Source: Phycisphaerae bacterium
Lineage (GTDB): Bacteria > Planctomycetota > Phycisphaerae > Sedimentisphaerales > Anaerobacaceae
Assembly (NCBI GenBank): GCA_028714255.1
Contig: JAQTMR010000003.1
Span: forward strand, 62,001 to 126,000
DNA: 64,000 nt
Reading direction: 5' to 3'
Below, piece by piece: positions 1 to 64,000 of the stretch. Position 1 is the first letter of the stretch. Every line of letters starts with the position of its first letter. The position numbers and the translations under genes were made by a program. A model generated the notes under the pieces. It saw only the letters and a program-made list of their open reading frames with translations. It was not told where the DNA came from and ran no database searches.

Positions 1-378
1 CTTCAACTGCACCGGCCAGTGACTAAGCGCAGAAGGTATCGCCGTGATACCCGCCACTTCTTCGCCGGGCTTTCTGCCCAGCATCTTCGCCATCGTCCCC
101 GGACATACGAAATCTACTTTTTCTTTCGCCTTGTTATTTTTTATAAGATGTTCCTTGGTAGCCTCCTCGTCGAACTCTACTGCCTCTCTTTTCTCGACGG
201 TTATCGCGTCCTGCGGACAATGCCCGATACACGCTCCCAGCCCGTCGCAGTAAACTTCGCTGACTAATTTTGCCTTGCCGTTGATTATCTGTATTGCACC
301 TTCCGCGCAGGCCTTTACGCACTGCCCGCACCCGTTGCATTTTTCCTCGTCGATTTTCACTATATTTCGCAATGCCAT
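1..378 (-). CDS. 4Fe-4S dicluster ferredoxin-type protein, 3' end cut by window edge
   Basis: The frame is open from an ATG at 378 to the left edge (126 codons), so the C-terminus is missing. Two cysteine clusters are visible. The first is CNGCGQC followed by a Cys in KACAEGAI; the second is around VYCDGLGACIGHCPQDAI. This is the usual pattern for two [4Fe-4S] clusters carrying electrons. The last visible residues (SALSHWPVQL) match a family of about 270-residue cytosolic ferredoxin-like proteins with a conserved SxLSxWPVQ stretch; the function of that family is not well defined. It lies on the same strand as hcp (4046-5350), and ferredoxin-type partners of Hcp are common, so a role in feeding electrons to Hcp is possible. 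About 3.7 kb of repeats and accessory genes now separates the two. The identification as a two-cluster Fe-S protein is firm; the physiological partner is inferred. Confidence 0.85.
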   Translation of the reverse strand, partial: MALRNIVKIDEEKCNGCGQCVKACAEGAIQIINGKAKLVSEVYCDGLGACIGHCPQDAITVEKREAVEFDEEATKEHLIKNNKAKEKVDFVCPGTMAKMLGRKPGEEVAGITAIPSALSHWPVQLK

Positions 379-701
379 TTTAAACCCATTCAAATTTTAT
401 GTCGCCGCCTCTTTCCTTTTCACACTTTTCCCACACTTCACACCTTTTACACTTCTTGTTAACTAACCTGCTTGTGCTGCCTTCTGTTCGGATATTTATT
501 TTTCCGTATGCCTTCGGCATACTCCCTGTATGTTTCCTCATCCTGCCTCCGGCAGCACTGCGCAAATTGTCATTCCTGCGAAATTTATCCCCAGGGGAGC
601 AGGAATCCATTTTTCGTCATATATATCTTATACGAACCTGATAGAGAATTGATTATAACAAAATCCCCGCCGATTAAAACCGCCTGGATATTCTCTCGGT
701 T

Positions 702-752
702 AGCCCCGTTACTTGCAACGGGGGCTGTTTAGCCCCTCGGCCTGCCGAGGGG
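702..752. repeat. Two adjacent short hairpins of the TTTAGCCC family
   Basis: Two perfect or nearly perfect stem-loops stand side by side: AGCCCCGTT with AACGGGGGCT (702-726), and CCCCTCGGC with GCCGAGGGG (733-752). They share the surrounding pattern TTAGCCCC...GGGGTTA with hairpins at 911-932, 1247-1299, 2568-2589, 2722-2740 and 20340-20406, but the stem sequences differ. They have no U-run and do not look like ordinary terminators. Confidence 0.6.
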
Positions 753-812
753 TTATCTTTCGATGTGGATTGTCCCTTCATACCTTTCACGCCATTCTCA
801 CTTTTCCACTTT

Positions 813-898
813 GTCATTGCGAGGCCGCCTGCCCTGAGCCTGTCGAAGGGAAGGCCGTGGCAATCTCTTTTTGTCATTCCGCACTTGATGCGGAATCC
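813..898. repeat. Dispersed intergenic repeat (GTCATTGCGAG / CCTGTCGAAGG type)
   Basis: The stretch carries the words TTGTCATTGCGAG, CCTGAGCCTGTCGAAGG and GTCATTCCGCACTTGATGCGG. A related GTTCGAC-GGCTCACC word recurs at 37282-37300 and 62255-62292. Such strings are common intergenic repeats in environmental bacterial genomes. I see no coding function. Confidence 0.5.
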
Positions 899-903
899 AT
901 AAC

Positions 904-1040
904 CGTTTAGCCCCGTCATCTTGATGACGGGGGTTTCCCTCACTTTTCCTACTTTTCATACCCTTCGCACATTTCACACCTTTTTATGTTGTGGGTTACT
1001 TTTTTGTGGTTAGGGGGTTCTCTTTTCCCCTCACAACGCC
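904..1040. repeat. 137-bp direct repeat, copy 1
   Basis: This copy is identical over 137 bp to 2561-2697, in the same orientation, and similarity continues with a few mismatches for about 20 bp more. It begins with a CCCCGTCATC/GATGACGGGG hairpin (911-932), followed by a pyrimidine-rich stretch. The two copies flank the dockerin-like secreted protein gene (1349-2383). No open frame of interest lies in it. Confidence 0.9.
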
Positions 1041-1138
1041 CACCGTCCGGGCGTTTGTATTTCCACTTATTGCCTCTTGCAAATTACTCGGCTGGGTTTA
1101 AACTAATACCCTATGGCAAAGAAATCTAAAGCCAATCT

Positions 1139-1195
1139 ATCACCTTCACTGCCAAAGACATCCTCGACGAACAAATAGCCTACAAATTAGCGTAA
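1139..1195 (+). pseudogene. Possible remnant of the 3' end of a coding sequence
   Basis: The short frame reads ITFTAKDILDEQIAYKLA and then a TAA stop, which looks like the C-terminus of a real protein, but it is interrupted upstream by an in-frame stop at about 1128 and has no start or ribosome-binding site. It sits among repeats. It may be the tail of a lost gene; the parent family is not recognisable from 18 residues, and chance is not excluded. Confidence 0.2.
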
Positions 1196-1246
1196 AGAAA
1201 AATTGACAGAGCCCTGAGCGTAAGCGATGGGTAATTTTTGTTTAGC

Positions 1247-1299
1247 CGTCGTCGCTGCGACGACGTTGTTTACCCCTGCCGCTCCCGGCAGGGGTAAAC
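1247..1299. repeat. Two hairpins of the TTTAGCCC / TTTACCCC family
   Basis: CGTCGTCGC (1247-1255) pairs with GCGACGACG (1257-1265), and GTTTACCCCTGCCG (1268-1281) pairs perfectly over 14 bp with 1286-1299. They lie about 50-100 bp past the stop of the minus-strand gene at 1349-2383. They might end transcription, but there is no clear U-tract, and the second hairpin recurs almost unchanged at 20381-20406. Confidence 0.6.
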
Positions 1300-1348
1300 C
1301 TTTATGACTGCTTCCGCAATAATCCGTTTGTTCCATCACAATAATTCT

Positions 1349-2383
1349 TTAAGGTTCCCATGTACAACTCGGGTCTAATCGATGGTTGCATTCAATCCAA
1401 TTCTCAGCCAATATGGCTAAGTCTTGAAAGTTGATGTAACAATCATCGTTAAGATTACCAGGAATTTCAGTACAGTCAGGAACAATCATTGGAAGAAAAA
1501 TATATGGGTCAAAAAAAACAGCATCAGCATCATAAAGAAAACTGGTAATGGTCTTTAAGCCTCTTTCCGTGCAGCAAAACGACATTGTATAGTCCCGTTC
1601 GTTACTAATGCCTATGCCGTCTGTGGTCCATTTGACCCCGCAGTTTGGCATTGGATTGCCGTTGGGATCTTGGCAAACCCATTGGTAAGTCCAGTTACCG
1701 CTTCCGGGAGGACCAATGAAATTCGGCTCGACCCCAGTGTCTATCGAAAACTCCTCCGGGAAAAACCAGAACTCTGTTATCCGAATGGGTTCCGCAGCGC
1801 TGTCTAATATCGAATTCATTGTAACTCTCCGACCAAAATAATTTGGCCATCCCCTGTCAATAAGTTTATTACAACGGGTAGCAGCCCGGGCTCTGTTAAG
1901 ATTAACGTGGTCACTTTTAGTAACAACCTGAAACCACTCCGACCGTGGCTGTTGTGATAAAGAAAAAGAAAGCTCATATCTGCTCTTGGACACAGTCACT
2001 CCGCTATTACTTGGGAACACCTCTACTTCGCCTTTGCCTTCTATCTTCGTAGCGCCTATTTTATTAACATCCGTCTCGTAGAAGTCAATATCCGTTCCTG
2101 TAATTGTTATAGTGAACTCTTTGTACCTCATTGGATCCTCGTTGTTGGTTACAGCTATCGTTACAATGGTATTGGCGTCAAGGTCGTTAAGGTCCGCTGG
2201 CCCTGCTGCAGATGTCGTCCATTCGGTCCAGCGGGGATCACTAGGATGCACAGCGGTGTTGCTGTCGACTTCGAAAGGCCCGACATGGTAACATATCTTT
2301 CGGGCGCCATTTGCTTCAACAGCACCAAAAAAAGCGAATGCCGTAAAAACCAACACAAACATCATTAAATTCCTCTTTTCCAT
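1349..2383 (-). CDS. Secreted protein with C-terminal dockerin-like repeat
   Basis: The protein has 344 residues. The N-terminus (residues 1-24) is a Sec signal: a basic start, then a hydrophobic MMFVLVFTAFAFFGAV core and an Ala-rich cleavage site. The middle part matches no family I can name. Near the C-terminus, LNDDCYINFQDLAILAENW resembles one calcium-binding dockerin loop and helix, a very common tail on exported planctomycete proteins; two Cys follow (ECN, PSCTW). The start ATG follows GGAGG at 9-nt spacing. A possible promoter lies at 2469-2497. The gene stands alone between two copies of a 137-bp repeat (904-1040 and 2561-2697). Export is well supported; the function and any partner cohesin are unknown. 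Confidence 0.8.
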   Translation of the reverse strand: MEKRNLMMFVLVFTAFAFFGAVEANGARKICYHVGPFEVDSNTAVHPSDPRWTEWTTSAAGPADLNDLDANTIVTIAVTNNEDPMRYKEFTITITGTDIDFYETDVNKIGATKIEGKGEVEVFPSNSGVTVSKSRYELSFSLSQQPRSEWFQVVTKSDHVNLNRARAATRCNKLIDRGWPNYFGRRVTMNSILDSAAEPIRITEFWFFPEEFSIDTGVEPNFIGPPGSGNWTYQWVCQDPNGNPMPNCGVKWTTDGIGISNERDYTMSFCCTERGLKTITSFLYDADAVFFDPYIFLPMIVPDCTEIPGNLNDDCYINFQDLAILAENWIECNHRLDPSCTWEP

Positions 2384-2468
2384 TTTCTTTCGTCCTCCAA
2401 TAGCTGGTTAATAAAAAATTTCTCGGCAGTGACCATCTTTGAGTATTCCCGCTTAATTCCTGGATATA

Positions 2469-2497
2469 TTTAGAATGCTAACCTTCCGCGAAGTCAA
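2469..2497 (-). promoter_or_regulatory. Possible sigma-70 promoter for the dockerin-like gene
   Basis: On the minus strand TTGACT (2497-2492) is followed after 17 nt by TCTAAA (2474-2469). The -35 is good and the -10 is weak. It lies 86 nt before the ATG at 2383. Confidence 0.4.
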
Positions 2498-2560
2498 GAA
2501 CAATAATTGTCCGATTTATCCAGCGGGTTAATTTTTTAGCCGTTCCCAGCAATCGGCTTT

Positions 2561-2740
2561 CGTTTAGCCCCGTCATCTTGATGACGGGGGTTTCCCTCAC
2601 TTTTCCTACTTTTCATACCCTTCGCACATTTCACACCTTTTTATGTTGTGGGTTACTTTTTTGTGGTTAGGGGGTTCTCTTTTCCCCTCACAACGCCAAC
2701 CGTCTGAGCGTTTATATTTAGCCCAGGGTTTCACCCTGGG
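2561..2740. repeat. 137-bp direct repeat copy 2 (2561-2697) plus hairpin (2722-2740)
   Basis: 2561-2697 is identical to 904-1040. Immediately after it, CCCAGGGT (2722-2729) pairs with ACCCTGGG (2733-2740) in the TTTAGCCC...GGGTTA context of the short-hairpin family. The remaining 2741-2889 bases hold nothing else I can identify apart from the ribosome-binding site of the next gene. Confidence 0.85.
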
Positions 2741-2889
2741 TTACCTACGTCAGGAATAATTTTTCTTCCTTATCGCCCACAAATTCCCTATTGCCCTTAC
2801 CCCAATGTCAGCTTAAAATCAACTTACATAGAACCAATAGGTTTCGTCTTGTATATTCTGCCTATTTGAATTCAGGAGAGGAATTTTAT

Positions 2890-3288
2890 ATGGTCAATAC
2901 TATTTATTTTGAATCTTATAAAAGGCAGTCCATTGCAGATAAATTAACCAAAAGAATAATGCGAGATGCACGACTCCAAAAAGAACTATCTGATATCTAT
3001 AATTTCAACTCGATAAACAAATACAAACTTTTTATAGCATCTCTCTTTTACGAAAACCAAAAGATAATGAAAGGGCGTAATTTGAACACAGGCTTTCTTA
3101 TAGGATTCGATTCAGACCATATTGCAGGAGTTTCTCGTCAGGTTCAATCAGCTATTGGTAGTATCGGTAGGGAATATATCATTGTTGAGGCAAATGGAAA
3201 ATCTTTTATAGATTGTATTAAATCTTTTACCAAAAAAGATTACATCTCCACTCATGATGCATTCGTTGATTTAAAAAAATACTACTAA
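2890..3288 (+). CDS. Hypothetical protein, AT-rich accessory gene
   Basis: The protein has 132 residues from the ATG at 2890, which is preceded by AGGAGAGG at good spacing; a longer frame from 2791 exists but has no such site. I do not recognise a family. The sequence is soluble, mixed alpha/beta in character, has no signal peptide or membrane segment, and ends in aromatic residues (DLKKYY). Motifs such as FLIGFDSDHIAGVSRQVQ stand out but match nothing I know. Base composition is clearly more AT-rich than the neighbouring operons and the gene runs opposite to them, inside a repeat-rich gap that separates hcp from a 4Fe-4S gene; recent acquisition is likely. The reading frame is fairly convincing because of the ribosome-binding site. 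Confidence 0.6.
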   Translation: MVNTIYFESYKRQSIADKLTKRIMRDARLQKELSDIYNFNSINKYKLFIASLFYENQKIMKGRNLNTGFLIGFDSDHIAGVSRQVQSAIGSIGREYIIVEANGKSFIDCIKSFTKKDYISTHDAFVDLKKYY

Positions 3289-3299
3289 ACTCGAGCAAG

Positions 3300-3503
3300 G
3301 TGGTTGTTTTTAAAGAGCTATCAAAAAGTAAAATACGAACTAAGAGGAAAAAGTGCTCAATTGTAAGAAGCATTATTAAAATCCTCGATGATGCTCATCT
3401 TGCAAACATAAGACCAGTTTCGGATTTAATATTTATCGACTACGCCGATTTCCTGCAATATTGCTGGTATAATATAAGTACATATTTAAAAATAATGTTC
3501 TGA
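3300..3503 (+). CDS. Small hypothetical ORF after the accessory gene
   Basis: A 67-codon frame with a GTG start, 11 nt after the stop at 3288, with a modest GAGCAAG upstream. It is basic at the N-terminus (KSKIRTKRKKC) and has no recognisable domain. It shares the AT-rich composition of the preceding gene and may be a second small accessory gene or chance. Confidence 0.3.
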   Translation: MVVFKELSKSKIRTKRKKCSIVRSIIKILDDAHLANIRPVSDLIFIDYADFLQYCWYNISTYLKIMF

Positions 3504-3540
3504 AAACTTTATATGTAACAGTCGCCGCTTCACCTCACAA

Positions 3541-3712
3541 AATTTCTGCGATCCCTGCGCTCTCTGTGGCAAAAAATAAAACAGTGTTAATCCACGTCCA
3601 AAAAGTTGTGTCCATTCGTGTTCATCCGTGGTTAATTTTCCTTTTTATTTTTGTACCTTTTCGTGGCTAAATTTTTCTCTGCGTCCTCCGCGCTCTCTGC
3701 GGTTAATAAATT
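3541..3712. repeat. Dispersed 'CCGTGGTTAAT / CTCTGCGGT' intergenic repeat
   Basis: Words such as ATCCGTGGTTAATTTT and TCTGCGTCCTCCGCGCTCTC recur here, at 22181-22286, 22512-22617 and in reverse at 37450-37537. They are typical of a widespread, sequence-drifting intergenic repeat in environmental bacteria. It has no coding signal. Confidence 0.7.
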
Positions 3713-3728
3713 TTTCCTATCCCCTATC

Positions 3729-3768
3729 CCCTAAACCCTAAACCCTAAACCCTAAACCCTAAACCCTA
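3729..3768. repeat. (CCCTAAA)5 short tandem repeat
   Basis: Five perfect copies of CCCTAAA (3729-3763) followed by CCCTA. The unit is the same as the plant-type telomere repeat, but here it lies between bacterial intergenic repeats and is best read as a local microsatellite. Confidence 0.9.
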
Positions 3769-3831
3769 TCTTCTCTCCATCCTTCACACCCAATCTTTCA
3801 ATCGATTATGAAAAATCAAACATGCAAAATC

Positions 3832-3922
3832 TTTGTAAATTTTGCACAAGTTTGCGTAAATTTGAGCACAGTTTGGCTAAATTTTGACATAGTTTTGGTA
3901 AATTAGTGTAAGTTTGTACACG
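3832..3922. repeat. Degenerate ~21-bp tandem repeat downstream of hcp
   Basis: Four units and a partial fifth begin TTTG and carry a TAAATTTTG core: 3832-3850, 3851-3871, 3872-3892, 3893-3912 and 3913-3922. The period of 19-21 bp is close to two helical turns. The role is unknown. The rest of 3504-4045 holds only the repeats listed above. Confidence 0.6.
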
Positions 3923-4045
3923 TCTTTTTTGCGTTTTCGCCTTACCCGTTTTACCTAAACTGCGCAAGTTAACCCTGCCAACCTCGTTTTTATCCTAAAA
4001 TCGAAGTATCACCACAAAACCAACGCCAAAAATCCCGATTTTCAA

Positions 4046-5350
4046 TCATTTTAGCATCGCCGCCAAATCCTCATCGACGTTTCCAATCGGGCTGATATTG
4101 TATTTCTCGACCAACAGACCCAATACGTTCGGACTAATAAACGCAGGCAGGCTCGGCCCAAGTTTTATGTTCTTTATCCCCAAATACAATAGCGTCAACA
4201 AAATCGCAACCGCCTTCTGCTCGTACCACGACACCACCAGCGACAAAGGCAAATCATTAACGCTGCACTTGAACGCATCCGCCAGAGCCAGCGCGATTTT
4301 AACCGCACTGTAACAATCATTGCACTGGCCTGTATCAATCAATCGCGGTATCCCGTCGATGCTGCCGTAATCTCTGCCGTTCAATCGATATTTCCCGCAC
4401 GCTGCCGTTAATATCACGCAATCATTCGGAACCTTCTCCGCAAGTTCCGTATAGTAATTTCGCCCCGGCCTTGCGCCGTCGCATCCGCCGATAAAGAAGA
4501 AATGCCGAATCTTCCCGTCTTTAACAGCTTTGACAATCTTGTCCGCCATCCCAAGCACCGCCGTATAATGGAATCCCGTGCTAAGCGTCCCTCGCCGGAA
4601 GGCGTCTTGTGGATGCGGATTTTCCGCCAGTGCAGGTTGTGCGAGAGCTTTTTCAATCACCTCGCTGAAATCTCTATTCTTGATATGCTTAACGCCTGCC
4701 ACGCCCGCTATCCCGCACGTGAACATCCTGTCCTTGTAGCTGTCCTTCGGAATCATAACGCAATTAGTTGTTATCAAAATTGCGCCGCTGAAGTCATCGA
4801 ACTCTGTCCTCTGGCTTTGCCAGGCGGTGCCGTAATTGCCGACAAGGTGCTTAAACTTTCTTAATTCCGGATACCCGTGAGCCGGAAGCATCTCGCCGTG
4901 AGTATAAATATTGACACCTTTGCCCTCGGTCTGTTTCAACAGCTCATAGAGGTCGAGCAAATCATGACCTGTAACGACAATCCCCGCACCAGTTTTCGTT
5001 CCCCTTGCAACACTAGCAGGCGTCGGATTGCCGAACCTCGATGTATTGGCGTTATTGAGCAGCTCCATCGCGCGGAGATTCATTTCGCCCGCTTTAAGTA
5101 CCAGCCCAAGATAGCGTTCCAAATCAAAATCGACGTTGGTCAACGTCGCAAACATCGCCTCGTGCATAAATGCGTCAACCTGCGCGTCTTTCTGTCCCAG
5201 CTCGCCTGCATGGTACGCATAAGCAGCTATGCCTTTCAGGCCGAATATAAGCGTATCCTGCAAAGATTGAATATCTTCGTTCTTGCCGCAAACGCCAACT
5301 TTAGTGCATCCGGTACCGCCCGCCGTCTGTTCACATTGGTAACAAAACAT
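4046..5350 (-). CDS. hcp: Hybrid-cluster protein (hydroxylamine / NO reductase), short form
   Basis: The protein has 434 residues. It carries an N-terminal Fe-S cysteine set at Cys3, Cys6, Cys15 and Cys21 (CYQCEQTAGGTGC...VGVCGK). The hybrid Fe-S-O cluster ligands are recognisable in order: His in GHDLLDLY, Glu in THGEMLPAHGY, Cys in ITTNCVMIP, Cys in FIGGCDGARPGRN, Cys in TAACGKYR, and Glu in SWYEQKA. Hcp proteins reduce hydroxylamine in vitro and are thought to detoxify NO in vivo. Classical enzymes have about 550 residues; this one lacks the extra helical segment after the N-terminal cluster, like the short forms of some thermophiles and archaea. AAGGAGA lies before the ATG. It is the last gene of the Rrf2-cupin-zinc ribbon-hcp operon. 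Confidence 0.95.
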   Translation of the reverse strand: MFCYQCEQTAGGTGCTKVGVCGKNEDIQSLQDTLIFGLKGIAAYAYHAGELGQKDAQVDAFMHEAMFATLTNVDFDLERYLGLVLKAGEMNLRAMELLNNANTSRFGNPTPASVARGTKTGAGIVVTGHDLLDLYELLKQTEGKGVNIYTHGEMLPAHGYPELRKFKHLVGNYGTAWQSQRTEFDDFSGAILITTNCVMIPKDSYKDRMFTCGIAGVAGVKHIKNRDFSEVIEKALAQPALAENPHPQDAFRRGTLSTGFHYTAVLGMADKIVKAVKDGKIRHFFFIGGCDGARPGRNYYTELAEKVPNDCVILTAACGKYRLNGRDYGSIDGIPRLIDTGQCNDCYSAVKIALALADAFKCSVNDLPLSLVVSWYEQKAVAILLTLLYLGIKNIKLGPSLPAFISPNVLGLLVEKYNISPIGNVDEDLAAMLK

Positions 5351-5362
5351 AATTGTCTCCTT

Positions 5363-5620
5363 CTATTCTTTATAAGTCTGTTTCTTATCAGATTCTTTAT
5401 TCTTTACCGCAGAAGCGCCAATGCACTGTGCGGCGTATTGACACCACTCGGCACAGCCGAGGTCTATCTTCGGATTAGTTACCATTTGCCCGCAACTTCG
5501 GCACTTTATCTTTGGCTCATCCTTGAAGAACTCGACCGCTTTCCCGCAGCCGGGACATTTCACCTCGAAAATATCTTCAGGCTTCCAAAGCCTCTGGTCT
5601 TGTCCTGGGCATCTTTGCAT
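5363..5620 (-). CDS. Small zinc-ribbon protein in the hcp operon
   Basis: The protein has 85 residues. Two CxxC pairs (VKCPGCGK and IKCRSCGQ) make a zinc-ribbon or rubredoxin-like knuckle in residues 20-45, followed by three more Cys in GCAEWCQYAAQC, so it could bind a second metal. There is no signal peptide. It lies 12 bp before hcp and 42 bp after the cupin gene, all on one strand, with AGGAG before its ATG. Proteins of this kind appear beside hcp in other anaerobes, sometimes named phosphohydrolases from a larger fusion. No catalytic site is present here. A role as a metal or electron carrier for Hcp is only an inference. Confidence 0.75.
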   Translation of the reverse strand: MQRCPGQDQRLWKPEDIFEVKCPGCGKAVEFFKDEPKIKCRSCGQMVTNPKIDLGCAEWCQYAAQCIGASAVKNKESDKKQTYKE

Positions 5621-5662
5621 TTGGTTTAATCTCCTGCCTGCACCTGTGTTTGCCTGCGCAGG

Positions 5663-6031
5663 TTACGCAGGCACAGGTGACTTTGCTCTAATCATTGTCA
5701 GCAGCATTTTAAATTTCCCCTCGGCGTCAACAGCATGCGGAACATTACCCGGCATAATGATGAGTTCGCCCGTTGAAACTTTCTTTTCCTGACCCGCTAT
5801 CGTGATTATAGCTGTGCCGTCAATAACCTGAACAACCGCATTGTAAGGGGTGGTATGCTCGCTTAATTTCTGACCCTTATCGAAAGCAAAAAGAGTAATG
5901 GTCCCCGCCGGCGTATCTAATATCGTCTTACTGACTATCGAGTCGTTCGAGTACTCTATCAAAGAAACCGATTCCTGACTTTTCCCAATACAGCTCTGAA
6001 GTGCGTTTTTGTCTTCGCGGGGTTTGTCCAT
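5663..6031 (-). CDS. Cupin-domain protein
   Basis: The protein has 122 residues and is a single cupin barrel. The first cupin motif is represented by SEHTTPYNAVVQVIDG and the second by PGNVPHAVDAEGKF; PxxxPHxVxA is the usual second-motif form. One motif-1 His is present (His in SEHT) and the second is replaced by Asn (PYNAV), so metal binding may be weakened. The N-terminal 40 residues include a Cys (QSCIGKSQ). It sits between the Rrf2 regulator (19 bp upstream) and the zinc-ribbon gene. Cupins of this type are frequent companions of Rrf2 and hcp genes and may sense or bind a small ligand; no enzyme activity can be assigned. Confidence 0.85.
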   Translation of the reverse strand: MDKPREDKNALQSCIGKSQESVSLIEYSNDSIVSKTILDTPAGTITLFAFDKGQKLSEHTTPYNAVVQVIDGTAIITIAGQEKKVSTGELIIMPGNVPHAVDAEGKFKMLLTMIRAKSPVPA

Positions 6032-6050
6032 TTTTTCTCCCTCTAAAATC

Positions 6051-6485
6051 TTACCGTTTATCGTAAACGTTTATTTTAGTTCGGCTGGTTATTATTTCCT
6101 GCAAACTAATCCCGCCGAGATAACCATCTATATACAGTTGGAGACAGGTTAGTTTCGTATTTATCTCACATCCCGACTCGAATTCGCAGCCCTTACCGCC
6201 GCAAAGACATCTATTCAATCGAAGCCCGCCTTGTATAGCCTTTATAATTTCCATCAGGTTTATCTGTGACGGCTCCCTGCTCAATGCGAATCCGCCTTTC
6301 GACCCCATATCGCTTTTAACCAATCCCGCCTTGTGCAGCCTTTGCAGTATCTTGCAGCCGAGCTGATAAGAAAATTTCCCATCTTCAGATAGCTGCCTCG
6401 CCGAAATAAACTCCCCATTAAATCGGCTCGCCAGCCCCACCATTATCCGCAAAGCATAATCGGTATTTCTTCGTAACACATCCAT
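6051..6485 (-). CDS. Rrf2-family transcriptional regulator (likely Fe-S, nitrosative stress)
   Basis: The protein has 144 residues. A winged helix-turn-helix occupies residues 1-80 (RNTDYALRIMVGLASRF at the start; KGGFALSREP in the wing). Three conserved cysteines follow in CLCGGKGCEF, with another in SGCEIN, as in Rrf2 proteins that hold a [2Fe-2S] cluster such as NsrR and IscR. First gene of the hcp operon; a dyad overlapping its own -10 box (6518-6536) is a likely binding site, so autoregulation is probable. NsrR-like control of hcp by NO is known in other bacteria. Which ligand this one senses cannot be decided from sequence. Confidence 0.9.
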   Translation of the reverse strand: MDVLRRNTDYALRIMVGLASRFNGEFISARQLSEDGKFSYQLGCKILQRLHKAGLVKSDMGSKGGFALSREPSQINLMEIIKAIQGGLRLNRCLCGGKGCEFESGCEINTKLTCLQLYIDGYLGGISLQEIITSRTKINVYDKR

Positions 6486-6517
6486 TTTTATGGCCCTTTA
6501 ATAATTATCAATCTATC

Positions 6518-6553
6518 TAAGACTAATATAGTCCTATTTAAGGATTTGTGCAA
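6518..6553 (-). promoter_or_regulatory. Promoter and Rrf2-type operator of the hcp operon
   Basis: On the minus strand TTGCAC (6553-6548) is followed after 17 nt by TATATT (6530-6525). Overlapping the -10 is the dyad TAAGACTAATATAGTCCTA (plus strand, 6518-6536), with perfect GACTA/TAGTC arms. Binding there would block RNA polymerase. Its half-site AATAGGA (minus strand) is shared with the rubrerythrin promoter at 20012-20030. Confidence 0.65.
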
Positions 6554-6654
6554 GGGGAAATCCATTTTTTTGAAGATTTTTTAAAGAATTTGATAAAAGC
6601 CGCGTTTTTAGCTCAATATTGAGGTTTATCAGCCACCTTCTGCGGTCGCTTTTT

Positions 6655-8379
6655 TCAGTCTTTTATTGTGATAGTGCCATCGGTGGAGATAGAAACTTGT
6701 TTTTGAAGACCTTTAGCGGATACGAAACGGTATTGGTTAGGCCCTTTCAATACCACCCCATTTTCATCTGAAACTATCTCGATATTTTGAGCAGGACTTT
6801 TCTGCCGAATTACATTGGCCAGCAGAAAGGCTTTTTCCAAGCCATCGCCGGTTTTGTAGTTCGCCACTTCGTCAGGCTGGGCAAGACGATTGCCGTCATA
6901 AATCGAATCATTATTCATTTTGTTCAGCCAATCGAAAACCTGTTCAAGTGACATAGATTCTGTCATTTGGATTGAAACCGGGTTACGTTCCACCGCCGCC
7001 TTGATAAAAGGTTCCCAATCGCAGGATTCCATATCGCGATAAGCATAAAAGGCAAGATCCGCGGTTGTGTTGCTCTGACGAATCTGCCGAAGATAGTCAA
7101 TTATCTGTTCTCTTGTGTAGTCCGAGGGGATTTTAATCGGTTCCGCAGATACGAAATTTTTATCTAAAGAGGGCAGCTTCGGTTCGATGTGGACAAAGTC
7201 CGCCAACTCGTCAACGAATTTTTGCGCATCAGCAATAGCCGGTTCGAGGAAATTTCTTAAAGCTGTTTTGCCTGCGGGTCTGCTTAGGTCGGGCTTTTGT
7301 TTTTGCAGAAAATCTTCGAGCCTGTCACAGCGAACCCTGCCGGGCAGTTCGTAAGGAGTGAAATCCTCATCGGAGACCTCGGCAAGTAATTTGTCGTGCG
7401 TTTTACAGGCGATTTTGTAATCACTGCCATGCTCGTAATGGAAAAGGGACTCGGCCCTTAAAAAATTCGGCTGACCATGACAATTTCGGCAAAGCTGAAA
7501 GAGCTTTTGGTATTCCATCCGGCTTCTTAAAAAACTCGCAAAGACCTCGAGCGTCAACTCCGCTGAAAGATACAAACCAAGTTTTTGGGTAAACTGCTTG
7601 TAAAGCTGTTTATCTATCGTCGCGTCCTTATACAAGCAGTGCACGTAGCCGGAGGGGTGCGCGACAATCGTTATGTTTTCATTACGCAGCGCACGCTGGG
7701 CCTTGTTCGATATGGCGGTGCCGTTGAACCACATCGTTTTCGTAACCAGTCTTCTGTTGTTAGAGAGCATTCCATCCTGTGTATCGATGAAATTCTGTGA
7801 GTGCAGGGGCGTGAGTATCATATAAATATCTTCAAGGGGAATTTCGCAGACAATAAAAGCGGCGGCGACGTAAAGGGCGGCAAGGGACACACATTCGCCC
7901 GCTGCCGTTTTGTAACCATCTTTGAGGCGAAAGGCGTTCATCGCCTCGACGGTTTCGGTCTTCCAGTAGGGAATGATATCGCTGTTGTACTTATCCAGGC
8001 CGAAGTGTTTGCGGATATCGACGTCGAAATAATAACTATCACCGTGATAACCGAAAAGCGCGTTACTCTCAGCTATTACCTCGGGTGGGATAAAATCCGC
8101 GAACCGTTTAATCTCTTTGTCTTTATTGGTTAGTCCCCATGTTTCGAGATCGAGGTTGAAATCGAATTCATCCATTATAAATTGCCTGAGGCGCATCAGT
8201 TTCCTATAGCTGCTTTTGCCTTCCAGTTTTTTGAAGCAATCCAACTCTCGCCACTGCCAGATAGCAGGGCTCATAATATCCGCCAGCACCAGACTGAACA
8301 TCAATTCGGGGAATACGAAGATTTCCATATCCGAAAGGGTTATTGCGGAAGTGTATTTTTCCAATTGCTGCGGATTCAT
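6655..8379 (-). CDS. Transglutaminase-like (papain-fold) protein of unknown role
   Basis: The protein has 574 residues and no signal peptide or clear membrane segment. The stretch TAAGECVSLAALYVAAA (about residues 155-175) followed by ILTPLHSQNFIDTQDG (about 188-203) gives the Cys...His...Asp order of a transglutaminase-like papain fold, so hydrolase or peptidase chemistry is possible. A CRNCH pair (QLCRNCHGQPNF, about residue 305) and a later RCDRL suggest a metal knuckle. The C-terminal 60 residues are beta-rich and may be a separate small domain. It starts 20 bp after the ABC ATPase gene on the same strand, so it is probably co-transcribed with that transporter. The family is not one I can name; homologues may be annotated only as hypothetical. 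Confidence 0.6.
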   Translation of the reverse strand: MNPQQLEKYTSAITLSDMEIFVFPELMFSLVLADIMSPAIWQWRELDCFKKLEGKSSYRKLMRLRQFIMDEFDFNLDLETWGLTNKDKEIKRFADFIPPEVIAESNALFGYHGDSYYFDVDIRKHFGLDKYNSDIIPYWKTETVEAMNAFRLKDGYKTAAGECVSLAALYVAAAFIVCEIPLEDIYMILTPLHSQNFIDTQDGMLSNNRRLVTKTMWFNGTAISNKAQRALRNENITIVAHPSGYVHCLYKDATIDKQLYKQFTQKLGLYLSAELTLEVFASFLRSRMEYQKLFQLCRNCHGQPNFLRAESLFHYEHGSDYKIACKTHDKLLAEVSDEDFTPYELPGRVRCDRLEDFLQKQKPDLSRPAGKTALRNFLEPAIADAQKFVDELADFVHIEPKLPSLDKNFVSAEPIKIPSDYTREQIIDYLRQIRQSNTTADLAFYAYRDMESCDWEPFIKAAVERNPVSIQMTESMSLEQVFDWLNKMNNDSIYDGNRLAQPDEVANYKTGDGLEKAFLLANVIRQKSPAQNIEIVSDENGVVLKGPNQYRFVSAKGLQKQVSISTDGTITIKD

Positions 8380-8398
8380 TTTTGCTATCGACCTCCTG

Positions 8399-9073
8399 CT
8401 ATTTTGAAACTATTTTACCATCTTTAAGATATATTATTCGCCCGGCCTGCGAGCCGAGTTCTGCGTCATGTGTAGCTACAATTATAGTAAGCCCTTTTTC
8501 CTGATTAAGCTGCTTGAAAATATTTAAAATTTCCTGCGAATTTTCCGTGTCCAAATGTCCGGTCGGCTCATCGGCCAGCAGAAACTTCGGCTCAGTCGCC
8601 AATGCCCGAGCTATCGCCACTCTTTGTTTTTCCCCGCCAGACAATTGTCTGGGCAGATGATTGATACGATGACCCAGACCGACCCTTTTCAGCAGGTCAA
8701 TTGATTTTTGCGTTTCCTGCTTAACTGCCGCAAAATGCAAAGTAAGCTGGATATTTTCAAGGGCGGTCAGGCTCGGTACAAGAGAAAAATCCTGAAATAT
8801 AAAACCGATATTCCCGCGTCTGATTTTGACTAATTTGCTTTCCTTTTTCCCGGAGACATCGTTGCCCAGGATTTCGAGTCGGCCGCTTGTTATACTGTCG
8901 AGGCAGCCTATCATATCCAGCAGAGTCGTCTTGCCGGAACCTGATGGGCCCATTATCGAAACAAATTCGCCCGAGCTTATTTCCAAATCAATGTTATTAA
9001 CCGCCTTGATGTCCTCGGCGAGGAGCTTATATGTTTTTGTCAAATTTTCTGCTTTAACAATTAGTTTACTCAT
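8399..9073 (-). CDS. ABC transporter ATPase, LolD/MacB type
   Basis: The protein has 224 residues, the usual length for this family. Walker A is GPSGSGKTT (residues 42-50), the Q-loop is FIFQDFSLVP, the signature is LSGGEKQRVAIARAL, Walker B is FLLADEPTGHLD and the H-switch is IIVATHDAEL. The LSGGEKQR and DEPTGHLD forms are typical of the MacB/LolD group, which powers mechanotransmission across the envelope without moving a substrate through the membrane. It follows the FtsX-like permease by 3 bp, so the two form one transporter. The substrate is not determinable; the neighbours (porin, FMN-binding-like protein, CsoR) point to metal or redox-linked envelope function. Confidence 0.95.
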   Translation of the reverse strand: MSKLIVKAENLTKTYKLLAEDIKAVNNIDLEISSGEFVSIMGPSGSGKTTLLDMIGCLDSITSGRLEILGNDVSGKKESKLVKIRRGNIGFIFQDFSLVPSLTALENIQLTLHFAAVKQETQKSIDLLKRVGLGHRINHLPRQLSGGEKQRVAIARALATEPKFLLADEPTGHLDTENSQEILNIFKQLNQEKGLTIIVATHDAELGSQAGRIIYLKDGKIVSK

Positions 9074-9076
9074 TTG

Positions 9077-10261
9077 TTATTCTCCCGTCCTGATTGCTTC
9101 GACCGGTATCATTGACGATGCTCTCCATGCGGGATAAATACCGGAGACAACCCCTAAAATTATCGCCCCAATCAAAGCTTCCAGTAAAAGACTGGGTTTA
9201 ATCAATACCAATTGGCCGCTGGGGGCATAGGGCAATACTCCCTTTATAATTTTCTCTACGACACTGCTCCCCAGCAATGCCAAGATACTTCCCAAAATTC
9301 CTCCGAATGTGCAAACAAGAATTGTTTCGGTCCATATCAATTTAAAAATATCCATTCGGGAAGCTCCGATTGCTTTCATAACGCCGATTTCCCGCGTGCG
9401 TTCGAATACCGACATCAATATGGTATTAACGACCCCGATGACCGCGATGAATATCGCGATAACAGCAATCGAGTTCGCCAAAACTTTTGCAGATGACACA
9501 AGGTTAAGTATTGTGCCTCTGACCTGTGACATACTGATGATTTGAATGCTCGGTTCGTTGTATAAACTTTCTTCGAACTCGGCGATGTCGCTGAGATTTT
9601 TCAATTTTATGCCGATGCCGCTAAGTTTATCCGGAAGAGAAAATATTGTCTGTGTGGTTTTGAGGGGCAGAAAGATGGTGCCGTCGTCCTGCGACCCTGT
9701 TCTTTCGAAAATTCCAACGACGGTCAAAACCTTATTGATATTCGGAATAAATATTTTATCGCCCACCAATCGCTGTTCGAACTCTGCTGCTTCATATCCG
9801 AAAATCGCCTCGTCCGCTGTCTCGCTGGAAAACCATCCGCCGGACTTAAATTTTGTCCAAGGCTTAAGCGTCAGATACGAATCTGCAATACCCATATACA
9901 GGGCAAACCCACCCTGGCCATTCTCCTTGTTGGGGTCATACACGGTCGCAATAAGCTGGGGCGTTATTTTGTCGATTCGGCTGTCGCTGCTTATCTTTTC
10001 GTAAACATCCTGCTCCATATATCTAAGCCCGCCGCCGCCTTTGAGCATCATCGTGGCCGCCTCGTAGGGACAACCCTTTGCCGTCACCAAAAGCTGATAA
10101 CCCATCTTGTCGATGCTGCTCGTCAGGGACTGCCGATACCCTTTGTCAAAACCCAGCAGGCTCACCAGCACAGCAACGGCAACCGCTACTCCGCCTATCG
10201 TCAGGCCGGAGCGAATCTTTTTCCGTTTCAGGTTTTTGTATGCTATTGATATGATATTCAT
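9077..10261 (-). CDS. ABC transporter permease, MacB/FtsX family
   Basis: The protein has 394 residues with four membrane spans: one near residues 18-40 (IGGVAVAVAVLVSLLG), then a large periplasmic MacB core domain (about 45-265), then three spans (SIAVIAIFIAVIGVVNTILM, the ETILVCTFGGILGSILALLG region, and LLLEALIGAIILGVVSGIYPAWRA). ERTREIGVMKAIGAS is the classic FtsX cytoplasmic coupling motif, and PAWRASSMIPVEAIR is the family C-terminus. Its stop overlaps nothing; its start overlaps the end of the OB-fold lipoprotein gene by 4 bp (10258-10261), indicating tight coupling. It probably works as a dimer with two copies of the ATPase at 8399-9073. Confidence 0.95.
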   Translation of the reverse strand: MNIISIAYKNLKRKKIRSGLTIGGVAVAVAVLVSLLGFDKGYRQSLTSSIDKMGYQLLVTAKGCPYEAATMMLKGGGGLRYMEQDVYEKISSDSRIDKITPQLIATVYDPNKENGQGGFALYMGIADSYLTLKPWTKFKSGGWFSSETADEAIFGYEAAEFEQRLVGDKIFIPNINKVLTVVGIFERTGSQDDGTIFLPLKTTQTIFSLPDKLSGIGIKLKNLSDIAEFEESLYNEPSIQIISMSQVRGTILNLVSSAKVLANSIAVIAIFIAVIGVVNTILMSVFERTREIGVMKAIGASRMDIFKLIWTETILVCTFGGILGSILALLGSSVVEKIIKGVLPYAPSGQLVLIKPSLLLEALIGAIILGVVSGIYPAWRASSMIPVEAIRTGE

Positions 10262-10644
10262 TTTAATTCAACTCCTGTCCCGACAACTATCGGTTTATTG
10301 TCACGAATCAAAACTTTTCCTTCAACCATTGCACTGCTGCCGACCTTCTGCGGAATCGCAACGTCCGAAGGATGCAGGTCAACATAAATGGTAACAGTTT
10401 GGTCCGCCAGGTCGAACCATCCTCCTGCCGGGCACTCCGTTATGATTTTGCCCTCTATGGTCACGGTCTTGCCCTCGAAACTCTTGGCGTCTTTTAGTAT
10501 GTCGCCTATTTTTGTTAAGTCATAACTGGAAATATCCCGGCCATACTTTCCTGGGTCTTTTTTACTACAGCCGTAAACCGTTAACATCAGGCCCAAAGCC
10601 GCAACTGTAAGTAAAACAGAATTAATTTTGTTTTTCGTTTCCAT
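10258..10644 (-). CDS. OB-fold-like lipoprotein
   Basis: The protein has 128 residues. Residues 1-26 form a lipoprotein signal with lipobox VYGC, so the mature chain begins at Cys26 and is anchored in the envelope. Residues 45-125 (FEGKTVTIEGKIITECPAGG...VTIYVDL...VEGKVLIRDNKPIVVGTGVELK) look like a small OB-fold of the tRNA_anti-like / DUF4920 kind, often found on periplasmic metal or redox proteins. A Cys within TECPAGGWF and Asp/His nearby could bind metal. It overlaps the FMN-binding-like gene by 23 bp and the permease gene by 4 bp, so it belongs to the same operon. It may be the periplasmic partner of the MacB-like permease. Confidence 0.75.
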   Translation of the reverse strand: METKNKINSVLLTVAALGLMLTVYGCSKKDPGKYGRDISSYDLTKIGDILKDAKSFEGKTVTIEGKIITECPAGGWFDLADQTVTIYVDLHPSDVAIPQKVGSSAMVEGKVLIRDNKPIVVGTGVELK

Positions 10645-11290
10645 TTTCTTTGCCTTTCATATTTTCATCTTCGTTTTTATCCGAATAGAAATATTTGTCA
10701 TATTTGTTATTTAATTTGAATTCATCAGCAAGAATAAGGTTCTTTTTTATTCCCCGCAAGGCAGCAAGATAATCCTCCCGGCTGTTTTCGCTCGGGTCTT
10801 TTATTTTTTCTGTCATATCCACGGTGTAAAAATCCATCAGGCTTAGGCCGACGAACTGTTTTGTAAACTTTTCATCCCTGAACTTTTTGGATTCGGGCGA
10901 GGACAATTTCTGATAATAGAAATCCATAATCACGCCATTGGGGTCGGTTGTAATAATCAACTGCATCCCGCCGTAGGTTCCCTTTTGGTTTACGCCGTGG
11001 ACGTAGCCGATTATATCTTTTCCCTTTAGAACGGTATAATAGGTATATGGCACGTCCAGGGCCTCGTATGTAGGTTCGAGTTTATCTTTAAGTTTAGCCT
11101 CTATTCTCTTCGCTAATTCTTCGCCGCCGCGCTCGTCGATGCTGATAAATTCGGTTTTATAATTTGTCGCATTCGGAAACAATCGCTGTATGTCACGGTC
11201 CGGGTCGTTCAGGGAACATCCTATCGCGGCATACAAATTCTGGACAATCCCAAGACTTATCAAAATTGTTACTGCTAATTTCCTGCACAT
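10622..11290 (-). CDS. FMN-binding-domain-like exported protein
   Basis: The protein has 222 residues. The first 20 residues form a signal peptide (MCRKLAVTILISLGIVQNLYA). The central part (KGKDIIGYVHGVNQKGTYGGMQLIITTDPNGVI) and the segment DEKFTKQFVGLSLMDF resemble the FMN-binding domain of NosR, RnfG and NqrC proteins, which use covalently bound FMN. The SGAT flavinylation motif is not evident, so flavin attachment is uncertain. The C-terminal 25 residues are highly charged (DKNEDENMKGKENGNEKQ). It lies 11 bp after the outer-membrane protein gene and overlaps the lipoprotein gene. FMN-binding proteins beside MacB-like transporters and metal regulators suggest envelope electron transfer for metal handling; this is inference. 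Confidence 0.6.
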   Translation of the reverse strand: MCRKLAVTILISLGIVQNLYAAIGCSLNDPDRDIQRLFPNATNYKTEFISIDERGGEELAKRIEAKLKDKLEPTYEALDVPYTYYTVLKGKDIIGYVHGVNQKGTYGGMQLIITTDPNGVIMDFYYQKLSSPESKKFRDEKFTKQFVGLSLMDFYTVDMTEKIKDPSENSREDYLAALRGIKKNLILADEFKLNNKYDKYFYSDKNEDENMKGKENGNEKQN

Positions 11291-11301
11291 TTGAGCCCCC
11301 T

Positions 11302-12312
11302 TTATAACCCGAAATAATAAAATTGCAGTAAAACCATCCTGTCCTCTTCGCCGCTGCTCGAATAAATATCATGGAAGTAGCCAATACTAATCGTTGACGA
11401 GGTATTAATCTTATATTCGACCACAGGCGAGATTGTCAGGTCGCGTGCGTCTTTTTCACCCCAATCATTCGACCAGTATGAAACCTGCATCTTTACTTTC
11501 AGGTTTTGATTCTCCGGGACGGTATAGCCGAACTCGGTCAGGCCGCCTGCTGCGGTTTTACCGTCGTTGTCACCTGCCGCGACCTCGGCCTTGAAATCAA
11601 AAATCCCAAGCTGCTTCTGCAAATCAAGCCCTATTCTTTTTTTTCTCGTGCTTTTATCCGTTGCCAAATCTGGTGACGGAATGGTCCATGGCTGGCTGCT
11701 TTCGAGTGTTTGGCCGTAAAGAAAAGACAAGCCTATCTGCGTGTCACCCGACTTCGGCGTGCTTATCCTGCTTGTAAGGAGGAAGCTGCCGTCCTCTCTG
11801 CGTATCCCCATACCTGAGCCGAGCTGGGCCGCGAATTCATAATCATATTTACCCAGCAACCCTCTGTAGCCGATGCCCCAGTCCTTTTTAAAACCTATAT
11901 TTTGAAAGGCAAGCGTCTGTAATAAAGTACCGTGCGTATCCACAGCAGGTTCAAGGCCGAAGGCCGGCGCAAAATGGCCCAGCTTCACGAATTGTCCCAG
12001 ACCAAACTTGTGTTCGAGCCAGGCGTTATGAATCTCGACACCGAAGGCGTTCTCCGAATCAGCAGTAGAGTCATAGGCGGCTCGCATCTGAAGGTCGAGC
12101 GTAAGAAAATCGCCGAACTCATTGGAAAACTTTTTATAATACTCGAACCCCACCGAATTCATCCTCATGCCTCTTTGTCCGACCCAGTTATCTTTGTCGG
12201 AATAGCCGCCCGTAAGCATCATTTCTTTATAAAAATCATCTGCCTCGCCAATTCGAGGCAAAATTATCAAAGCAAATGCCAATACCGGGACAAATCGTCT
12301 TTTTATGGCCAT
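11302..12312 (-). CDS. Outer-membrane beta-barrel protein, porin-like
   Basis: The protein has 336 residues with an N-terminal signal (residues 1-24, ALIILPRIGEA). The rest alternates short amphipathic strands and Gly/Asp turns (FLTLDLQMRAAYD, IHNAWLEHKFGLGQFVKLGHFAPAFGLEP, FKAEVAAGDNDG), typical of phosphate-selective-porin-like barrels. The chain ends in strand-like MVLLQFYYFGL with aromatic residues near the C-terminus, as outer-membrane barrels do. It starts 3 bp after the stop of the CsoR-type repressor, so it is controlled by it. It probably gives a metal ion or ligand passage across the outer membrane. No substrate can be read from the sequence. Confidence 0.75.
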   Translation of the reverse strand: MAIKRRFVPVLAFALIILPRIGEADDFYKEMMLTGGYSDKDNWVGQRGMRMNSVGFEYYKKFSNEFGDFLTLDLQMRAAYDSTADSENAFGVEIHNAWLEHKFGLGQFVKLGHFAPAFGLEPAVDTHGTLLQTLAFQNIGFKKDWGIGYRGLLGKYDYEFAAQLGSGMGIRREDGSFLLTSRISTPKSGDTQIGLSFLYGQTLESSQPWTIPSPDLATDKSTRKKRIGLDLQKQLGIFDFKAEVAAGDNDGKTAAGGLTEFGYTVPENQNLKVKMQVSYWSNDWGEKDARDLTISPVVEYKINTSSTISIGYFHDIYSSSGEEDRMVLLQFYYFGL

Positions 12313-12315
12313 ACT

Positions 12316-12597
12316 CTATCCCTGACGCGTTTGCCGTATCAGATTCAAAACTTCATCCAGTTTCTGACGTTTTTTCTTTTCAGAGCTTCCCTTTACAGCT
12401 TCAGCAACACAGTTCTGAAAGTGTTTTTCCAGAATTTTTTCTTCAACCCTGCCAAGGGCCCCTTTAGCAGCGTGTATCTGGTTTAGAATATCGATGCAGT
12501 ATTTACGGTCCTCAATCATCTTCTGAATACCGCGAACCTGCCCTTCAATCCGCTTTAACGCTACTATGCTGTTTCGATGGCTCGGGTTTTTCTTCAT
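12316..12597 (-). CDS. Metal-sensing repressor, CsoR/RcnR/FrmR family
   Basis: The protein has 93 residues, the size of this all-helical DUF156 family. RIEGQVRGIQKMIEDRKYCIDILNQI carries the first metal Cys (Cys in KYCID), and EKHFQNCV gives His and the second Cys: the Cys-His-Cys set of Cu(I)-type CsoR. RcnR (Ni/Co) proteins have additional N-terminal His ligands and FrmR (formaldehyde) usually lacks the His, so copper is the best guess. It heads the operon of porin, FMN-binding-like protein, lipoprotein and ABC transporter. A G/C-tract operator (12627-12643) lies 30 bp before its start, in agreement with autoregulation. Confidence 0.9.
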   Translation of the reverse strand: MKKNPSHRNSIVALKRIEGQVRGIQKMIEDRKYCIDILNQIHAAKGALGRVEEKILEKHFQNCVAEAVKGSSEKKKRQKLDEVLNLIRQTRQG

Positions 12598-12626
12598 ATA
12601 TTGTTCCTTGTTCTATCCTTATATCC

Positions 12627-12643
12627 ATACCCCCCGGGAGTAT
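12627..12643 (-). promoter_or_regulatory. CsoR-type operator
   Basis: The sequence ATACCCCCCGGGAGTAT is a nearly perfect dyad (ATAC...GTAT arms around a C/G tract), as in known CsoR and RcnR operators. It lies just upstream of the csoR-type start at 12597 and probably overlaps the promoter; TATACT on the minus strand runs into it. Confidence 0.65.
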
Positions 12644-12732
12644 ATTATGTTCGGAGAAATAATTCGCCTTTTCAATAAAGCTTTAACTCGCAGCCGCTGC
12701 GGGTTCTGTTCGTATTATCCTTATTCCATGCG

Positions 12733-13098
12733 TTATTTCTGGAATTGCGGAAGGTTAGCCGTGTATTTCTCTGGGTCAGCCTCGAATTTTGCCTTACAGC
12801 CATCGCAGCAGAAATAAACCTTAACGCCCTTGTACTCGACAAAAACGTCCTTGTTTATTTTGTTGCCATCCATTACGGGGCAGGTAGTCTGTTCGGTCAA
12901 ATCCTCCATTTTTTTTATCGCTTCCTGTGCTTCTTTCGCTACCCGGTCCAATTCTTCTTTTGCCTGCCCTGCTTCTGCTGTTGTTCCTCTCATCTCTTTC
13001 GCCGCCGGTGCCGGCGGCTCTTTCTTCTTGCACCCAACAAACGTAACCGCAACCGTTAACATCGCAACCGTTAATAACATCAAACCTTTCGCTTTCAT
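12733..13098 (-). CDS. YHS-domain lipoprotein
   Basis: The protein has 121 residues. Residues 1-23 form a lipoprotein signal with lipobox FVGC. A charged helical segment follows (residues 40-70, AKEELDRVAKEAQEAIKKM, coiled-coil-like). The C-terminal YHS domain has TTCPVMDGNKINKD and VYFCCDGCKAKFEADPEKY, the standard metal-binding Cys set of YHS domains in copper and heavy-metal transporters. It lies upstream of and on the same strand as the csoR-type gene, 135 bp away, with the operator between them, so it is a separate transcription unit in the same metal locus. A role in copper or mercury binding in the envelope is likely by family. Confidence 0.85.
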   Translation of the reverse strand: MKAKGLMLLTVAMLTVAVTFVGCKKKEPPAPAAKEMRGTTAEAGQAKEELDRVAKEAQEAIKKMEDLTEQTTCPVMDGNKINKDVFVEYKGVKVYFCCDGCKAKFEADPEKYTANLPQFQK

Positions 13099-13147
13099 TT
13101 TTCTTTCCTTTCAATATAAAATATTCTGAATCTTTCCCGGCTATACG

Positions 13148-13996
13148 CTACTTTCCACGCAAGCAGAACTTAAACAATTCGCAAAACTCGCAGCCCTTGC
13201 GGAGTCGCCCCGTGCAGTTGTCCATTATACCAATTCTGCTGAGCGAGAAATCATATTTAACCGGGTCTGTCGGCTCAATCTCAAAGAAGCGTTCCGTTAT
13301 TTTCACCGCCGTTGACAGAGAAATCACTTTTCGGTTGTGAAAGCCCAGTATCCTGCACAACCTGCCCATATGCACATCTATCGGTACAATCAATTTGGCT
13401 TTATCAATTGATTTCCACAATCCCGCATCGACATCGTCATCACGAACCATCCAGCGAAGGAAGAGGTTCAGTCTTTTACACGGGCTGCCGGCAGCAGGAT
13501 TGGGCAACAAGTAACTCAAGCCGGTGGTGACATGCCCTTTATGAGCTTTAGCATGCATACCCAAAAGCGAATCACAAAATTTCGATAACGCGGGGATAAT
13601 ATTTTTATCTTCCGGATTATAGCCCTGAATAAAAAGCTCCTCGATACTGCCGTACTGGTTCAAAACTTTTTTCAATAATTCCAACAAATCTGATATGTCA
13701 TCTCCGGCCGTGAAGCGGTGTTTGAAATTTTTCAGCTTCTTTCTTTTTTGCTTGTCGAAGTTCATGACAAATTCAAAAGGGTCTGCCTCCATAAGTCCCA
13801 ACAACTCGGTCAGGCTCTTTTCGATTTGCTGAACTCTGCCATAGGCAAGGCTCGAAGCTAAAAGACCGGCTATTTCCATATCCGCCGGAGCGGAATAATG
13901 ATACACAAACTGCAAAGGGTCTGGTTTTATGAATTTACGGTGGTTGTATTTAGCATACAATTTTTCAAGCACATTCTCGATTTGCACTTTTGACAT
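13148..13996 (-). CDS. TIGR02757 / DUF2400 family protein with endonuclease III-like Cys cluster
   Basis: The protein has 282 residues from the ATG at 13996 (MSKVQIENVLEKLY). A longer frame reaches 14257 but would lie inside zwf, so it is rejected. The family has no proven function. Helical features and PIDVHMGRLCRILGFHNRK resemble helix-hairpin-helix glycosylases. The C-terminus NCTGRLRKGCEFCELFKFC has spacing C-x7-C-x2-C-x5-C, close to the C-x6-C-x2-C-x5-C [4Fe-4S] site of endonuclease III. DNA repair is therefore a reasonable guess, and would fit with being the last gene of an oxidative-stress operon, 10 bp after zwf. Confidence 0.85.
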   Translation of the reverse strand: MSKVQIENVLEKLYAKYNHRKFIKPDPLQFVYHYSAPADMEIAGLLASSLAYGRVQQIEKSLTELLGLMEADPFEFVMNFDKQKRKKLKNFKHRFTAGDDISDLLELLKKVLNQYGSIEELFIQGYNPEDKNIIPALSKFCDSLLGMHAKAHKGHVTTGLSYLLPNPAAGSPCKRLNLFLRWMVRDDDVDAGLWKSIDKAKLIVPIDVHMGRLCRILGFHNRKVISLSTAVKITERFFEIEPTDPVKYDFSLSRIGIMDNCTGRLRKGCEFCELFKFCLRGK

Positions 13997-14006
13997 TTTT
14001 GATTGA

Positions 14007-15557
14007 TTAAATTTCCGCGAGTTTCCGCCACGCTCGGCCGTCAGATTCGATAAGCCCGTCGGTCTCTGGGGTACTCTCACTGCCGGCGGGATACTCGTAC
14101 GGGGCAGATTCGTCATTTTGCCATCTCTGTAAAACAGGCTCCAATAACCGCCAGGCAGTCTCCACGCTGTCGTACCTGTCAAAAAGAGTCTGGTCGCCGA
14201 GCATACAATCAAGAAGCAACCTCTGATAAGCCTCGGGCATATCAACAAGAAAAACATCTTTGTAATTAAAATTCATATTGAGTGTGCTCATGCAAATCTT
14301 CGAGCCCGGTCGTTTCGCCTGAAACCGCAGCGAAATTCCTTCTTCGGGCTGAATCTGCAGAACGAGAACGTTCGAAGGCATATCATCCAGCCCGGCAGAA
14401 GCAAACATCGAATGGGGAACCTTCTTGAAAGTGATGGCGACCTCGGTGTCTTTGTGGGCGAGTCTCTTGCCGGCTCGCAGGTAGAAGGGGACACCTTGCC
14501 AACGCCGGTTATCTATAAATAATTTCGCGGCAACGAAAGTTTCAGTCCTGGAATTCTGGTCCACGCCTAATTCAGACCTGTAGCCGACAACATGTTTGCC
14601 GTCAACCACCCCCGGGCCGTACTGGCCGCGCACAATCGAGTTGTTCAAGTCACCGGGGCTAAAGGAGCGAATAAAACGCAGAAGCCTGACCTTTTCATCA
14701 CGGACGCAATCCGCCTCGAACGAGGCGGGCGGCTCCATCGCGACAAGGGCTAACATCTGGAGCATATGATTTTGAAAAATATCCCGAAGCACACCGGCCT
14801 GGTCGTAATAACTGCCGCGATGCCCGATACCCATCGACTCGGTTATTGTAATCTGAACATGGTCGATATACTCGCAGTTCCACACAGGCTCGAAAATAAT
14901 ATTTGCGAAACGGAACATCAAAATATTCTGAACTGTTTCCTTGCCGAGATAATGGTCGATGCGGTATATCTGCGATTCATCGAAACACCGGCTGATTTTT
15001 TCGTTCAACTCGGCTGCGCTCTGCAAATCCCTGCCGAAAGGCTTCTCAACGACTAATCTGGCCCGGCACTTGGAATCGGACTGCCCGGAACAGGACAAGC
15101 TCGCTCGGCCAAGATGTTCCACTATGGTGCTGTATAAAAAAGGCGGAATGGCAAGGTAGAAAATATGACAGCCGTCAACTTTGTGTTTTTTGTCCAGTTC
15201 GACAAGTCCGGCTTTTATACTTTTATAAAACTCAGCATTATCATAATCACCACTGGCAAAGTAGAGCTTTTCAGCAAAAGCATCCAAATCTTTCGCCGAT
15301 GCGCCGCTGCGGCTTTGCCGTATCGCCTGTTTCACGCTTTCCCGGAATTGCTCGTCGGTTATTTTTTTTCGGCCGCAGCCCAACAGGTAAAACCGTTCAT
15401 CAAGCAAATCCTGCGTGAAGAGATTGAAAATGCTCGGAATTAGTTTTCTATGAGCAAGGTCGCCGGAAGCGCCAAAGACGACCATCGCAACAGGAGACCC
15501 AGGCGTTTCGGCACAAATAATGTCCTGCCGGCTTAATGAAGGCTGGATTTTTTCCAT
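14007..15557 (-). CDS. zwf: Glucose-6-phosphate 1-dehydrogenase
   Basis: The protein has 516 residues, the normal length. The NADP-binding Rossmann motif is VVFGASGDLAHRKL (about residues 26-40). The substrate and catalytic site is RIDHYLGKETVQNI. It oxidises glucose 6-phosphate to 6-phosphogluconolactone in the cytosol and makes NADPH. In this position, after rubredoxin, ferritins, superoxide reductase and rubrerythrin on the same strand, it probably supplies reductant for peroxide and superoxide reduction. AAGGCAG precedes the ATG. It is separated by 65 bp from rubredoxin, so a second promoter is possible. Confidence 0.97.
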   Translation of the reverse strand: MEKIQPSLSRQDIICAETPGSPVAMVVFGASGDLAHRKLIPSIFNLFTQDLLDERFYLLGCGRKKITDEQFRESVKQAIRQSRSGASAKDLDAFAEKLYFASGDYDNAEFYKSIKAGLVELDKKHKVDGCHIFYLAIPPFLYSTIVEHLGRASLSCSGQSDSKCRARLVVEKPFGRDLQSAAELNEKISRCFDESQIYRIDHYLGKETVQNILMFRFANIIFEPVWNCEYIDHVQITITESMGIGHRGSYYDQAGVLRDIFQNHMLQMLALVAMEPPASFEADCVRDEKVRLLRFIRSFSPGDLNNSIVRGQYGPGVVDGKHVVGYRSELGVDQNSRTETFVAAKLFIDNRRWQGVPFYLRAGKRLAHKDTEVAITFKKVPHSMFASAGLDDMPSNVLVLQIQPEEGISLRFQAKRPGSKICMSTLNMNFNYKDVFLVDMPEAYQRLLLDCMLGDQTLFDRYDSVETAWRLLEPVLQRWQNDESAPYEYPAGSESTPETDGLIESDGRAWRKLAEI

Positions 15558-15622
15558 AGCAACTGCCTTTTATTAACTACAAACCTAAAGGCGAAGCTCA
15601 AGGTTTTTTCAGCAGCGGGAAT

Positions 15623-15787
15623 TTAACCTTCAACAGGTTCAAATTCGTCTTTGCCGGCGCCGCATTCCGGGCAGACCCAGTCGGCGGGCAGCTTTTCAAA
15701 AGAAGTGCCGGCCTTAACTCCGTTGTCGGGGTCGCCTATAGCAGGGTCATATATATATCCGCATATAAGACATTTGTATTTCTTCAT
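15623..15787 (-). CDS. Rubredoxin
   Basis: This is a 54-residue protein missed by length filters. Two CxxCG knuckles, [10 protein letters not shown] (Cys6, Cys9) and [15 protein letters not shown] (Cys39, Cys42), bind a single iron. The spacer contains [20 protein letters not shown], typical of rubredoxins. It is a small cytosolic electron carrier that in anaerobes passes electrons to superoxide reductase, rubrerythrin and flavodiiron proteins, all of which are encoded just upstream. It is 58 bp after the ferritin-like gene on the same strand. Confidence 0.97.
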
Positions 15788-15845
15788 TTTTTAATTTCCC
15801 TTCAATTCTGTCCCGATGAAAAAGCAGCAGTATTGTCCAAACCGC

Positions 15846-16337
15846 TTATTTCCAACCTGTTATTTTCTGGCTCAAGACAGCAATATGACCAAGCTCTTCT
15901 TTTATGATGGCCTCGATTTTGTCTCTTCCTGCCCTGGATGGGACCAGCTCCTTCAGGCCGGTATAAAAAACCACTGAATTATTTTCAGCATCCACAGCTA
16001 TCTCGAGAATCTCTCCCAGACTCTCCTTGCCGGTCAGGTTTTCGGTCAGACTTTTCTTGCCTTCCCATCCGTGTCCCTTGGCCATTGTTTGCAGGTACAT
16101 TGCCGCCTCGTTATCCGGGTCGAAAACCGTCTCTTCCTTTTCCCCCTCGCTTAGTTGTTTTCTCATCTCCTGAAAAGTCGCCAGGTGCCTGTCTTCCATA
16201 CCGGCCAAATCGAAAAACATCTGCTTTGTTTCGTTGTCCGCAGCGAACTTCGCCGCCTGACGGTAAAACCTGGCGCCGTCTCTTTCGATTTTTTCTGCCA
16301 TCTCGAAGATTTCGTCGGCATTAAAGGTGATACTCAT
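15846..16337 (-). CDS. Rubrerythrin-like ferritin-fold protein without rubredoxin domain
   Basis: The protein has 163 residues and is a four-helix bundle. The diiron ligands are seen as Glu in EKIERDGARFYRQ (helix 1), ExxH in GMEDRHLATF (helix 2), Glu in VDAENNSVVFY (helix 3) and ExxH in KEELGHIAVL (helix 4). The C-terminal rubredoxin domain of full rubrerythrin is missing, so it would need the separate rubredoxin (15623-15787) or another donor for peroxide reduction. Its start overlaps the ferritin stop by 4 bp, so translation is coupled. It could also be an iron-binding erythrin. Confidence 0.9.
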   Translation of the reverse strand: MSITFNADEIFEMAEKIERDGARFYRQAAKFAADNETKQMFFDLAGMEDRHLATFQEMRKQLSEGEKEETVFDPDNEAAMYLQTMAKGHGWEGKKSLTENLTGKESLGEILEIAVDAENNSVVFYTGLKELVPSRAGRDKIEAIIKEELGHIAVLSQKITGWK

Positions 16338-16855
16338 TTTTGTTCTCCTTGTGTTGCTGGTGGCGTAAAGACCCGCAGTCCCAATTCACGGTCGAGCATA
16401 AACATCCCGCCGGGCGCGTTTCCCATCATTTTCATCTGCTTAACTATTTTATCCGCGGAAGATTCCTCTTCTACCTGTTCGTTGACAAACCACTGCAGAA
16501 AAGTATTGGTTGCGTGGTCCTTTTCCTTGATGGCCAGGCTTACGAGGCCGTGAATCAGACCCGTAACTTTTTGTTCGTGTTTGTATGTGGCTTCGAAAAC
16601 AGCCAACGGCGTCTTCCACTCCGTCTCGGGAGCGGCGATGGATTTCAATATAATTCTGCCCCCGCGCGCATCCACGAAATCATAAATCTTCATCGCGTGC
16701 ACCATCTCTTCCTGCACCTGAACCCTCATCCAATTGGCAAAGCCGCTCAAATCGAGTGACCTGAAATACGACTCCATCGACAAATACAGATAAGCCGAAT
16801 ACATCTCGGCGTTAATCTGCTCGTTCAGCGCCTTTTCCATGCTTTTGCTTATCAT
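16334..16855 (-). CDS. ftn: Ferritin
   Basis: The protein has 173 residues, the usual length for bacterial non-haem ferritin. Ferroxidase residues are in EQINAEMYSAYLYLSME (Glu17-type), EEMVHAMKIYDFVDARGG (ExxH), FEATYKHEQKVTGLI and FVNEQVEEESSADKIV. The fold assembles into a 24-subunit shell that stores iron and removes Fe(II) that would feed Fenton chemistry. It sits between superoxide reductase (58 bp upstream) and the rubrerythrin-like gene, which it overlaps. The C-terminal FTPPATQGEQK tail is short and variable. Confidence 0.95.
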   Translation of the reverse strand: MISKSMEKALNEQINAEMYSAYLYLSMESYFRSLDLSGFANWMRVQVQEEMVHAMKIYDFVDARGGRIILKSIAAPETEWKTPLAVFEATYKHEQKVTGLIHGLVSLAIKEKDHATNTFLQWFVNEQVEEESSADKIVKQMKMMGNAPGGMFMLDRELGLRVFTPPATQGEQK

Positions 16856-16913
16856 TTGTTAAGACCTCCACAATCCGTGAACATTGCAATACTTTATCGA
16901 AGCGTTGACTGCA

Positions 16914-17318
16914 TTATTCAATTAAGGAACGAGATCGTGGATAAACTCCTTTCCACAGACCATGAACATTGCAATGTTCACGAGCATCGATTTTTTTTGC
17001 TTTGATATTAAAAACAGCTTCAGGTGCATCGCCAGGCTTTAAGAATTGTCGATACGCCTTGCCGTCGGCGAGCAGTTCTATCCACTCGATATAATGTTTC
17101 TCTTCCATAGGATGAGCAACGCTGCCAATTTTTACTTTAATACCACCGTCAACTTCTTGGATTACGGGTACATGCTTTTCATTGCCCTGGTCAGCGGTTT
17201 TTTCAGCAAGATTTTCCATCGGCTGCCCGCAACAGACCAGTTCGCCGGCACCGCCGTGAAGCACTTCAACGATATTGCCGCAGATATTACATTTATAAAT
17301 CTCAAGTTTCTTTGCCAT
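16914..17318 (-). CDS. dfx: Desulfoferrodoxin-type superoxide reductase
   Basis: The protein has 134 residues with both domains. The N-terminal desulforedoxin domain has CNICG and LVCCGQPM (rubredoxin-like iron). The C-terminal SOR domain has the His ligands in [21 protein letters not shown] and [13 protein letters not shown], together with the axial Cys of the last motif. It reduces superoxide to hydrogen peroxide without making oxygen, using rubredoxin. The rubrerythrin and thiol peroxidase genes in the same operon remove the peroxide. It is 26 bp after the flavodiiron gene. Confidence 0.97.
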
Positions 17319-17344
17319 AAATTTGCCCTTTATGTAAATTGTTA

Positions 17345-18523
17345 TTATGCGATTCCGAGTTCCTTGTGTTTGGCGAGAATTTTGTCTGCCAAATTATCCA
17401 GGGCCGTGAAGTCCTCGTCCTTAGGATGGCCCTTTGCTATTACCGGCTCAATGATTTCTACTTTGAGGTTGCCAATTAATCCCGCGATTTGCTCGACCAT
17501 TTTGCCGCCCCAGCCGAATGAACCGATAACCGAGGCAAATTTGGTTTTCGGCCTTAGGGCATTTGCCAAAATCGCTGCGTATGCGACCTTCGGGTGCGCC
17601 GCCGTCAGAACCATCGGAGAGCCAAGCACAATCGTCGCAGCATCGACCAGCGACATCGCCAGCTTGCCAATATCAGTTACGGTAAGGTTGAACTGCTTAA
17701 CTGTAATGCCCCTTTCAATCAGGGCATCCACAAAATGCTCGACCATTTTTCTCGTGCTGTCGTGCATCGATATATAAGGCAGCACCACTTCGTTTTTCAC
17801 ATTGTCGCTTACCCAGTCTTTATAAGCATCGATAATAAATTTAGGCTTGTCGTAGATGGGGCCGTGACTCGAAGCGATTATATCTATTTCAAGGCCCTTT
17901 ATTTTTTCGAGGTTGCCTTTTATAGCAGTCCTGAAGGGCATCATTATCTCGGCGTAGTAACGCTTGGCAGACTCATATACAATCGCTTCATCCTCGACGA
18001 ACAAACTGCTCGTCGCCAGATGTGAGCCGAAGAAATCACACGGGAAAAGTATCTTGTCTTCTTTGAGATAAGTCCCCATCGTTTCGGGCCAGTGCACCCA
18101 GGGAATATAAATAAACTGCAAAGTCTTGTCGCCCAGTGAAAGCGTCTCGCCGTCACTAACGGCAATAAACTTATCGTCGTCGATTCCGAGCAAATCGACG
18201 AGCATACCTTTGCACTTCGGATTCGTAACCACCTTGGCTTCGGGATAAAGCATTAATATATCGCCTATGCCGCCGGAGTGGTCCTGCTCAGCGTGGTGGG
18301 CAACGATGTAATCTATTTTGTCGGTCCCTGCTTTTACGAGATTATCTATCAACACGCTTATCTTGGTCGGGTCAACCGTATCCAAAAGGGCGGTTTTTTC
18401 GCTGCCCTTTATCAGATATGCGTTATAGCTCGTCCCGTCCGGCAGGGGAATCAACTCATCGAACAGCCTTCTGTCCCAGTCAATTGCCCCAACTGCGTAA
18501 ACATTTGGTCTTAGCTGCGTCAT
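17345..18523 (-). CDS. fprA: Flavodiiron protein (rubredoxin:oxygen / NO oxidoreductase)
   Basis: The protein has 392 residues, the size of class A flavodiiron enzymes. The beta-lactamase-like domain (1-250) holds the diiron motif HxExDH (His77, Glu79, Asp81, His82 in [10 protein letters not shown]) and further His in WVHWPETM and [10 protein letters not shown]. The flavodoxin domain (250-392) binds [21 protein letters not shown] is close to the usual SMWxxT phosphate loop and [13 protein letters not shown] is its second loop. It reduces O2 to water or NO to N2O with electrons from rubredoxin. It overlaps the thiol peroxidase gene by 4 bp. Confidence 0.97.
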
Positions 18524-19134
18524 TTTTTCAATCCCTTTACTGCCTCTAAAGCAGCATTGTAATCAGGTTCAGTAGCTATTTCATTTACTATTTGTATATA
18601 CCTGATGACCCCGTCTTTGTTCAGAACGAACACCGCCCTTGCCAGCAGCCGAAGCTCTTTTATCAAAACTCCATACGCATTGCCGAAAGATGCGTCACGA
18701 TAATCCGAGAGGGTTCGAACATTCTTTGCGCCCGCGGCCCCGCACCATCGTTTCTGCGCAAAAGGCAGGTCCATACTAATCGCCAGCACCACGACGTCAC
18801 TGCCGAGCTTGCCCGCCTCTTCGTTGAACCTGCGAGTCTCGATATCACAAACGGCCGTGTCGAGCGACGGCACAGAAGTTATTATGCACACCTTGCCCTT
18901 AAAAGACGACAGCTTCACTGCCGACAGGTCGTTGGCAACAACCTCGAAATCCGGCGCCGCGTCACCAACCTTAAGCTCCTTACCCACCAGGGTCAGGGGC
19001 TTGCCTTTCATTGTTACGGTTCGTTTTTGTCCTTCCATAGAGTCCTCCTTGCAGCCCGTAAGCAGCATTGCTGTTACGATAGCATATAAACAGCCCGCAG
19101 TAACTGATAATCCTGCATTCGTCCGCATTGACAT
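18520..19134 (-). CDS. tpx: Thiol peroxidase, with possible lipoprotein form
   Basis: The Tpx domain is clear: VPSLDTAVCDIETRRFN holds the peroxidatic Cys and FAQKRWCGAAG the resolving Cys. From the ATG at 19134 the chain has 204 residues and begins with a convincing lipoprotein signal (hydrophobic segment, then MLLTGC, Cys28). A second in-frame ATG at 19038 (residue 33) would give a normal cytosolic Tpx of 172 residues, and it has AAGGAGG at 5-nt spacing, while the ATG at 19134 has no good site. The SD lies in the codons just after the lipobox. I list the longer frame; both forms could be made. Its stop overlaps the fprA start by 4 bp. Confidence 0.9.
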   Translation of the reverse strand: MSMRTNAGLSVTAGCLYAIVTAMLLTGCKEDSMEGQKRTVTMKGKPLTLVGKELKVGDAAPDFEVVANDLSAVKLSSFKGKVCIITSVPSLDTAVCDIETRRFNEEAGKLGSDVVVLAISMDLPFAQKRWCGAAGAKNVRTLSDYRDASFGNAYGVLIKELRLLARAVFVLNKDGVIRYIQIVNEIATEPDYNAALEAVKGLKK

Positions 19135-19164
19135 ATATCGCTTTTACTAAAAAACTGATACAGC

Positions 19165-19737
19165 TTAATAGTTGACCGCTTCCAGCTCAAAATGCGCCTG
19201 CGGATGCGCACACGAAGGACAAACATCCGGAGGTTCCGTCCCCTCGTGCACATAGCCGCAGTTCCTGCAAACCCATCGCATCGGCTTTTCGCGTTTGAAG
19301 ACGCGTCCTTCTTTTATGTTTTTCGCAAGGGCGATGTATCTATCCTCATGGCGTTTTTCAGCGATTGCTATTTTTCTGAAAACAGCCGCGATTTCTCCGA
19401 AGCCCTCTTCTTCCGCCGTTTTGGCAAACCCCGGATACATCTGCGTATTCTCATAATGCTCACCTGCCGCCGCCGCTTTCAAATTCTCAATCGTCGTCCC
19501 GATAACGCCCGCAGGGAACGCCGCGGTAATTTCCACCTCGCCGCCCTGTAGAAACTTGAACTCGCGCTTGGCGTGCTCTTTTTCCTGACCGGCGGTCTCT
19601 TCGAAAATCGCGGCTATCTGCTCATAGCCCTCTTTTTTGGCCTTGCTGGCGAAATACGTATAACGGTTCCTCGCCTGGGACTCGCCCGAAAAGGCGGTTA
19701 ATAGATTCTTTTCTGTCTGGCTTCCTTTAAGCTCCAT
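19165..19737 (-). CDS. rbr: Rubrerythrin
   Basis: The protein has 190 residues. The N-terminal ferritin-like diiron domain (1-145) has the ExxH helices [34 protein letters not shown], and [12 protein letters not shown]; the C-terminal rubredoxin domain is [30 protein letters not shown]. It reduces hydrogen peroxide to water using reduced rubredoxin, in the cytosol. It is the first gene of the operon of oxygen-defence genes that runs down to 13148, about 270 nt after the promoter at 20008-20036. Confidence 0.97.
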
Positions 19738-19929
19738 TGAAACCCTCGCTTTCTTATAAATTAAGATTCGTAATTCATCTGCAATTAACCCCGCTGGAAT
19801 CGCATAGCATATATAATAGTACTATCCTGCCTTTCTTAAAGCATCATTCTGCCCGATGCCCGCAGGAACCCCTGTATTGTCAAAACACCTGCGATAAAAG
19901 TCAATCATTCTTTTGCGCCTTCTGCAAAT

Positions 19930-19983
19930 AAGCCTCCGAGCACCTGCCGAGCCTTCCCCCCCTCGGCCCGGCATCGTAGGCTT
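19930..19983 (-). promoter_or_regulatory. Structured leader in the rubrerythrin 5' region
   Basis: In the minus-strand RNA, AAGCCT (19983-19978) pairs with AGGCTT (19935-19930), enclosing a second stem GCCGAG (19967-19962) with CTCGGC (19951-19946). The loop is G-rich. There is no U-tract after it, so it is not a simple terminator. It lies between the promoter and the rubrerythrin start, in a leader of about 260 nt. A regulatory or small-RNA role is possible. The remaining leader (19738-19929) contains a palindromic ATAGTACTAT word near 19817-19826. Confidence 0.4.
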
Positions 19984-20007
19984 TTTTATATCTTTGCCAT
20001 ATACGTC

Positions 20008-20036
20008 ATTAAATAGTAGGTACTCCTATTTGTCAA
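20008..20036 (-). promoter_or_regulatory. Promoter with operator-like dyad for the rubrerythrin operon
   Basis: On the minus strand TTGACA (20036-20031) is followed after 17 nt by TTTAAT (20013-20008). The spacer is almost filled by the dyad AATAGTAGGTACTCCTATT (plus strand, 20012-20030), with AATAG/CTATT and AG/CT pairs. The same 19-mer recurs with 16 identities in the PEP-CTERM promoter (56457-56475), and its AATAGGA half is in the Rrf2 operator. It is a likely site for a redox regulator of the Rrf2 kind. Confidence 0.6.
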
Positions 20037-20153
20037 GAATTGTTCCGTTTTTTAAAGGATTTTCCCCCTGCGGATAGATGATTGATTATTTTTGTTCTCT
20101 TGTTTTTTCTTCTAAAATAGTCAATAATGGATAGTAAATCATAAATAAAGAAC

Positions 20154-20227
20154 GCGCCCGTAGCTCAGTAGGATAGAGCGCCGGTTTCCTAAACCGGAGG
20201 TCACAGGTTCGAATCCTGTCGGGCGTA
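20154..20227 (+). tRNA. tRNA-Arg (anticodon CCU)
   Basis: A complete cloverleaf of 74 nt. The acceptor stem is GCGCCCG with CGGGCGT (first pair G-U), the D arm contains GCTC...GAGC, the anticodon stem CCGGT/ACCGG encloses TTCCTAA (anticodon CCT in DNA), and the T arm is ACAGG-TTCGAAT-CCTGT. The discriminator base is A. CCA is not encoded. It reads AGG codons. Confidence 0.95.
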
Positions 20228-20339
20228 ATAACGCCCAGGATTCGAACCTAAAAGGGTGTGGGAAAAGGATTTTCCAGCACAGTAGGGGCAGACCTGCCTG
20301 CACGTCGAAGGGCGTGTCTGCCCGTGGCTAATCCAAAAG

Positions 20340-20406
20340 CCCCTGGCTTTACGCCAGGGGTCAATGTCGTTTTAAATTTGTTTACCCCTGCCGCCCCCGG
20401 CAGGGG
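20340..20406. repeat. Two hairpins of the short-hairpin family
   Basis: CCCCTGGC (20340-20347) pairs with GCCAGGGG (20353-20360), and CCCCTGCCG (20385-20393) pairs with CGGCAGGGG (20398-20406). The second matches the hairpin at 1273-1294 nearly base for base, including the flanking GTTTA. They follow the tRNA; the rest of 20228-20626 shows a GGGGCAGACC/GTGTCTGCCC repeat word but no gene. Confidence 0.65.
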
Positions 20407-20626
20407 TTATTTCCCTTCCCTTTCCCCTGTCTTTCTGCTATTCTCTGTCCCTTAAGGCGTGAGGCATCAGGGAGCGGAAATACATACGAGAAACACAAAT
20501 CACGAATTTAATTGGCGGAAATTGTGGGTAAAATAGTTCCCAAAATTTATATTGTTCTCTTACGATTAAGCGTTGTTATTTAGATGGAGTTGGTCAGTTT
20601 TTTTTTCTTTAGAGGAAAATTTATAA

Positions 20627-21586
20627 ATGTGGAGCAAGAAATTAAGTAAGCCAATAAAGGACTTGCAGCACTTGTTCATCTACCTGATTGAAGATGTTCC
20701 ACTGTATTATTATGGCATTATATTTGTTTGTGGCGTATTCATTTTAGGTGTTATTTACTTCTTTCTGACCCCCTATTCCAATGGGGTTGGTACTGATAAC
20801 ATGCCGCTCCAAAACTTAACTTTTTGGAATGCCCAGTATTTTAGTGTTGTTACAGTTTCTTCACTTGGCTATGGCGACATGCATCCAATGGGTTTCTCAA
20901 AAATACTTGCTTGCTTAGAAGTCTTATCGGGGCTTGTGTTAATGGGGATTATACTTGCAAAGACGACTTCTGCCAGAATTTCATATCATGTAGTTAGGTT
21001 GTTTAGTAGTGAGACTCAAAAAAGGATGGAAGGTTTTGCGAATGAATTTGAAATTCTTGAAGGTAAACTTCGGCAAGTTATTAGTTCAATTGGAGAAATC
21101 CAGGGAATTCCTGGAGAACAGTCATCAAAGAACCAATCGCAAATCATAGAGAAATGCACTAAAGCTATTACGAATTTCTATAGTCACTCTTCTGCTATGG
21201 CCGAGTATCTTTCATATGAAGTGGATCATTGCAAATTCTTCGCAATAGCACCTGTTGACAGTATCAAACGAACGGCCGATGCTATCGACCAAGCAATTCA
21301 TCTTTTGGGACAAGTAATCATAAGTACAACAACTGAGGTTCGTGGACTTCTATTGAACGCTGTAAACAGACGTAAGCTTTTAAGTATAATTGAGGAACAT
21401 AAACGAATTGTTAGAGTCGTGCACGATAACTGCACAAATCATGAGATACAACAAAAATTTTCTCGTATATTAACAATATGCAACAGTTTCCCTGAAAGTT
21501 TCTATGCGGTACCAGTGTCTGTTTCAGAAAAAATGCAACCAGACCAAAAATTAGATAAAATTGATGAACCACAATTGCCGAGTTAG
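20627..21586 (+). CDS. Two-TM potassium channel-like protein
   Basis: The protein has 319 residues. Membrane span 1 covers about residues 28-49, the pore helix and filter are TVSSLGYGD (76-84), and span 2 covers about 92-114. The filter matches K+ channels (TxxxxGYGD). The C-terminal 200 residues are cytosolic, helical and do not show an RCK/TrkA-N nucleotide motif, so the gating domain is not identified. It functions as a tetramer in related channels. The gene is AT-rich compared with its neighbours and stands alone on the plus strand with AGAGGA before the ATG. It may respond to voltage or a ligand; neither is visible. Confidence 0.85.
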   Translation: MWSKKLSKPIKDLQHLFIYLIEDVPLYYYGIIFVCGVFILGVIYFFLTPYSNGVGTDNMPLQNLTFWNAQYFSVVTVSSLGYGDMHPMGFSKILACLEVLSGLVLMGIILAKTTSARISYHVVRLFSSETQKRMEGFANEFEILEGKLRQVISSIGEIQGIPGEQSSKNQSQIIEKCTKAITNFYSHSSAMAEYLSYEVDHCKFFAIAPVDSIKRTADAIDQAIHLLGQVIISTTTEVRGLLLNAVNRRKLLSIIEEHKRIVRVVHDNCTNHEIQQKFSRILTICNSFPESFYAVPVSVSEKMQPDQKLDKIDEPQLPS

Positions 21587-21639
21587 AGTATAATTTAGAG
21601 TATAATTAAGCTTGAAACCAGAAATTACGGAAGGATAAA

Positions 21640-21990
21640 ATGCAGCTAAACTGGATAAAATGTCAAGGCGATGTATGGGGCAATTTAAATACGGTTAATC
21701 TTGCACATGCTCATTTTGATTCAATGTCTGGGGTTTATGTTATTTGGCATGGTGGTGGCACCCCCAGAACTGTACGAGTTGGACAAGGTAATATAAGAGA
21801 TCGTCTAACTGCTCATAGAAGTGATCCTGATGTGCAAAAATATGTAGGGCAGACGCTTTATGTAACTTGGGCATCTGTGCCGGAAGCTTCACGTGATGGC
21901 GTTGAAGCATACTTAGCAGATATTCTGAAGCCTCTAGAGGGGCAGCGATTTCCAAACTCAACCCCGATAGCAGTCAATCTTCCTTGGTGA
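21640..21990 (+). CDS. GIY-YIG-like small protein
   Basis: The protein has 116 residues. SGVYVIWHGG (about residues 31-40) followed by RTVRVGQGNIRDRLTAHRSDPDV is the arrangement of the GIY...YIG core with the following Arg, and the Glu in DGVEAYLADILKP corresponds to the catalytic Glu of GIY-YIG nucleases. The YIG triplet is replaced by RVGQ, so activity is uncertain. It lies 53 bp after the channel gene and also is AT-rich, so both may have arrived together. ACGGAAGG precedes the ATG. It could be a nuclease fragment or a fold relative without activity. Confidence 0.6.
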   Translation: MQLNWIKCQGDVWGNLNTVNLAHAHFDSMSGVYVIWHGGGTPRTVRVGQGNIRDRLTAHRSDPDVQKYVGQTLYVTWASVPEASRDGVEAYLADILKPLEGQRFPNSTPIAVNLPW

Positions 21991-22004
21991 ATGAGATATA
22001 ATTT

Positions 22005-22617
22005 CACAAAAGCTAAGGGGTCGTTCAATCACATACATCTTGTTCTATATACACAGAATCATTCGCAATGGCGTGTCGAAGGTTGGTAAAACCTTCAATC
22101 AAACCACCACCTACCCGCCCACCCAAACCGGCTAATTTCAAATTTTCTACTTCTCTCCAATATATAACTTTTCACGTTACTTAAAAAATCCGTGCCCATC
22201 CGTGTTAATCCGTGGTTAATTAAAAAATCCGTGTCAATCCGTGGTTAATTTTTCTCTGCGTCCTTCGCGTTCTCTGCGGTAAAATCTTTCAATCAAAACC
22301 GCATCTACCCGCACCACCAAAACCGGCTAATTTAAAAAAATAATCTATGGTAAAAAACAGGTTTCTGCGAAGCAGTTCAATAGTTTTTCACTTTGCACTT
22401 TGATTTTTAAATTCTTTTTCGACCCAATCGCGTATCTCCGCCCTTAATAAAGGAGGCTTTTTTTACATCTAAACATTATGAAAAACAAAACACGATTTTT
22501 ACTTTTAACTATTTACTCTGTGTCCTCTGTGAACTCTGTGGCTAAAAAAATCCGTGTAAATCCGTGTAAATCCGTGGTTGTTTTTCTCTGCGACCTCTGC
22601 GCTCTCCGCGGTAAAAT
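22005..22617. repeat. Intergenic stretch of dispersed repeats
   Basis: The CCGTGGTTAAT/CTCTGCGGT repeat appears at 22181-22286 and 22512-22617. A second unit with the words CTTTCAATCAAA, CTACCCGC and AACCGGCTAATTT occurs around 22088-22140 and again at about 22286-22334. No gene is supported here. Confidence 0.65.
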
Positions 22618-22643
22618 TTCCCCCAGCGAGATACATTCAATCG

Positions 22644-22800
22644 AATTTGAATTATTATGCAAAACAAACCCAATTTTCGATATGCCAAAAATGAATCTAA
22701 GCTATGACAAAATAAGGGATTATGAAAGAAAACCGCCCCTTTTTGCGATGGAAAAACAAACCCAAAACAAAGCCAATCAAAGCCAATTTTACTGGCTTTA
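22644..22800. repeat. Protein-like dispersed repeat (KTNPI type)
   Basis: The plus strand translates to CKTNPIFDMPKMNLSYDK followed by KQTQNKANQSQF. A related string lies in reverse at 37264-37445. The surrounding 185-codon frame (22478-23035) also runs through the non-coding CCGTGG repeat and into the antisense of the MCE gene, so I treat it as repeat and not as a gene. Confidence 0.6.
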
Positions 22801-23682
22801 TTTCAGTTTGACTTTGATTCCCTTTTTGCGGTATTCAGCAACAAGCTCTTTTAAGTCCTGCAACAGGATTTCCATTTCCTGGGTACTTTCGAGCAGATTT
22901 TCATACAATCGCCCATCGTTTATTAAACTGGCAGCGGTGCCGTTGCCGGTGTTTATCTTCTCCAAAATCAGCCGCAATTCCGCCGCTGTTTGGGTTGCTT
23001 CCTCGTTTGTAGTGACGCCGGCTGCGAGGAATTGACGTAATTCCTCCGTCGCAACAGACAGATTAGCCAATGTTGTTTTGATATTTTCCTTATTCTCCTT
23101 GTCGCCCAGAATATCGTTGGCGTTTTTTATTAAAATGATAAGGCCGTTAGCCAGCTCATCCAGCTTCTTCTGGCTGTCTTCCGGGAAAAACTCGCTGGTC
23201 ATACCTGCCGAGCCCTGCAGCATCATTTTGTCAACCAGGTATATTGTTTCCGGCCGGTTCGGGTCACGCGGCGTCAGGGGCAGCGTTGGGTCAACAGCTA
23301 TTTCGATATAGCTGCTGCCTAATCCGCGCGTCATCAATTTCACCGCGACATTGGATGGAATGTTGCTGTAATTTCTATTAATACTCATAACGACCAGCGT
23401 TTGATGATATTCCAGACCGGTATTCAAATCCTTGCGTATCTGCGGAGGTGCAACCTTTGTCACCGTACCGATTGGATAGCCGCAGAATCGAACGGTGGTA
23501 TCTTTCAGCACTCCCATCGCTGTCGGAAACTGAACGAACACTTGAAACGAACTGAGCTTGCTGACAACGGTGGGAAAGTCATTAAACATAAATACAAGCC
23601 AAACGAGCGCGCAAATAGCTACTACCACAAAAACGCCTACGATGACATTGCGTTTTCTCTGTAGAGTTTCATAATCACTCAC
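22798..23682 (-). CDS. MCE-domain (MlaD-like) protein
   Basis: The protein has 294 residues. A single N-terminal membrane span (residues 12-32, VIVGVFVVVAICALVWLVFMF) is followed by an MCE domain (about 40-135: VFVQFPTAMGVLKDTTVRFCGYPIGTVTKV, MTRGLGSSYIEIA). A long helical tail (150-290, coiled-coil-like) follows. MCE proteins form hexameric rings that carry lipids between inner and outer membranes. Usually they are next to MlaE and MlaF genes; here there is only a MerR gene (overlap 4 bp), so the permease must be elsewhere. The C-terminus is basic (YRKKGIKVKLK). Confidence 0.9.
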   Translation of the reverse strand: MSDYETLQRKRNVIVGVFVVVAICALVWLVFMFNDFPTVVSKLSSFQVFVQFPTAMGVLKDTTVRFCGYPIGTVTKVAPPQIRKDLNTGLEYHQTLVVMSINRNYSNIPSNVAVKLMTRGLGSSYIEIAVDPTLPLTPRDPNRPETIYLVDKMMLQGSAGMTSEFFPEDSQKKLDELANGLIILIKNANDILGDKENKENIKTTLANLSVATEELRQFLAAGVTTNEEATQTAAELRLILEKINTGNGTAASLINDGRLYENLLESTQEMEILLQDLKELVAEYRKKGIKVKLK

Positions 23683-23939
23683 TTTTTGCTTCCTTTCAAA
23701 TCGGTTCGGCCTTCCAGAAACAATTCCCTTATGGCACGCAAAGGATAGCCGCTGTCGTTGAGTTTTTTTATCAGCTTAATCCGTTCTATTGCCTTCTCGT
23801 CAAACAGCCGTCTGTCGGTCGGCGTAACCTCTGTCGGCTCAAGCAATCCTATCATCATATAATATTGCAGAGATTGTCGGGAAATGCCAGCCTTTTTTGC
23901 CGCGGTGCCTACAGACGATAATTTGCCTTTTTGACTCAA
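23679..23939 (-). CDS. MerR-family DNA-binding protein
   Basis: The protein has 86 residues. A winged helix of the MerR type is shown by TAAKKAGISRQSLQYYMMIGLLEPTEVTPTDRRLFDEKAIERIKLIKKLNDSGYPLRAIRELF. It has no C-terminal sensor domain and no Cys ligands, so it is a short MerR/HTH_17-like protein and its signal is unknown. It overlaps the MCE gene by 4 bp, which suggests coupled expression or control of lipid transport. Confidence 0.85.
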   Translation of the reverse strand: MSQKGKLSSVGTAAKKAGISRQSLQYYMMIGLLEPTEVTPTDRRLFDEKAIERIKLIKKLNDSGYPLRAIRELFLEGRTDLKGSKK

Positions 23940-24018
23940 AGCCTGCCCTCACATATATATTTAAACGGCTAAAACCGCAAATTATCCGATTATTGCTCCG
24001 TAAAGGCCGAGAGCTTCA

Positions 24019-24444
24019 CTATGGAACACGAGTTTTCTCAATCGCAGCCTCTGCCAGAGCAAGAAACGAAGCCTTTACCTGCTCGAAATCCAGATGCTCT
24101 GCCGCCTCTTTCGAATTTGCCGATTTATTCAATTTTTTCGACAATTGATGTGAAATCATTAACAAATAATCAAAACCAGGCGAAATATCGCGCTGGCTCT
24201 GCCGAAAGGCCTCCCGCAGCAGCCTTTTCAACCAGTTACGCTGGACGGCACCACCGCAGTTTTTGCCGACAGAAACACCAAGACGCGGGCAGCCGCAATC
24301 ATTTTCCGCCACATACAGCACCAATGTGCCGTTGGAAACCCGCACATTACGAGCCATAACGGCTTTAAATTGCTTATTACTAACAAGTCTTTTTTTCTTC
24401 GAGAAGAAAAACTGCTTCAAGATTTCACCATAAACCATCGGCAA
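24019..24444 (-). CDS. rnpA: Ribonuclease P protein component
   Basis: The protein has 141 residues. The central RNA-binding motif is clear in LGVSVGKNCGGAVQRNWLKRLLREAFRQ (the RNxxKRxxR signature), preceded by LVSNKQFKAVMARNVRVSNGTLVLYVA. It helps RNase P RNA to cut the 5' leader of pre-tRNA. In most bacteria it follows rpmH near dnaA; here it follows an antiporter gene by 4 bp and neither rpmH nor yidC is in sight. The N-terminal 20 residues are basic. The C-terminal 40 residues are longer than in small RnpA. Confidence 0.88.
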   Translation of the reverse strand: MPMVYGEILKQFFFSKKKRLVSNKQFKAVMARNVRVSNGTLVLYVAENDCGCPRLGVSVGKNCGGAVQRNWLKRLLREAFRQSQRDISPGFDYLLMISHQLSKKLNKSANSKEAAEHLDFEQVKASFLALAEAAIEKTRVP

Positions 24445-24448
24445 TTAA

Positions 24449-26146
24449 TCACTCATTAAATATATTATCGGCTTTTTGCTGCCGTGACAATACCTCAGTG
24501 GAAAGCTGCCGGCGAACCTTCCGGCAGTTCAAAACGCCGGCGAATTTATCCTGCTGCTCGGAGGTGACAACCGGCAGATATTCGATATCCAACTGTTTTG
24601 CCTTCTCGAATGCCTCCGACAAAGGCGTCTCCGGCGTCACCCTGCCGAGAACAGATTCCATAATATCAAGCGCAACAAGCCAATCGTTCAGTTGCTGCGT
24701 CGCAAAACTATTTCTAACACCATCCAAAGTTATGATGCCGATAAGATTCTGCTGATTATCAATAACGGGATAATAAAAATCGTAGGTATTTCCGACCGTG
24801 TTAACTACCCGGCTTAAAGAGTCGCCCGCCGCGATAGTCAGTACCGTTGTATTCATCACATCGGAGACGCGGTAAGACTCGATAAGGTCCTCTTCGGTGA
24901 TGTTCAGTCCTACTTCGCCGGCCTTTTTAACACCGATTTTAACGCAGGGCGGGCCTATAATCTGAACTAAAAATGTAGTCGAGGCGATAATCAGAATAAT
25001 CGCTTCGCCAAACTCGCCGCCGAAACGCTCACTTGCGATAATCGACAACCCTATGGCAACGCCCGCCTGGCTGAATAAGCACATACCCAGGTACTTCCGC
25101 ACCGTCTCCGGACTGTGCGAGATATACGCACCAAACCAGCTTCCGCTCATTTTTCCTATGGTTCTGCCCAGAACGTATGTCACCGCCAGGGCTATCATCC
25201 AAAACGGCACATTGCTGAACTGCAATCTGGCCCCTACGAGAACGAAAAACAAAACATAAACAGGAGGAGAGAATTTCTCAATGAGTTTAAATATTGGCTG
25301 GCTTCTTCTCGGCCGAAGATTAACCAATGTCGCGCCAAAGACCATCGCAGCCAAAATGGGTTCCACTTTCAAAATTACCGACAAACCCATAACAGACAGT
25401 ACTACCGCTATGCTCATTGACAGCACCCTGGCCGACTCAACGATATATCTGAGCAAAAATATAATAAGCAAACCGGCTGCCACACCCAAAGCTATTCCTC
25501 CGAAAATCTCCCACAGAGGAAAGATTATACTCTGAACAAAATTACATTTGCCGCCTTCCAGCAATCCCCCGGCAATGCTGCTCGCAAAACCATAAAGCAA
25601 TAATGCGAGGCCGTCATCAAGCGCGACAATGGCTAAAATAGTTCTGGTAAGAATACCTCTGGTTTTGTATTCCCAGAGGACGTCAACGGTCGCCGCCGGC
25701 GCCGTAGCGGACGAAATCGCGCCGAGAACGATTCCCATTGCAAGCGACGCACGCAAGTTGTGTGTAAGAAACATTCCAACCAGAAATGTCAATACGGATA
25801 CAATGAAAAAAGCGAAAAGACCTTCCGCAAGAAGAATCGTAATAAATTGTTTGCCGTATTTTTTGAAGACATCGTATTTCAGCTCCCCGCCTATCATAAA
25901 ACCAATTATCCCAAGAGCAAACATATTAAACGGCAGCAGAGAGCTGATTAAATCCGCTCTTATCAGGTTAAGCACCGAACCGCCTGCTATAATCCCCGCA
26001 ATAACGTAACCAACAACCTGCGGGATGTGCAGCTTCTGGGATATACGGCCCACAATAGTACCGCCGAAAATTGCGACCCCAAGGAGAAATAAAAAGTCAA
26101 GGTAGCCGGTGGATTCAACTGCCAAAATTGTTGGTGGGTTATACAT
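24449..26146 (-). CDS. CPA2-type cation:proton antiporter with C-terminal CBS domains
   Basis: The protein has 565 residues. A Na+/H+ exchanger domain (residues 15-395) has about 12 membrane spans, beginning FLFLLGVAIFGGTIVGRI. LGAISSATAPAATVDVLWEY and AIVALDDGLALLLYGF match the discontinuous helix and ion-site Asp of CPA antiporters. Residues 425-545 form two CBS motifs (VSDVMNTTVLTIAAGDSLSRVVNT; LGRVTPETPLSEAFEKAKQ), which usually bind adenine nucleotides and regulate transport. A paralogue of similar length lies directly upstream (26185-27861). The ion is not decided by the sequence. Confidence 0.9.
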   Translation of the reverse strand: MYNPPTILAVESTGYLDFLFLLGVAIFGGTIVGRISQKLHIPQVVGYVIAGIIAGGSVLNLIRADLISSLLPFNMFALGIIGFMIGGELKYDVFKKYGKQFITILLAEGLFAFFIVSVLTFLVGMFLTHNLRASLAMGIVLGAISSATAPAATVDVLWEYKTRGILTRTILAIVALDDGLALLLYGFASSIAGGLLEGGKCNFVQSIIFPLWEIFGGIALGVAAGLLIIFLLRYIVESARVLSMSIAVVLSVMGLSVILKVEPILAAMVFGATLVNLRPRRSQPIFKLIEKFSPPVYVLFFVLVGARLQFSNVPFWMIALAVTYVLGRTIGKMSGSWFGAYISHSPETVRKYLGMCLFSQAGVAIGLSIIASERFGGEFGEAIILIIASTTFLVQIIGPPCVKIGVKKAGEVGLNITEEDLIESYRVSDVMNTTVLTIAAGDSLSRVVNTVGNTYDFYYPVIDNQQNLIGIITLDGVRNSFATQQLNDWLVALDIMESVLGRVTPETPLSEAFEKAKQLDIEYLPVVTSEQQDKFAGVLNCRKVRRQLSTEVLSRQQKADNIFNE

Positions 26147-26184
26147 TAGTGAAACTGAAATTATATAAAAAGTTTCTAATAAGG

Positions 26185-27861
26185 TTACACTGCTTTATGG
26201 ATATACATACTATCCGCTTCCCGCTGCTTAGACAGAACCTCTCCTTCGAGCTGACGGTGCATCGCTTGAGAATTCAGAACGCCGGCATATTCTTTGCCCT
26301 GCCGAGAGGCAACAACCGGAACATATTCTATATTACCTCGCTCCATCAGTTCAACAGCCTGAGACAACACCGTATCAGGCGTTACCGTATCGACAACCGA
26401 TTCAGCAATATCGAGCGCTACCAGCCAATCACTCATCTCTCCCGCCACAAAGATATTCCTGATGCCTTCGAGTGTAATGACACCTATTATCTCCTTGTGG
26501 TCATCGACCACACAGTAACACGGATGAGCGGTGCTGCTGATGATTTTTAAAACATCGTTCAAAGAATCGCCGGCTGCGATAACAGGCACGTCTCTTTCCA
26601 TTACATTGCTGACATTGTAGGTTTTGATAAGGTCTTCTTCCGTAACATTAAGGCCCAATTCCCCGGCTTTGCCGGCGCCGTATTTAACGCCTATCGGCCC
26701 AACCAGCTGAAGTATAAATGCTCCAATAATTACGACCAGCAGCATCAATCCGCTTATATCATTCGAAAACCTGTGGCTTGCGACTATCAGCAGCGCCACT
26801 GCTATACCACCCTGTGGGTACAGGCAAAATCCGAGATAATTTCTTACTGTTTTTACCGTGTTCGAGCAAACTCCGCCCACATACGCCCCTAAAGTTTTAC
26901 CGACAATGCTGCCAATAACATAAGCAGCCACTAAAACCCAAATTACGATATTAACGTGAGCGAAATTGACCCTTGCCCCGACGAGCACGAAGAAGAGTAT
27001 ATATATCGGAGCGAAGAACTTGTGCAGTACTTTCAAAGCCGACTGAGCCAATTTGGGCCTAAGATTGACCAGAGTAGCACCCAGAGCCATAGCAGCAAGA
27101 ATGACATCCATTTTTAGATAAATAGCCGCACCCAAAACTATCAGGACCGTACTTAGTACGAAAGCCAGCATCCTGTCCGGGTCAGCAATTCGCTTTAACA
27201 GCCAGCTAAGGCCAATTCCGGCCATTGCTCCCAGGAATAAAGACCCGAAAATCTCGTAAAGCGTTTTGGCAAAGGTGACTAATAATCCTGCTTCCTGATG
27301 TCCGGTTATTATCCCGACTACAGAAATGCTGATGGCATAGAGGGTAAGAGCCAGAGCATCATCGAGAGTAACAATAGCGGTGAGCATAGCTGTTAACGGC
27401 CCCCTCGCTTTATATTCCCAGAGAACAGCGATAGTGGAAGCAGGGTCGGTAGCTGAGCATATCGCTGCGAACACTACGCCGACGGCTAAAGCTGTCTGCC
27501 AATCAGAAAAGTGCCACATGGCAAGAAAAGTGAGAGACCCTACCAGTAGAAAAGCCGTGGCTCCCTCAAAAAGCAATACGATTGGGACCTGTTTTCCAAA
27601 TTTTACAAAGATTTCCCGCTTCAGCTCGGCGCCGACGAGGAATCCGATAACGCCGAGGGCAAACAAATTAATCGGGTCAAAAATTTGAATTGCCTCGTAT
27701 GGTATGATTCTCAAAACAGGCCCAATAACAAGCCCTATCACGACACATCCAACAACTTGAGGGATTCTAAAGCGATGGAAAATCTTGGCGCTGACCGCAC
27801 CTGCGAATATTGCTATCCCGATGATAAAAAGAATGTTCAGATTCTCGCTTTGCGTTTCCAT
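26185..27861 (-). CDS. Second CPA2-type antiporter with CBS domains
   Basis: The protein has 558 residues from the ATG at 27861 (METQSENLNILFIIG), the start that fits the paralogue at 24449-26146; a frame from 27957 would add 32 unlikely residues. Antiporter domain residues are VFAAICSATDPASTIAVLWEY and AIVTLDDALALTLYAI; the CBS pair is VSNVMERDVPVIAAGDSLNDVLK and VDTVTPDTVLSQAVELMERG. The two genes are tandem paralogues 38 bp apart. Divergent from an EIIA-CBS gene (28112) across about 250 bp that should hold both promoters. Confidence 0.9.
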   Translation of the reverse strand: METQSENLNILFIIGIAIFAGAVSAKIFHRFRIPQVVGCVVIGLVIGPVLRIIPYEAIQIFDPINLFALGVIGFLVGAELKREIFVKFGKQVPIVLLFEGATAFLLVGSLTFLAMWHFSDWQTALAVGVVFAAICSATDPASTIAVLWEYKARGPLTAMLTAIVTLDDALALTLYAISISVVGIITGHQEAGLLVTFAKTLYEIFGSLFLGAMAGIGLSWLLKRIADPDRMLAFVLSTVLIVLGAAIYLKMDVILAAMALGATLVNLRPKLAQSALKVLHKFFAPIYILFFVLVGARVNFAHVNIVIWVLVAAYVIGSIVGKTLGAYVGGVCSNTVKTVRNYLGFCLYPQGGIAVALLIVASHRFSNDISGLMLLVVIIGAFILQLVGPIGVKYGAGKAGELGLNVTEEDLIKTYNVSNVMERDVPVIAAGDSLNDVLKIISSTAHPCYCVVDDHKEIIGVITLEGIRNIFVAGEMSDWLVALDIAESVVDTVTPDTVLSQAVELMERGNIEYVPVVASRQGKEYAGVLNSQAMHRQLEGEVLSKQREADSMYIHKAV

Positions 27862-28111
27862 AATCCTAAATACTTTTGTTCTGGAAATAACCGCAATTTC
27901 ACCGATTAAAGAGGGAAACTGCCATATTCCAGTCCAATTTGACAATTGTACATGCATAGGAATAAAAGAGAATATTATACCGCTATTATTGACAAAGCGG
28001 TAGTAAAGAAAGTAAAATAATCTCCTTCGATGACTTTTGGGCGCATTTGCATCGCATGCCCTGATCGCCCTATTGAATCACGAAAAATCCAGCCGGTCGA
28101 AAAGTGGAATT

Positions 28112-29035
28112 ATGATTGAAATAGGAAAATATATCAGGCCGGAGCTTATAATACCCGAGCTCAAATGTAAGACAAAGCAGGATGCTATCGAGCAGCTGGT
28201 GACAAGGATGTTTTACGCACATAACCCAATCGCCTTTGGCGGATTAAATCTCCAACAGGTTCTCGATGAGGTCATTAAGCGCGAGAACATCCATACCACC
28301 GGCCTGGGCAATGGCCTGGCATACCCGCACGCCAGAATCGAACAGTGCAGCGACCTTGTTTTAGCAATAGGTATTTGCAAAGACGGTGTCGATTTCAACA
28401 GCCTCGATGGGCAGCTTTGCAACATTATCTGCCTTATGATTTCTCCCGCGCGACAGCCATATATCATCCTGCAAACAATGGCAGCCATGTCGAGATTCTT
28501 TATCAATCCCGACAATGCGGAGAAACTAAAGACCGAATCCTCGCCTCAGCGAATCGCAGAAATGCTGCGAACATCCGCCCCGGCCACAGGCAAAACAGTC
28601 CTGGCTCGCGACATTATGCAGCCGGTAAATAAGCTTGTTCGCCTCGATACCTCGATAGAGGAAACCACACGGATTATGCACCTTAATCACCTTGATGTGC
28701 TGCCCGTTGTGGACAGCGAAAACCGTTTTTGCGGCGAAATATCCTGTCTGAAGATTTTTACCTACGGCATCCCCGATTTCTTCAGCCAGCTCCAGACAGT
28801 TTCATTCGTCAAAAACCTCGACCCCTTCGAAAAATACTTCAAATTCAGAAAAGACCTGAAAGTCGGAGACCTTTACGAACCGGGCAGCAGCCCTGTCCAC
28901 AAGGATACGACTCTGGTCGAGGTGATATTTCAGATGACAACAAAAAACAAACCTGAACTTTATGTTCTCGATGACAACAAACTAATCGGCACTATCGACC
29001 GGTTCTCGATTATAGACAGAGTCCTTTTTTTCTAA
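28112..29035 (+). CDS. PTS EIIA (PtsN-type) domain fused to CBS domains
   Basis: The protein has 307 residues from the ATG at 28112 (MIEIGKYIRPELIIPEL). The EIIA fructose/nitrogen-type domain covers about 1-150, with the phosphorylated His in GLAYPHARIEQ. Two CBS motifs follow: ARDIMQPVNKLVRLDTSIEETTRI (175-225) and KVGDLYEPGSSPVHKDTTLVEV (250-305). PtsN-type proteins control K+ transport and other processes by contact in other bacteria. No sugar EIIB/EIIC is nearby. With the antiporters upstream and the permease 16 bp downstream, it is probably a regulatory subunit of ion transport. The fusion is unusual but the domain calls are good. Confidence 0.85.
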   Translation: MIEIGKYIRPELIIPELKCKTKQDAIEQLVTRMFYAHNPIAFGGLNLQQVLDEVIKRENIHTTGLGNGLAYPHARIEQCSDLVLAIGICKDGVDFNSLDGQLCNIICLMISPARQPYIILQTMAAMSRFFINPDNAEKLKTESSPQRIAEMLRTSAPATGKTVLARDIMQPVNKLVRLDTSIEETTRIMHLNHLDVLPVVDSENRFCGEISCLKIFTYGIPDFFSQLQTVSFVKNLDPFEKYFKFRKDLKVGDLYEPGSSPVHKDTTLVEVIFQMTTKNKPELYVLDDNKLIGTIDRFSIIDRVLFF

Positions 29036-29051
29036 GCTGAAGTGGAGAAAA

Positions 29052-30362
29052 ATGTCCGCCATTATAAGTATAGCCATATTCGTAACCGCCTACCTCCTAA
29101 TCGCCAGCGATAAGGTGAACAAGACCATTGTAGCCGTTCTCGGCGCGTCTTTGATACTTCTGCTGCGGATAATCACTTTCGACCGAGCCGTAGCTGCCAT
29201 TGATTTGAACGTCATATTCCTGCTGGTGGGAATGATGACGTCGGTTTCGATTCTTGCGAAGACCGGCTTTTTCGAATGGGCCGCAATCAGCACCGCAAAA
29301 CTGGCAAAGGGAAAACCAATCGCCATAATGCTGCTGCTTCTGACCGTCACGGCGTTTTTCTCCGCATTTCTCGATAACGTTACCTGCATCGTGCTATTCG
29401 TGCCCGTTACGATATTGATTACACAGATACTCGAAATCTCGCCTGTCCCGTTCGTTATTCTCGAAGCCATCGCATCCAACATCGGCGGCACCGCAACTCT
29501 CATAGGCGACCCGCCCAACATAATTATCGGCTCGCAGGGCAATTTAAGCTTCAATGACTTCCTTGTAAATCTATCGCCCGCAATTTTGGTCACTATGGCT
29601 ATCTTTCTTGCAACGGTATATTTTCTGTACCGAAAACATCTGGTCGTCAGCGAAAGCATAAGAAGGAGAATAGACGAAGCAATTCCGAGACTTGCCATAA
29701 TCGACAAAAAGAACATGATTAAGTCGCTTATTGTTATGGCGATGATGATGCTCGGGTTCTTTCTTCATGCCGTAATAGGACTTGAGCCGGGCATAATTGC
29801 GCTTGCAGGCAGTATGGTAATGATGCTTGTCTGTAAAGCTGAAAGTAACGACTCGTTGATGAGAGTCGAATGGGCCGTAATTTTCTTCTTCATCGGCCTG
29901 TTCATAATGGTCGCCGCTCTCGAGGAAACCGGCGCCATAGACTGGATTGCTCATCATCTGCTTGCGGTGGCGGGCCATAACCTCTTTCTTATGTGTATCG
30001 TTGTCCTGTGGAGCAGCGCAATTCTGTCTGCCCTGCTGGATAATATCCCCTTCGTTATCGCAATGGTGCCGCTGCTGAAGCTTAGCTTCACCACCATAGC
30101 GCAGAATATGGGTATAGTTGACCCCATAGTCATCCAGCACTCCATAGCCGAGCCGTTATGGTGGTCGCTGGCGCTTGGCGTCTGCTTAGGCGGTAACGGA
30201 ACGCTAATCGGGGCCTCGGCAAATGTCGTCGCCGCACAAATATGCGACAAAAACAAATACCATATCTCCTTCTGGGAATTCACGAAAATAGGCTTTCCCC
30301 TGATGATTCAATCTGCGATTGTTTCGACAATTTACATCTGGCTGAGATTCTTCCGTCCGTAA
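29052..30362 (+). CDS. ArsB/NhaD-type ion permease
   Basis: The protein has 436 residues with about 11-12 membrane spans. LLVGMMTSVSILAKTGFFEW, DNVTCIVLFVPVTILI, and GGTATLIGDPPNIIIGSQGNLSF are the ion-transporter superfamily repeat; the second repeat is in LLDNIPFVIAMVPLL and GGNGTLIGASANVVAAQI. Both arsenite permeases (ArsB) and NhaD Na+/H+ antiporters have these motifs, and I cannot decide between them. No ars regulators or reductases are nearby, while two antiporters and an EIIA-CBS protein are, so Na+ or another ion is more likely. It follows EIIA-CBS by 16 bp. Confidence 0.88.
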   Translation: MSAIISIAIFVTAYLLIASDKVNKTIVAVLGASLILLLRIITFDRAVAAIDLNVIFLLVGMMTSVSILAKTGFFEWAAISTAKLAKGKPIAIMLLLLTVTAFFSAFLDNVTCIVLFVPVTILITQILEISPVPFVILEAIASNIGGTATLIGDPPNIIIGSQGNLSFNDFLVNLSPAILVTMAIFLATVYFLYRKHLVVSESIRRRIDEAIPRLAIIDKKNMIKSLIVMAMMMLGFFLHAVIGLEPGIIALAGSMVMMLVCKAESNDSLMRVEWAVIFFFIGLFIMVAALEETGAIDWIAHHLLAVAGHNLFLMCIVVLWSSAILSALLDNIPFVIAMVPLLKLSFTTIAQNMGIVDPIVIQHSIAEPLWWSLALGVCLGGNGTLIGASANVVAAQICDKNKYHISFWEFTKIGFPLMIQSAIVSTIYIWLRFFRP

Positions 30363-30403
30363 ACAGCTTCTTTTAAGAAAAGCCGATGTTTAAAATCCAT
30401 ATC

Positions 30404-30432
30404 TTGATTTACGGCAAAAAATAATATATACT
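30404..30432 (+). promoter_or_regulatory. Sigma-70 promoter before the TlpA-like gene
   Basis: TTGATT (30404-30409), 17-nt spacer, TATACT (30427-30432). It lies about 40 nt before the ATG at 30470, which gives a leader of about 30 nt. Confidence 0.55.
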
Positions 30433-30469
30433 GTTCGTATCGATTTTTATTTTTCAGGACGGCTATAAT

Positions 30470-31159
30470 ATGTCCCAAAAGAACTACCCGTTAAGCCCCC
30501 GGTTTGTATCGCTTATTAGCACAATTATATTTGCCGCGGTGCTGATTTTCCCGGGATGCAAAAAACAGCCGGCCGAGCAAAACCCTGCGGAAAATAATCG
30601 CAACGAATCCTCGTCACCCGCACCGATGCTCGAAAGCCCTGCCAAACCTGAACAAGCTGTCGCCGACCCGAAGTCAAGTCTAAGCAATGTCATCAAAGAG
30701 GCAAGAACGTGGAGGCCGGCTTATACCCATTGGGCCGGCAAAATAGCGCCGGACTTTACGCTGACAGACGTCAATGGAAAACAGCATACCTTAAGCGATT
30801 ACCGCGGCAAAAATGTTTTAATCATTTTCTGGGCAAGCTGGTGCGGCCCATGCAAAATAGAAGCCCCGCATCTGGTCGCATTGCGGAACCTTATCAGCGA
30901 AGACAAGCTGGCTATGCTGGCGATTTCTTATAAAAGCAATTACCCGCCCGAATCGGCTGAAAAGGTCAAAAACTTCGTAAAACAAAACGGAATTAACTAC
31001 ACGGTCTTTTCCGCCGCCCCGGATACACTGCCGTCGCCATTTAACCGTATATCCGGAATTCCGTGCGGCTTTTTCATCGATTCCGAAGGTAAAATAAAAC
31101 TGGTTACCGAAGGCCTTATCTCGTTGAACGAAATAAAAGCCATACTGCAGGCTGAATAA
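30470..31159 (+). CDS. TlpA/ResA-like thioredoxin-fold lipoprotein
   Basis: The protein has 229 residues. The lipobox is ILIFPGC-like (LIFPGCKK, Cys27), followed by a low-complexity linker (residues 30-75, rich in Asn, Pro, Ser, Glu). The thioredoxin-like domain (about 85-229) has PDFTLTDVNGKQHTLSDYRGK and active site WCGPC in FWASWCGPCKIEAP, with the cis-Pro in SGIPCGFFID. An additional Cys just after this proline is unusual. It acts at the outer face of the membrane, probably reducing disulfides for cytochrome maturation or general thiol repair. Confidence 0.92.
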   Translation: MSQKNYPLSPRFVSLISTIIFAAVLIFPGCKKQPAEQNPAENNRNESSSPAPMLESPAKPEQAVADPKSSLSNVIKEARTWRPAYTHWAGKIAPDFTLTDVNGKQHTLSDYRGKNVLIIFWASWCGPCKIEAPHLVALRNLISEDKLAMLAISYKSNYPPESAEKVKNFVKQNGINYTVFSAAPDTLPSPFNRISGIPCGFFIDSEGKIKLVTEGLISLNEIKAILQAE

Positions 31160-31269
31160 CCGTAAAATACCGGGAAAAAACCTTAAATTTTTTCTGGACA
31201 AGGCCGAATAAGAAAGTTATGATAACCCTCTTAAAATAAGCTAAATTTAGTAATTAAAGGCAGTAACCT

Positions 31270-31503
31270 ATGGCACATAAAAAAGGACAAGGCTCTACAA
31301 GAAACGGCAGAGACAGCAACGCCCAGTACAGAGGCTTGAAGCTGTCCGGCGGTGAGGCAGCAAAGGCCGGCTCAATCATCGTCCGGCAGTGCGGAACGAA
31401 ATTCTTCCCGGGCTCCAACGTCGCAATGGGCAGAGACTATACCCTGTTCGCCACGGCAGATGGACATGTGCAGTTTCAGGGCCGAAAGATTCACGTCGTC
31501 TAA
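31270..31503 (+). CDS. rpmA: 50S ribosomal protein L27
   Basis: The protein has 77 residues. The conserved N-terminus [19 protein letters not shown] is followed by the L27 core [18 protein letters not shown] and [16 protein letters not shown]. It lies at the peptidyl-transferase centre of the 50S subunit. It lacks the cleaved N-terminal extension of Firmicutes. Its usual upstream partner rplU (L21) is missing here, while the usual downstream partner obg is present after an intrinsic terminator. The C-terminus (RKIHVV) is a little shorter than the E. coli protein. Confidence 0.97.
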
Positions 31504-31531
31504 CGCCTGGAAAAGACATATTCAGACAAAT

Positions 31532-31560
31532 AAAAGGATGGTTGCACGCCATCCTTTTTT
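31532..31560 (+). terminator. rpmA: Intrinsic terminator after rpmA
   Basis: AAAAGGATGG (31532-31541) pairs with CCATCCTTTT (31549-31558) around a 7-nt loop, with a run of T at the 3' side. It separates rpmA from obg, so obg needs read-through or its own promoter. Confidence 0.85.
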
Positions 31561-31588
31561 TATATAATAAGCACGCAATACGGCATAA

Positions 31589-32599
<1,011 letters not shown>

Positions 32600-32605
32600 T
32601 AAATT

Positions 32606-33391
32606 ATGAACATAATCGCGATAGACATAGGCAATACGAATATCACCATCGGCCTTTACCTCAATGACGAGGAGCAGTTTATTAAATCCATCCCCGGCGA
32701 TTCAAAATTGGAATTAACAAGCTGCCTCAAGTCCGCCTGGCAAAAAGTCCCTGTCGTGAAGACCTCGAAGGATAAAAAACGCGATGGCGTAATTGTCGCC
32801 AGCAGCGTAAAGCCCGCATGGACGAAACTAATCAAACAGATAATAAAAGAATCGCTCGGCGAAAAGCTGCATATCATAGGCAAAGATGTTCCTCTGCCGA
32901 TGGCACTCTGGGTGGATGAACCCGACAAGGTCGGAACCGACAGGGTCGTTTCCGCCGCCGCTGCTTACGAGGTCGTCGAGGACGCGGTAGCCGTCGCCGA
33001 TTTCGGCACCGCAATAACCATCGACCTCGTTGACCAGAACGGTATCTTTCAGGGTGGAGTCATCCTGCCGGGCTTCGAACTCGGCGCAAAAGCTTTGAAT
33101 GAAAATACCGCCCAATTGCCTCATGTCAAAATTACGAAACCAAAAGAACCACTCGGCAAAAACACAGCCGAGGCCATAAATTGCGGATTGTATTATTCCG
33201 CCGTCGCCGCGCTGCAGGAAATCACCAGACGCTACGCCGAGAAAATCGGAAAATGGCCGCACACAATTCTTACAGGCTCCGCCGCCAAATTGATAAAAGA
33301 CGATTGCGAGTTTGTCGATTCGTGGGTACCGAACCTTACCATCAAAGGCATCGTCCTCGCATACCGCAAATATATCGAGGAAAAAGAATAA
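32606..33391 (+). CDS. coaX: Type III pantothenate kinase
   Basis: The protein has 261 residues. The ASKHA-fold phosphate 1 motif is IAIDIGNTNITIGLY, the phosphate 2 motif is VADFGTAITIDLVDQ, followed by FQGGVILPGFELGAKALNENTAQLP, the family motif. VDEPDKVGTDRVVSAAAAY contains the GxDR motif for pantothenate. It carries out the first step of coenzyme A synthesis and is not inhibited by CoA in the family. It is 6 bp after obg. Confidence 0.96.
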   Translation: MNIIAIDIGNTNITIGLYLNDEEQFIKSIPGDSKLELTSCLKSAWQKVPVVKTSKDKKRDGVIVASSVKPAWTKLIKQIIKESLGEKLHIIGKDVPLPMALWVDEPDKVGTDRVVSAAAAYEVVEDAVAVADFGTAITIDLVDQNGIFQGGVILPGFELGAKALNENTAQLPHVKITKPKEPLGKNTAEAINCGLYYSAVAALQEITRRYAEKIGKWPHTILTGSAAKLIKDDCEFVDSWVPNLTIKGIVLAYRKYIEEKE

Positions 33392-33404
33392 GGCTCTCTG
33401 GCTT

Positions 33405-34571
33405 ATGAGCGCATTCGCTGCAGTAACAACCGGCAAAGGCATCGGCGCAATAGCTGTCATCCAACTCTTCGGCGACTCCGCTGAAATCATCATAAAAAAG
33501 ATATTCGAACCCGTTGGCAAAAAACCGCTCGTTTTCAAAACCGGCGAAATCCTGCTCGGCACAATCAATACCGGCTCCGAAACCATCGACCAGGTCACCC
33601 TCGGCTGCGAAGGCCCCGGCCACTTCGCCATAAACTGCCACGGCAACCCGCTCATCGTCACCGACATAATGCAACTGCTTCAGGATAATGGCGCAGCACT
33701 TCTGACCACGGAAGAATTCCTGGCTAAAATCTTCTCCGCCGAAAAACCATCAGGCCAAATCGCACTTGAAGCCAAACTGGCCTTGCTGCAGGCCAAAACT
33801 ATTCAAGGAACAAAAATAATCGTCAAGCAGATAAACGCAGGCCTGACAAAAACGATAGAAAAATGGCTGCGGGACATAAATACAATTTCTCTCGAACAAA
33901 TTAAAACCGGCGCCGAGCAGATACTCGAAGACAGCAAAATCGCAAAACTGCTCATCTTAGGCTGCAAAATCGCTCTCGCAGGTCCGCCGAACACCGGCAA
34001 AAGCACACTGCTCAACTTCCTCGCGGGCAGACAAAAATCCATTGTCACCGACATCAAAGGCACAACCCGCGACTGGGTCAGCGTCCAGTGTATCATTGGC
34101 CCGCTCCACGCTGAATTAATCGACACCGCAGGTTTGGATGAAGCCTTCGGTGATACTATCGAAAAAGCATCCCAGCAAAAAGCCTTCGAGATTTTAGATG
34201 AAGCCAATTTGGTTTTACTCGTTCTGGACAACAGCCAACCCTGCAACCAGCTTGATAACCACCTGCTTGAAAAAATTACTGACAAAAAAATTCTGACAAT
34301 CTTAAATAAAACCGATTTACCCGCAAAGTTTGATATAAACAAACTGCCCGAAAATCTGACAAATACAGTGCAGATAAGCGCAAAATCCGGCGCCGGAATC
34401 GAAGAACTTCTCGAAAAAATCCAGCAAGCTTGTGGTGTCGTCAATTTCGATTTAAAAACCGCCATTTGCTTCACGCCCCGGCAGGAAAAGCTCTTAAAAC
34501 AGCTGAAAAACACCCGCTCAAACCAACAGGCACTTTCGATGATAACAGAGTTGGTTAAAGGCCCCGCTTAG
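33405..34571 (+). CDS. MnmE-like GTPase lacking the C-terminal CIGK motif
   Basis: The protein has 388 residues from the ATG at 33405 (MSAFAAVTTGKGIGAIAVIQL); an earlier start at 33312 would lie inside coaX. The N-terminal MnmE domain is weakly conserved (IGAIAVIQLFGDSAEIIIKKIF); the G domain is clear: G1 AGPPNTGKST, DIKGTTRDW, G3 DTAGL, G4 NKTD and G5 ISAKSGAG. True MnmE (about 450 residues) ends with FCIGK, whose Cys is required for wobble-uridine modification; here the chain ends in ITELVKGPA directly before mutS, so that segment is missing. It may have another role or be a degenerate paralogue. Confidence 0.85.
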   Translation: MSAFAAVTTGKGIGAIAVIQLFGDSAEIIIKKIFEPVGKKPLVFKTGEILLGTINTGSETIDQVTLGCEGPGHFAINCHGNPLIVTDIMQLLQDNGAALLTTEEFLAKIFSAEKPSGQIALEAKLALLQAKTIQGTKIIVKQINAGLTKTIEKWLRDINTISLEQIKTGAEQILEDSKIAKLLILGCKIALAGPPNTGKSTLLNFLAGRQKSIVTDIKGTTRDWVSVQCIIGPLHAELIDTAGLDEAFGDTIEKASQQKAFEILDEANLVLLVLDNSQPCNQLDNHLLEKITDKKILTILNKTDLPAKFDINKLPENLTNTVQISAKSGAGIEELLEKIQQACGVVNFDLKTAICFTPRQEKLLKQLKNTRSNQQALSMITELVKGPA

Positions 34572-34587
34572 TGTATAATCTGCTTCT

Positions 34588-37218
34588 ATGGCCGCGGAAA
34601 ATGGAAATCTGACCCCAGCAATGAAGCAGTTTGCTAAATTCAAGCAAACATACCCGGACTGCATACTCTTTTTCCGGATGGGCGATTTCTACGAAACATT
34701 TTACGAAGACGCCAAAATCTGCTCTCGCGTCTGCGGCCTGACACTCACCAGCCGAAGCAAAGGCGAAAACCCCGTCCCGCTGGCGGGCGTCCCGTACCAC
34801 GCCGTCGAAGGCTACCTGAAAAAAATGCTCCAGGCAGGCTACAGAGTCGCCGTCTGCGAGCAGGTCGAGAACCCGAAACTTGCCAAAGGCGTCGTCAAGC
34901 GTGACATCGTCCGAATCGTAACCCCCGGCACACTCACCGACGATTGCTTTCTCGACGCAAAGAAAGATAATTTCCTCTGCGCGGTCAATATCACCGCCAA
35001 TTCAACCGCTGCGATAAGCTGGGTCGATATTTCCACGGGCCACTTCTTCGTTCAGGACATCCCCGAAAAAAATCTGCTCGATGAACTTTTGAGATTGTCC
35101 CCAGCCGAGTGCCTTTTGCCCGACCGCCGAGGCGAATTGTTCGAAGCTGGAACAAAAAAACTCGCCCGTGACATCGCCCAATTAACCGGCGCAATCGTAA
35201 CCGAGCGGCCCTCATGGTATTTCGACCCCTATCAGGGACATAAAAAACTCTTAAAACATTTCGGCACAGCAACCCTCGAAGGCTTCGGCATCGGCGATAG
35301 CGACAGTTCCCTGATACCCGCCGCCGGCGCCGTCATCGAATATCTGAACGAAACGCAGAAGACCGCACTTAGCCATATCCAGAACCTGAAAAAAATCAAT
35401 CGCAGAAATTTCCTGCAAATCGACCAGACCTCTCTGGCGAGCCTCGAAGTCCTGCGAACCATTCGCACAGAAAGCAAAAAAGGAACGCTTCTGGACTGCC
35501 TCGATGAGACACTAACGCCTATGGGCGGCAGAATGTTCCGGGATTGGCTGTGTATGCCGCTGGCTGACCTCGGCGAAATCCTGCTCCGTCACGACACCGT
35601 CGAAGAATTGATATGTCCCGATACCAAATTAGCTGACATTCGCAAACTTCTTGCCGATATTTCTGATTTGGAACGAATCGCCGCCCGCATCAGCACCTTC
35701 CGTGCGATGCCGCGTGACTTCGTCGCACTCGAAGCCACATTAAGACAGGTCCCGCTGCTTCGGCAGATTCTCGAACAATTCAAAGCCGACCTCGCTTTGC
35801 AATTAGCAGGCAAGTGCGACAGTATGGATAATTTAGCGAATTTACTGGCCTCTGCCATTGAGCCGAACTGTCCCCCGCACCTTCGTGACGGAGGCGTAAT
35901 AAGAAAAGGTTTCGACGAAGAGCTTGACCGCCTGCGCTCAATCTCAAGAGACGGACAAGCCTGGCTGCAGAATTACCAAAAAGAGCAATCGCAGCGCACC
36001 GGCATAAACAATCTGAAAGTCGGCTACAACAAAGTCTTCGGCTACTATATCGAAATAAATCACTCCTCCGCGGATAAGGCCCCCAACGATTACGTCAGGA
36101 AACAAACAATCAAAAACGCCGAACGCTACATCACCGACGAGCTTAAAGAATACGAAACCCAGGCCCTAAGCGCAGACGAAAAGGCTCTCGAACTCGAAGT
36201 CCAGCTCTTCGAGCAAATCCGCGCCAGTGCCGCCCAATACATAAGCAGATTGCAAAACCTCGCCGATACAATCGCGCAGTGCGATTGCCTCTCAGCGTTC
36301 GCTTATCTCGCGGGCAGACGAAACTATATCCGCCCGAAATTAACCGCCGCCGGCGAACTATTCATAAACGAAGGTAAACACCCCGTCCTCGCCGAGGCCC
36401 TCGGCTCCGAATTTGTCCCCAACGATATCGAGCTCGGCGAAAACACCGGCGACTGCTTAATCATCACAGGCCCGAATATGTCCGGCAAAAGCACATATAT
36501 AAGACAAACCGCTCTGCTCGTCATTATGGCCCAGGCCGGTTCCTTCATCCCAGCCAAAGACGCCTGCCTCGGCCTGGTCGATAAAATCTTCACCCGAATC
36601 GGAGCTTCCGACGAACTTCTCCGCGGCCAATCGACCTTCATGGTCGAAATGACCGAGACCGCAAACATCATCAACAACGCCACCGAAAAATCCCTCGTCA
36701 TCCTCGACGAAGTCGGCCGAGGCACAAGTACCTACGACGGCCTGTCCCTTGCCTGGGCGATTACCGAGCATATCGCAAACAAAATAAAATGCCGAACGCT
36801 TTTTGCTACCCACTACCACGAGTTGACGGAACTGGCGGAACTATTCGCCAACGTCAAAAACTGCAACGTCGCAGTCCGCGAATGGGCCGACGAAGTCGTC
36901 TTCCTGCATAAAATCCTGCCCGGCGGAACGGATAAATCCTACGGCATCCACGTCGCTAAACTCGCAGGCGTCCCCAGAACGATTCTCGAACGCTCAAAAG
37001 AAATCCTCGAGGAATTGGAAAATACTTTCGTTAAAGAAGCTGCCGGCCAGCACCTCGCCAAACACAAAACAAAAAAACCACCACAGGATATCCTCTTTGT
37101 GCAAAAGCACAAGAGTGTCCTCGACAAACTCGCCTCGATGGATGTGAACAACTTAACGCCTATCGACGCCATTAACCTGCTCAACCAAATCAAAAACGAA
37201 ATTGACAAAAACGAATAA
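34588..37218 (+). CDS. mutS: DNA mismatch repair protein MutS
   Basis: The protein has 876 residues. The mismatch-recognition domain begins with FFRMGDFYETFYEDA, the Phe-x-Glu form (FYE). The core and clamp domains follow; the ATPase domain has Walker A TGPNMSGKST, the N-2 loop GQSTFMVEMTETANI, Walker B VILDEVGRGTSTYDG, and the H-motif TLFATHYHELTEL. A C-terminal dimerisation tail is present. It recognises mispaired bases and recruits MutL. 16 bp after the MnmE-like gene. It is full length. Confidence 0.98.
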   Translation: MAAENGNLTPAMKQFAKFKQTYPDCILFFRMGDFYETFYEDAKICSRVCGLTLTSRSKGENPVPLAGVPYHAVEGYLKKMLQAGYRVAVCEQVENPKLAKGVVKRDIVRIVTPGTLTDDCFLDAKKDNFLCAVNITANSTAAISWVDISTGHFFVQDIPEKNLLDELLRLSPAECLLPDRRGELFEAGTKKLARDIAQLTGAIVTERPSWYFDPYQGHKKLLKHFGTATLEGFGIGDSDSSLIPAAGAVIEYLNETQKTALSHIQNLKKINRRNFLQIDQTSLASLEVLRTIRTESKKGTLLDCLDETLTPMGGRMFRDWLCMPLADLGEILLRHDTVEELICPDTKLADIRKLLADISDLERIAARISTFRAMPRDFVALEATLRQVPLLRQILEQFKADLALQLAGKCDSMDNLANLLASAIEPNCPPHLRDGGVIRKGFDEELDRLRSISRDGQAWLQNYQKEQSQRTGINNLKVGYNKVFGYYIEINHSSADKAPNDYVRKQTIKNAERYITDELKEYETQALSADEKALELEVQLFEQIRASAAQYISRLQNLADTIAQCDCLSAFAYLAGRRNYIRPKLTAAGELFINEGKHPVLAEALGSEFVPNDIELGENTGDCLIITGPNMSGKSTYIRQTALLVIMAQAGSFIPAKDACLGLVDKIFTRIGASDELLRGQSTFMVEMTETANIINNATEKSLVILDEVGRGTSTYDGLSLAWAITEHIANKIKCRTLFATHYHELTELAELFANVKNCNVAVREWADEVVFLHKILPGGTDKSYGIHVAKLAGVPRTILERSKEILEELENTFVKEAAGQHLAKHKTKKPPQDILFVQKHKSVLDKLASMDVNNLTPIDAINLLNQIKNEIDKNE

Positions 37219-37263
37219 GGGCCATAGCCCTGTAATTTACAATCCCTCATATCCCCCGTGCCT

Positions 37264-37537
37264 TTCAAAATTGGCTTTGTTGGTTCGACAGGCTCACCAT
37301 AAATTGGGTTTGTTTTGGGTTCGTTTTGACCAAGTGTCCAAAGCGGTTTTCTCGTTGTAATTCGTTGTTTTCAATAATGTTACAGGCATTTGACTTTTTC
37401 GGAAATTGGGTTCGTTTTGCATAATTTAGTTGTTTTGATTGATTCATTTTTAGCCACAGAGCACACAGAGAGCACAGAGAAAAATTAACCACGGATTAGC
37501 ACGGATTTTTTGACGCTGATTGCGCAGATTACGCAGT
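37264..37537. repeat. Protein-like repeat (reverse) and CCGTGG-type repeat
   Basis: On the minus strand 37445-37265 translates to NYAKRTQFPKKSNAC and LVKTNPKQTQFMVSLSNQQ, the same type as at 22644-22800. GTTCGACAGGCTCACCAT (37282-37299) is a related word to one at 62255. From 37450 on, the CCACAGAGCACACAGAGAGC and TTAACCACGGATT words belong to the CCGTGG repeat in reverse. It starts 46 nt past the mutS stop. Confidence 0.6.
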
Positions 37538-37969
37538 GGGATTTTAGTCAGCTTCGTGTACTTGGCAAATTTTGCTCCCAAAGCAAGCTTTGTCACAAAG
37601 CTTTGCCTTCGTCCGCAAGGCCATAAAAATGGCCTTCTTATGAAGCTGACTAAAAAAAGCATTAACTACACCTAACGTTTCATAAACAAACTTCCTTCCT
37701 AATGGGCGGACAGGCGCGATTGATGCGAAAATTTTAATCGTCGCTAGTCTCTCGTAACTCGATGTGAGAATGGGCCACCACGTGGGGTATCCCACGGCGG
37801 AAGGAGTAAAAAAAATTAAATCAGCCGGTTTTGGGTGTGCAAGTAGCTGTGCTTTTGATCACGCGGAGCGCAAAAGACAGACGACTGACTACAGGCAACA
37901 GGGTAGAAGTTTCCTAAATTAACGGAGGGGAGAAGGAAAATACGAAGCACGAAATCAGTTGGTTTACTT
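37538..37969. other. Intergenic region, no gene supported
   Basis: Contains direct repeat words (AAAGCAAGCTTTG, AAAGCTTTGCC near 37577-37613) with AAGCTTTG inverted repeats, and a minus-strand 83-codon frame without ribosome-binding site. Nothing convincing as a gene. Confidence 0.4.
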
Positions 37970-40069
37970 TTAAAAGTTCGTGATTATCCAATTCCCATTA
38001 TCATCCTTACAAAAAGAAATTGGGAAAGAAAACATTCCATCATCATCTTCTACTAATATCTCATAAGACAACATACCACCAAGACCATGGTCAAAGAAAA
38101 TTGGTTTACTCAAGTCGTTGATAATAATTTGCCTATCCAAGACGGAGAGCTGCTTTAATATCGATTTGTATTTTTCAGTAAGCTGCTCATGCATGAGTGA
38201 TAGAGCTTTTGCATCATCGCCGGCCTTAAGAGAAGATACGAATTTTTCAAGGATTTTTTGTGGGGTATTATGAGGGTTTTCAAACTCCGGAAGCTCAGGG
38301 TTGTTTTTTTCTTTTTCTATTAGCTGAGCGATGAATTGCTGTCTTTGCTTAGGGTCATTTTTAAGTATTTCAACTAAACGATTCCTGTCTATCTTATCTG
38401 CTTTTATTGAATTTTTGTTCTCCTGCCACCAAGCTGACCATTTTTTTATTACCTCTTTTTGCTGATTTTCAGACAGCCGTTTTAAGCTTTTACCATCAGA
38501 AAAGTCATTGCCTGTAATTTCTCTCAAGACAGCATTGGCAATTGAGCAAGTAAGCGCGTACTCTGACGATTCTAACGATTCGACCATTATCGGCACACCG
38601 GAATAATCACCGAGGTAATACAAATCAATAACAGCTTTTCTTCTGGTATAGACGTCTTCATTATATAAATCTTTTTTTGCTACATTTATTTTAGCAGGCA
38701 AATCGCTCTGATGCTGACTTATCAATTTAATCATTTCGTCCCGATATTTTCGACCGTTTTGACCTTGGGGTCGCCAGGATAATTGCTGCCCCAAAGGGGA
38801 GTAGCCGTTATCATCTTTAATATCCACTTTTGCCCCACTGTTTATTAGTAATAACAAAGACTCTTTTGGAATGTGCGTTTCGGTATTTTCCTCTCCGATG
38901 TTAGGCACCTTGGCCAGATAATGTAAAGGAGTTTTGCCGGTGTTATCTCTTGCGTTGACATCGGCTTTGTATTTAATAAGCAAATCAATAGTATCCGATT
39001 GGGGTTCGGAAGCAACCAAATGGAGAGCGGTCTTTTCCTGTTTGTCTACGGCATTAACATTGGCGCCTCTGGAAAGAAGCTCTTTGATTACTTTTACCTT
39101 TCCACCGATGACTGCTCTGTGCAACAAAGGAACACCTTGTTTATCTTTTTGGTTAACATCAGGAACATTCTTGTCAAACCAATCTTTCAAATCCTTATCA
39201 CTGTACGAGTCCGGAATTGCGCTTAACTTCAGACCTAAATCATCGATATTTTCGAACTTTGCCCCATACTTCAAGAGGAGTTCAACGGATTCCTTAGGAC
39301 GAACACTTTCAGTGGCTACATAAAGGGGAGTTTTTCCAGAACTGTCTTTTGCTTCAAGGTCTGCGTCTGCGGCCATCAAAATCTTTATGGTTTCCATTCG
39401 GTGATTTTCTGCCCATGTTTTTTGAGGGTACATACCCGTTATGATATGCAGAGGAGTTTGCCCTCTGTTGTTTTTCGCATTAACATCTGCGCCGTTTGAT
39501 ACCAATAATTTTACCATATGCAAATGACACCCGACCGCATGATGAAGAGGCGTTTGATTATTAGTACCTTTTGCATTTACATTGGCCCCTTTAGACAGCA
39601 GAAGTTTTGCAACCTCTTCATTTCCATTGACTACCGCAGAATGGATCGCTGTATTTCCAGATTGACCTGGAGTCCAGACTCCTCTCTGGTTAATATCGGC
39701 ACCATATTCTAAAAGCAAGTCCATCAATTTTTCATTGCCTTGTTCAGCAGCAAGCAGCAAGGGGGTTTTATTAGGCCAATTGCTTACAACATTCGGGTTG
39801 GCTTTGTACTCTAATAATAATTTGGCAATTTTAACAATATCCCATTCAGAATCATCTGAGCCTTGTTTGGCTTGTTTTATTAAGTGAAGAAGAGGTGTAT
39901 CCTTCTTGTCGTCAGTTATATCAACGTTCTCGCCATTTTCAAGCAATTGTTCCAACATTTTTCTATTCTTACTTGAGATAGCGCTGTGGATAGTTGTATC
40001 TTCTCCCAGAGAATATCCAACAGGCATCACGAAGAAGACAAACAGCAAAAAGGCAGCCAATTTGTTCAT
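37970..40069 (-). CDS. Exported ankyrin-repeat protein
   Basis: The protein has 699 residues with a signal peptide (residues 1-22, AAFLLFVFFVMPVGYSLG). About a dozen ankyrin repeats cover residues 25-430, with the consensus GxTPLHxA visible in TPLLLAAEQGNEKLMDLLLEYG, TAIHSAVVNGNEEVAKLLL, TPLHHAVGCHLHMVKLL and TALHLVASEPQSDTIDLL. A HEAT-like segment follows (470-540: TRRKAVIDLYYLGDYSGVPIM), then a C-terminal NTF2-like segment (600-699: QKILEKFVSSLKAGDDAKALSLM). Ankyrin repeats mediate protein binding; here they would be in the periplasm. The gene stands alone and is AT-richer than its neighbours. Confidence 0.88.
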   Translation of the reverse strand: MNKLAAFLLFVFFVMPVGYSLGEDTTIHSAISSKNRKMLEQLLENGENVDITDDKKDTPLLHLIKQAKQGSDDSEWDIVKIAKLLLEYKANPNVVSNWPNKTPLLLAAEQGNEKLMDLLLEYGADINQRGVWTPGQSGNTAIHSAVVNGNEEVAKLLLSKGANVNAKGTNNQTPLHHAVGCHLHMVKLLVSNGADVNAKNNRGQTPLHIITGMYPQKTWAENHRMETIKILMAADADLEAKDSSGKTPLYVATESVRPKESVELLLKYGAKFENIDDLGLKLSAIPDSYSDKDLKDWFDKNVPDVNQKDKQGVPLLHRAVIGGKVKVIKELLSRGANVNAVDKQEKTALHLVASEPQSDTIDLLIKYKADVNARDNTGKTPLHYLAKVPNIGEENTETHIPKESLLLLINSGAKVDIKDDNGYSPLGQQLSWRPQGQNGRKYRDEMIKLISQHQSDLPAKINVAKKDLYNEDVYTRRKAVIDLYYLGDYSGVPIMVESLESSEYALTCSIANAVLREITGNDFSDGKSLKRLSENQQKEVIKKWSAWWQENKNSIKADKIDRNRLVEILKNDPKQRQQFIAQLIEKEKNNPELPEFENPHNTPQKILEKFVSSLKAGDDAKALSLMHEQLTEKYKSILKQLSVLDRQIIINDLSKPIFFDHGLGGMLSYEILVEDDDGMFSFPISFCKDDNGNWIITNF

Positions 40070-40384
40070 ATTCTTCCCCTCTTATGTCAACAATGACAAT
40101 ACAGTTTGTATAAAACGGGAGATACAACCTGCTTTTATATAAGAAGTTCTCGTTGCTTCTTCAATCGTAAGTTTCCGTGAAACCCACTATAAATCCTCCC
40201 CAAGCGGATGTCAAGTCACAGAACCAAACGCGTTCTGGCGAGACACCCCAAATAGCTATTCTTAGCGCAAGTTACCTCGGCGTTTTTATGGATATTTTTC
40301 AGTTTTGTTTGCAATAAAAGGCCGAGCGGGAGCGTCTGAATTAGTGAACAAAACGGCTGAAAAGTAAAGAAAGGAAGGACAAAA
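40070..40384. other. Intergenic region between divergent genes
   Basis: This region separates the ankyrin gene (minus) and the small exported gene (plus) and should carry promoters for both. I see no strong -10/-35 pair, no hairpin with a U-run and no gene. AAAGGAAGGA (40370-40379) is the ribosome-binding site of the next gene. Confidence 0.4.
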
Positions 40385-40669
40385 ATGAAAACGTCAAGAT
40401 ACATCTTAATAGCGACAGCAGGTTTACTGATTGGGTTGTCAAATACGGCTTTAGCACGTCCCAAAGCACAGGCAGATATTAACCATGGCGGTCGTCAAGG
40501 GTTTAATGTTGGTCATCGCAACGATTATGGACGTGGTTCATATAGAACCGCTCCTCGTTACAATTATTGCGAGCCGGTCCGGAGTTGTCCACAGGGGCAA
40601 ACCATTATTATAGGCAACTTGTCACAGCACGGCTTCGCCGGATTCCTCCGACTGATTATCAGCAACTAA
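40385..40669 (+). CDS. Small exported protein
   Basis: The protein has 94 residues. The first 24 residues are a signal peptide (YILIATAGLLIGLSNTALA). The mature part is rich in Gly, Arg, Asn, His and Tyr (HGGRQGFNVGHRNDYGRGSYRTAPRYNYCEP) with two Cys. A strong AAAGGAAGGA precedes the ATG, so it is likely a real gene. The last 25 residues (SQHGFAGFLRLIISN) come from a stretch that resembles dispersed repeat DNA (CACGGCTTCGCCGGATTCC), so the original C-terminus may have been replaced. The function is unknown. Confidence 0.6.
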   Translation: MKTSRYILIATAGLLIGLSNTALARPKAQADINHGGRQGFNVGHRNDYGRGSYRTAPRYNYCEPVRSCPQGQTIIIGNLSQHGFAGFLRLIISN

Positions 40670-40672
40670 CGA

Positions 40673-41926
40673 TTAACTCGCCGCGGCGGCTCCGGCTAAT
40701 GCACCTGTTGACCAGCACATCTGAAGGTTGTAGCCGCCGCAGGGGCCATCGACATCGAGAACTTCACCGGCGAAAAACAGGCCCCGACAGATTTTCGATT
40801 CCATCGTTTTAGTTTCTATTTCATCAACGCTTACGCCGCCACGTGTCACTGTCGCCTCGAAAATCAGCCTTGCAGCCTTAATTGAAAACGGCAGCTTCTT
40901 CAGTAATTGAGTGATTTTTATTCGAGATTCTTTTTTCAACTGGCTGCCGGTTGTTTCCTCAATCCCCGCCCACCGGCAAAGAAAGCCCGCTATTTTTTTA
41001 GGGACAATGTCGTAAAGAACATTAACAATGATTTTTTTGGGGTATTTCGCAAACAGGCCGAGCAGGTATTCATCAAACTCGGCGTCATTCATCGCAGGGA
41101 CAAGGTCTATAAAGATTTCTATCGGCTTTTTTGCAGGCACTTCGACTCTGCTCAGTGCAGGCAAATAATCCGCGAGCAGCCAACTCAAATCCAGCACTGC
41201 AGGGCCTCCGATGCCGTCATCGGTAAAAACAAATGCACCAGTTGTTGCAATCTTCTTGTTATTGATGCGAGTAGTGATTTTGACATTTGGGATTGCGGTT
41301 CCCGCAAGCTGTCTGGGCCAATCTTCGCCAGTTACAAGCGGCACCAGAGACGCTTTTGTTTCGACGATTGTGTGTCCCAGTTCTTTGGCAAATTTGTAAC
41401 CATCGCCGGTCGAGCCGGTCTGCGGGTAGGATAAGCCGCCGGTCGCGATAATTACTTTTTCCGCAACAAAAACCTTACTGGCTGTATGAATTGCAAAAGA
41501 ATTACTCTCGCGCGTTATACGCTTGACGGGTTTATCGAAATAGAATCGCACGCCGAGACTTTTGGCGCGTTCTATTAAACAATCTCTTACATCGCTTGCA
41601 CGGTCGGAGGCAGGAAAGACACAGCCATCTTTTTCTACCCTGGTTTCCACTCCCAGTTCGCTGAAGAACTGGCAAACCTGTTCGGGCGTAAACTCATGCA
41701 AACTGTATTTTAGGAACCTGCCCTTTGGGCCGAAGGCGCGGGCGATTTCGTTGGGGCCTGCTGAATGCGTAAGATTGCATCTGCCGCCGCCGGTCAGTAG
41801 CAGTTTCCTGCCAGCAGCGGTATTGCTTTCAAACACAGCGACTCCCGCATCCGCAAGGGCGTAATGAATAGCCGCCATCAGGCCCGCAGGCCCGGCTCCG
41901 ATTATGCAAACTTTAGCTTGTTCCAA
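40673..41926 (-). CDS. NAD(P)/FAD-dependent oxidoreductase, HI0933/BaiN family
   Basis: The protein has 417 residues from TTG at 41926, which has GAGGAG at 7-nt spacing. A frame from an ATG at 41989 adds MPATCLDEALAKADDDLRRFG, which is a translation of a dispersed repeat and is unlikely to be native. FAD is bound at VCIIGAGPAGLMAAIHYA and GRKLLLTGGGRCNLTH is the family motif; ATGGLSYPQTGSTGDGY and LFFAGEVLDVDGPCGGYNLQ complete it. The family includes flavoproteins of unclear substrate (aminoacetone oxidase, BaiN). It is opposite to the small exported gene, 3 bp apart. Confidence 0.9.
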   Translation of the reverse strand: MEQAKVCIIGAGPAGLMAAIHYALADAGVAVFESNTAAGRKLLLTGGGRCNLTHSAGPNEIARAFGPKGRFLKYSLHEFTPEQVCQFFSELGVETRVEKDGCVFPASDRASDVRDCLIERAKSLGVRFYFDKPVKRITRESNSFAIHTASKVFVAEKVIIATGGLSYPQTGSTGDGYKFAKELGHTIVETKASLVPLVTGEDWPRQLAGTAIPNVKITTRINNKKIATTGAFVFTDDGIGGPAVLDLSWLLADYLPALSRVEVPAKKPIEIFIDLVPAMNDAEFDEYLLGLFAKYPKKIIVNVLYDIVPKKIAGFLCRWAGIEETTGSQLKKESRIKITQLLKKLPFSIKAARLIFEATVTRGGVSVDEIETKTMESKICRGLFFAGEVLDVDGPCGGYNLQMCWSTGALAGAAAAS

Positions 41927-42059
41927 TCCGAATCTCCTCAAGTCATCGTCCGCCTTCGCCAAAGCTTCGTCGAGACAAGTTGCCGGCAACGGCTAAACAT
42001 AGACAAGGACGAATTTTACATATATAATAGCCGCTATTAGATTTTTTGGAGAGTAAAAT

Positions 42060-43538
42060 ATGGCTAAAATCACCAAGCTCGATGACATTGTATCTTTGTG
42101 TAAACGGCGGGGCTTTATATTCCAGTCCAGCGAAATCTACGGCGGGCTGGCAAGCTGCTACGATTACGGGCCTTTGGGCGTTGAATTGAAGAATAACGTC
42201 AAGAAGGCGTGGTGGAAGGCGGTCGTGCAGATGCGCGACGACGTTGTGGGGCTGGATTGCAGTATCCTGATGCACCCGCTGGTTTGGAAGGCATCCGGCC
42301 ATGCCGACAAATTCGCCGACCTGATAGCGGAATGCAAAAAGTGCAACACAAGAACAAGGGTTGACCATCTTAAAGAAAAAGCAGAGGGCCAGGCGGACGA
42401 GCATACCGAACATATCTCGATTGATGCGGCTCAGGTCGAAACCGGTGATTTAAGCAAAAAAGTATGTCCCAATTGCGGAGTGGTTGGGCAGTTTACCGAG
42501 CCGATGCCGTTTAAGCTGATGTTCGAGACGCAAATGGGAGCGAACGTTGACGACTCGATGACGATGCAGCTTCGGCCGGAGACGGCGCAGGGGATTTTTG
42601 TCAATTTCAGAAACGTGCTCGACAGTACCCGCGTCAAGATTCCTTTCGGAATCGCGCAGATAGGCAAGAGCTTTCGCAACGAAGTGACTACCAAGGCGTT
42701 TATCTTTCGCACGCGCGAATTCGAGCAGGCGGAGCTCGAATTTTTCTGCGAGCCTGGCACCGATGAGAAATGGTACGAGCACTGGAGACAGGCGAGATTC
42801 GACTGGTACATAAACTTGGGTATGAAAAAAGAGAACCTGCGATTCCGCGAGCACGCGAAAGACGAGCTGGCACATTACGCGAAAGGGTGCGTCGATGTCG
42901 AATATAAGTTTCCGTTCGGAAGCGGCGACTGGCAGGAGCTGGAAGGCGTCGCCAACCGCACCGATTTCGACCTCCGGCAGCATCAGCGCGGGATGAGGAC
43001 GCTCAACAAGTGGTTCGAAAATGACAGGAAGATGACTAATATTAAATTAGCCGATGAGGCGGAAGATTACGAAAAGGGACCGTTGTCCTATTTCGACGAA
43101 GAGCAAAAACGACGTTATATTCCTTATGTGATTGAGCCGAGCGCAGGCATGGACAGAAGCACACTGGCTTTTTTGGTCGATGCTTATGACGAAGAGGAGG
43201 TCCGCGGGGAAAAGAGAAGTCTTTTAAGATTTCATCCAGACCTTGCACCGGTCAAGGCGGCTATATTCCCGCTGGTTAAAAAAGACGGTATGCCGGAGAT
43301 TGCGCGGAAAATATGTGACGATTTGAAAAGGCGTTTCAACTGTTTCTACGACGAGAAAGGCGCGGTCGGCAGGCGATACCGCAGACAGGACGAGGCGGGG
43401 ACGCCATTCTGCATAACCGTTGACGGCCAGACAAAAGAGGATAACACGGTAACCGTTCGTGAGCGGGACTCGATGGAGCAAACAAGGATTTCGGCTGACC
43501 AATTACTCAATTATCTGCGGGAAAAACTGGGGCTATAA
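42060..43538 (+). CDS. glyS: Glycyl-tRNA synthetase, alpha2 type
   Basis: The protein has 492 residues. It is the single-chain dimeric class II enzyme. Motif 1 is around GLASCYDYGPLGVELKNN, motif 2 around GIAQIGKSFRNEVTTKAFIFRTREF, and motif 3 around VIEPSAGMDRSTLAFLVDAY. The insertion after the N-terminal domain has Cys pairs (ECKKCNTR; VCPNCG), a likely zinc site. The C-terminal anticodon-binding domain covers residues 395-492. GGAGAG is before the ATG. It charges tRNA-Gly. It heads an operon with DUF4238, YhcH and asnS genes. Confidence 0.97.
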   Translation: MAKITKLDDIVSLCKRRGFIFQSSEIYGGLASCYDYGPLGVELKNNVKKAWWKAVVQMRDDVVGLDCSILMHPLVWKASGHADKFADLIAECKKCNTRTRVDHLKEKAEGQADEHTEHISIDAAQVETGDLSKKVCPNCGVVGQFTEPMPFKLMFETQMGANVDDSMTMQLRPETAQGIFVNFRNVLDSTRVKIPFGIAQIGKSFRNEVTTKAFIFRTREFEQAELEFFCEPGTDEKWYEHWRQARFDWYINLGMKKENLRFREHAKDELAHYAKGCVDVEYKFPFGSGDWQELEGVANRTDFDLRQHQRGMRTLNKWFENDRKMTNIKLADEAEDYEKGPLSYFDEEQKRRYIPYVIEPSAGMDRSTLAFLVDAYDEEEVRGEKRSLLRFHPDLAPVKAAIFPLVKKDGMPEIARKICDDLKRRFNCFYDEKGAVGRRYRRQDEAGTPFCITVDGQTKEDNTVTVRERDSMEQTRISADQLLNYLREKLGL

Positions 43539-43540
43539 AA

Positions 43541-44575
43541 ATGTCCCAAAATAGAGCACGAAAGCATCATATATTACCAAGAAAATACTTGGAGCGTTTC
43601 TCGAAAGATAACAAAATTTGGGTATTAGACTTTGAAACAAAGAAGCAAAATAATCCCCGCTTAGAAGAAGCTGCAATCATCAAAGACTTCTATACGGTTA
43701 AAACAATAGATTCGCAAGAAGATGACCTTGTTGAGCAAAAGGTTCTTTCCTATATTGAAGGCAAATGTGACCCGGCAATTACTGAAGTCATTAATAACCA
43801 TACATTTTCAAAAGGGGATACTTGGGCTTTGCTCGCCAATTATATTGCTCTGATGTACACCAGAGGCCCTCTCTTTAGACAAAAAATTTTGGAGACCTCT
43901 GAACAATCCTATAGCAAGACATCCGATGAATTGCCCGAAAACGAAGAAATGTACTATGAGATAATGAATAAGTTAATGAAAGAAAAGCCTGATATAGAAG
44001 TGTTACCGTTTGAAGAGGCTAAGCAAATTAAAGATAAACTTGAAATCTTTGCAGACATTCCAAGAACATTTTATGTTGTACAAATGATGAATTTTGCTGC
44101 TAATATGGTGCATATTATACACAATATGACACCAAATCTTCTTTGTGCCAGAAAATATTTCGATGCAAAGTTTGTTACAGGGGATGTACCAATAATTCCT
44201 ATTCCACGAACACCATCTGCCTCATCAACATGGATTAACAACCCGGATTGCGACCTTTATTTCCCTTTAAGCTCTTATTGCTGTTTAGTTCTTAATTATG
44301 ATTCATTGCCAAAATCAAATGATGTTTCATCTAGAAGAATTGCATGGATAAATCATTTAGTCGCCTGTAATTGTACAAGGATTGTCCTTTCGGAAGAACA
44401 ATCCTTTGTCTGGACGAGAGAAAATGGGACTGTTTCTTCAGACCAGAACGAAATTATTGAAGCGTGGGGAGCAGAAAAGAAGACTATGTTCAAGGGAACA
44501 CACATAGATAAGAATCGTGCACCAATATGTCGAAACGATTGGGGGCTTTTGCGGTCTAAAGACCCAAAAAATTGA
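43541..44575 (+). CDS. DUF4238 family protein inserted in the glyS-asnS operon
   Basis: The protein has 344 residues. The N-terminus KHHILPRKYLERFSKDNKIWVLDFETKK is the typical start of DUF4238 (HxxPxxYLxxF), and CARKYFDAKFVTGDVPIIPI and DLYFPLSSYCCLVLN are later family motifs. No function is proven; DUF4238 genes are often seen in defence islands and mobile regions. The start is only 2 nt after the glyS stop, so it would be translated by coupling. The gene is clearly more AT-rich than glyS and asnS. This suggests insertion into an existing operon. Confidence 0.85.
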   Translation: MSQNRARKHHILPRKYLERFSKDNKIWVLDFETKKQNNPRLEEAAIIKDFYTVKTIDSQEDDLVEQKVLSYIEGKCDPAITEVINNHTFSKGDTWALLANYIALMYTRGPLFRQKILETSEQSYSKTSDELPENEEMYYEIMNKLMKEKPDIEVLPFEEAKQIKDKLEIFADIPRTFYVVQMMNFAANMVHIIHNMTPNLLCARKYFDAKFVTGDVPIIPIPRTPSASSTWINNPDCDLYFPLSSYCCLVLNYDSLPKSNDVSSRRIAWINHLVACNCTRIVLSEEQSFVWTRENGTVSSDQNEIIEAWGAEKKTMFKGTHIDKNRAPICRNDWGLLRSKDPKN

Positions 44576-44635
44576 TTTGTAGTTAACATAGGACAATGAT
44601 GAAAACGGAAATACTTGCTATTTGGAATAAGATTA

Positions 44636-45100
44636 ATGATTGTCGATAAAATCGAAAACGCTTATTTATATGCGGGTGTTTCGGCGAAAATAAAAACCGG
44701 CCTCGAAATTCTAAAAGATGAGAAGCTGGCCACAAAGAAAGACGGGCGTTACGAGGTCAACGGCGACGAGCTTTACTACATTGTCCAGCGATACACAACC
44801 AAGCCAATAAAAGAAGGCAGATTAGAAGCCCATAAAAAATATATCGATATTCAATTCGCGGCGGAAGGCGAGGAGCTGATAGGGCATTGTCTGCTCGGCC
44901 AACTTAATATCGAAGAGCCATACGATGAAGCCAAAGATGTAGCTTTCTATAAAGTTTCAGAAAAAATCGATACTATAAGATTAGACAAAGGGACATTTTG
45001 TATCCTGTTTCCGCAGGATGGACATATGCCGTGCTGTCAATTCAATGGCCCATCAAACGTTGTTAAGGTGGTAGTAAAGGTAAAAGCAGATGCCGAATAA
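44636..45100 (+). CDS. YhcH/YjgK/YiaL family protein (DUF386)
   Basis: The protein has 154 residues from the ATG at 44636 (MIVDKIENAYLYAGVS); a frame from 44615 adds seven residues without a site. The family core is visible: YTTKPIKEGRLEAHKKYIDIQFAAEGEELIGH with EAHxxYxDIxxxxxGEE, and FCILFPQDGHMPCCQ, which carry the His and Glu metal ligands of the cupin-like fold. Members are thought to process sugars such as sialic acid (N-glycolyl group, anomerase), but no sugar genes are nearby. It overlaps asnS by 11 bp. Confidence 0.9.
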   Translation: MIVDKIENAYLYAGVSAKIKTGLEILKDEKLATKKDGRYEVNGDELYYIVQRYTTKPIKEGRLEAHKKYIDIQFAAEGEELIGHCLLGQLNIEEPYDEAKDVAFYKVSEKIDTIRLDKGTFCILFPQDGHMPCCQFNGPSNVVKVVVKVKADAE

Positions 45101-46628
45101 TACAAACACTTACATTGCCGAGTTGAAAGGTAAAACGGGCCAGGAGGTTACGCTGGCGGGCTGGCTGTATAACAGCAGGGCGAGCGGCAAGATTCAGTTT
45201 TTAATAATCCGTGACGGCACGGGACTGTGCCAGTGCATCGCAGAATATGGCAAAGTTCCGGATGAAGTCTTCGACAAGCTAAAACATCTCGGTCAGGAAT
45301 CGTCTCTGACAGTGACTGGTGTCGTTCGGGCAGAGGAAAGAAGCGTCGGCGGATTCGAGCTGGCGGTAACCGGCGCAGAAATTATCTCGCCTGCGGTCGA
45401 TTATCCGATTACGCCGAAAGCGCACGGCATAGATTTTCTGCTGAAGAACAGACATCTGCATCTTCGCTCGCAGCGGCAGTGGTGCATTGGGAAGGTACGC
45501 CATACCGTTGTTGATGCTATCCGCAGATTTTTTAACGATAATGGTTTTACGCTTATAGACACGCCTATCTTGACGGGCATTATCGGCGAAGATGCGGGCA
45601 GCTTGTTCGAGGTTGACTATTTCGGAGAATCTGCTCACCTGACCCAGACGGGCCAGCTTCATTTGGAATGTGCCGCGATGAGTTTCGGCAGGGTGTATTG
45701 TTTCGGGCCGACGTTCAGGGCGGAGAAAAGCAAAACACGAAGACATTTGACAGAATTCTGGATGGTCGAGCCTGAAGTTGCATTTATTGACCTTGCCGGC
45801 TTGCTTGAGTTAGCTGAAAATTTTGTGTCGTTTGTTGTCGGGCAGGTTCTCGAAAAAAACGAATCAGAACTGAAAACATTAGGCGCAAATATCGAATCTC
45901 TGAAAAAGATACAGCCTCCTTTTTATCGTCTGACTTACACCGAGGCGGCGGAGATTTTAAAGAGCAAAAAAACACAGGATTTTCTCGCGGCGCAGCTTAA
46001 TGAATTCAAGTCACAAAAACAGCAGATTGAGAAAAAGATAGGCGAGCTTGAAAACGAGGCAAAAGGGTCGGTAAAGCAATGGCGGGCAGATAAAATCGCG
46101 GCGGAGTTAATCGAACTTCGAAGCGAACTTGAAGAAACAGGAACAAAGATTGAGAACAATCCCAAGCACGCGAAATTAGCCGCGGAATTTGAATGGGGTA
46201 AGGATTTGGGCGGCAGCGATGAAACGATAATATCACTTATGCACAATAAGCCTGTCTTTGTCACCTGCTATCCAAAAGAAGCGAAGGCGTTTTATATGAA
46301 AGCTGACTCGCCTCGCTTCGCGGGCGAAGCGGGCAGAAGCAATGACAAGGTCGTTTTGAATTTCGATATGCTCGCACCGGCGGGATTCGGTGAAATCATA
46401 GGCGGCTCGGTCAGAGAGGATGATTATGAAATGCTGCTTGAGAGAATTAACAAGCAGGGCCTTAACGCGGAAAATTACGACTGGTATCTGGATTTGCGAA
46501 AATACGGCTCGGTGCCGCACGGCGGATTCGGGCTTGGCGTCGAGCGAACCGTCGCCTGGCTCACCGGGGAGAAACACATCCGGCAGTGCATCGCCTTCCC
46601 GAGAATGATGGACAAAATATATATTTAA
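45090..46628 (+). CDS. asnS: Asparaginyl-tRNA synthetase with a coiled-coil insertion
   Basis: The protein has 512 residues. An OB-fold (1-105) is followed by the class II catalytic domain: motif 2 GPTFRAEKSKTRRHLTEFWMVEPEV and motif 3 YGSVPHGGFGLGVERTVAWLTG. Between them, about residues 290-365 (KTQDFLAAQLNEFKSQKQQ to KHAKLAAEFEW) form a charged helical insertion, so the protein is 50-80 residues longer than most AsnRS. Some Bacteroidetes enzymes carry comparable inserts. It charges tRNA-Asn directly. It overlaps the YhcH-like gene by 11 bp. Confidence 0.95.
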   Translation: MPNNTNTYIAELKGKTGQEVTLAGWLYNSRASGKIQFLIIRDGTGLCQCIAEYGKVPDEVFDKLKHLGQESSLTVTGVVRAEERSVGGFELAVTGAEIISPAVDYPITPKAHGIDFLLKNRHLHLRSQRQWCIGKVRHTVVDAIRRFFNDNGFTLIDTPILTGIIGEDAGSLFEVDYFGESAHLTQTGQLHLECAAMSFGRVYCFGPTFRAEKSKTRRHLTEFWMVEPEVAFIDLAGLLELAENFVSFVVGQVLEKNESELKTLGANIESLKKIQPPFYRLTYTEAAEILKSKKTQDFLAAQLNEFKSQKQQIEKKIGELENEAKGSVKQWRADKIAAELIELRSELEETGTKIENNPKHAKLAAEFEWGKDLGGSDETIISLMHNKPVFVTCYPKEAKAFYMKADSPRFAGEAGRSNDKVVLNFDMLAPAGFGEIIGGSVREDDYEMLLERINKQGLNAENYDWYLDLRKYGSVPHGGFGLGVERTVAWLTGEKHIRQCIAFPRMMDKIYI

Positions 46629-46771
46629 AGGATCCCCACCCGATAGTTTACGCAAGGCGGTGTCACAAATGTGGAAATATATATTTAGCCTGGGGTTTCC
46701 ACGCGGGTCTTAATCGGGCAGGCGGATAACTTTAAATTCCATTTTTCCACAATTGCTTTCCAAGATACTCT

Positions 46772-48574
46772 TCAATGCTGGAACTCACCCAGTTTCTGGC
46801 CCGCAACTACCAGATCATCAACGGCTTTTTTTATAGCTTGGGGATCTTCCCCCTTAACCGCTTTTTTAAGGTTATTTATAACACTTTCAATATTACTACG
46901 GATATTCATAGAGACGTTACAATCTTGTTCCGTTAATATCTTCTCAATCGAATAAATGACTTGATCAGCTTGATTCTTCAGATCCATGACTTCACAACGT
47001 TGGCGGTGTTCTTCTATGTAGGATTTGGCCTTTTGTGTCAATAGATACACTAAGCCGTCGCTGAGCCCGGAGCTTGATTTAATCTCAATTGACTGCTGCT
47101 TGCCGGTCGCCAGGTCTTTAGCGGAAACGTTCAAAATTCCGTTGGCGTCAATCTCAAACGCAACTTCAATCTGCGGAATACCTCTCGGGGCAGATGAAAT
47201 ATCGGTAAGCTGAAATTTGCCAAGCGTGCAATTGTCCCGGGCAAATTCCCTTTCGCCCTGCAGAACGTGGATGTCTACCGATGTCTGATTATCAGCAGCA
47301 GTCGAGAAAATCTCTTTTTTGCTCGTAGGAATCGTTGTGTTTCGGTCAATCAGTTTTGTCATAGCACCGCCTAATGTTTCGACTCCCAGCGAAAGCGGTG
47401 TTACGTCCAACAACATAACATCTCTTAACAAATGGTTCCCAGACAAGACCCCGCCTTGAATTGCAGCACCCAGGCCAACTGCTTCACACTGATTGATACT
47501 CATACAAGGGTCCTTGCCAAAAATCTCTTTCGCGATCTCCTGTACTCTTGGAATACGTGTGGAACTACCCACTAGCAAAATTTCAGCAATGTCACTTGGC
47601 ACGAGATGGGCATCATTAATCGCTTGCAAACAAGGGGGGCGGAGTCGTGCCAGTATGCCTTCGCACAATGTTTCGAACGTGTTGCGCGAAATAATAGTTT
47701 TCAAGTGTTTCGGACCTGAGGCATCATCGGCAATAAAGGGTAGATACACTGCGGTCTCAAGCCGAAAGCTCAGTTCGCACTTGGCCTTTTCGCTAGCCTC
47801 TTTGAGCCTTTGAAGTGCCATAGGGTCTCGACGCAAATCAATCCCTTGGCTCTTTTTGAACTCATCGGCCAAATAGTTGATCAAAACGGCATCCAAATCA
47901 TCACCGCCTAAGTGCGTGTTGCCGTTTGTGCTGAGAACTTCGAGAACGTTATCGCCGATATCGAGAATAGATATGTCAAAACTACCCCCACCAAAATCAA
48001 ATACTGCCACTTTCCCGTTCTTCTTTTTTTCCCAACCATAAAACAAGGCCGCTGCTGTTGATTCATTGATTATACGCTCAACTTCCAAGCCAGCAATCTT
48101 GCCCGCATCTTTAGTGGCTTGGCGTTGAGAGTCATTGAAATAACTGGGTACTGTAATAACAGCGCGAGTCACTGTTTCACCCAAGTAATCCTCCGCTGTT
48201 CTTTTGAGGTCCTGTAATATCAAAGAAGCAATCTCTTGAGGCGTATATTTTTTGCCTTGGATATCAAGCCTGACCCATTCATCCGGTTTGCCCGTAATTA
48301 CATAAGGTAGCATCTTCTCTTCGGGGCTTATCTCATTATTACGTCTGCCCATAAATCGCTTTATAGAATAAACCGTGTTTTTAGGATTGGTTATCTGCTG
48401 ACGACATGCTACCTCACCCACCAGACACTCCCCTTTTTCCGTAAATCCGACAATTGAAGGTGTCTTATGTGATCCTGATTCGTTAACTAAGATTTTAAGC
48501 TCGGATTCCTCCATTACGGCAACAACCGAATTGGTGGTTCCCAGATCGATTCCTACAATCTTGCCTGCGTGCAC
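46772..48574 (-). CDS. DnaK/Hsp70 chaperone paralogue
   Basis: The protein has 600 residues from a GTG at 48574. The ATPase domain has [17 protein letters not shown], phosphate 2 [16 protein letters not shown] and adenosine motif [16 protein letters not shown]. The substrate domain (385-510) has [16 protein letters not shown]. The lid is short and the C-terminal tail lacks the EEVD-like end. No grpE or dnaJ is nearby, so it is likely a secondary Hsp70. The frame is open for 23 codons upstream of the GTG, and a separate frame with a better ribosome-binding site (TTG at 48654) overlaps, so the true N-terminus is in doubt. Confidence 0.92.
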
Positions 48575-48831
48575 ATGATTCTCGAGATTCGGCTTTGTTG
48601 GTGTCTCGTCCCTCCTCTTGGTTTTTTCCCAAATAGACGCTTAAAAACACTCAATAGTCTACCTCCCTTCTAAAATGAGTCAGCAGAACTCAACAACTCA
48701 TGGATCAGGATTTAGCGGCACCTCCAAAGCCCATATATAAACCAAGATATCTCGCTTCGCTACTCGCTGAATAGATAATCTACACCATTCAGCCAAACTT
48801 TTCAATTTAAAAACGACTCGTATGTCGCATC

Positions 48832-49887
48832 TTACTGGCTCTCTTCCTTCTTCTGCCTCCCGGTTTTTGCTATTTCCTTTTTCTTTTCCGCAATATTCTG
48901 TTCCAGTTTGTTATATTTGTCCCATGTCAGCAGCCAAACCAGGGCAACAGAGTCTATGGCGTCGGCTAAAATATGCGGGCTCATTTCTTTTAACTTATCG
49001 AGGTATTCCTGCTGCTCGAGGATTTTTAATTTATTGTACTCTTTCGGCGGAACCGAGAGGGGGACAAACCAGCAATCGAGATTGTAAGAAACAAGACAGA
49101 CCGCTTTTATATAGTCATATATCTTTTTGTTTCCCTTGCCCAATATTTTTTTATCAGCAGGATCCCATTTTCTCGAATCCAGTATTTTCATGGCCTTGGC
49201 TAAAACGGATTCCTCAAACGTTTTTTCTTTACCTTGCTTAAGTTCGGGAACGCCTTCAATGTCATAATCAAAACACTTTTTCTTTTTGTCGAAAATATAA
49301 TATTTCAATATCTCCTTGTCCCAAAAACCTTCCATGTCAGGATGTATGGTTGACGGGGTATAGAAATCGCGGTCATCGCTGTGCGGCGGGACGTGGGCAT
49401 CGGCAAGGTAGTGGCTGAGCATGAGGAAATAGAGGGTAATCTGGTCGTCGTTAAACATTATGTCCGACCCCTTCGGCTCTTTTTTCTGGATAAGCATCAT
49501 ATCTCTTATCGCGTGACTCAACGCTTCGCATCTGTCGGGCAGAGTGTATTTGTATTGGTTGTAAAGTTTTTGAGTAAGGGCCGATTCGTCTTTTATAAAG
49601 GTTCGGCAGCTTAAATGTTCGGGCGTTCTGTTTGTTATTTCCTTAGCTTCTTTTTTTTCATTTTCAGTCTCAGGGGTTTTAAGTTTATAAGTATGAGCTC
49701 CGGCGAGGTTGTCGGCTATTACCGAATCCGGGAACCACGCGCCCTGAACAAAGGCGTCTTTGTGCTTGTCAAAGAACCGTACGAAGCTGCCTGTTTGTTC
49801 TTTATAATATTTGTCGAATTTTTCACTTAACCTGCCAAGTCTTCTCAACGCCATTAAACCCACCCATGCATGTGCTACAGATTTCAT
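48832..49887 (-). CDS. Zinc-dependent phospholipase C / S1-P1 nuclease-like protein
   Basis: The protein has 351 residues. Zinc ligands of the all-helical phospholipase C / S1-P1 fold are visible: an N-terminal His and Trp (VAHAWVGLMALRRLG), Asp in GAWFPDSVIADN, His in EALSHAIRDMM, and the HxxxD-x-H motif in LSHYLADAHVPPHSDD. There is no clear signal peptide, although the N-terminus could be inefficiently exported. The C-terminal 30 residues are Lys/Glu-rich. The true substrate could be lipid or nucleic acid; many bacterial members have unknown function. It stands alone upstream of the Hsp70 gene. Confidence 0.75.
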   Translation of the reverse strand: MKSVAHAWVGLMALRRLGRLSEKFDKYYKEQTGSFVRFFDKHKDAFVQGAWFPDSVIADNLAGAHTYKLKTPETENEKKEAKEITNRTPEHLSCRTFIKDESALTQKLYNQYKYTLPDRCEALSHAIRDMMLIQKKEPKGSDIMFNDDQITLYFLMLSHYLADAHVPPHSDDRDFYTPSTIHPDMEGFWDKEILKYYIFDKKKKCFDYDIEGVPELKQGKEKTFEESVLAKAMKILDSRKWDPADKKILGKGNKKIYDYIKAVCLVSYNLDCWFVPLSVPPKEYNKLKILEQQEYLDKLKEMSPHILADAIDSVALVWLLTWDKYNKLEQNIAEKKKEIAKTGRQKKEESQ

Positions 49888-50060
49888 TTTATACTCCTCA
49901 TTTCAGCCCCTATACTCGTTTACCTCTTAGCTGTGAAGAGGCGAACGTAGAATAATACCATTCTGGACGAATGTCAAAAGAAAAACGCGTCCATTAACTT
50001 GCTATCGTATTAGTTAAGCTGTAGAATCCTTCGGCCAACGCTTCGAACGGGAAGGCCGTG

Positions 50061-50942
50061 ATGACAACTAATAATATATGGACGATACAAAAGCTCTTAA
50101 GCTGGGTGACTGAATACCTGAACAACAAAGGTATTGATTCGCCAAGGTTAAGCGCGGAGATTCTGCTGTCCTGTGTGCTGGGATTAAAACGGATTGAATT
50201 ATATACGCAGTTCGAAAAAATCGTCAGTGAAGAACAGTTAGGCAGACTGCACAATTTGGTGGAACGAGCTGGGCGGCACGAACCTATTGCTTATTTAGCA
50301 GGCAAAACCGAATTTTATTCCCTTGAAATAGAAGTCTCGGCTGATTGTCTGATTCCCCGGCCGGAGACTGAACTGCTTGTCGAAAGGGCAATAGAATTTT
50401 TACGGGTGCGAAGCGGTAAACAATTTATCTGCGATTTATGTACCGGCAGCGGCTGCATCGCTGCGGCGATTGCCAAAAATTATCCTGATTGCCAGATAAT
50501 CGCGACAGATATCTGCGATGCGGCTTTAAGCGTAGCTGACAGAAATATCGAGAAGCACCAGCTCGGAGAGCGAATCAAGCTTTTGCACGGCGATTTGTTC
50601 GACCCGATTGTTCCGTACCTGGATGTTGAAAAATTCGATTTGATTGTTTGCAATCCTCCTTATGTCAGTGCCGCTGAGTTCGAAAAGCTCGACAAAAACG
50701 TGAAAGATTACGAGCCGAGGCTTGCGCTATTCGCTGGGGACGAGGGATTGGATATTTACCGAAGGATTGTCGAGAAGGCAGGACAGTTTCTTAAGCCTGA
50801 CGCAAAATTAATGCTGGAGATAGGCTGCGAGCAAGGTCCGGCGGTGAAGCAATTACTTGAAATGGTTGGTTGTTTTAGTGAAATTACGATTGAAAAAGAT
50901 AATCAGGGTAATGACCGGATTGTAATCGCGAAAAAAAGTTAG
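50061..50942 (+). CDS. prmC: Release-factor glutamine methyltransferase
   Basis: The protein has 293 residues from the ATG at 50061 (a GTG lies directly before). The helical N-terminal domain recognises release factor. The AdoMet-binding motif I is ICDLCTGSGCIAAAIA, and the catalytic NPPY is in FDLIVCNPPYVSAAEFEKL. PRPETELLVERA is the family motif. It methylates the GGQ glutamine of RF1 and RF2. Usually it follows prfA; here it is alone. The upstream GAATCCTTCGGCCAACGCTTC words look like a dispersed repeat. Confidence 0.96.
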   Translation: MTTNNIWTIQKLLSWVTEYLNNKGIDSPRLSAEILLSCVLGLKRIELYTQFEKIVSEEQLGRLHNLVERAGRHEPIAYLAGKTEFYSLEIEVSADCLIPRPETELLVERAIEFLRVRSGKQFICDLCTGSGCIAAAIAKNYPDCQIIATDICDAALSVADRNIEKHQLGERIKLLHGDLFDPIVPYLDVEKFDLIVCNPPYVSAAEFEKLDKNVKDYEPRLALFAGDEGLDIYRRIVEKAGQFLKPDAKLMLEIGCEQGPAVKQLLEMVGCFSEITIEKDNQGNDRIVIAKKS

Positions 50943-51326
50943 TGATGTCGGTTTTTAGTAGTAATAATGGGGGTGGAGGGTGTTAAAAGAGGAGTTTGGG
51001 CAAGATAGGTAAGAAAAAAGCTGTTAGAAACTTTGGATAATTTACAAAAACGTGGGGGAAAAAGAAGTAAAACTCGCAAAAAATTACATTTTTGTGTGGC
51101 AAAAGTTCAAAATTATGGGTTAAATTTCCAAAATGAACGATGGGGATTGTTATATGCCGGTTTTATTTATTTTAAAGTCTAATAACCGCCGATATAAACC
51201 CTATAAATAAGGAATCTGGTGGGCGTTTTTATAACATACTTTATGGATTCGAATAATTAGTTGATGGAGCGGGGGTTACGTAAAGAAAAGATTTAAGTAA
51301 CCAAGTTAAGCTAAGGAAAGCCGAAA
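50943..51326. other. Long leader / promoter region of the autotransporter gene
   Basis: This AT-rich region holds GGTTAC (51274-51279) paired with GTAACC (51297-51302), a possible leader hairpin, and AAGGAAAGCC at 51313-51322 as the ribosome-binding site. I see no gene and no strong sigma-70 promoter. Confidence 0.45.
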
Positions 51327-54300
51327 ATGAAGACACAAATCAAATCAATCAGCCATAGTTTCATATCAGTAATTATTATCTCTTTGCTAATTGTTTCACC
51401 TGCGTGGGCTAACTTCGTATGGGAAGGTGACGTAGACGGTGATTGGCAAACAGGTGGTAACTGGACCGGGGGCGCGAAGCCTACCGGCGCCGTAGGAACT
51501 CTTACATTTGGAGACATAAGCGGGGGTGTGCATGCAATTACGGCGGCTGATGATGCTTTGACGGGTGTTGATGGTATCAATTTTAATTCGTCCGACGCAG
51601 CTTATTCGATAACTGGTACCGGCAGCCTCACTTTCAGTACAGATGCGACTATTACTGGTGACCTGGGTCGAATACAGACTTTTAGTGCCGGTCTCGGCTT
51701 TGTCAGCGATGGGCTCACCTTCGACGGTGCTGATAGTTATACAGTAAGCGGCGCTATCAGCGGCACTACTATTGTTAAATCAGGGGTTGGCACCCTTACA
51801 TTTAGCGGAACCAACACCTATACCGGTTCAACAACGATAAGCGCGGGTACATTGATAGCTTCAGGCGGCTCTGCTATCGCGGACGCAGGTGCAGTGAGTC
51901 TTGCGGACGTTTTGGGCGCAGGTTTCGAAATATCCGCCAGCGAAACGATAGGTTCGCTATCGGGCGGCGGGACTACCGGCGGCAATGTCAACCTCAATGC
52001 CAATACACTTACAGTCGGTGACGGCTCAAATACAACTTACTCCGGTGTTATCAGCGGAGCAGGGGCATTGACCAAGGAGGGCGGAGGTACCCTTACGCTT
52101 GATGGTACGAACACTTACACCGGGATAACAACATTAAATGCCGGCAAGTTAAGCATCGGCGCCGACAGTGGATTGGGAACAGCACCCGGAGGGGCAACAG
52201 CAACACAAATCACTTTTGGCGGAGGCACACTGGAGACATCAGCTGATATGACCCTTAACGCCAACAGGGGTATAACGCTAACTGGAGCAGGCACGATAGA
52301 TGTAGATGCGGGCACGACACTAACATATAACGGCATCATCGCGGGAGCCAGTACGCTGGCGAAAGCAGATACTGGAACACTTAGCCTTGGCGGAACCAAC
52401 ACCTATACCGGAGCAACGAGTGTAGATGCCGGTACGCTGTTAGTGACAGCGGACCAGGCATTGGGCACGGCTGCGGCAGGCACAACAGTAGTAAGCGGGG
52501 CGACATTAGGCCTTTCCGGAGGCGTAAACTACAGCACAGCAGAGGCATTAAATATAAGCGGTACTGGAGTAAGCGGGGTCGGAGCGCTGCATAACGTCGG
52601 CGGCGACAATACATTTGCGGGCAACATAATCCTTGGAGTAGCAAGCACAATAGGTTCATCGGGAGACACATTAACCGCGTCCGGGACAATAAATAACGGC
52701 GGATTTCTGCTGACCACAGCAGGGGCAGGCAACGTAACGTTGAGCGGAGTAATCAGCGGTGGCGGCGGATTGACCAAGACCGGTGCAGGCACGACAACAC
52801 TCTCGGGGGTAGGGAACTCCTACACCGGCACAACGACGATAAATGCCGGCACACTGATAGCTTCAGGCGGTGCTGCTATCGCGGACGCAGGTGCAGTGAG
52901 TCTTGCGGACGTTTTGGGCGCAGGTTTCGAAATATCCGCCAGCGAAACGATAGGTTCGCTATCGGGCGGCGGGACTACCGGCGGCAATGTCAACCTCAAT
53001 GCCAATACACTTACAGTCGGTGACGGCTCAAATACAACTTACTCCGGTGTTATCAGCGGAGCAGGGGCATTGACCAAGGAGGGCGGAGGTACCCTTACGC
53101 TTGATGGTACGAACACTTACACCGGGATAACAACATTAAATGCCGGCAAGTTAAGCATCGGCGCCGACAGTGGATTGGGAACAGCACCCGGAGGGGCAAC
53201 AGCAACACAAATCACTTTTGGCGGAGGCACACTGGAGACATCAGCTGATATGACCCTTAACGCCAACAGGGGTATAACGCTAACTGGAGCAGGCACGATA
53301 GATGTAGATGCGGGCACGACACTAACATATAACGGCATCATCGCGGGAGCCAGTACGCTGGCGAAAGCAGATACTGGAACACTTAGCCTTGGCGGAACCA
53401 ACACCTATACCGGAGCAACGAGTGTAGATGCCGGTACGCTGTTAGTGACAGCGGACCAGGCATTGGGCACGGCTGCGGCAGGCACAACAGTAGTAAGCGG
53501 GGCGACATTAGGCCTTTCCGGAGGCGTAAACTACAGCACAGCAGAGGCATTAAATATAAGCGGTACTGGAGTAAGCGGGGTCGGAGCGCTGCATAACGTC
53601 GGCGGCGACAATACATTTGCGGGCAACATAATCCTTGGAGTAGCAAGCACAATAGGTTCATCGGGAGACACATTAACCGCGTCCGGGACAATAAATAACG
53701 GCGGATTTCTGCTGACCACAGCAGGGGCAGGCAACGTAACGTTGAGCGGAGTAATCAGCGGTGGCGGCGGATTGACCAAGACCGGTGCAGGCACGACAAC
53801 ACTCTCGGGGGTAGGGAACTCCTACACCGGCACAACGACGATAAATGCCGGCACACTGATAGCTTCAGGCGGTGCTGCTATCGCGGACGCAGGTGCAGTG
53901 AGTCTTGCGGACGTTTTGGGCGCAGGTTTCGAAATATCCGCCAGCGAAACGATAGGTTCGCTATCGGGCGGCGGGACTACCGGCGGTAATGTCAACCTCA
54001 ACGCCAATACACTTACAGTCGGTGACGGCTCAAATACAACTTACTCGGGTGTAATCAGCGGAGCAGGGGCATTGACCAAGGAGGGCGGAGGTACCCTTAC
54101 GCTTGATGGTACGAACACTTACACAGGGATAACAACATTGAATGCCGGTACAATAGTTCTTGGCGCTGATGCGGCACTGGGAACAGGCGGTTTGACACTC
54201 GGCGGCGCGGCAGCTCTTCAATCGAATCTTGACGCCCGGACGGTGAGTAACACAATCGCCACTGGCGGCAACATTTTGACGGTTTCGGGTGCAAGCAATC

Positions 54301-56276
54301 TGGCTCTTAGCGGGATTATATCCGGCATAGGCAGCTTGACTGTAAATATGGCAACAGCGGCAGACACTCTTACGCTTTCGGGGACCAATACTTATACCGG
54401 CGGAACAACCGTTACCACAGGTATTCTAACAGGTACCACAAACAGCCTTCAGGGTGACATTGCCAATGGCGCCGCCGGTACAGTAATCTTCAACCAGGCA
54501 TTTAACGGCACGTATGCAGATGTAATAAGCGGGGCAGGGGCATTGACGAAGGCAGGAGCGGGTACACTTACGTTGAGTGGTAACAATACTATTACCGGCC
54601 TTACAACATTGACGGCGGGCGGGTTAATTCTGAACGGCCAGGTGGGCGGCGGCCTTACAGTAACCGGCGGTACACTAAGCGGAATCGGAACGGTTACCGG
54701 CACGGTCACCCTGAATGGGGGTACATTCTCGCCCGGCAACAGTATCGGGACAACAACTATTATTGGAAATTATATACAAACTGCAGGAACTCTTGAAGTA
54801 GAAGTTTCAAAGACGGGTGGGGCAGATCTTCTGGATGTATCCGGCACAGCGAACATCGGAGCCGGCAGCACTATCCATGTGCTTGATATCAGTCCTGTCG
54901 GGAATATAATTGTAACGGGCGACACTTTTAATATCATTCAAGCAGGCGGAGCTATAACCGACGGCGGGCCAACCATTACCGATAATTCAGCTGTGCTGAG
55001 TTTCACCGGCGGCATCAGCGGCGCTTTCTATCAACTGACAGCGACGCGACAGGCTTTTGCTGCTGCCGGCGGCATGGGTGCAGCAGGCGGTCCATTATCG
55101 GCAATTGACTCTGATATGGCCAATGCGAGCGGCGACTATGTAACGTTAATCAATGCTCTTACCGCCCTGAATACGACCCAGCTCAACAACGCAGAAAAAC
55201 AACTCGACCCGCTGCCTTATGGTTCATCAACAACAGTATCTATCAGGACCACTCAACAAATGGCGGGTAATCTGGCGAATTATCTAAGCGCACGGCGTTC
55301 AGGAACCGGAAGGGCTATGATGTTCGACTCGCAGATGCACGAACGTCAGACGTTGATAGCAGACGCATCGAATGACCCTCGAATGCTTGCCTACGTCATC
55401 AACGAAAACAAGAAGATGGAGCGAATGCAAGAAAAAGAAACAGAGGATAACAGCATCAAAGGATTTTTCCGGCCATTCGGAGTTTTTTATAACCACGACA
55501 CGACTTCAAATATGACGGGTTTCGACGCAAAAGCGGTCGGCGCTCTGTTCGGTATTGACAGGAATTACGGGGCCAACTGGATAGTCGGTATCGGCGGCGG
55601 ATATACCCGTTCCTCGATTCACTTTAAGGACAACCGCGGTGAAGGAGAGACGGACAGTTTCAAGTTAGGACCTTACGCATCTTATTCCAAAGGTAATTTC
55701 TTCGCAGACACATCGGTAAGCTTAGGCTTCCACGAAAACGACAACAAACGCAATATAAGATTCCCCGGTATGAGCCGGACCGCCAGAAGCGATTACAGCG
55801 CCTATGATTTATCCGTATATGCTGGCACCGGCTACGATTTCCATGTCAAAGATTTGACGGTTACTCCAACGGCATCTATGCAATACATCACCTATCACAC
55901 CGAAAGTTTCCGTGAGAAGGGTGCAGGTGCAGCCGGTCTGGATGTGGACGCAACGACATCGGAATCGCTTCGCAGCAAGCTGGGCGTGACATTGTCTAAG
56001 GTTCTCGAATTACACGGGATCAAAGTTGTGCCGGAAGTATTTGCCGGATGGGCACATGAATTTATGGATGACGAGAATATCCGAGCCAGATTTGTACAGG
56101 GAACCGCAAAATTTACGACCAACGTAGATGATGACTGGGACGACAGTGTGTATTTCGGCACCGGGATTTCCGCATTGCTGAGAAAAAATGTTTCGGCCTT
56201 TGTACGCTATGAAGGAGAATACTCTTCCGGCAACGGCATAAATGCATTGAACTTCGGGGTTACGATTCTATTTTAG
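51327..56276 (+). CDS. Type Va autotransporter with passenger-associated repeats
   Basis: The protein has 1649 residues. A signal peptide (1-29, SFISVIIISLLIVSPAWA) leads to a long Gly/Thr/Ser-rich passenger (30-1240) built of repeated GAGTLTLSGTNTYTGxTT motifs, the passenger-associated-transport repeat that forms a beta-helix. Residues 176-941 contain a 334-residue unit repeated 2.3 times almost exactly. The helix ends near 1240, and an autotransporter beta-barrel (about 1380-1649, FFRPFGVFYNHDTTSNMTGF to LNFGVTILF with terminal Phe) puts the passenger through the outer membrane. No catalytic motif is seen; adhesion is likely. AAGGA lies before the ATG. Confidence 0.93.
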   Translation: MKTQIKSISHSFISVIIISLLIVSPAWANFVWEGDVDGDWQTGGNWTGGAKPTGAVGTLTFGDISGGVHAITAADDALTGVDGINFNSSDAAYSITGTGSLTFSTDATITGDLGRIQTFSAGLGFVSDGLTFDGADSYTVSGAISGTTIVKSGVGTLTFSGTNTYTGSTTISAGTLIASGGSAIADAGAVSLADVLGAGFEISASETIGSLSGGGTTGGNVNLNANTLTVGDGSNTTYSGVISGAGALTKEGGGTLTLDGTNTYTGITTLNAGKLSIGADSGLGTAPGGATATQITFGGGTLETSADMTLNANRGITLTGAGTIDVDAGTTLTYNGIIAGASTLAKADTGTLSLGGTNTYTGATSVDAGTLLVTADQALGTAAAGTTVVSGATLGLSGGVNYSTAEALNISGTGVSGVGALHNVGGDNTFAGNIILGVASTIGSSGDTLTASGTINNGGFLLTTAGAGNVTLSGVISGGGGLTKTGAGTTTLSGVGNSYTGTTTINAGTLIASGGAAIADAGAVSLADVLGAGFEISASETIGSLSGGGTTGGNVNLNANTLTVGDGSNTTYSGVISGAGALTKEGGGTLTLDGTNTYTGITTLNAGKLSIGADSGLGTAPGGATATQITFGGGTLETSADMTLNANRGITLTGAGTIDVDAGTTLTYNGIIAGASTLAKADTGTLSLGGTNTYTGATSVDAGTLLVTADQALGTAAAGTTVVSGATLGLSGGVNYSTAEALNISGTGVSGVGALHNVGGDNTFAGNIILGVASTIGSSGDTLTASGTINNGGFLLTTAGAGNVTLSGVISGGGGLTKTGAGTTTLSGVGNSYTGTTTINAGTLIASGGAAIADAGAVSLADVLGAGFEISASETIGSLSGGGTTGGNVNLNANTLTVGDGSNTTYSGVISGAGALTKEGGGTLTLDGTNTYTGITTLNAGTIVLGADAALGTGGLTLGGAAALQSNLDARTVSNTIATGGNILTVSGASNLALSGIISGIGSLTVNMATAADTLTLSGTNTYTGGTTVTTGILTGTTNSLQGDIANGAAGTVIFNQAFNGTYADVISGAGALTKAGAGTLTLSGNNTITGLTTLTAGGLILNGQVGGGLTVTGGTLSGIGTVTGTVTLNGGTFSPGNSIGTTTIIGNYIQTAGTLEVEVSKTGGADLLDVSGTANIGAGSTIHVLDISPVGNIIVTGDTFNIIQAGGAITDGGPTITDNSAVLSFTGGISGAFYQLTATRQAFAAAGGMGAAGGPLSAIDSDMANASGDYVTLINALTALNTTQLNNAEKQLDPLPYGSSTTVSIRTTQQMAGNLANYLSARRSGTGRAMMFDSQMHERQTLIADASNDPRMLAYVINENKKMERMQEKETEDNSIKGFFRPFGVFYNHDTTSNMTGFDAKAVGALFGIDRNYGANWIVGIGGGYTRSSIHFKDNRGEGETDSFKLGPYASYSKGNFFADTSVSLGFHENDNKRNIRFPGMSRTARSDYSAYDLSVYAGTGYDFHVKDLTVTPTASMQYITYHTESFREKGAGAAGLDVDATTSESLRSKLGVTLSKVLELHGIKVVPEVFAGWAHEFMDDENIRARFVQGTAKFTTNVDDDWDDSVYFGTGISALLRKNVSAFVRYEGEYSSGNGINALNFGVTILF
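51853..54149. repeat. 1002-bp tandem repeat, 2.3 copies, inside the autotransporter
   Basis: Copy 1 starts at 51853, copy 2 at 52855 and the partial copy 3 at 53857; the period is exactly 1002 bp (334 codons). Copies 1 and 2 differ at only a few bases. Sequence beyond about 54149 leaves the period. Because copies are nearly the same, assembly of this part may have lost or joined units. Confidence 0.92.
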
Positions 56277-56450
56277 ATAAGCATCTTCGCAACAAAAAAG
56301 TTGCGACAAGGCAATAAGAACCGAGTCGTACTTGCAAAAAGGCTGCAACCGGAACGGCTCTTTTTCGCAAAAAAACGGGGTTGTTCTCAAGCCTTAACTT
56401 CCTGTCGCAACAATAGTTATACAAAAAGACAGGTTTTTCTTAAAAAACCA

Positions 56451-56480
56451 TTGACAAATAGTAGCAACTCCTGTTATAAT
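56451..56480 (+). promoter_or_regulatory. Promoter of the PEP-CTERM gene with operator-like 19-mer
   Basis: TTGACA (56451-56456), 18-nt spacer, TATAAT (56475-56480): a near-consensus sigma-70 promoter. The spacer holds AATAGTAGCAACTCCTGTT (56457-56475), 16 of 19 bases the same as 20012-20030 in the rubrerythrin promoter. Downstream, CTCCGG (56499-56504) pairs with CCGGAG (56518-56523) in the leader. Confidence 0.75.
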
Positions 56481-56563
56481 ATCCGCGATGGTGAATAGCT
56501 CCGGCTGGCAGACTACACCGGAGTTTCAGGAGATGGGAAGAGTATAGATATATTAGGACATAT

Positions 56564-57175
56564 ATGATGAAAAGAGACAAATTTTTTGTAGTGACACTTC
56601 TTTTATTATTTTTGGGTACCGCTTCCTTAGTCAATGCCGGCATTACCGACTGGAACTGTGACGACGACGGCGATGGTGTGATAGAGATGACTTATGTAGA
56701 CCTGTTAGAGGCAGGTGGTGAGTATACACTAGATGTCAATTGCACGCAGGCTATTTGGGATAATGGTCATATAGAGGGCGATTTCACGGTAGATGGAGAC
56801 CCCGCTGTTCGTATCATCGAGGACGTGGAAAACGACACAACCTTAGCATGGACCGATTACCATATCATCATGGGCATGAGTCAGACCTTCTCGTTTGTAC
56901 CTTCCGGTCTGATGATGCCGGATGGCTGGATGGCGACAATCAGTGCTGTGACAGCCGGGACGATACCGAATGGCGGTAGTGGCTATATCGGCACGATCGA
57001 CTACGTCAATGATACTGGAGACGCTATTGGCTTAGGCGAAATCGGCACTTTCGGCTTTAAAGTGTCGTTCCTCGGAAGCACTTCGTTCTGCACAGAGCAG
57101 ATTCCAACGCCGGAGCCAGCAACGATGAGTTTGCTGGGATTCGGAGCATTGGCGCTTCTTAGGAAAAGAAAATAA
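56564..57175 (+). CDS. PEP-CTERM sorting-domain protein
   Basis: The protein has 203 residues. A signal peptide (residues 1-25, FVVTLLLLFLGTASLVNA) and a C-terminal PEP-CTERM tripartite signal (PEPATMSLLGFGALALLRKRK without the last residue: Pro-Glu-Pro, hydrophobic helix, basic end) bound a 155-residue beta-rich middle with three Cys and many acidic residues. An exosortase is expected to cleave it for display at the cell surface; none is in this window. The sequence does not match a named domain. It has its own strong promoter (56451-56480) and terminator (57201-57230), so it is monocistronic. Confidence 0.88.
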   Translation: MMKRDKFFVVTLLLLFLGTASLVNAGITDWNCDDDGDGVIEMTYVDLLEAGGEYTLDVNCTQAIWDNGHIEGDFTVDGDPAVRIIEDVENDTTLAWTDYHIIMGMSQTFSFVPSGLMMPDGWMATISAVTAGTIPNGGSGYIGTIDYVNDTGDAIGLGEIGTFGFKVSFLGSTSFCTEQIPTPEPATMSLLGFGALALLRKRK

Positions 57176-57200
57176 TATCCATTTGATTTGCTATACGAAA

Positions 57201-57230
57201 GGGCCCGGAAAATATCCGGGCTCTTTTTTT
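57201..57230 (+). terminator. Intrinsic terminator after the PEP-CTERM gene
   Basis: GGGCCCGGA (57201-57209) pairs with TCCGGGCTC (57215-57223, one G-U), followed by seven T. It faces apt on the minus strand; the reverse direction has no A/T run of equal strength. Confidence 0.85.
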
Positions 57231-57257
57231 ATTTGCAGTCAATGATTGATTATCTGC

Positions 57258-57785
57258 TTAGTAAGATATTGCTGCTTTGACATCATAGCCCTGAAGTTTT
57301 TCCCGGCCATTCAGTTCTGTTAGTTCAATAAGAAAAGTGATACCCGCAATTTGCCCTCCGACTTTCTCCACGAGTCCGCAGGCAGCGGCCATTGTTCCGC
57401 CTGTCGCCAACAGGTCATCAACCATTAAGACCTTTGCGGCCTTGCCCACGGTGTCACAATGCACCTCCAACGTGTCCGTGCCATATTCCAAATCGTATGT
57501 AGAACTTGCGGTTTTGAACGGCAGTTTGCCTTTTTTACGTATCGGCACGAAACCAACGCCGAGTTTTTTAGCAACTGCTGCGCCGAATATAAAGCCTCTG
57601 GCCTCAACGGCGGCAACATATTTGATATCAGCATTCGTAAAATCAGCACACAAAGCATCTATTGCCGCTGCGAATGCTTTTGGGTCAGCTAATAAAGGGG
57701 TGATATCGCGAAACAAAATTCCTTTTTTCGGCCAATCGGGTATGTCGCGAATGTATGTTTGCAGGTCTAATCCGTTAGTCGCCAC
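57258..57785 (-). CDS. apt: Adenine phosphoribosyltransferase
   Basis: The protein has 175 residues. The N-terminus IRDIPDWPKKGILFRDITPLL is typical; the PRPP-binding motif is VLMVDDLLATGGTMAAA; the flexible loop and adenine-binding residues are AAVEARGFIFGAAVAKKLGV and KKGKLPFKT. It makes AMP from adenine and PRPP (purine salvage, cytosol). It lies 25 bp after the sigma-factor gene on the same strand. Confidence 0.97.
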   Translation of the reverse strand: MATNGLDLQTYIRDIPDWPKKGILFRDITPLLADPKAFAAAIDALCADFTNADIKYVAAVEARGFIFGAAVAKKLGVGFVPIRKKGKLPFKTASSTYDLEYGTDTLEVHCDTVGKAAKVLMVDDLLATGGTMAAACGLVEKVGGQIAGITFLIELTELNGREKLQGYDVKAAISY

Positions 57786-57810
57786 TAATCTTACCTCCGT
57801 GTTGTTGTTA

Positions 57811-58632
57811 CTATTCGTTCATGTAATCATAAAGTTTTGTAAGGGCACCGCGCTGAATCTGACGAATTCTTTCTCGTGTCAGGCCCAATTTTTGGCCTAT
57901 TTGTTTCAGCGTCATCGGCTTGCATCCATCCAGGCCGTAATGCGACCTCAAAACATCGGCCTCGCGAGGTTCGATTTCGCTGAGCAATCCCATGACCTTT
58001 GCCTGTTCTTCATCAGCGACCATGGAGTCCTCGGGCTTGCCGGCGTTTTGGTCCTGGAAAGTTTCCTCGAACGTTTGATTGTCGTCTGCGTTGTCACCGC
58101 CGGAGGTATTTTTCACAGAGCCAAGTATTTTAACAACGTGATTTATGATTTTTGCTTTTCGCAGCGGCAGATGCATTATATCAGCCATTTCTTCGACATT
58201 CAATATCCTGCCGAGTCTGCCCTGGAGCTCTGCGGTGGTATGCCGCCATTGATTCATCAAAGCGACCATATAGGTAGGAATGTGTACAGGCTGAACATTG
58301 GCCAGCAGCGCGCGTTTGATACTCTGCTTTATCCACCATGCGGCGTAGGTGCTAAAACGAGTTCCATGGTCGGGGTCGAAATAATCGACTGCTTTTATAA
58401 GGCCGAGATTGCCTTCTTCAATCAAGTCCCCCAGACTCATGCCGCGGCCCACATATCTTTTTGCGATATTAACGACTAACCGCAGATTGCTTCTTACTAA
58501 TTGTTCCCTCGCCCGCGGGTCATTTTCTTCAACGACCAACTTACCCAACGAATGCTCCTGCTCGGCCGTCAGCAGCGAGGCTTCGTCAATCTCTTTTAGA
58601 TATTCTTTTATAGTGATATCAAACGCTATAAT
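57811..58632 (-). CDS. RpoD-like sigma-70 factor with no ordinary start codon at its conserved N-terminus
   Basis: Regions 2 to 4 are complete: SNLRLVVNIAKRY (2.1), DLIEEGNLGLIKAVDYFDP (2.2-2.3), TRFSTYAAWWIKQSIKRAL (2.4), and TLKQIGQKLGLTRERIRQIQ (4.2). From TTG at 58548 the chain would start at GKLVVEEN. The frame continues upstream with TIKEYLKEIDEASLLTAEQ, the normal region 1.2 of such factors, up to a TGA near 58668. No ATG, GTG or TTG occurs there. ATT at 58632 lies 5 nt after the GGAGG core of GGAGGAG (58642-58636), so I extend to it, giving 273 residues. It is short (no region 1.1), so probably one of several group 2 factors. Confidence 0.85.
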   Translation of the reverse strand: MIAFDITIKEYLKEIDEASLLTAEQEHSLGKLVVEENDPRAREQLVRSNLRLVVNIAKRYVGRGMSLGDLIEEGNLGLIKAVDYFDPDHGTRFSTYAAWWIKQSIKRALLANVQPVHIPTYMVALMNQWRHTTAELQGRLGRILNVEEMADIMHLPLRKAKIINHVVKILGSVKNTSGGDNADDNQTFEETFQDQNAGKPEDSMVADEEQAKVMGLLSEIEPREADVLRSHYGLDGCKPMTLKQIGQKLGLTRERIRQIQRGALTKLYDYMNE

Positions 58633-58799
58633 TTGCTCCTCCGTTCCGCCCCAAAAAGCCTTTCCACTTCAGCTATAAGGTTAAATTTACCCATCTTATG
58701 GGACAACCTTTCCAAGGGGCAATCTGTCCGAGATATCGGACAGATATACCTACAAGTTTAGCTGATTAAATACGGCTGGTCGGATACGGCCGTTAAGCT

Positions 58800-60617
58800 T
58801 TAATTATCGGCCTTGGCCTCTGCATCACTATCATCGCCAGCCTCTGCCTGTTCTGGTTCACCTGCTGCTTTTTCCTGCAGTTCTGCCATCTGGTCAACGC
58901 TAATATCAGAAAGAACGGTTTGGACCTCCGGCGTGTTCGGCTTCTGGACAGGCTCGGAGTCCTGTTCTTCGGCGGCCCACTGCACCCTTCGCAAGCTCAA
59001 CCCTATTTTACGAGCCTCGGTATCAACTCTCAGGATCTTAACCTCGATTTTTTCGCCTAATTTAACAATATCCTGAGTTTTCTCGATTTTATGATCGGCA
59101 AGCTCGGAAATGTGCAACAGTCCTTCCAAGCCTGGTTCAAGCTCAACAAACGCACCAAAATTGGTAAGTTTTGTTACCGTGCCTTTAATAATCTGGCCCG
59201 GAATATACTTTTCAGGAATCGCATGTGTCCAGGGGTCCTCTGACATCTGCTTCATTCCGAGAGAAATCCGCCTTTTTTCCTCATCAACTTCGAGAACGAC
59301 ACATTTTATTTCCTGTCCCTTTTGCAAGGCCTCGCTGGGATGGCTATACTTTTTCGTCCAACTCATATCGGAAATGTGTATCATTCCGTCAATTCCCTTT
59401 TCTATCTCCACAAACGCGCCGAAATTAGTCAAGCTGTGCACAACGGCAGTAACGATTGTTCCGGGCGGATATTTCTGCGAAGCAATCGTCCATGGATTGG
59501 TTTCAGTCTGCTTCAGGCCCAATGAGATTTCCTGCTTGTCTTTGTTAACGCTCAACACCACTACCTCGACTTCGTCGCCCAAATTGAGCATTTCGGATGG
59601 ATGTGCCAGGCGTTTAGTCCAACTCATCTCGCTAATGTGCACCAGTCCTTCTATTCCATCTTCAAGGCGGATAAACGCCCCATAGTTCATCACGTTTACA
59701 ACTTTTCCCTTTACTCTCGAACCGATTGGGTAACTTTCTTCGACGGTTTCCCAAGGACTGGATGTTTTTTGTTTCAAGCCTAAAGAGATTCTCTCGTTTT
59801 CCTTGTCCACGCCAATAACGACGGCTTCTATTTCCTGGTCAAGCTGAACAACCTCTGAAGGATGTGAAATTCTTCCCCAGCTCAAATCAGAAATATGCAG
59901 CAGTCCATCGACGCCTCCCAAATCCACAAACACGCCGAAATCGGCGATGTTTTTGACGACCCCTTTTCGTATTTGACCAACCTCGATTTCCGCCAGAACC
60001 CTTTCTTTGCTGCTCTTGCGTTCTTCTTCAATAAGTTTACGTCTTGATACGACGATGTTTCGGCCTTCAATATCTATCTTTAGAACCTTGCATTTGAGTT
60101 CTTTTCCGATGAACCTGCTGATATCGCCTGGTTTTCTGATATCGACCTGTGAAGCAGGCAGGAACACGGGAACGCCAATATCAATAAGCAAGCCTCCCTT
60201 AATGCGTCTTACGACTCTGCCGGTGACAACGTCGCCTTCCTTCTTCGTATCGACGATTGTTTCCCAACCTCTAATGCGGTCTGCTTTGCGTTTACTCAAC
60301 AGAATAAGCCCGCCTTCAGAATCGGTATCTTCAAGGAGGACTTCGATTACTCTACCCGGTGTTATTTCATCAGGGCTGTCGAATTCGCTCGAATCAACGA
60401 CGCCCTCACTTTTCAGTCCAACTTCTACAATAACATCATTTCCTATCAGCGATACGATTGTGCCTTTAATAATAGCTCCCGGTAAACGAGAGTCGACTTT
60501 TGTCTGAAGGACTTCTTCGAGAAATTGACTGTCTTCGTCGCTGAACATTTTGCTGACCTGCTGGTCAATGACTTCCTGCGACAACCCTAATTTGTTAACA
60601 ATATTTCTATCTACCAT
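58800..60617 (-). CDS. rpsA: 30S ribosomal protein S1
   Basis: The protein has 605 residues with six S1 (OB-fold) domains, at about 48-110, 130-190, 215-285, 300-370, 385-460 and 475-545. Each has the GxVxxxxxFGxFVxL pattern, for example GVVKNIADFGVFVDLGGVDGLLHIS. The last 55 residues are acidic (GEPEQAEAGDDSDAEAKADN). It brings mRNA to the ribosome. It is downstream of ispH (88 bp) with hairpins in the gap (60637-60688). A normal arrangement in this phylum places cmk, ispH and rpsA together. Confidence 0.97.
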   Translation of the reverse strand: MVDRNIVNKLGLSQEVIDQQVSKMFSDEDSQFLEEVLQTKVDSRLPGAIIKGTIVSLIGNDVIVEVGLKSEGVVDSSEFDSPDEITPGRVIEVLLEDTDSEGGLILLSKRKADRIRGWETIVDTKKEGDVVTGRVVRRIKGGLLIDIGVPVFLPASQVDIRKPGDISRFIGKELKCKVLKIDIEGRNIVVSRRKLIEEERKSSKERVLAEIEVGQIRKGVVKNIADFGVFVDLGGVDGLLHISDLSWGRISHPSEVVQLDQEIEAVVIGVDKENERISLGLKQKTSSPWETVEESYPIGSRVKGKVVNVMNYGAFIRLEDGIEGLVHISEMSWTKRLAHPSEMLNLGDEVEVVVLSVNKDKQEISLGLKQTETNPWTIASQKYPPGTIVTAVVHSLTNFGAFVEIEKGIDGMIHISDMSWTKKYSHPSEALQKGQEIKCVVLEVDEEKRRISLGMKQMSEDPWTHAIPEKYIPGQIIKGTVTKLTNFGAFVELEPGLEGLLHISELADHKIEKTQDIVKLGEKIEVKILRVDTEARKIGLSLRRVQWAAEEQDSEPVQKPNTPEVQTVLSDISVDQMAELQEKAAGEPEQAEAGDDSDAEAKADN

Positions 60618-60636
60618 ATGTTTAAGTTCCTTTGTG

Positions 60637-60688
60637 CCGCAAGATATATCTTACGGGACCTGGCATCCCCCTTCTGTCCGCGACAGAA
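60637..60688 (-). promoter_or_regulatory. rpsA: Two hairpins in the rpsA leader
   Basis: CCGCAAGATATATCTTACGG (60637-60656) is an inverted repeat and TTCTGTC (60672-60678) pairs with GACAGAA (60682-60688), extended by flanking CCCC/GGGG. They are within the 88 bp between ispH and rpsA. S1 in E. coli represses its own translation through leader structure, so a similar role is plausible. Confidence 0.45.
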
Positions 60689-60705
60689 TACCAAGGGGCA
60701 CCAAT

Positions 60706-61587
60706 TCATTTAATTTTCGTTAAATTTTCAACAAATTCCGCTATTATCCACTCGGGCGTCGAAGCTCCTGCTGTTACGCCCGCTATTTTCGGCAAAGTCT
60801 TGTTTTTGCCAAAAATAGTATTTTTATCAAATTCACTCCAATTTTGCAAGTGAAACGTTTGGCTATTATATTTTTTGCAAAGTTCGGCCAGTTTGCGGGT
60901 ATTTGCACTTTCCAAGCCTCCGAGCACGAACATTATATCAACCTGCTTGCATAATTGCACGGCTGATTCCTGCCTTTTTATAGCTTCTTTACAGAGGGTG
61001 TTAATCACCTTTAATTCACTAAAACCGTGCTTTCCTATCGCACCAAGCATCCTGCTGAAGTGTTCCTGGCTCTGCGTAGTCTGGCAAACAATGCCTAATT
61101 TGCCGTTTAAGGGCAGTTTATGCAAATCCGACTCGTCTGCAAGGACTATGACGTCGGTAGCGGAACCAACGACGGCCTGTACCTCGGGATGGTTTTCATC
61201 ACCAATAACCACCACTTTATAGCCAGCCCTATCAAGCTGCCCAGCTATCCGCTGGACCCTTTTAACAAGCACACAGGTGGCATCGACGATATTGATTCCT
61301 TTTTCTTCCAGCTCGGCTATCTGGTTCGGGGCGGCTCCGTGAGAACGGATAAGAACGGTCCCGCCAGCAGGCAATTGGGGAATTTGCCTGATAGATTCAA
61401 CGGTTTTCAGGCCTGTCTTTGCCAGGCGTTGAACCACATCCGAGTTGTGAATGATTGGGCCGAGACTATAAACATTTTTTTCTTCACGGGACACCTTGCG
61501 GTGCCTGCCCAGCACTTTTTCAGCCATACGGATGGCGTTTTTAACGCCCGGGCAGAACCCGCAATTTTCAGCGACTACAACTTTCAT
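60706..61587 (-). CDS. ispH: 4-hydroxy-3-methylbut-2-enyl diphosphate reductase
   Basis: The protein has 293 residues. Three Cys for the [4Fe-4S] cluster are in AENCGFCPGVKNAIRMA (Cys12), VDATCVLVKRVQ and INTLCKEAIKRQESA. His residues are in GPIIHNSDVV and RSHGAAPNQI. GDENHPEVQAVVG and QTTQSQEHFS are family motifs. It makes IPP and DMAPP in the last step of the MEP pathway. It is 14 bp after the cmk-plsC fusion. Confidence 0.97.
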   Translation of the reverse strand: MKVVVAENCGFCPGVKNAIRMAEKVLGRHRKVSREEKNVYSLGPIIHNSDVVQRLAKTGLKTVESIRQIPQLPAGGTVLIRSHGAAPNQIAELEEKGINIVDATCVLVKRVQRIAGQLDRAGYKVVVIGDENHPEVQAVVGSATDVIVLADESDLHKLPLNGKLGIVCQTTQSQEHFSRMLGAIGKHGFSELKVINTLCKEAIKRQESAVQLCKQVDIMFVLGGLESANTRKLAELCKKYNSQTFHLQNWSEFDKNTIFGKNKTLPKIAGVTAGASTPEWIIAEFVENLTKIK

Positions 61588-61601
61588 AAAATCACCACAG
61601 T

Positions 61602-62990
61602 CTATTTATAATCAAACGGTTTTTTGCCTTGTTCTACTCGACAGTCGTTTTGCATTTTTCGCAGTGTTTCGGTGAGCAGTTCTGCGAGTTTTCTATCGTC
61701 CATTTTTTTTACCTCGGCTGCGGAAATAACCTTGCCGTAGCGGATATCGATTCGGCTACCCGGGCTAAACAGTTTTTTATGTCTGGGCCAAGCCTCGAAT
61801 GCGCCGTCGATGATGACGGGTACAATGTCGGCTCCGCCTCTCCTGCAGAGCAGGCCGAAGCCAGGCTTAAAGGCTGTAATTTTTCCGTCGCGAGTGCGCG
61901 TGCCTTCGGGGAACAGGCAGACGCCGTGACCTTGTTTTAGTTTACTGATGACAACTCTCATTGCGGTTAAATCCGCTTCGTCCCTTCTGACGGGTATGGT
62001 ATTGACCGAGGTAATGAGCCTGCCCAAAAGGCCGCGGAAGAGCGTACTGCGGGCGAGAAAATGCAAAGGCCTTTTGACGAATATCCCACAGAGAACCGGG
62101 TCGAGGAAGCTTTGATGGTTGCAGATGAGCACTAAGGGGCCGTGGTAGGGGACATTCTCCCTGCCTTCGGGGTGAAGTTTGAAAAATGTCAGGCAGAAGA
62201 TTTTACACAGCCCGCGTGCGAAACGAAACCATCTCATCTTAGGTAATTTGTAATGGTTCGACGGGCTCACCATCCTGAGCGAAGTCGAAGGACTGGTAAC
62301 TGGTAACTGGTGATTGGTAATTGGTAATTTATCATTTACTATTTTCAAAAGTTTATCTACGACTTCTTCGACGCTTGAACCAGTGGTATCGACAACAACG
62401 GCGTCGGCGGCTGGCGTTAACGGGCCAACGGCTCTGTTTTGGTCGCCGGCGTCTCTTTCTTCGATGTCTTTTTGTATTTGTTCGATTTCGTTTGGCGATG
62501 TTCTGCCTTCGTCAATCGCCCTTCGCCTTGCTCTTTCGGATGCCTGTGCGATAAGGTAAATTTTAAAACGGGCATCTGGAAATGCTACCGTCCCCTGGTC
62601 TCTTCCTTCGGTAACGATTGTTTCCTCGCCTGCGGCGAACTGTCTTTGCATTTCGACCAGTTTCTCCCGCACTTTCGCAGCTGACGCAATGTACTTAGCA
62701 TTGGCGGTTACTTCCGGCAGGCGCAACTGTTCTGTAACATCAGCACCATCGATTGAGACCGTCGTTTTGTTGTTCTTCGCTGCGAATTGAAATTTTCTCT
62801 TTTCCAGGACATCGAGCAGTTGGTCCTGGTCGTTCATATTTACGTCTGCCTGCATCGCCGCGAGTGTAACGGCGCGATACATCGCACCGGTATCGAGAAA
62901 GCTCGCGCCGAGCCTTTCGGCCAGCAGGCGAGCGACTGTGCTTTTGCCGCTTGCCGCGGGACCATCGATTGTAATAATCAGATTCGCCAT
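61602..62990 (-). CDS. cmk-plsC: Cytidylate kinase fused to 1-acylglycerol-3-phosphate acyltransferase
   Basis: The protein has 462 residues from the ATG at 62990 (a TTG lies 6 nt before). Residues 1-218 are CMP kinase: P-loop ITIDGPAASGKSTVARLLA, ITEGRDQGTVAFPDA-type motif, and RDAGDQNRAVGPLTPAADAVVVDTT. Residues 253-462 are PlsC: NHQSFLDP (HxxxxD) and FPEGTRTRDGK. The first makes CDP, the second makes phosphatidic acid. The linker (about 220-250, LPITNHQLPVTSPSTSLRM) is encoded by repeat DNA at 62240-62332. An in-frame ATG at 62237 may be the former plsC start. It lies 14 bp before ispH. Confidence 0.93.
   Translation of the reverse strand: MANLIITIDGPAASGKSTVARLLAERLGASFLDTGAMYRAVTLAAMQADVNMNDQDQLLDVLEKRKFQFAAKNNKTTVSIDGADVTEQLRLPEVTANAKYIASAAKVREKLVEMQRQFAAGEETIVTEGRDQGTVAFPDARFKIYLIAQASERARRRAIDEGRTSPNEIEQIQKDIEERDAGDQNRAVGPLTPAADAVVVDTTGSSVEEVVDKLLKIVNDKLPITNHQLPVTSPSTSLRMVSPSNHYKLPKMRWFRFARGLCKIFCLTFFKLHPEGRENVPYHGPLVLICNHQSFLDPVLCGIFVKRPLHFLARSTLFRGLLGRLITSVNTIPVRRDEADLTAMRVVISKLKQGHGVCLFPEGTRTRDGKITAFKPGFGLLCRRGGADIVPVIIDGAFEAWPRHKKLFSPGSRIDIRYGKVISAAEVKKMDDRKLAELLTETLRKMQNDCRVEQGKKPFDYK
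62240..62332. repeat. Dispersed repeat read in frame as a protein linker
   Basis: GGTAACTGGTAACTGGTGAT-type direct repeats (62293-62328) are next to GGTTCGAC...GAAGTCGAAG, an inverted repeat (62255-62290) of the type seen at 813-898 and 37282-37299. All of it is open in the cmk-plsC frame. Confidence 0.75.
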
Positions 62991-63014
62991 CTTCAAACAG
63001 GGTTATTTAACCTG

Positions 63015-64000
63015 CTAATTAACTTTGATAACAATAACACTCGTATCGTCAACCTGCTTAGCAAGTCCGACAAAGCGTCTTCTATACCCGAGGACATTCT
63101 GGACCATTTGCTCGGCATCTAAAGCGGCAAACTTTTTCGCAGTTTCGAGCATTCTCTCCCTGCCCCAGAATTCACCGTCGAAGTCGGCTGCGTCAATAAG
63201 TCCATCGGTATAAAACAGCAAACAATCTCCGCTTTTTAACTTCAGGGTTTCAATTTCATAGTCGGCTTGTTCTTCGATGCCGAGCACAAATCCGCCCTTT
63301 TCGAGTTCGGTGATTTGGCCATTTCTTATAAGCACCGCCGGCTCATGTCCACAATTGCAATAGGATATAGTTTTGTTTCTAACATCGATAGTGGCATAAA
63401 ACATCGCCACGAATTCGCCATCTTTACATTCGCCGCAGGCCATTTTGTTGAGTCTGTTGATAATCTCACCGATGGTATCCTTGCCGTCCGCCAAAGGCGA
63501 GACCTCGCCAGCAAGCGGGTATTCGGTATCAACATAAGCTCTGACGGCGCCACGAAACAAGCTCATCATAATCGCGGCAGGAATTCCTTTTCCCATCACA
63601 TCAGCAATCGCCACGGCAATACTGTCATCGTTTACTCGAAGAAAATCGTAGAAGTCACCACCGACATCAAAACAGGGCGTATAGGTCGCTGCGATATCCA
63701 GGCCCGGTATCGATGGCGCTTTTTCCGGTATCATTCTCCGCTGAATAACTCCAGCCAGGCGTATTTGTTCAGCCATGCGTTGACCGTTAATCGCCTCTGC
63801 GTAAAGTTTGGCGTTGGTTATGGCCACTGCGCACTGCGAGGCAACCACTCTGGCAAGGTTGATATCGTCTTCGTAGAACTGTCTGGGCTTCGGGCTGTAC
63901 AGGCGAAGTACACCTATAGCCTTACCCCTGAACCTCATAGCAACGGTAAGCTGGCTAACAAGTCCCTCATGCATAGTCGCATTTTTATATTTTACACGGT
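63015..64000 (-). CDS. GAF-SpoIIE (PP2C-type) serine phosphatase, N-terminus cut by window edge
   Basis: The frame is open from the stop at 63015 to the right edge (328 residues seen), and the residues before the first ATG (VKYKNATMHEGLVSQLTVAM) continue a GAF domain, so the start lies outside. The GAF end is FRGKAIGVLRLYS...ARVVASQCAVAITNAKLY. The SpoIIE-type phosphatase follows (about residues 100-325): DVGGDFYDFLRV, IAVAIADVMGKGIPAAIMM, LLFYTDGLIDA and QVDDTSVIVIKV hold the metal-binding Asp residues. Such proteins dephosphorylate anti-anti-sigma factors in partner-switching networks. It is 24 bp before cmk-plsC on the same strand. Confidence 0.92.
   Translation of the reverse strand, partial: RVKYKNATMHEGLVSQLTVAMRFRGKAIGVLRLYSPKPRQFYEDDINLARVVASQCAVAITNAKLYAEAINGQRMAEQIRLAGVIQRRMIPEKAPSIPGLDIAATYTPCFDVGGDFYDFLRVNDDSIAVAIADVMGKGIPAAIMMSLFRGAVRAYVDTEYPLAGEVSPLADGKDTIGEIINRLNKMACGECKDGEFVAMFYATIDVRNKTISYCNCGHEPAVLIRNGQITELEKGGFVLGIEEQADYEIETLKLKSGDCLLFYTDGLIDAADFDGEFWGRERMLETAKKFAALDAEQMVQNVLGYRRRFVGLAKQVDDTSVIVIKVN

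Follow-up and report, generated by a model that had tools for sequence, protein, structure and literature searches.

When a PTS EIIA domain carries a fused CBS pair and its gene lies among those of ion transporters, can it act on these transporters, and if so on which of them? The question is raised by positions 24449-30362 of the window (the whole stretch of DNA analysed here, 64,000 nucleotides), which an earlier note had described as two paralogous antiporters with CBS pairs, divergent to an EIIA-CBS fusion and a permease, with CBS domains in three of the four proteins. That description holds: four open reading frames are confirmed, the two antiporter genes on the (-) strand diverge from the EIIA-CBS and permease genes on the (+) strand, and the Pfam domains fit, with two CBS stretches in each antiporter and in EIIA-CBS. 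The gene order in the window is mlaD, rnpA, CPA2, CPA2, EIIA-CBS, permease, tlpA, obg, coaX, and the source genome comprises 2.41 Mb in 39 contigs at 98.9% completeness. The cluster is real but was partly misassigned, in that the unit is EIIA-CBS with the permease and the CPA2-CBS antiporters are a recurrent neighbour.

The four genes and their products

Both minus-strand proteins combine an Na_H_Exchanger domain with a C-terminal CBS pair: antiporter 1 (24449..26146, 565 aa; PF00999 2.2e-29, PF00571 7.9e-14) and antiporter 2 (26185..27957; PF00999 1.4e-29, PF00571 1.5e-16), whose true start, judging from the start positions of homologues, is likely to lie at about 27858, for a length of 557 aa. 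They score 102.9 and 103.5 bits against PF00999 (cut-off 26.2) and are 46% identical to each other, the first being 57% identical to the antiporter of a relative. Against the CPA2 subfamily model TIGR00932 the first reaches 43.9 bits, under the cut-off of 238.3, and the second is not reported; as the cut-off is not reached, the CPA2 label used here rests on the earlier note and on general resemblance. The best solved relatives of antiporter 2 are NhaP-type Na+/H+ antiporters (4cza, 1.6e-10), which have Asn-Asp where both window proteins have Asp-Asp (aligned in one, read from the sequence in the other), at a position that we take to be the ion-binding pair (DD/ND). Compared by eye, the first CBS motifs of the antiporters (GIITLDG, GVITLEG) look closer than those of EIIA-CBS (GEISCLK, GTIDRFS) to what we presume to be the adenosine-binding CBS motif, so that nucleotide sensing appears likelier in the antiporter CBS pairs than in EIIA-CBS.

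The EIIA-CBS frame opens at 28037, and Pfam places PTS_EIIA_2 (PF00359) and two CBS stretches (PF00571) on 28037-29035(+); homologue start positions indicate that the true start is likely to be 28112, which gives a protein of 307 aa (28112..29035) with an EIIA(Ntr-like) domain followed by the CBS pair. Numbered from this start, the active-site His73, in a PHAR motif, is invariant in three sets of aligned homologues (11/11, 30/30 and 36/36), the last of which is full-length and was collected without motif selection, and has the residues around His73 as its most conserved stretch. An AlphaFold2 monomer model (pLDDT 84.5, pTM 0.56) matches solved EIIA-Ntr structures with target-normalised TM-scores of 0.85-0.90, and also matches solved CBS-pair structures. 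EIIA-CBS scores 53.3 bits against the PtsN equivalog TIGR01419, under its cut-off of 138.7, and its domain 64.7 bits against the fruA model, under that of 103.5. In the divergent intergenic region upstream, a sigma-70-like promoter match (TTGACA, 18 nt, TAAAAT; 27989..28018, + strand) agrees with the consensus at 11 of 12 positions and is the best of 15 within 7 kb, a number to be set against a chance expectation of 10.9 +/- 3.6 for the whole class of matches; we treat it as a lead only.

The linker between CBS1 and CBS2 (residues 219-243, GIPDFF...DPFEKYF; 28766..28840, + strand) has a pLDDT of about 50 at residues 221-240 of the monomer model. Alignment A3 overstates its conservation (3.64 bits, where the whole alignment has 2.46), as the motifs used to find the A3 loci were taken from the linker itself; across the 36 motif-free sequences it exceeds the average only moderately (2.46 against 2.14 bits), and the idea of a strongly conserved docking motif was dropped. 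The linker may at most be a candidate docking element.

The permease gene (29052..30362, + strand; 436 aa) follows the stop codon of EIIA-CBS at a distance of 16 bp. Like the CitMHS, ArsB, MamN and INDY permeases of the IT superfamily, its product lies above the cut-offs of both PF03600 (CitMHS; 289.5 bits against 31.9, 4.4e-86) and PF02040 (ArsB; 60.9 against 22.2) and has VcINDY and ArsB as solved relatives; it differs from them in falling far under the cut-off of the MamN equivalog NF040989 (194.4 bits against 500), and under those of the ArsB equivalog TIGR00935 (90.7 against 415) and of the DASS models.

Linkage of EIIA-CBS, permease and antiporters in other genomes

With alignment A2 as the pattern, genome contigs yielded 56 loci, six of them on contigs already covered, under the record titles Phycisphaerae, Planctomycetota, Auribacterota, Omnitrophota, Lentisphaerae/Victivallales, Kiritimatiellota, Verrucomicrobia, Hydrogenedentota, Coatesbacteria and Deltaproteobacteria. 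In this pattern scan, 51/51 EIIA-CBS genes are followed immediately, and on their own strand, by a CitMHS gene; the set represents one subfamily picked by linker motifs (54 scored gene calls, less two CBS-only proteins and one HTH-EIIA; the fragment locus L137 is unscored). Whole-protein searches place the permease directly downstream of 25 of 36 EIIA-CBS genes (37 gene calls less one CBS-only protein; L146 stands at a contig end, L072 is unscored and L149 is the same as L082); the loci of one such search were chosen by eye for matches reaching the CBS part, most listed matches being to EIIA alone, and so are not a random sample. Five of the 11 genes with no CitMHS gene downstream come from genomes of one genus, and in the two loci of this genus that were checked (L050, L054) an ABC-2 permease is encoded directly upstream of EIIA-CBS. 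Pairwise distances between EIIA-CBS proteins and between their permeases correlate over 63 pairs (r 0.85, with 0 of 1000 permutations as high), a value that shared descent alone would also raise. The robust unit is EIIA-CBS with its directly downstream CitMHS permease, and is smaller than the four-gene cluster.

EIIA domains are also fused outright to transporters. Nine loci were chosen for an EIIA match within a long frame, of which Pfam confirmed seven as Na_H_Exchanger-EIIA fusions (L073-L077, L079 and L081), L078 and L080 being left unassigned; an eighth Pfam-checked fusion, from L087, has two EIIA stretches, and its gene follows an EIIA-CBS/permease pair at a distance of about 0.36 kb. 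Fusions of EIIA to antiporters of the Na+/H+-exchanger type occur elsewhere in the phylum, and the window's own genome encodes an amino-acid permease with a C-terminal EIIA domain.

The linkage that the earlier note had put forward for checking is thus kept for EIIA-CBS and the permease, but the CPA2 antiporters are not the conserved partner, and no other genome examined shows the divergent four-gene layout. A CPA2-CBS gene is found near EIIA-CBS in 12 of 67 distinct loci, always pointing the same way and at a distance of 1.4 to 1.9 kb; the other 55 have no CPA2 nearby, and the 820 kb of the 67 loci hold no CPA2 match farther off. Record title and NCBI lineage assign 11 of these 12 loci to Kiritimatiellota, the remaining one being titled Planctomycetota, so that few independent events are represented. 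In Kiritimatiellota the genes usually run from HTH-EIIA or EIIA through CPA2-CBS and a small CBS protein to EIIA-CBS and the permease, with the HTH-EIIA gene directly upstream of CPA2-CBS (Pfam-checked in L105 and L106). In relatives, at loci L160, L163 and L180, EIIA genes other than EIIA-CBS adjoin CPA2-CBS.

Of 24 other genomes in the family, 22 yielded an rnpA gene, and in 13 of these it has one to three CPA2 genes beside it; EIIA-CBS and the permease are absent from the stretches covered in these 13 genomes, several of whose contigs end inside the slot, and two of them (G400, G405) have an EIIA gene without CBS next to CPA2. Relatives with one to three CPA2-CBS genes by rnpA and no EIIA-CBS/permease led us to reject a conserved divergent four-gene cassette. 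One genome of the same genus (G392) has an EIIA-CBS/CitMHS pair beside rnpA, 25% and 28% identical to the window proteins, and no CPA2 match genome-wide at 1e-60; a second (G393) has the end of an H+-pyrophosphatase there, at a contig end. Seven family genomes have other genes or nothing beside rnpA, and the rnpA-tlpA slot of G408 holds a carbohydrate esterase. Ten genomes have rnpA and tlpA on a single contig in that order: six of them have CPA2 in the slot, one has EIIA-CBS/permease and three have neither. G407 also has the two genes on a single contig, but with mlaD between them. A search of 41 relatives found a close form of the window's EIIA-CBS in one other genome, G401 (54%), the next relatives being from Auribacterota (52%) and Omnitrophota (46-47%). 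The simplest reading, not a proven one, is that horizontal transfer brought the EIIA-CBS/permease pair into what was a CPA2 slot.

The phosphate relay and a possible switch

The presence of EI and HPr genes had been set beforehand as a check, and the genome encodes one of each, adjacent to one another and next to a free EIIA gene on contig C7: a single PF05524 match for EI (1e-23), with all three Pfam domains present, and a single PF00381 match for HPr (6.6e-29). Five EIIA_2 domains are encoded in all; besides that of EIIA-CBS they include a free protein (152 aa), the C-terminal part of the amino-acid permease and an HTH-EIIA protein encoded by the side of complex-I-like membrane subunits. The earlier statement that no PTS sugar transporter is present extends genome-wide to the two families searched, one for EIIC (PF02378) and one for EIIB (PF02302), each with 0 matches at 98.9% completeness, and a fructose/mannitol-type sugar PTS is rejected for these families. 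Taken together, these genes point to a phosphate relay with no sugar permease from the families searched; EI with HPr, EIIA with a conserved histidine, and no PF02378 or PF02302 match are the features of a regulatory, PTSNtr-like system. HPr kinase was not found in the genome, a weak absence given that the control for this family missed Bacillus subtilis too. A diadenylate cyclase domain is encoded, which makes c-di-AMP possible as a CBS ligand.

By analogy with PtsN and YcgO, we lean by a little towards EIIA-CBS as a PTS output that switches the downstream CitMHS permease according to its phosphorylation state. Phosphate would pass from PEP to EI, on to HPr and finally to His73 in the EIIA domain. 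Whether EIIA-CBS is phosphorylated would govern its binding to the cytoplasmic side of the permease and its switching of transport, the unphosphorylated form most likely being inhibitory, and the flux of an ion or organic anion would thereby track the PEP/energy state. The CBS pair might dimerise EIIA-CBS or bring a second signal. The domains, the conserved histidine, the EI and HPr genes and the pairing are observed; the phosphorylation, the binding, the sign of the effect, the substrate and the CBS ligand are inferred. In favour of the switch count the EI and HPr genes with no EIIC or EIIB match in the families searched, the invariant His73, the pairing with the permease gene, the correlated distances, the EIIA-transporter fusions and the precedents of PtsN-YcgO and LacS; against it count the 11 of 36 EIIA-CBS genes with no CitMHS gene found downstream and the restriction of the 51/51 set to one subfamily, and EIIA-CBS could have a target other than the permease. 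The neighbouring CPA2-CBS antiporters would belong to the rnpA locus as a distinct unit, inherited vertically, with a part in the same ion-homeostasis task, and may have nucleotide control of their own.

The model behind the earlier note, in which EIIA-CBS mainly regulates the two adjacent CPA2-CBS antiporters through CBS-CBS contacts, seems to us unlikely. It can draw on the 12 of 67 EIIA-CBS loci with CPA2-CBS on the same strand within 1.9 kb, on the other EIIA genes beside CPA2-CBS in L160, L163 and L180 and on the HTH-EIIA genes upstream of CPA2-CBS in Kiritimatiellota; against this, 11 of the 12 linked loci belong to Kiritimatiellota and reflect few independent events, the other 55 have no nearby CPA2, and 13 family genomes keep CPA2 by rnpA with no EIIA-CBS or permease in the stretches covered, of which several are truncated where a contig stops. 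We consider it quite unlikely that EIIA-CBS is phosphorylation-dead or -independent and acts on the permease as a scaffold or nucleotide sensor, via the CBS pair alone. The histidine at position 73 is invariant in 36/36 homologues and lies in their most conserved stretch, and EI and HPr are kept in a genome with no PF02378 or PF02302 match, which speaks for phosphorylation even though the EIIA domain scores well under the PtsN and fruA cut-offs (53.3 of 138.7 and 64.7 of 103.5 bits) and CBS pairs commonly regulate transporters, as an excerpt of a 2023 review describes (PMC10710835).

That these are transporter genes clustered as housekeeping, with no regulatory link, would suit the unrelated genes found in the rnpA-tlpA slot of relatives (the carbohydrate esterase of G408, the H+-pyrophosphatase of G393); the pairing of EIIA-CBS with the permease across several phyla, by record title, and the outright EIIA-transporter fusions make it very improbable. 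Wider than the switching of one permease is the idea, possible but rather doubtful, that the PTS of these bacteria is an ion-homeostasis controller whose outputs are secondary transporters, not sugar uptake: EIIA-CBS/CitMHS pairs, EIIA fusions to Na+/H+ exchangers and to an amino-acid permease, and HTH-EIIA proteins by CPA2-CBS or complex-I-like pumps, with EIIA-CBS/permease and CPA2-CBS interchangeable at one slot.

Comparison with known systems

The suggestion that EIIA control of ion antiport would be a new arrangement was too strong. According to an excerpt of a study in E. coli, PtsN (EIIANtr) binds the cytoplasmic region of the K+/H+ antiporter YcgO and inhibits it, and binding occurs only when PtsN is unphosphorylated (PMC11808508). 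PTS control of antiport is therefore already known in kind; the EIIA-CBS/permease pair may be undescribed, since we found no published description of the EIIA-CBS fusion or of its operon with a CitMHS permease in the open-licence literature, and found no IT-superfamily permease family with a known PTS partner. The link between PtsN and K+ homeostasis, the purpose of which is called unclear in an excerpt of a recent review (PMC13104625), is mostly known from proteobacteria. In the present case the layout of an operon, and in other genomes the fusion of genes, joins ion or anion transporters to a PTS relay for which no sugar permease was detected. A link between PEP state and ion transport is thereby directly testable with small proteins, and named cultured strains with relevant loci are available in Victivallis vadensis and Pontiella sulfatireligans (L128, L130 and L105).

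The PtsN-YcgO system resembles the one proposed here in that an EIIANtr-type protein, charged by a relay without a sugar permease of its own, acts on a monovalent cation/proton antiporter via a cytoplasmic regulatory domain. It differs in that its EIIA is free and its antiporter is of the CPA1 type with RCK/CorC-like domains, whereas in the window EIIA carries a CBS pair and shares an operon with a CitMHS permease, and the adjacent antiporters are CPA2-CBS proteins. LacS of streptococci and lactobacilli, whose EIIA-like domain is phosphorylated by HPr and which the excerpted 2023 review presents as the sole bacterial example of transporter regulation by direct phosphorylation (PMC10710835), is likewise a secondary transporter under an EIIA-type domain that HPr can phosphorylate. 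Its domain is EIIA-Glc-like and fused to a sugar transporter, whereas the window EIIA is of the Ntr/fructose type and separate from the permease; EIIA fusions to Na_H_Exchanger are found elsewhere in the phylum, and one to an amino-acid permease in the window's genome. With the CBS-regulated transporters OpuA/OpuC, MgtE and MpfA, as covered in the same excerpt (PMC10710835), the locus has in common CBS pairs that are attached to a transporter or work with one, and it differs from them in having a PTS EIIA domain as the fusion partner of its CBS pair.

Genes around the EIIA-CBS/permease pair

Several loci carry a gene for a small protein composed of CBS domains only, located upstream of the gene encoding the EIIA-CBS fusion (L043:7778-8260, L044:9640-10125, L095:678-1058 and L115:5989-6396). 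The small protein was checked against Pfam at L112 (the same locus as L044), L095, L115 and L106; the window contains no such gene. On the downstream side of the EIIA-CBS/CitMHS permease pair, complex-I-like membrane subunits are encoded in an Omnitrophota locus (L084:5715-10566), and in two Pontiellaceae loci (L100:10297-12797 and L106:10302-12826) genes for a SulP-STAS transporter and an EIIA protein come after the pair, the EIIA protein at L106 also having a zinc ribbon.

EIIA proteins in other settings

EIIA-CBS also occurs without a CitMHS neighbour, at L050:1-2866 and L054:7238-9018; at both loci an ABC-2 permease gene lies immediately 5' of it, accompanied at L050 by an ABC ATPase gene. 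Elsewhere in the same genome as the window, a single contig encodes both an amino-acid permease that carries an EIIA domain fused to its C-terminus (L009:5580-7418) and a helix-turn-helix-EIIA protein, whose gene is followed immediately 3' by those for complex-I-like membrane subunits (Proton_antipo_M, NADHdh; L008:3339-7023).

Antiporter arrangements and the rnpA slot

In two relatives, a 270 aa EIIA gene is flanked by one CPA2 antiporter gene with CBS domains and one without (L160:2393-9649 and L163:6711-10609). In a same-genus genome, rnpA, which in the window lies beside the two CPA2-CBS genes, adjoins a gene for an H+-translocating pyrophosphatase, of which the C-terminal part is present and the remainder is cut off by the contig end (L170:2294-3031). 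The window further holds a gene run (15846-19737) which, judged by eye from the open reading frames, we take to resemble oxygen-defence proteins of the rubrerythrin/ferritin/flavodiiron type.
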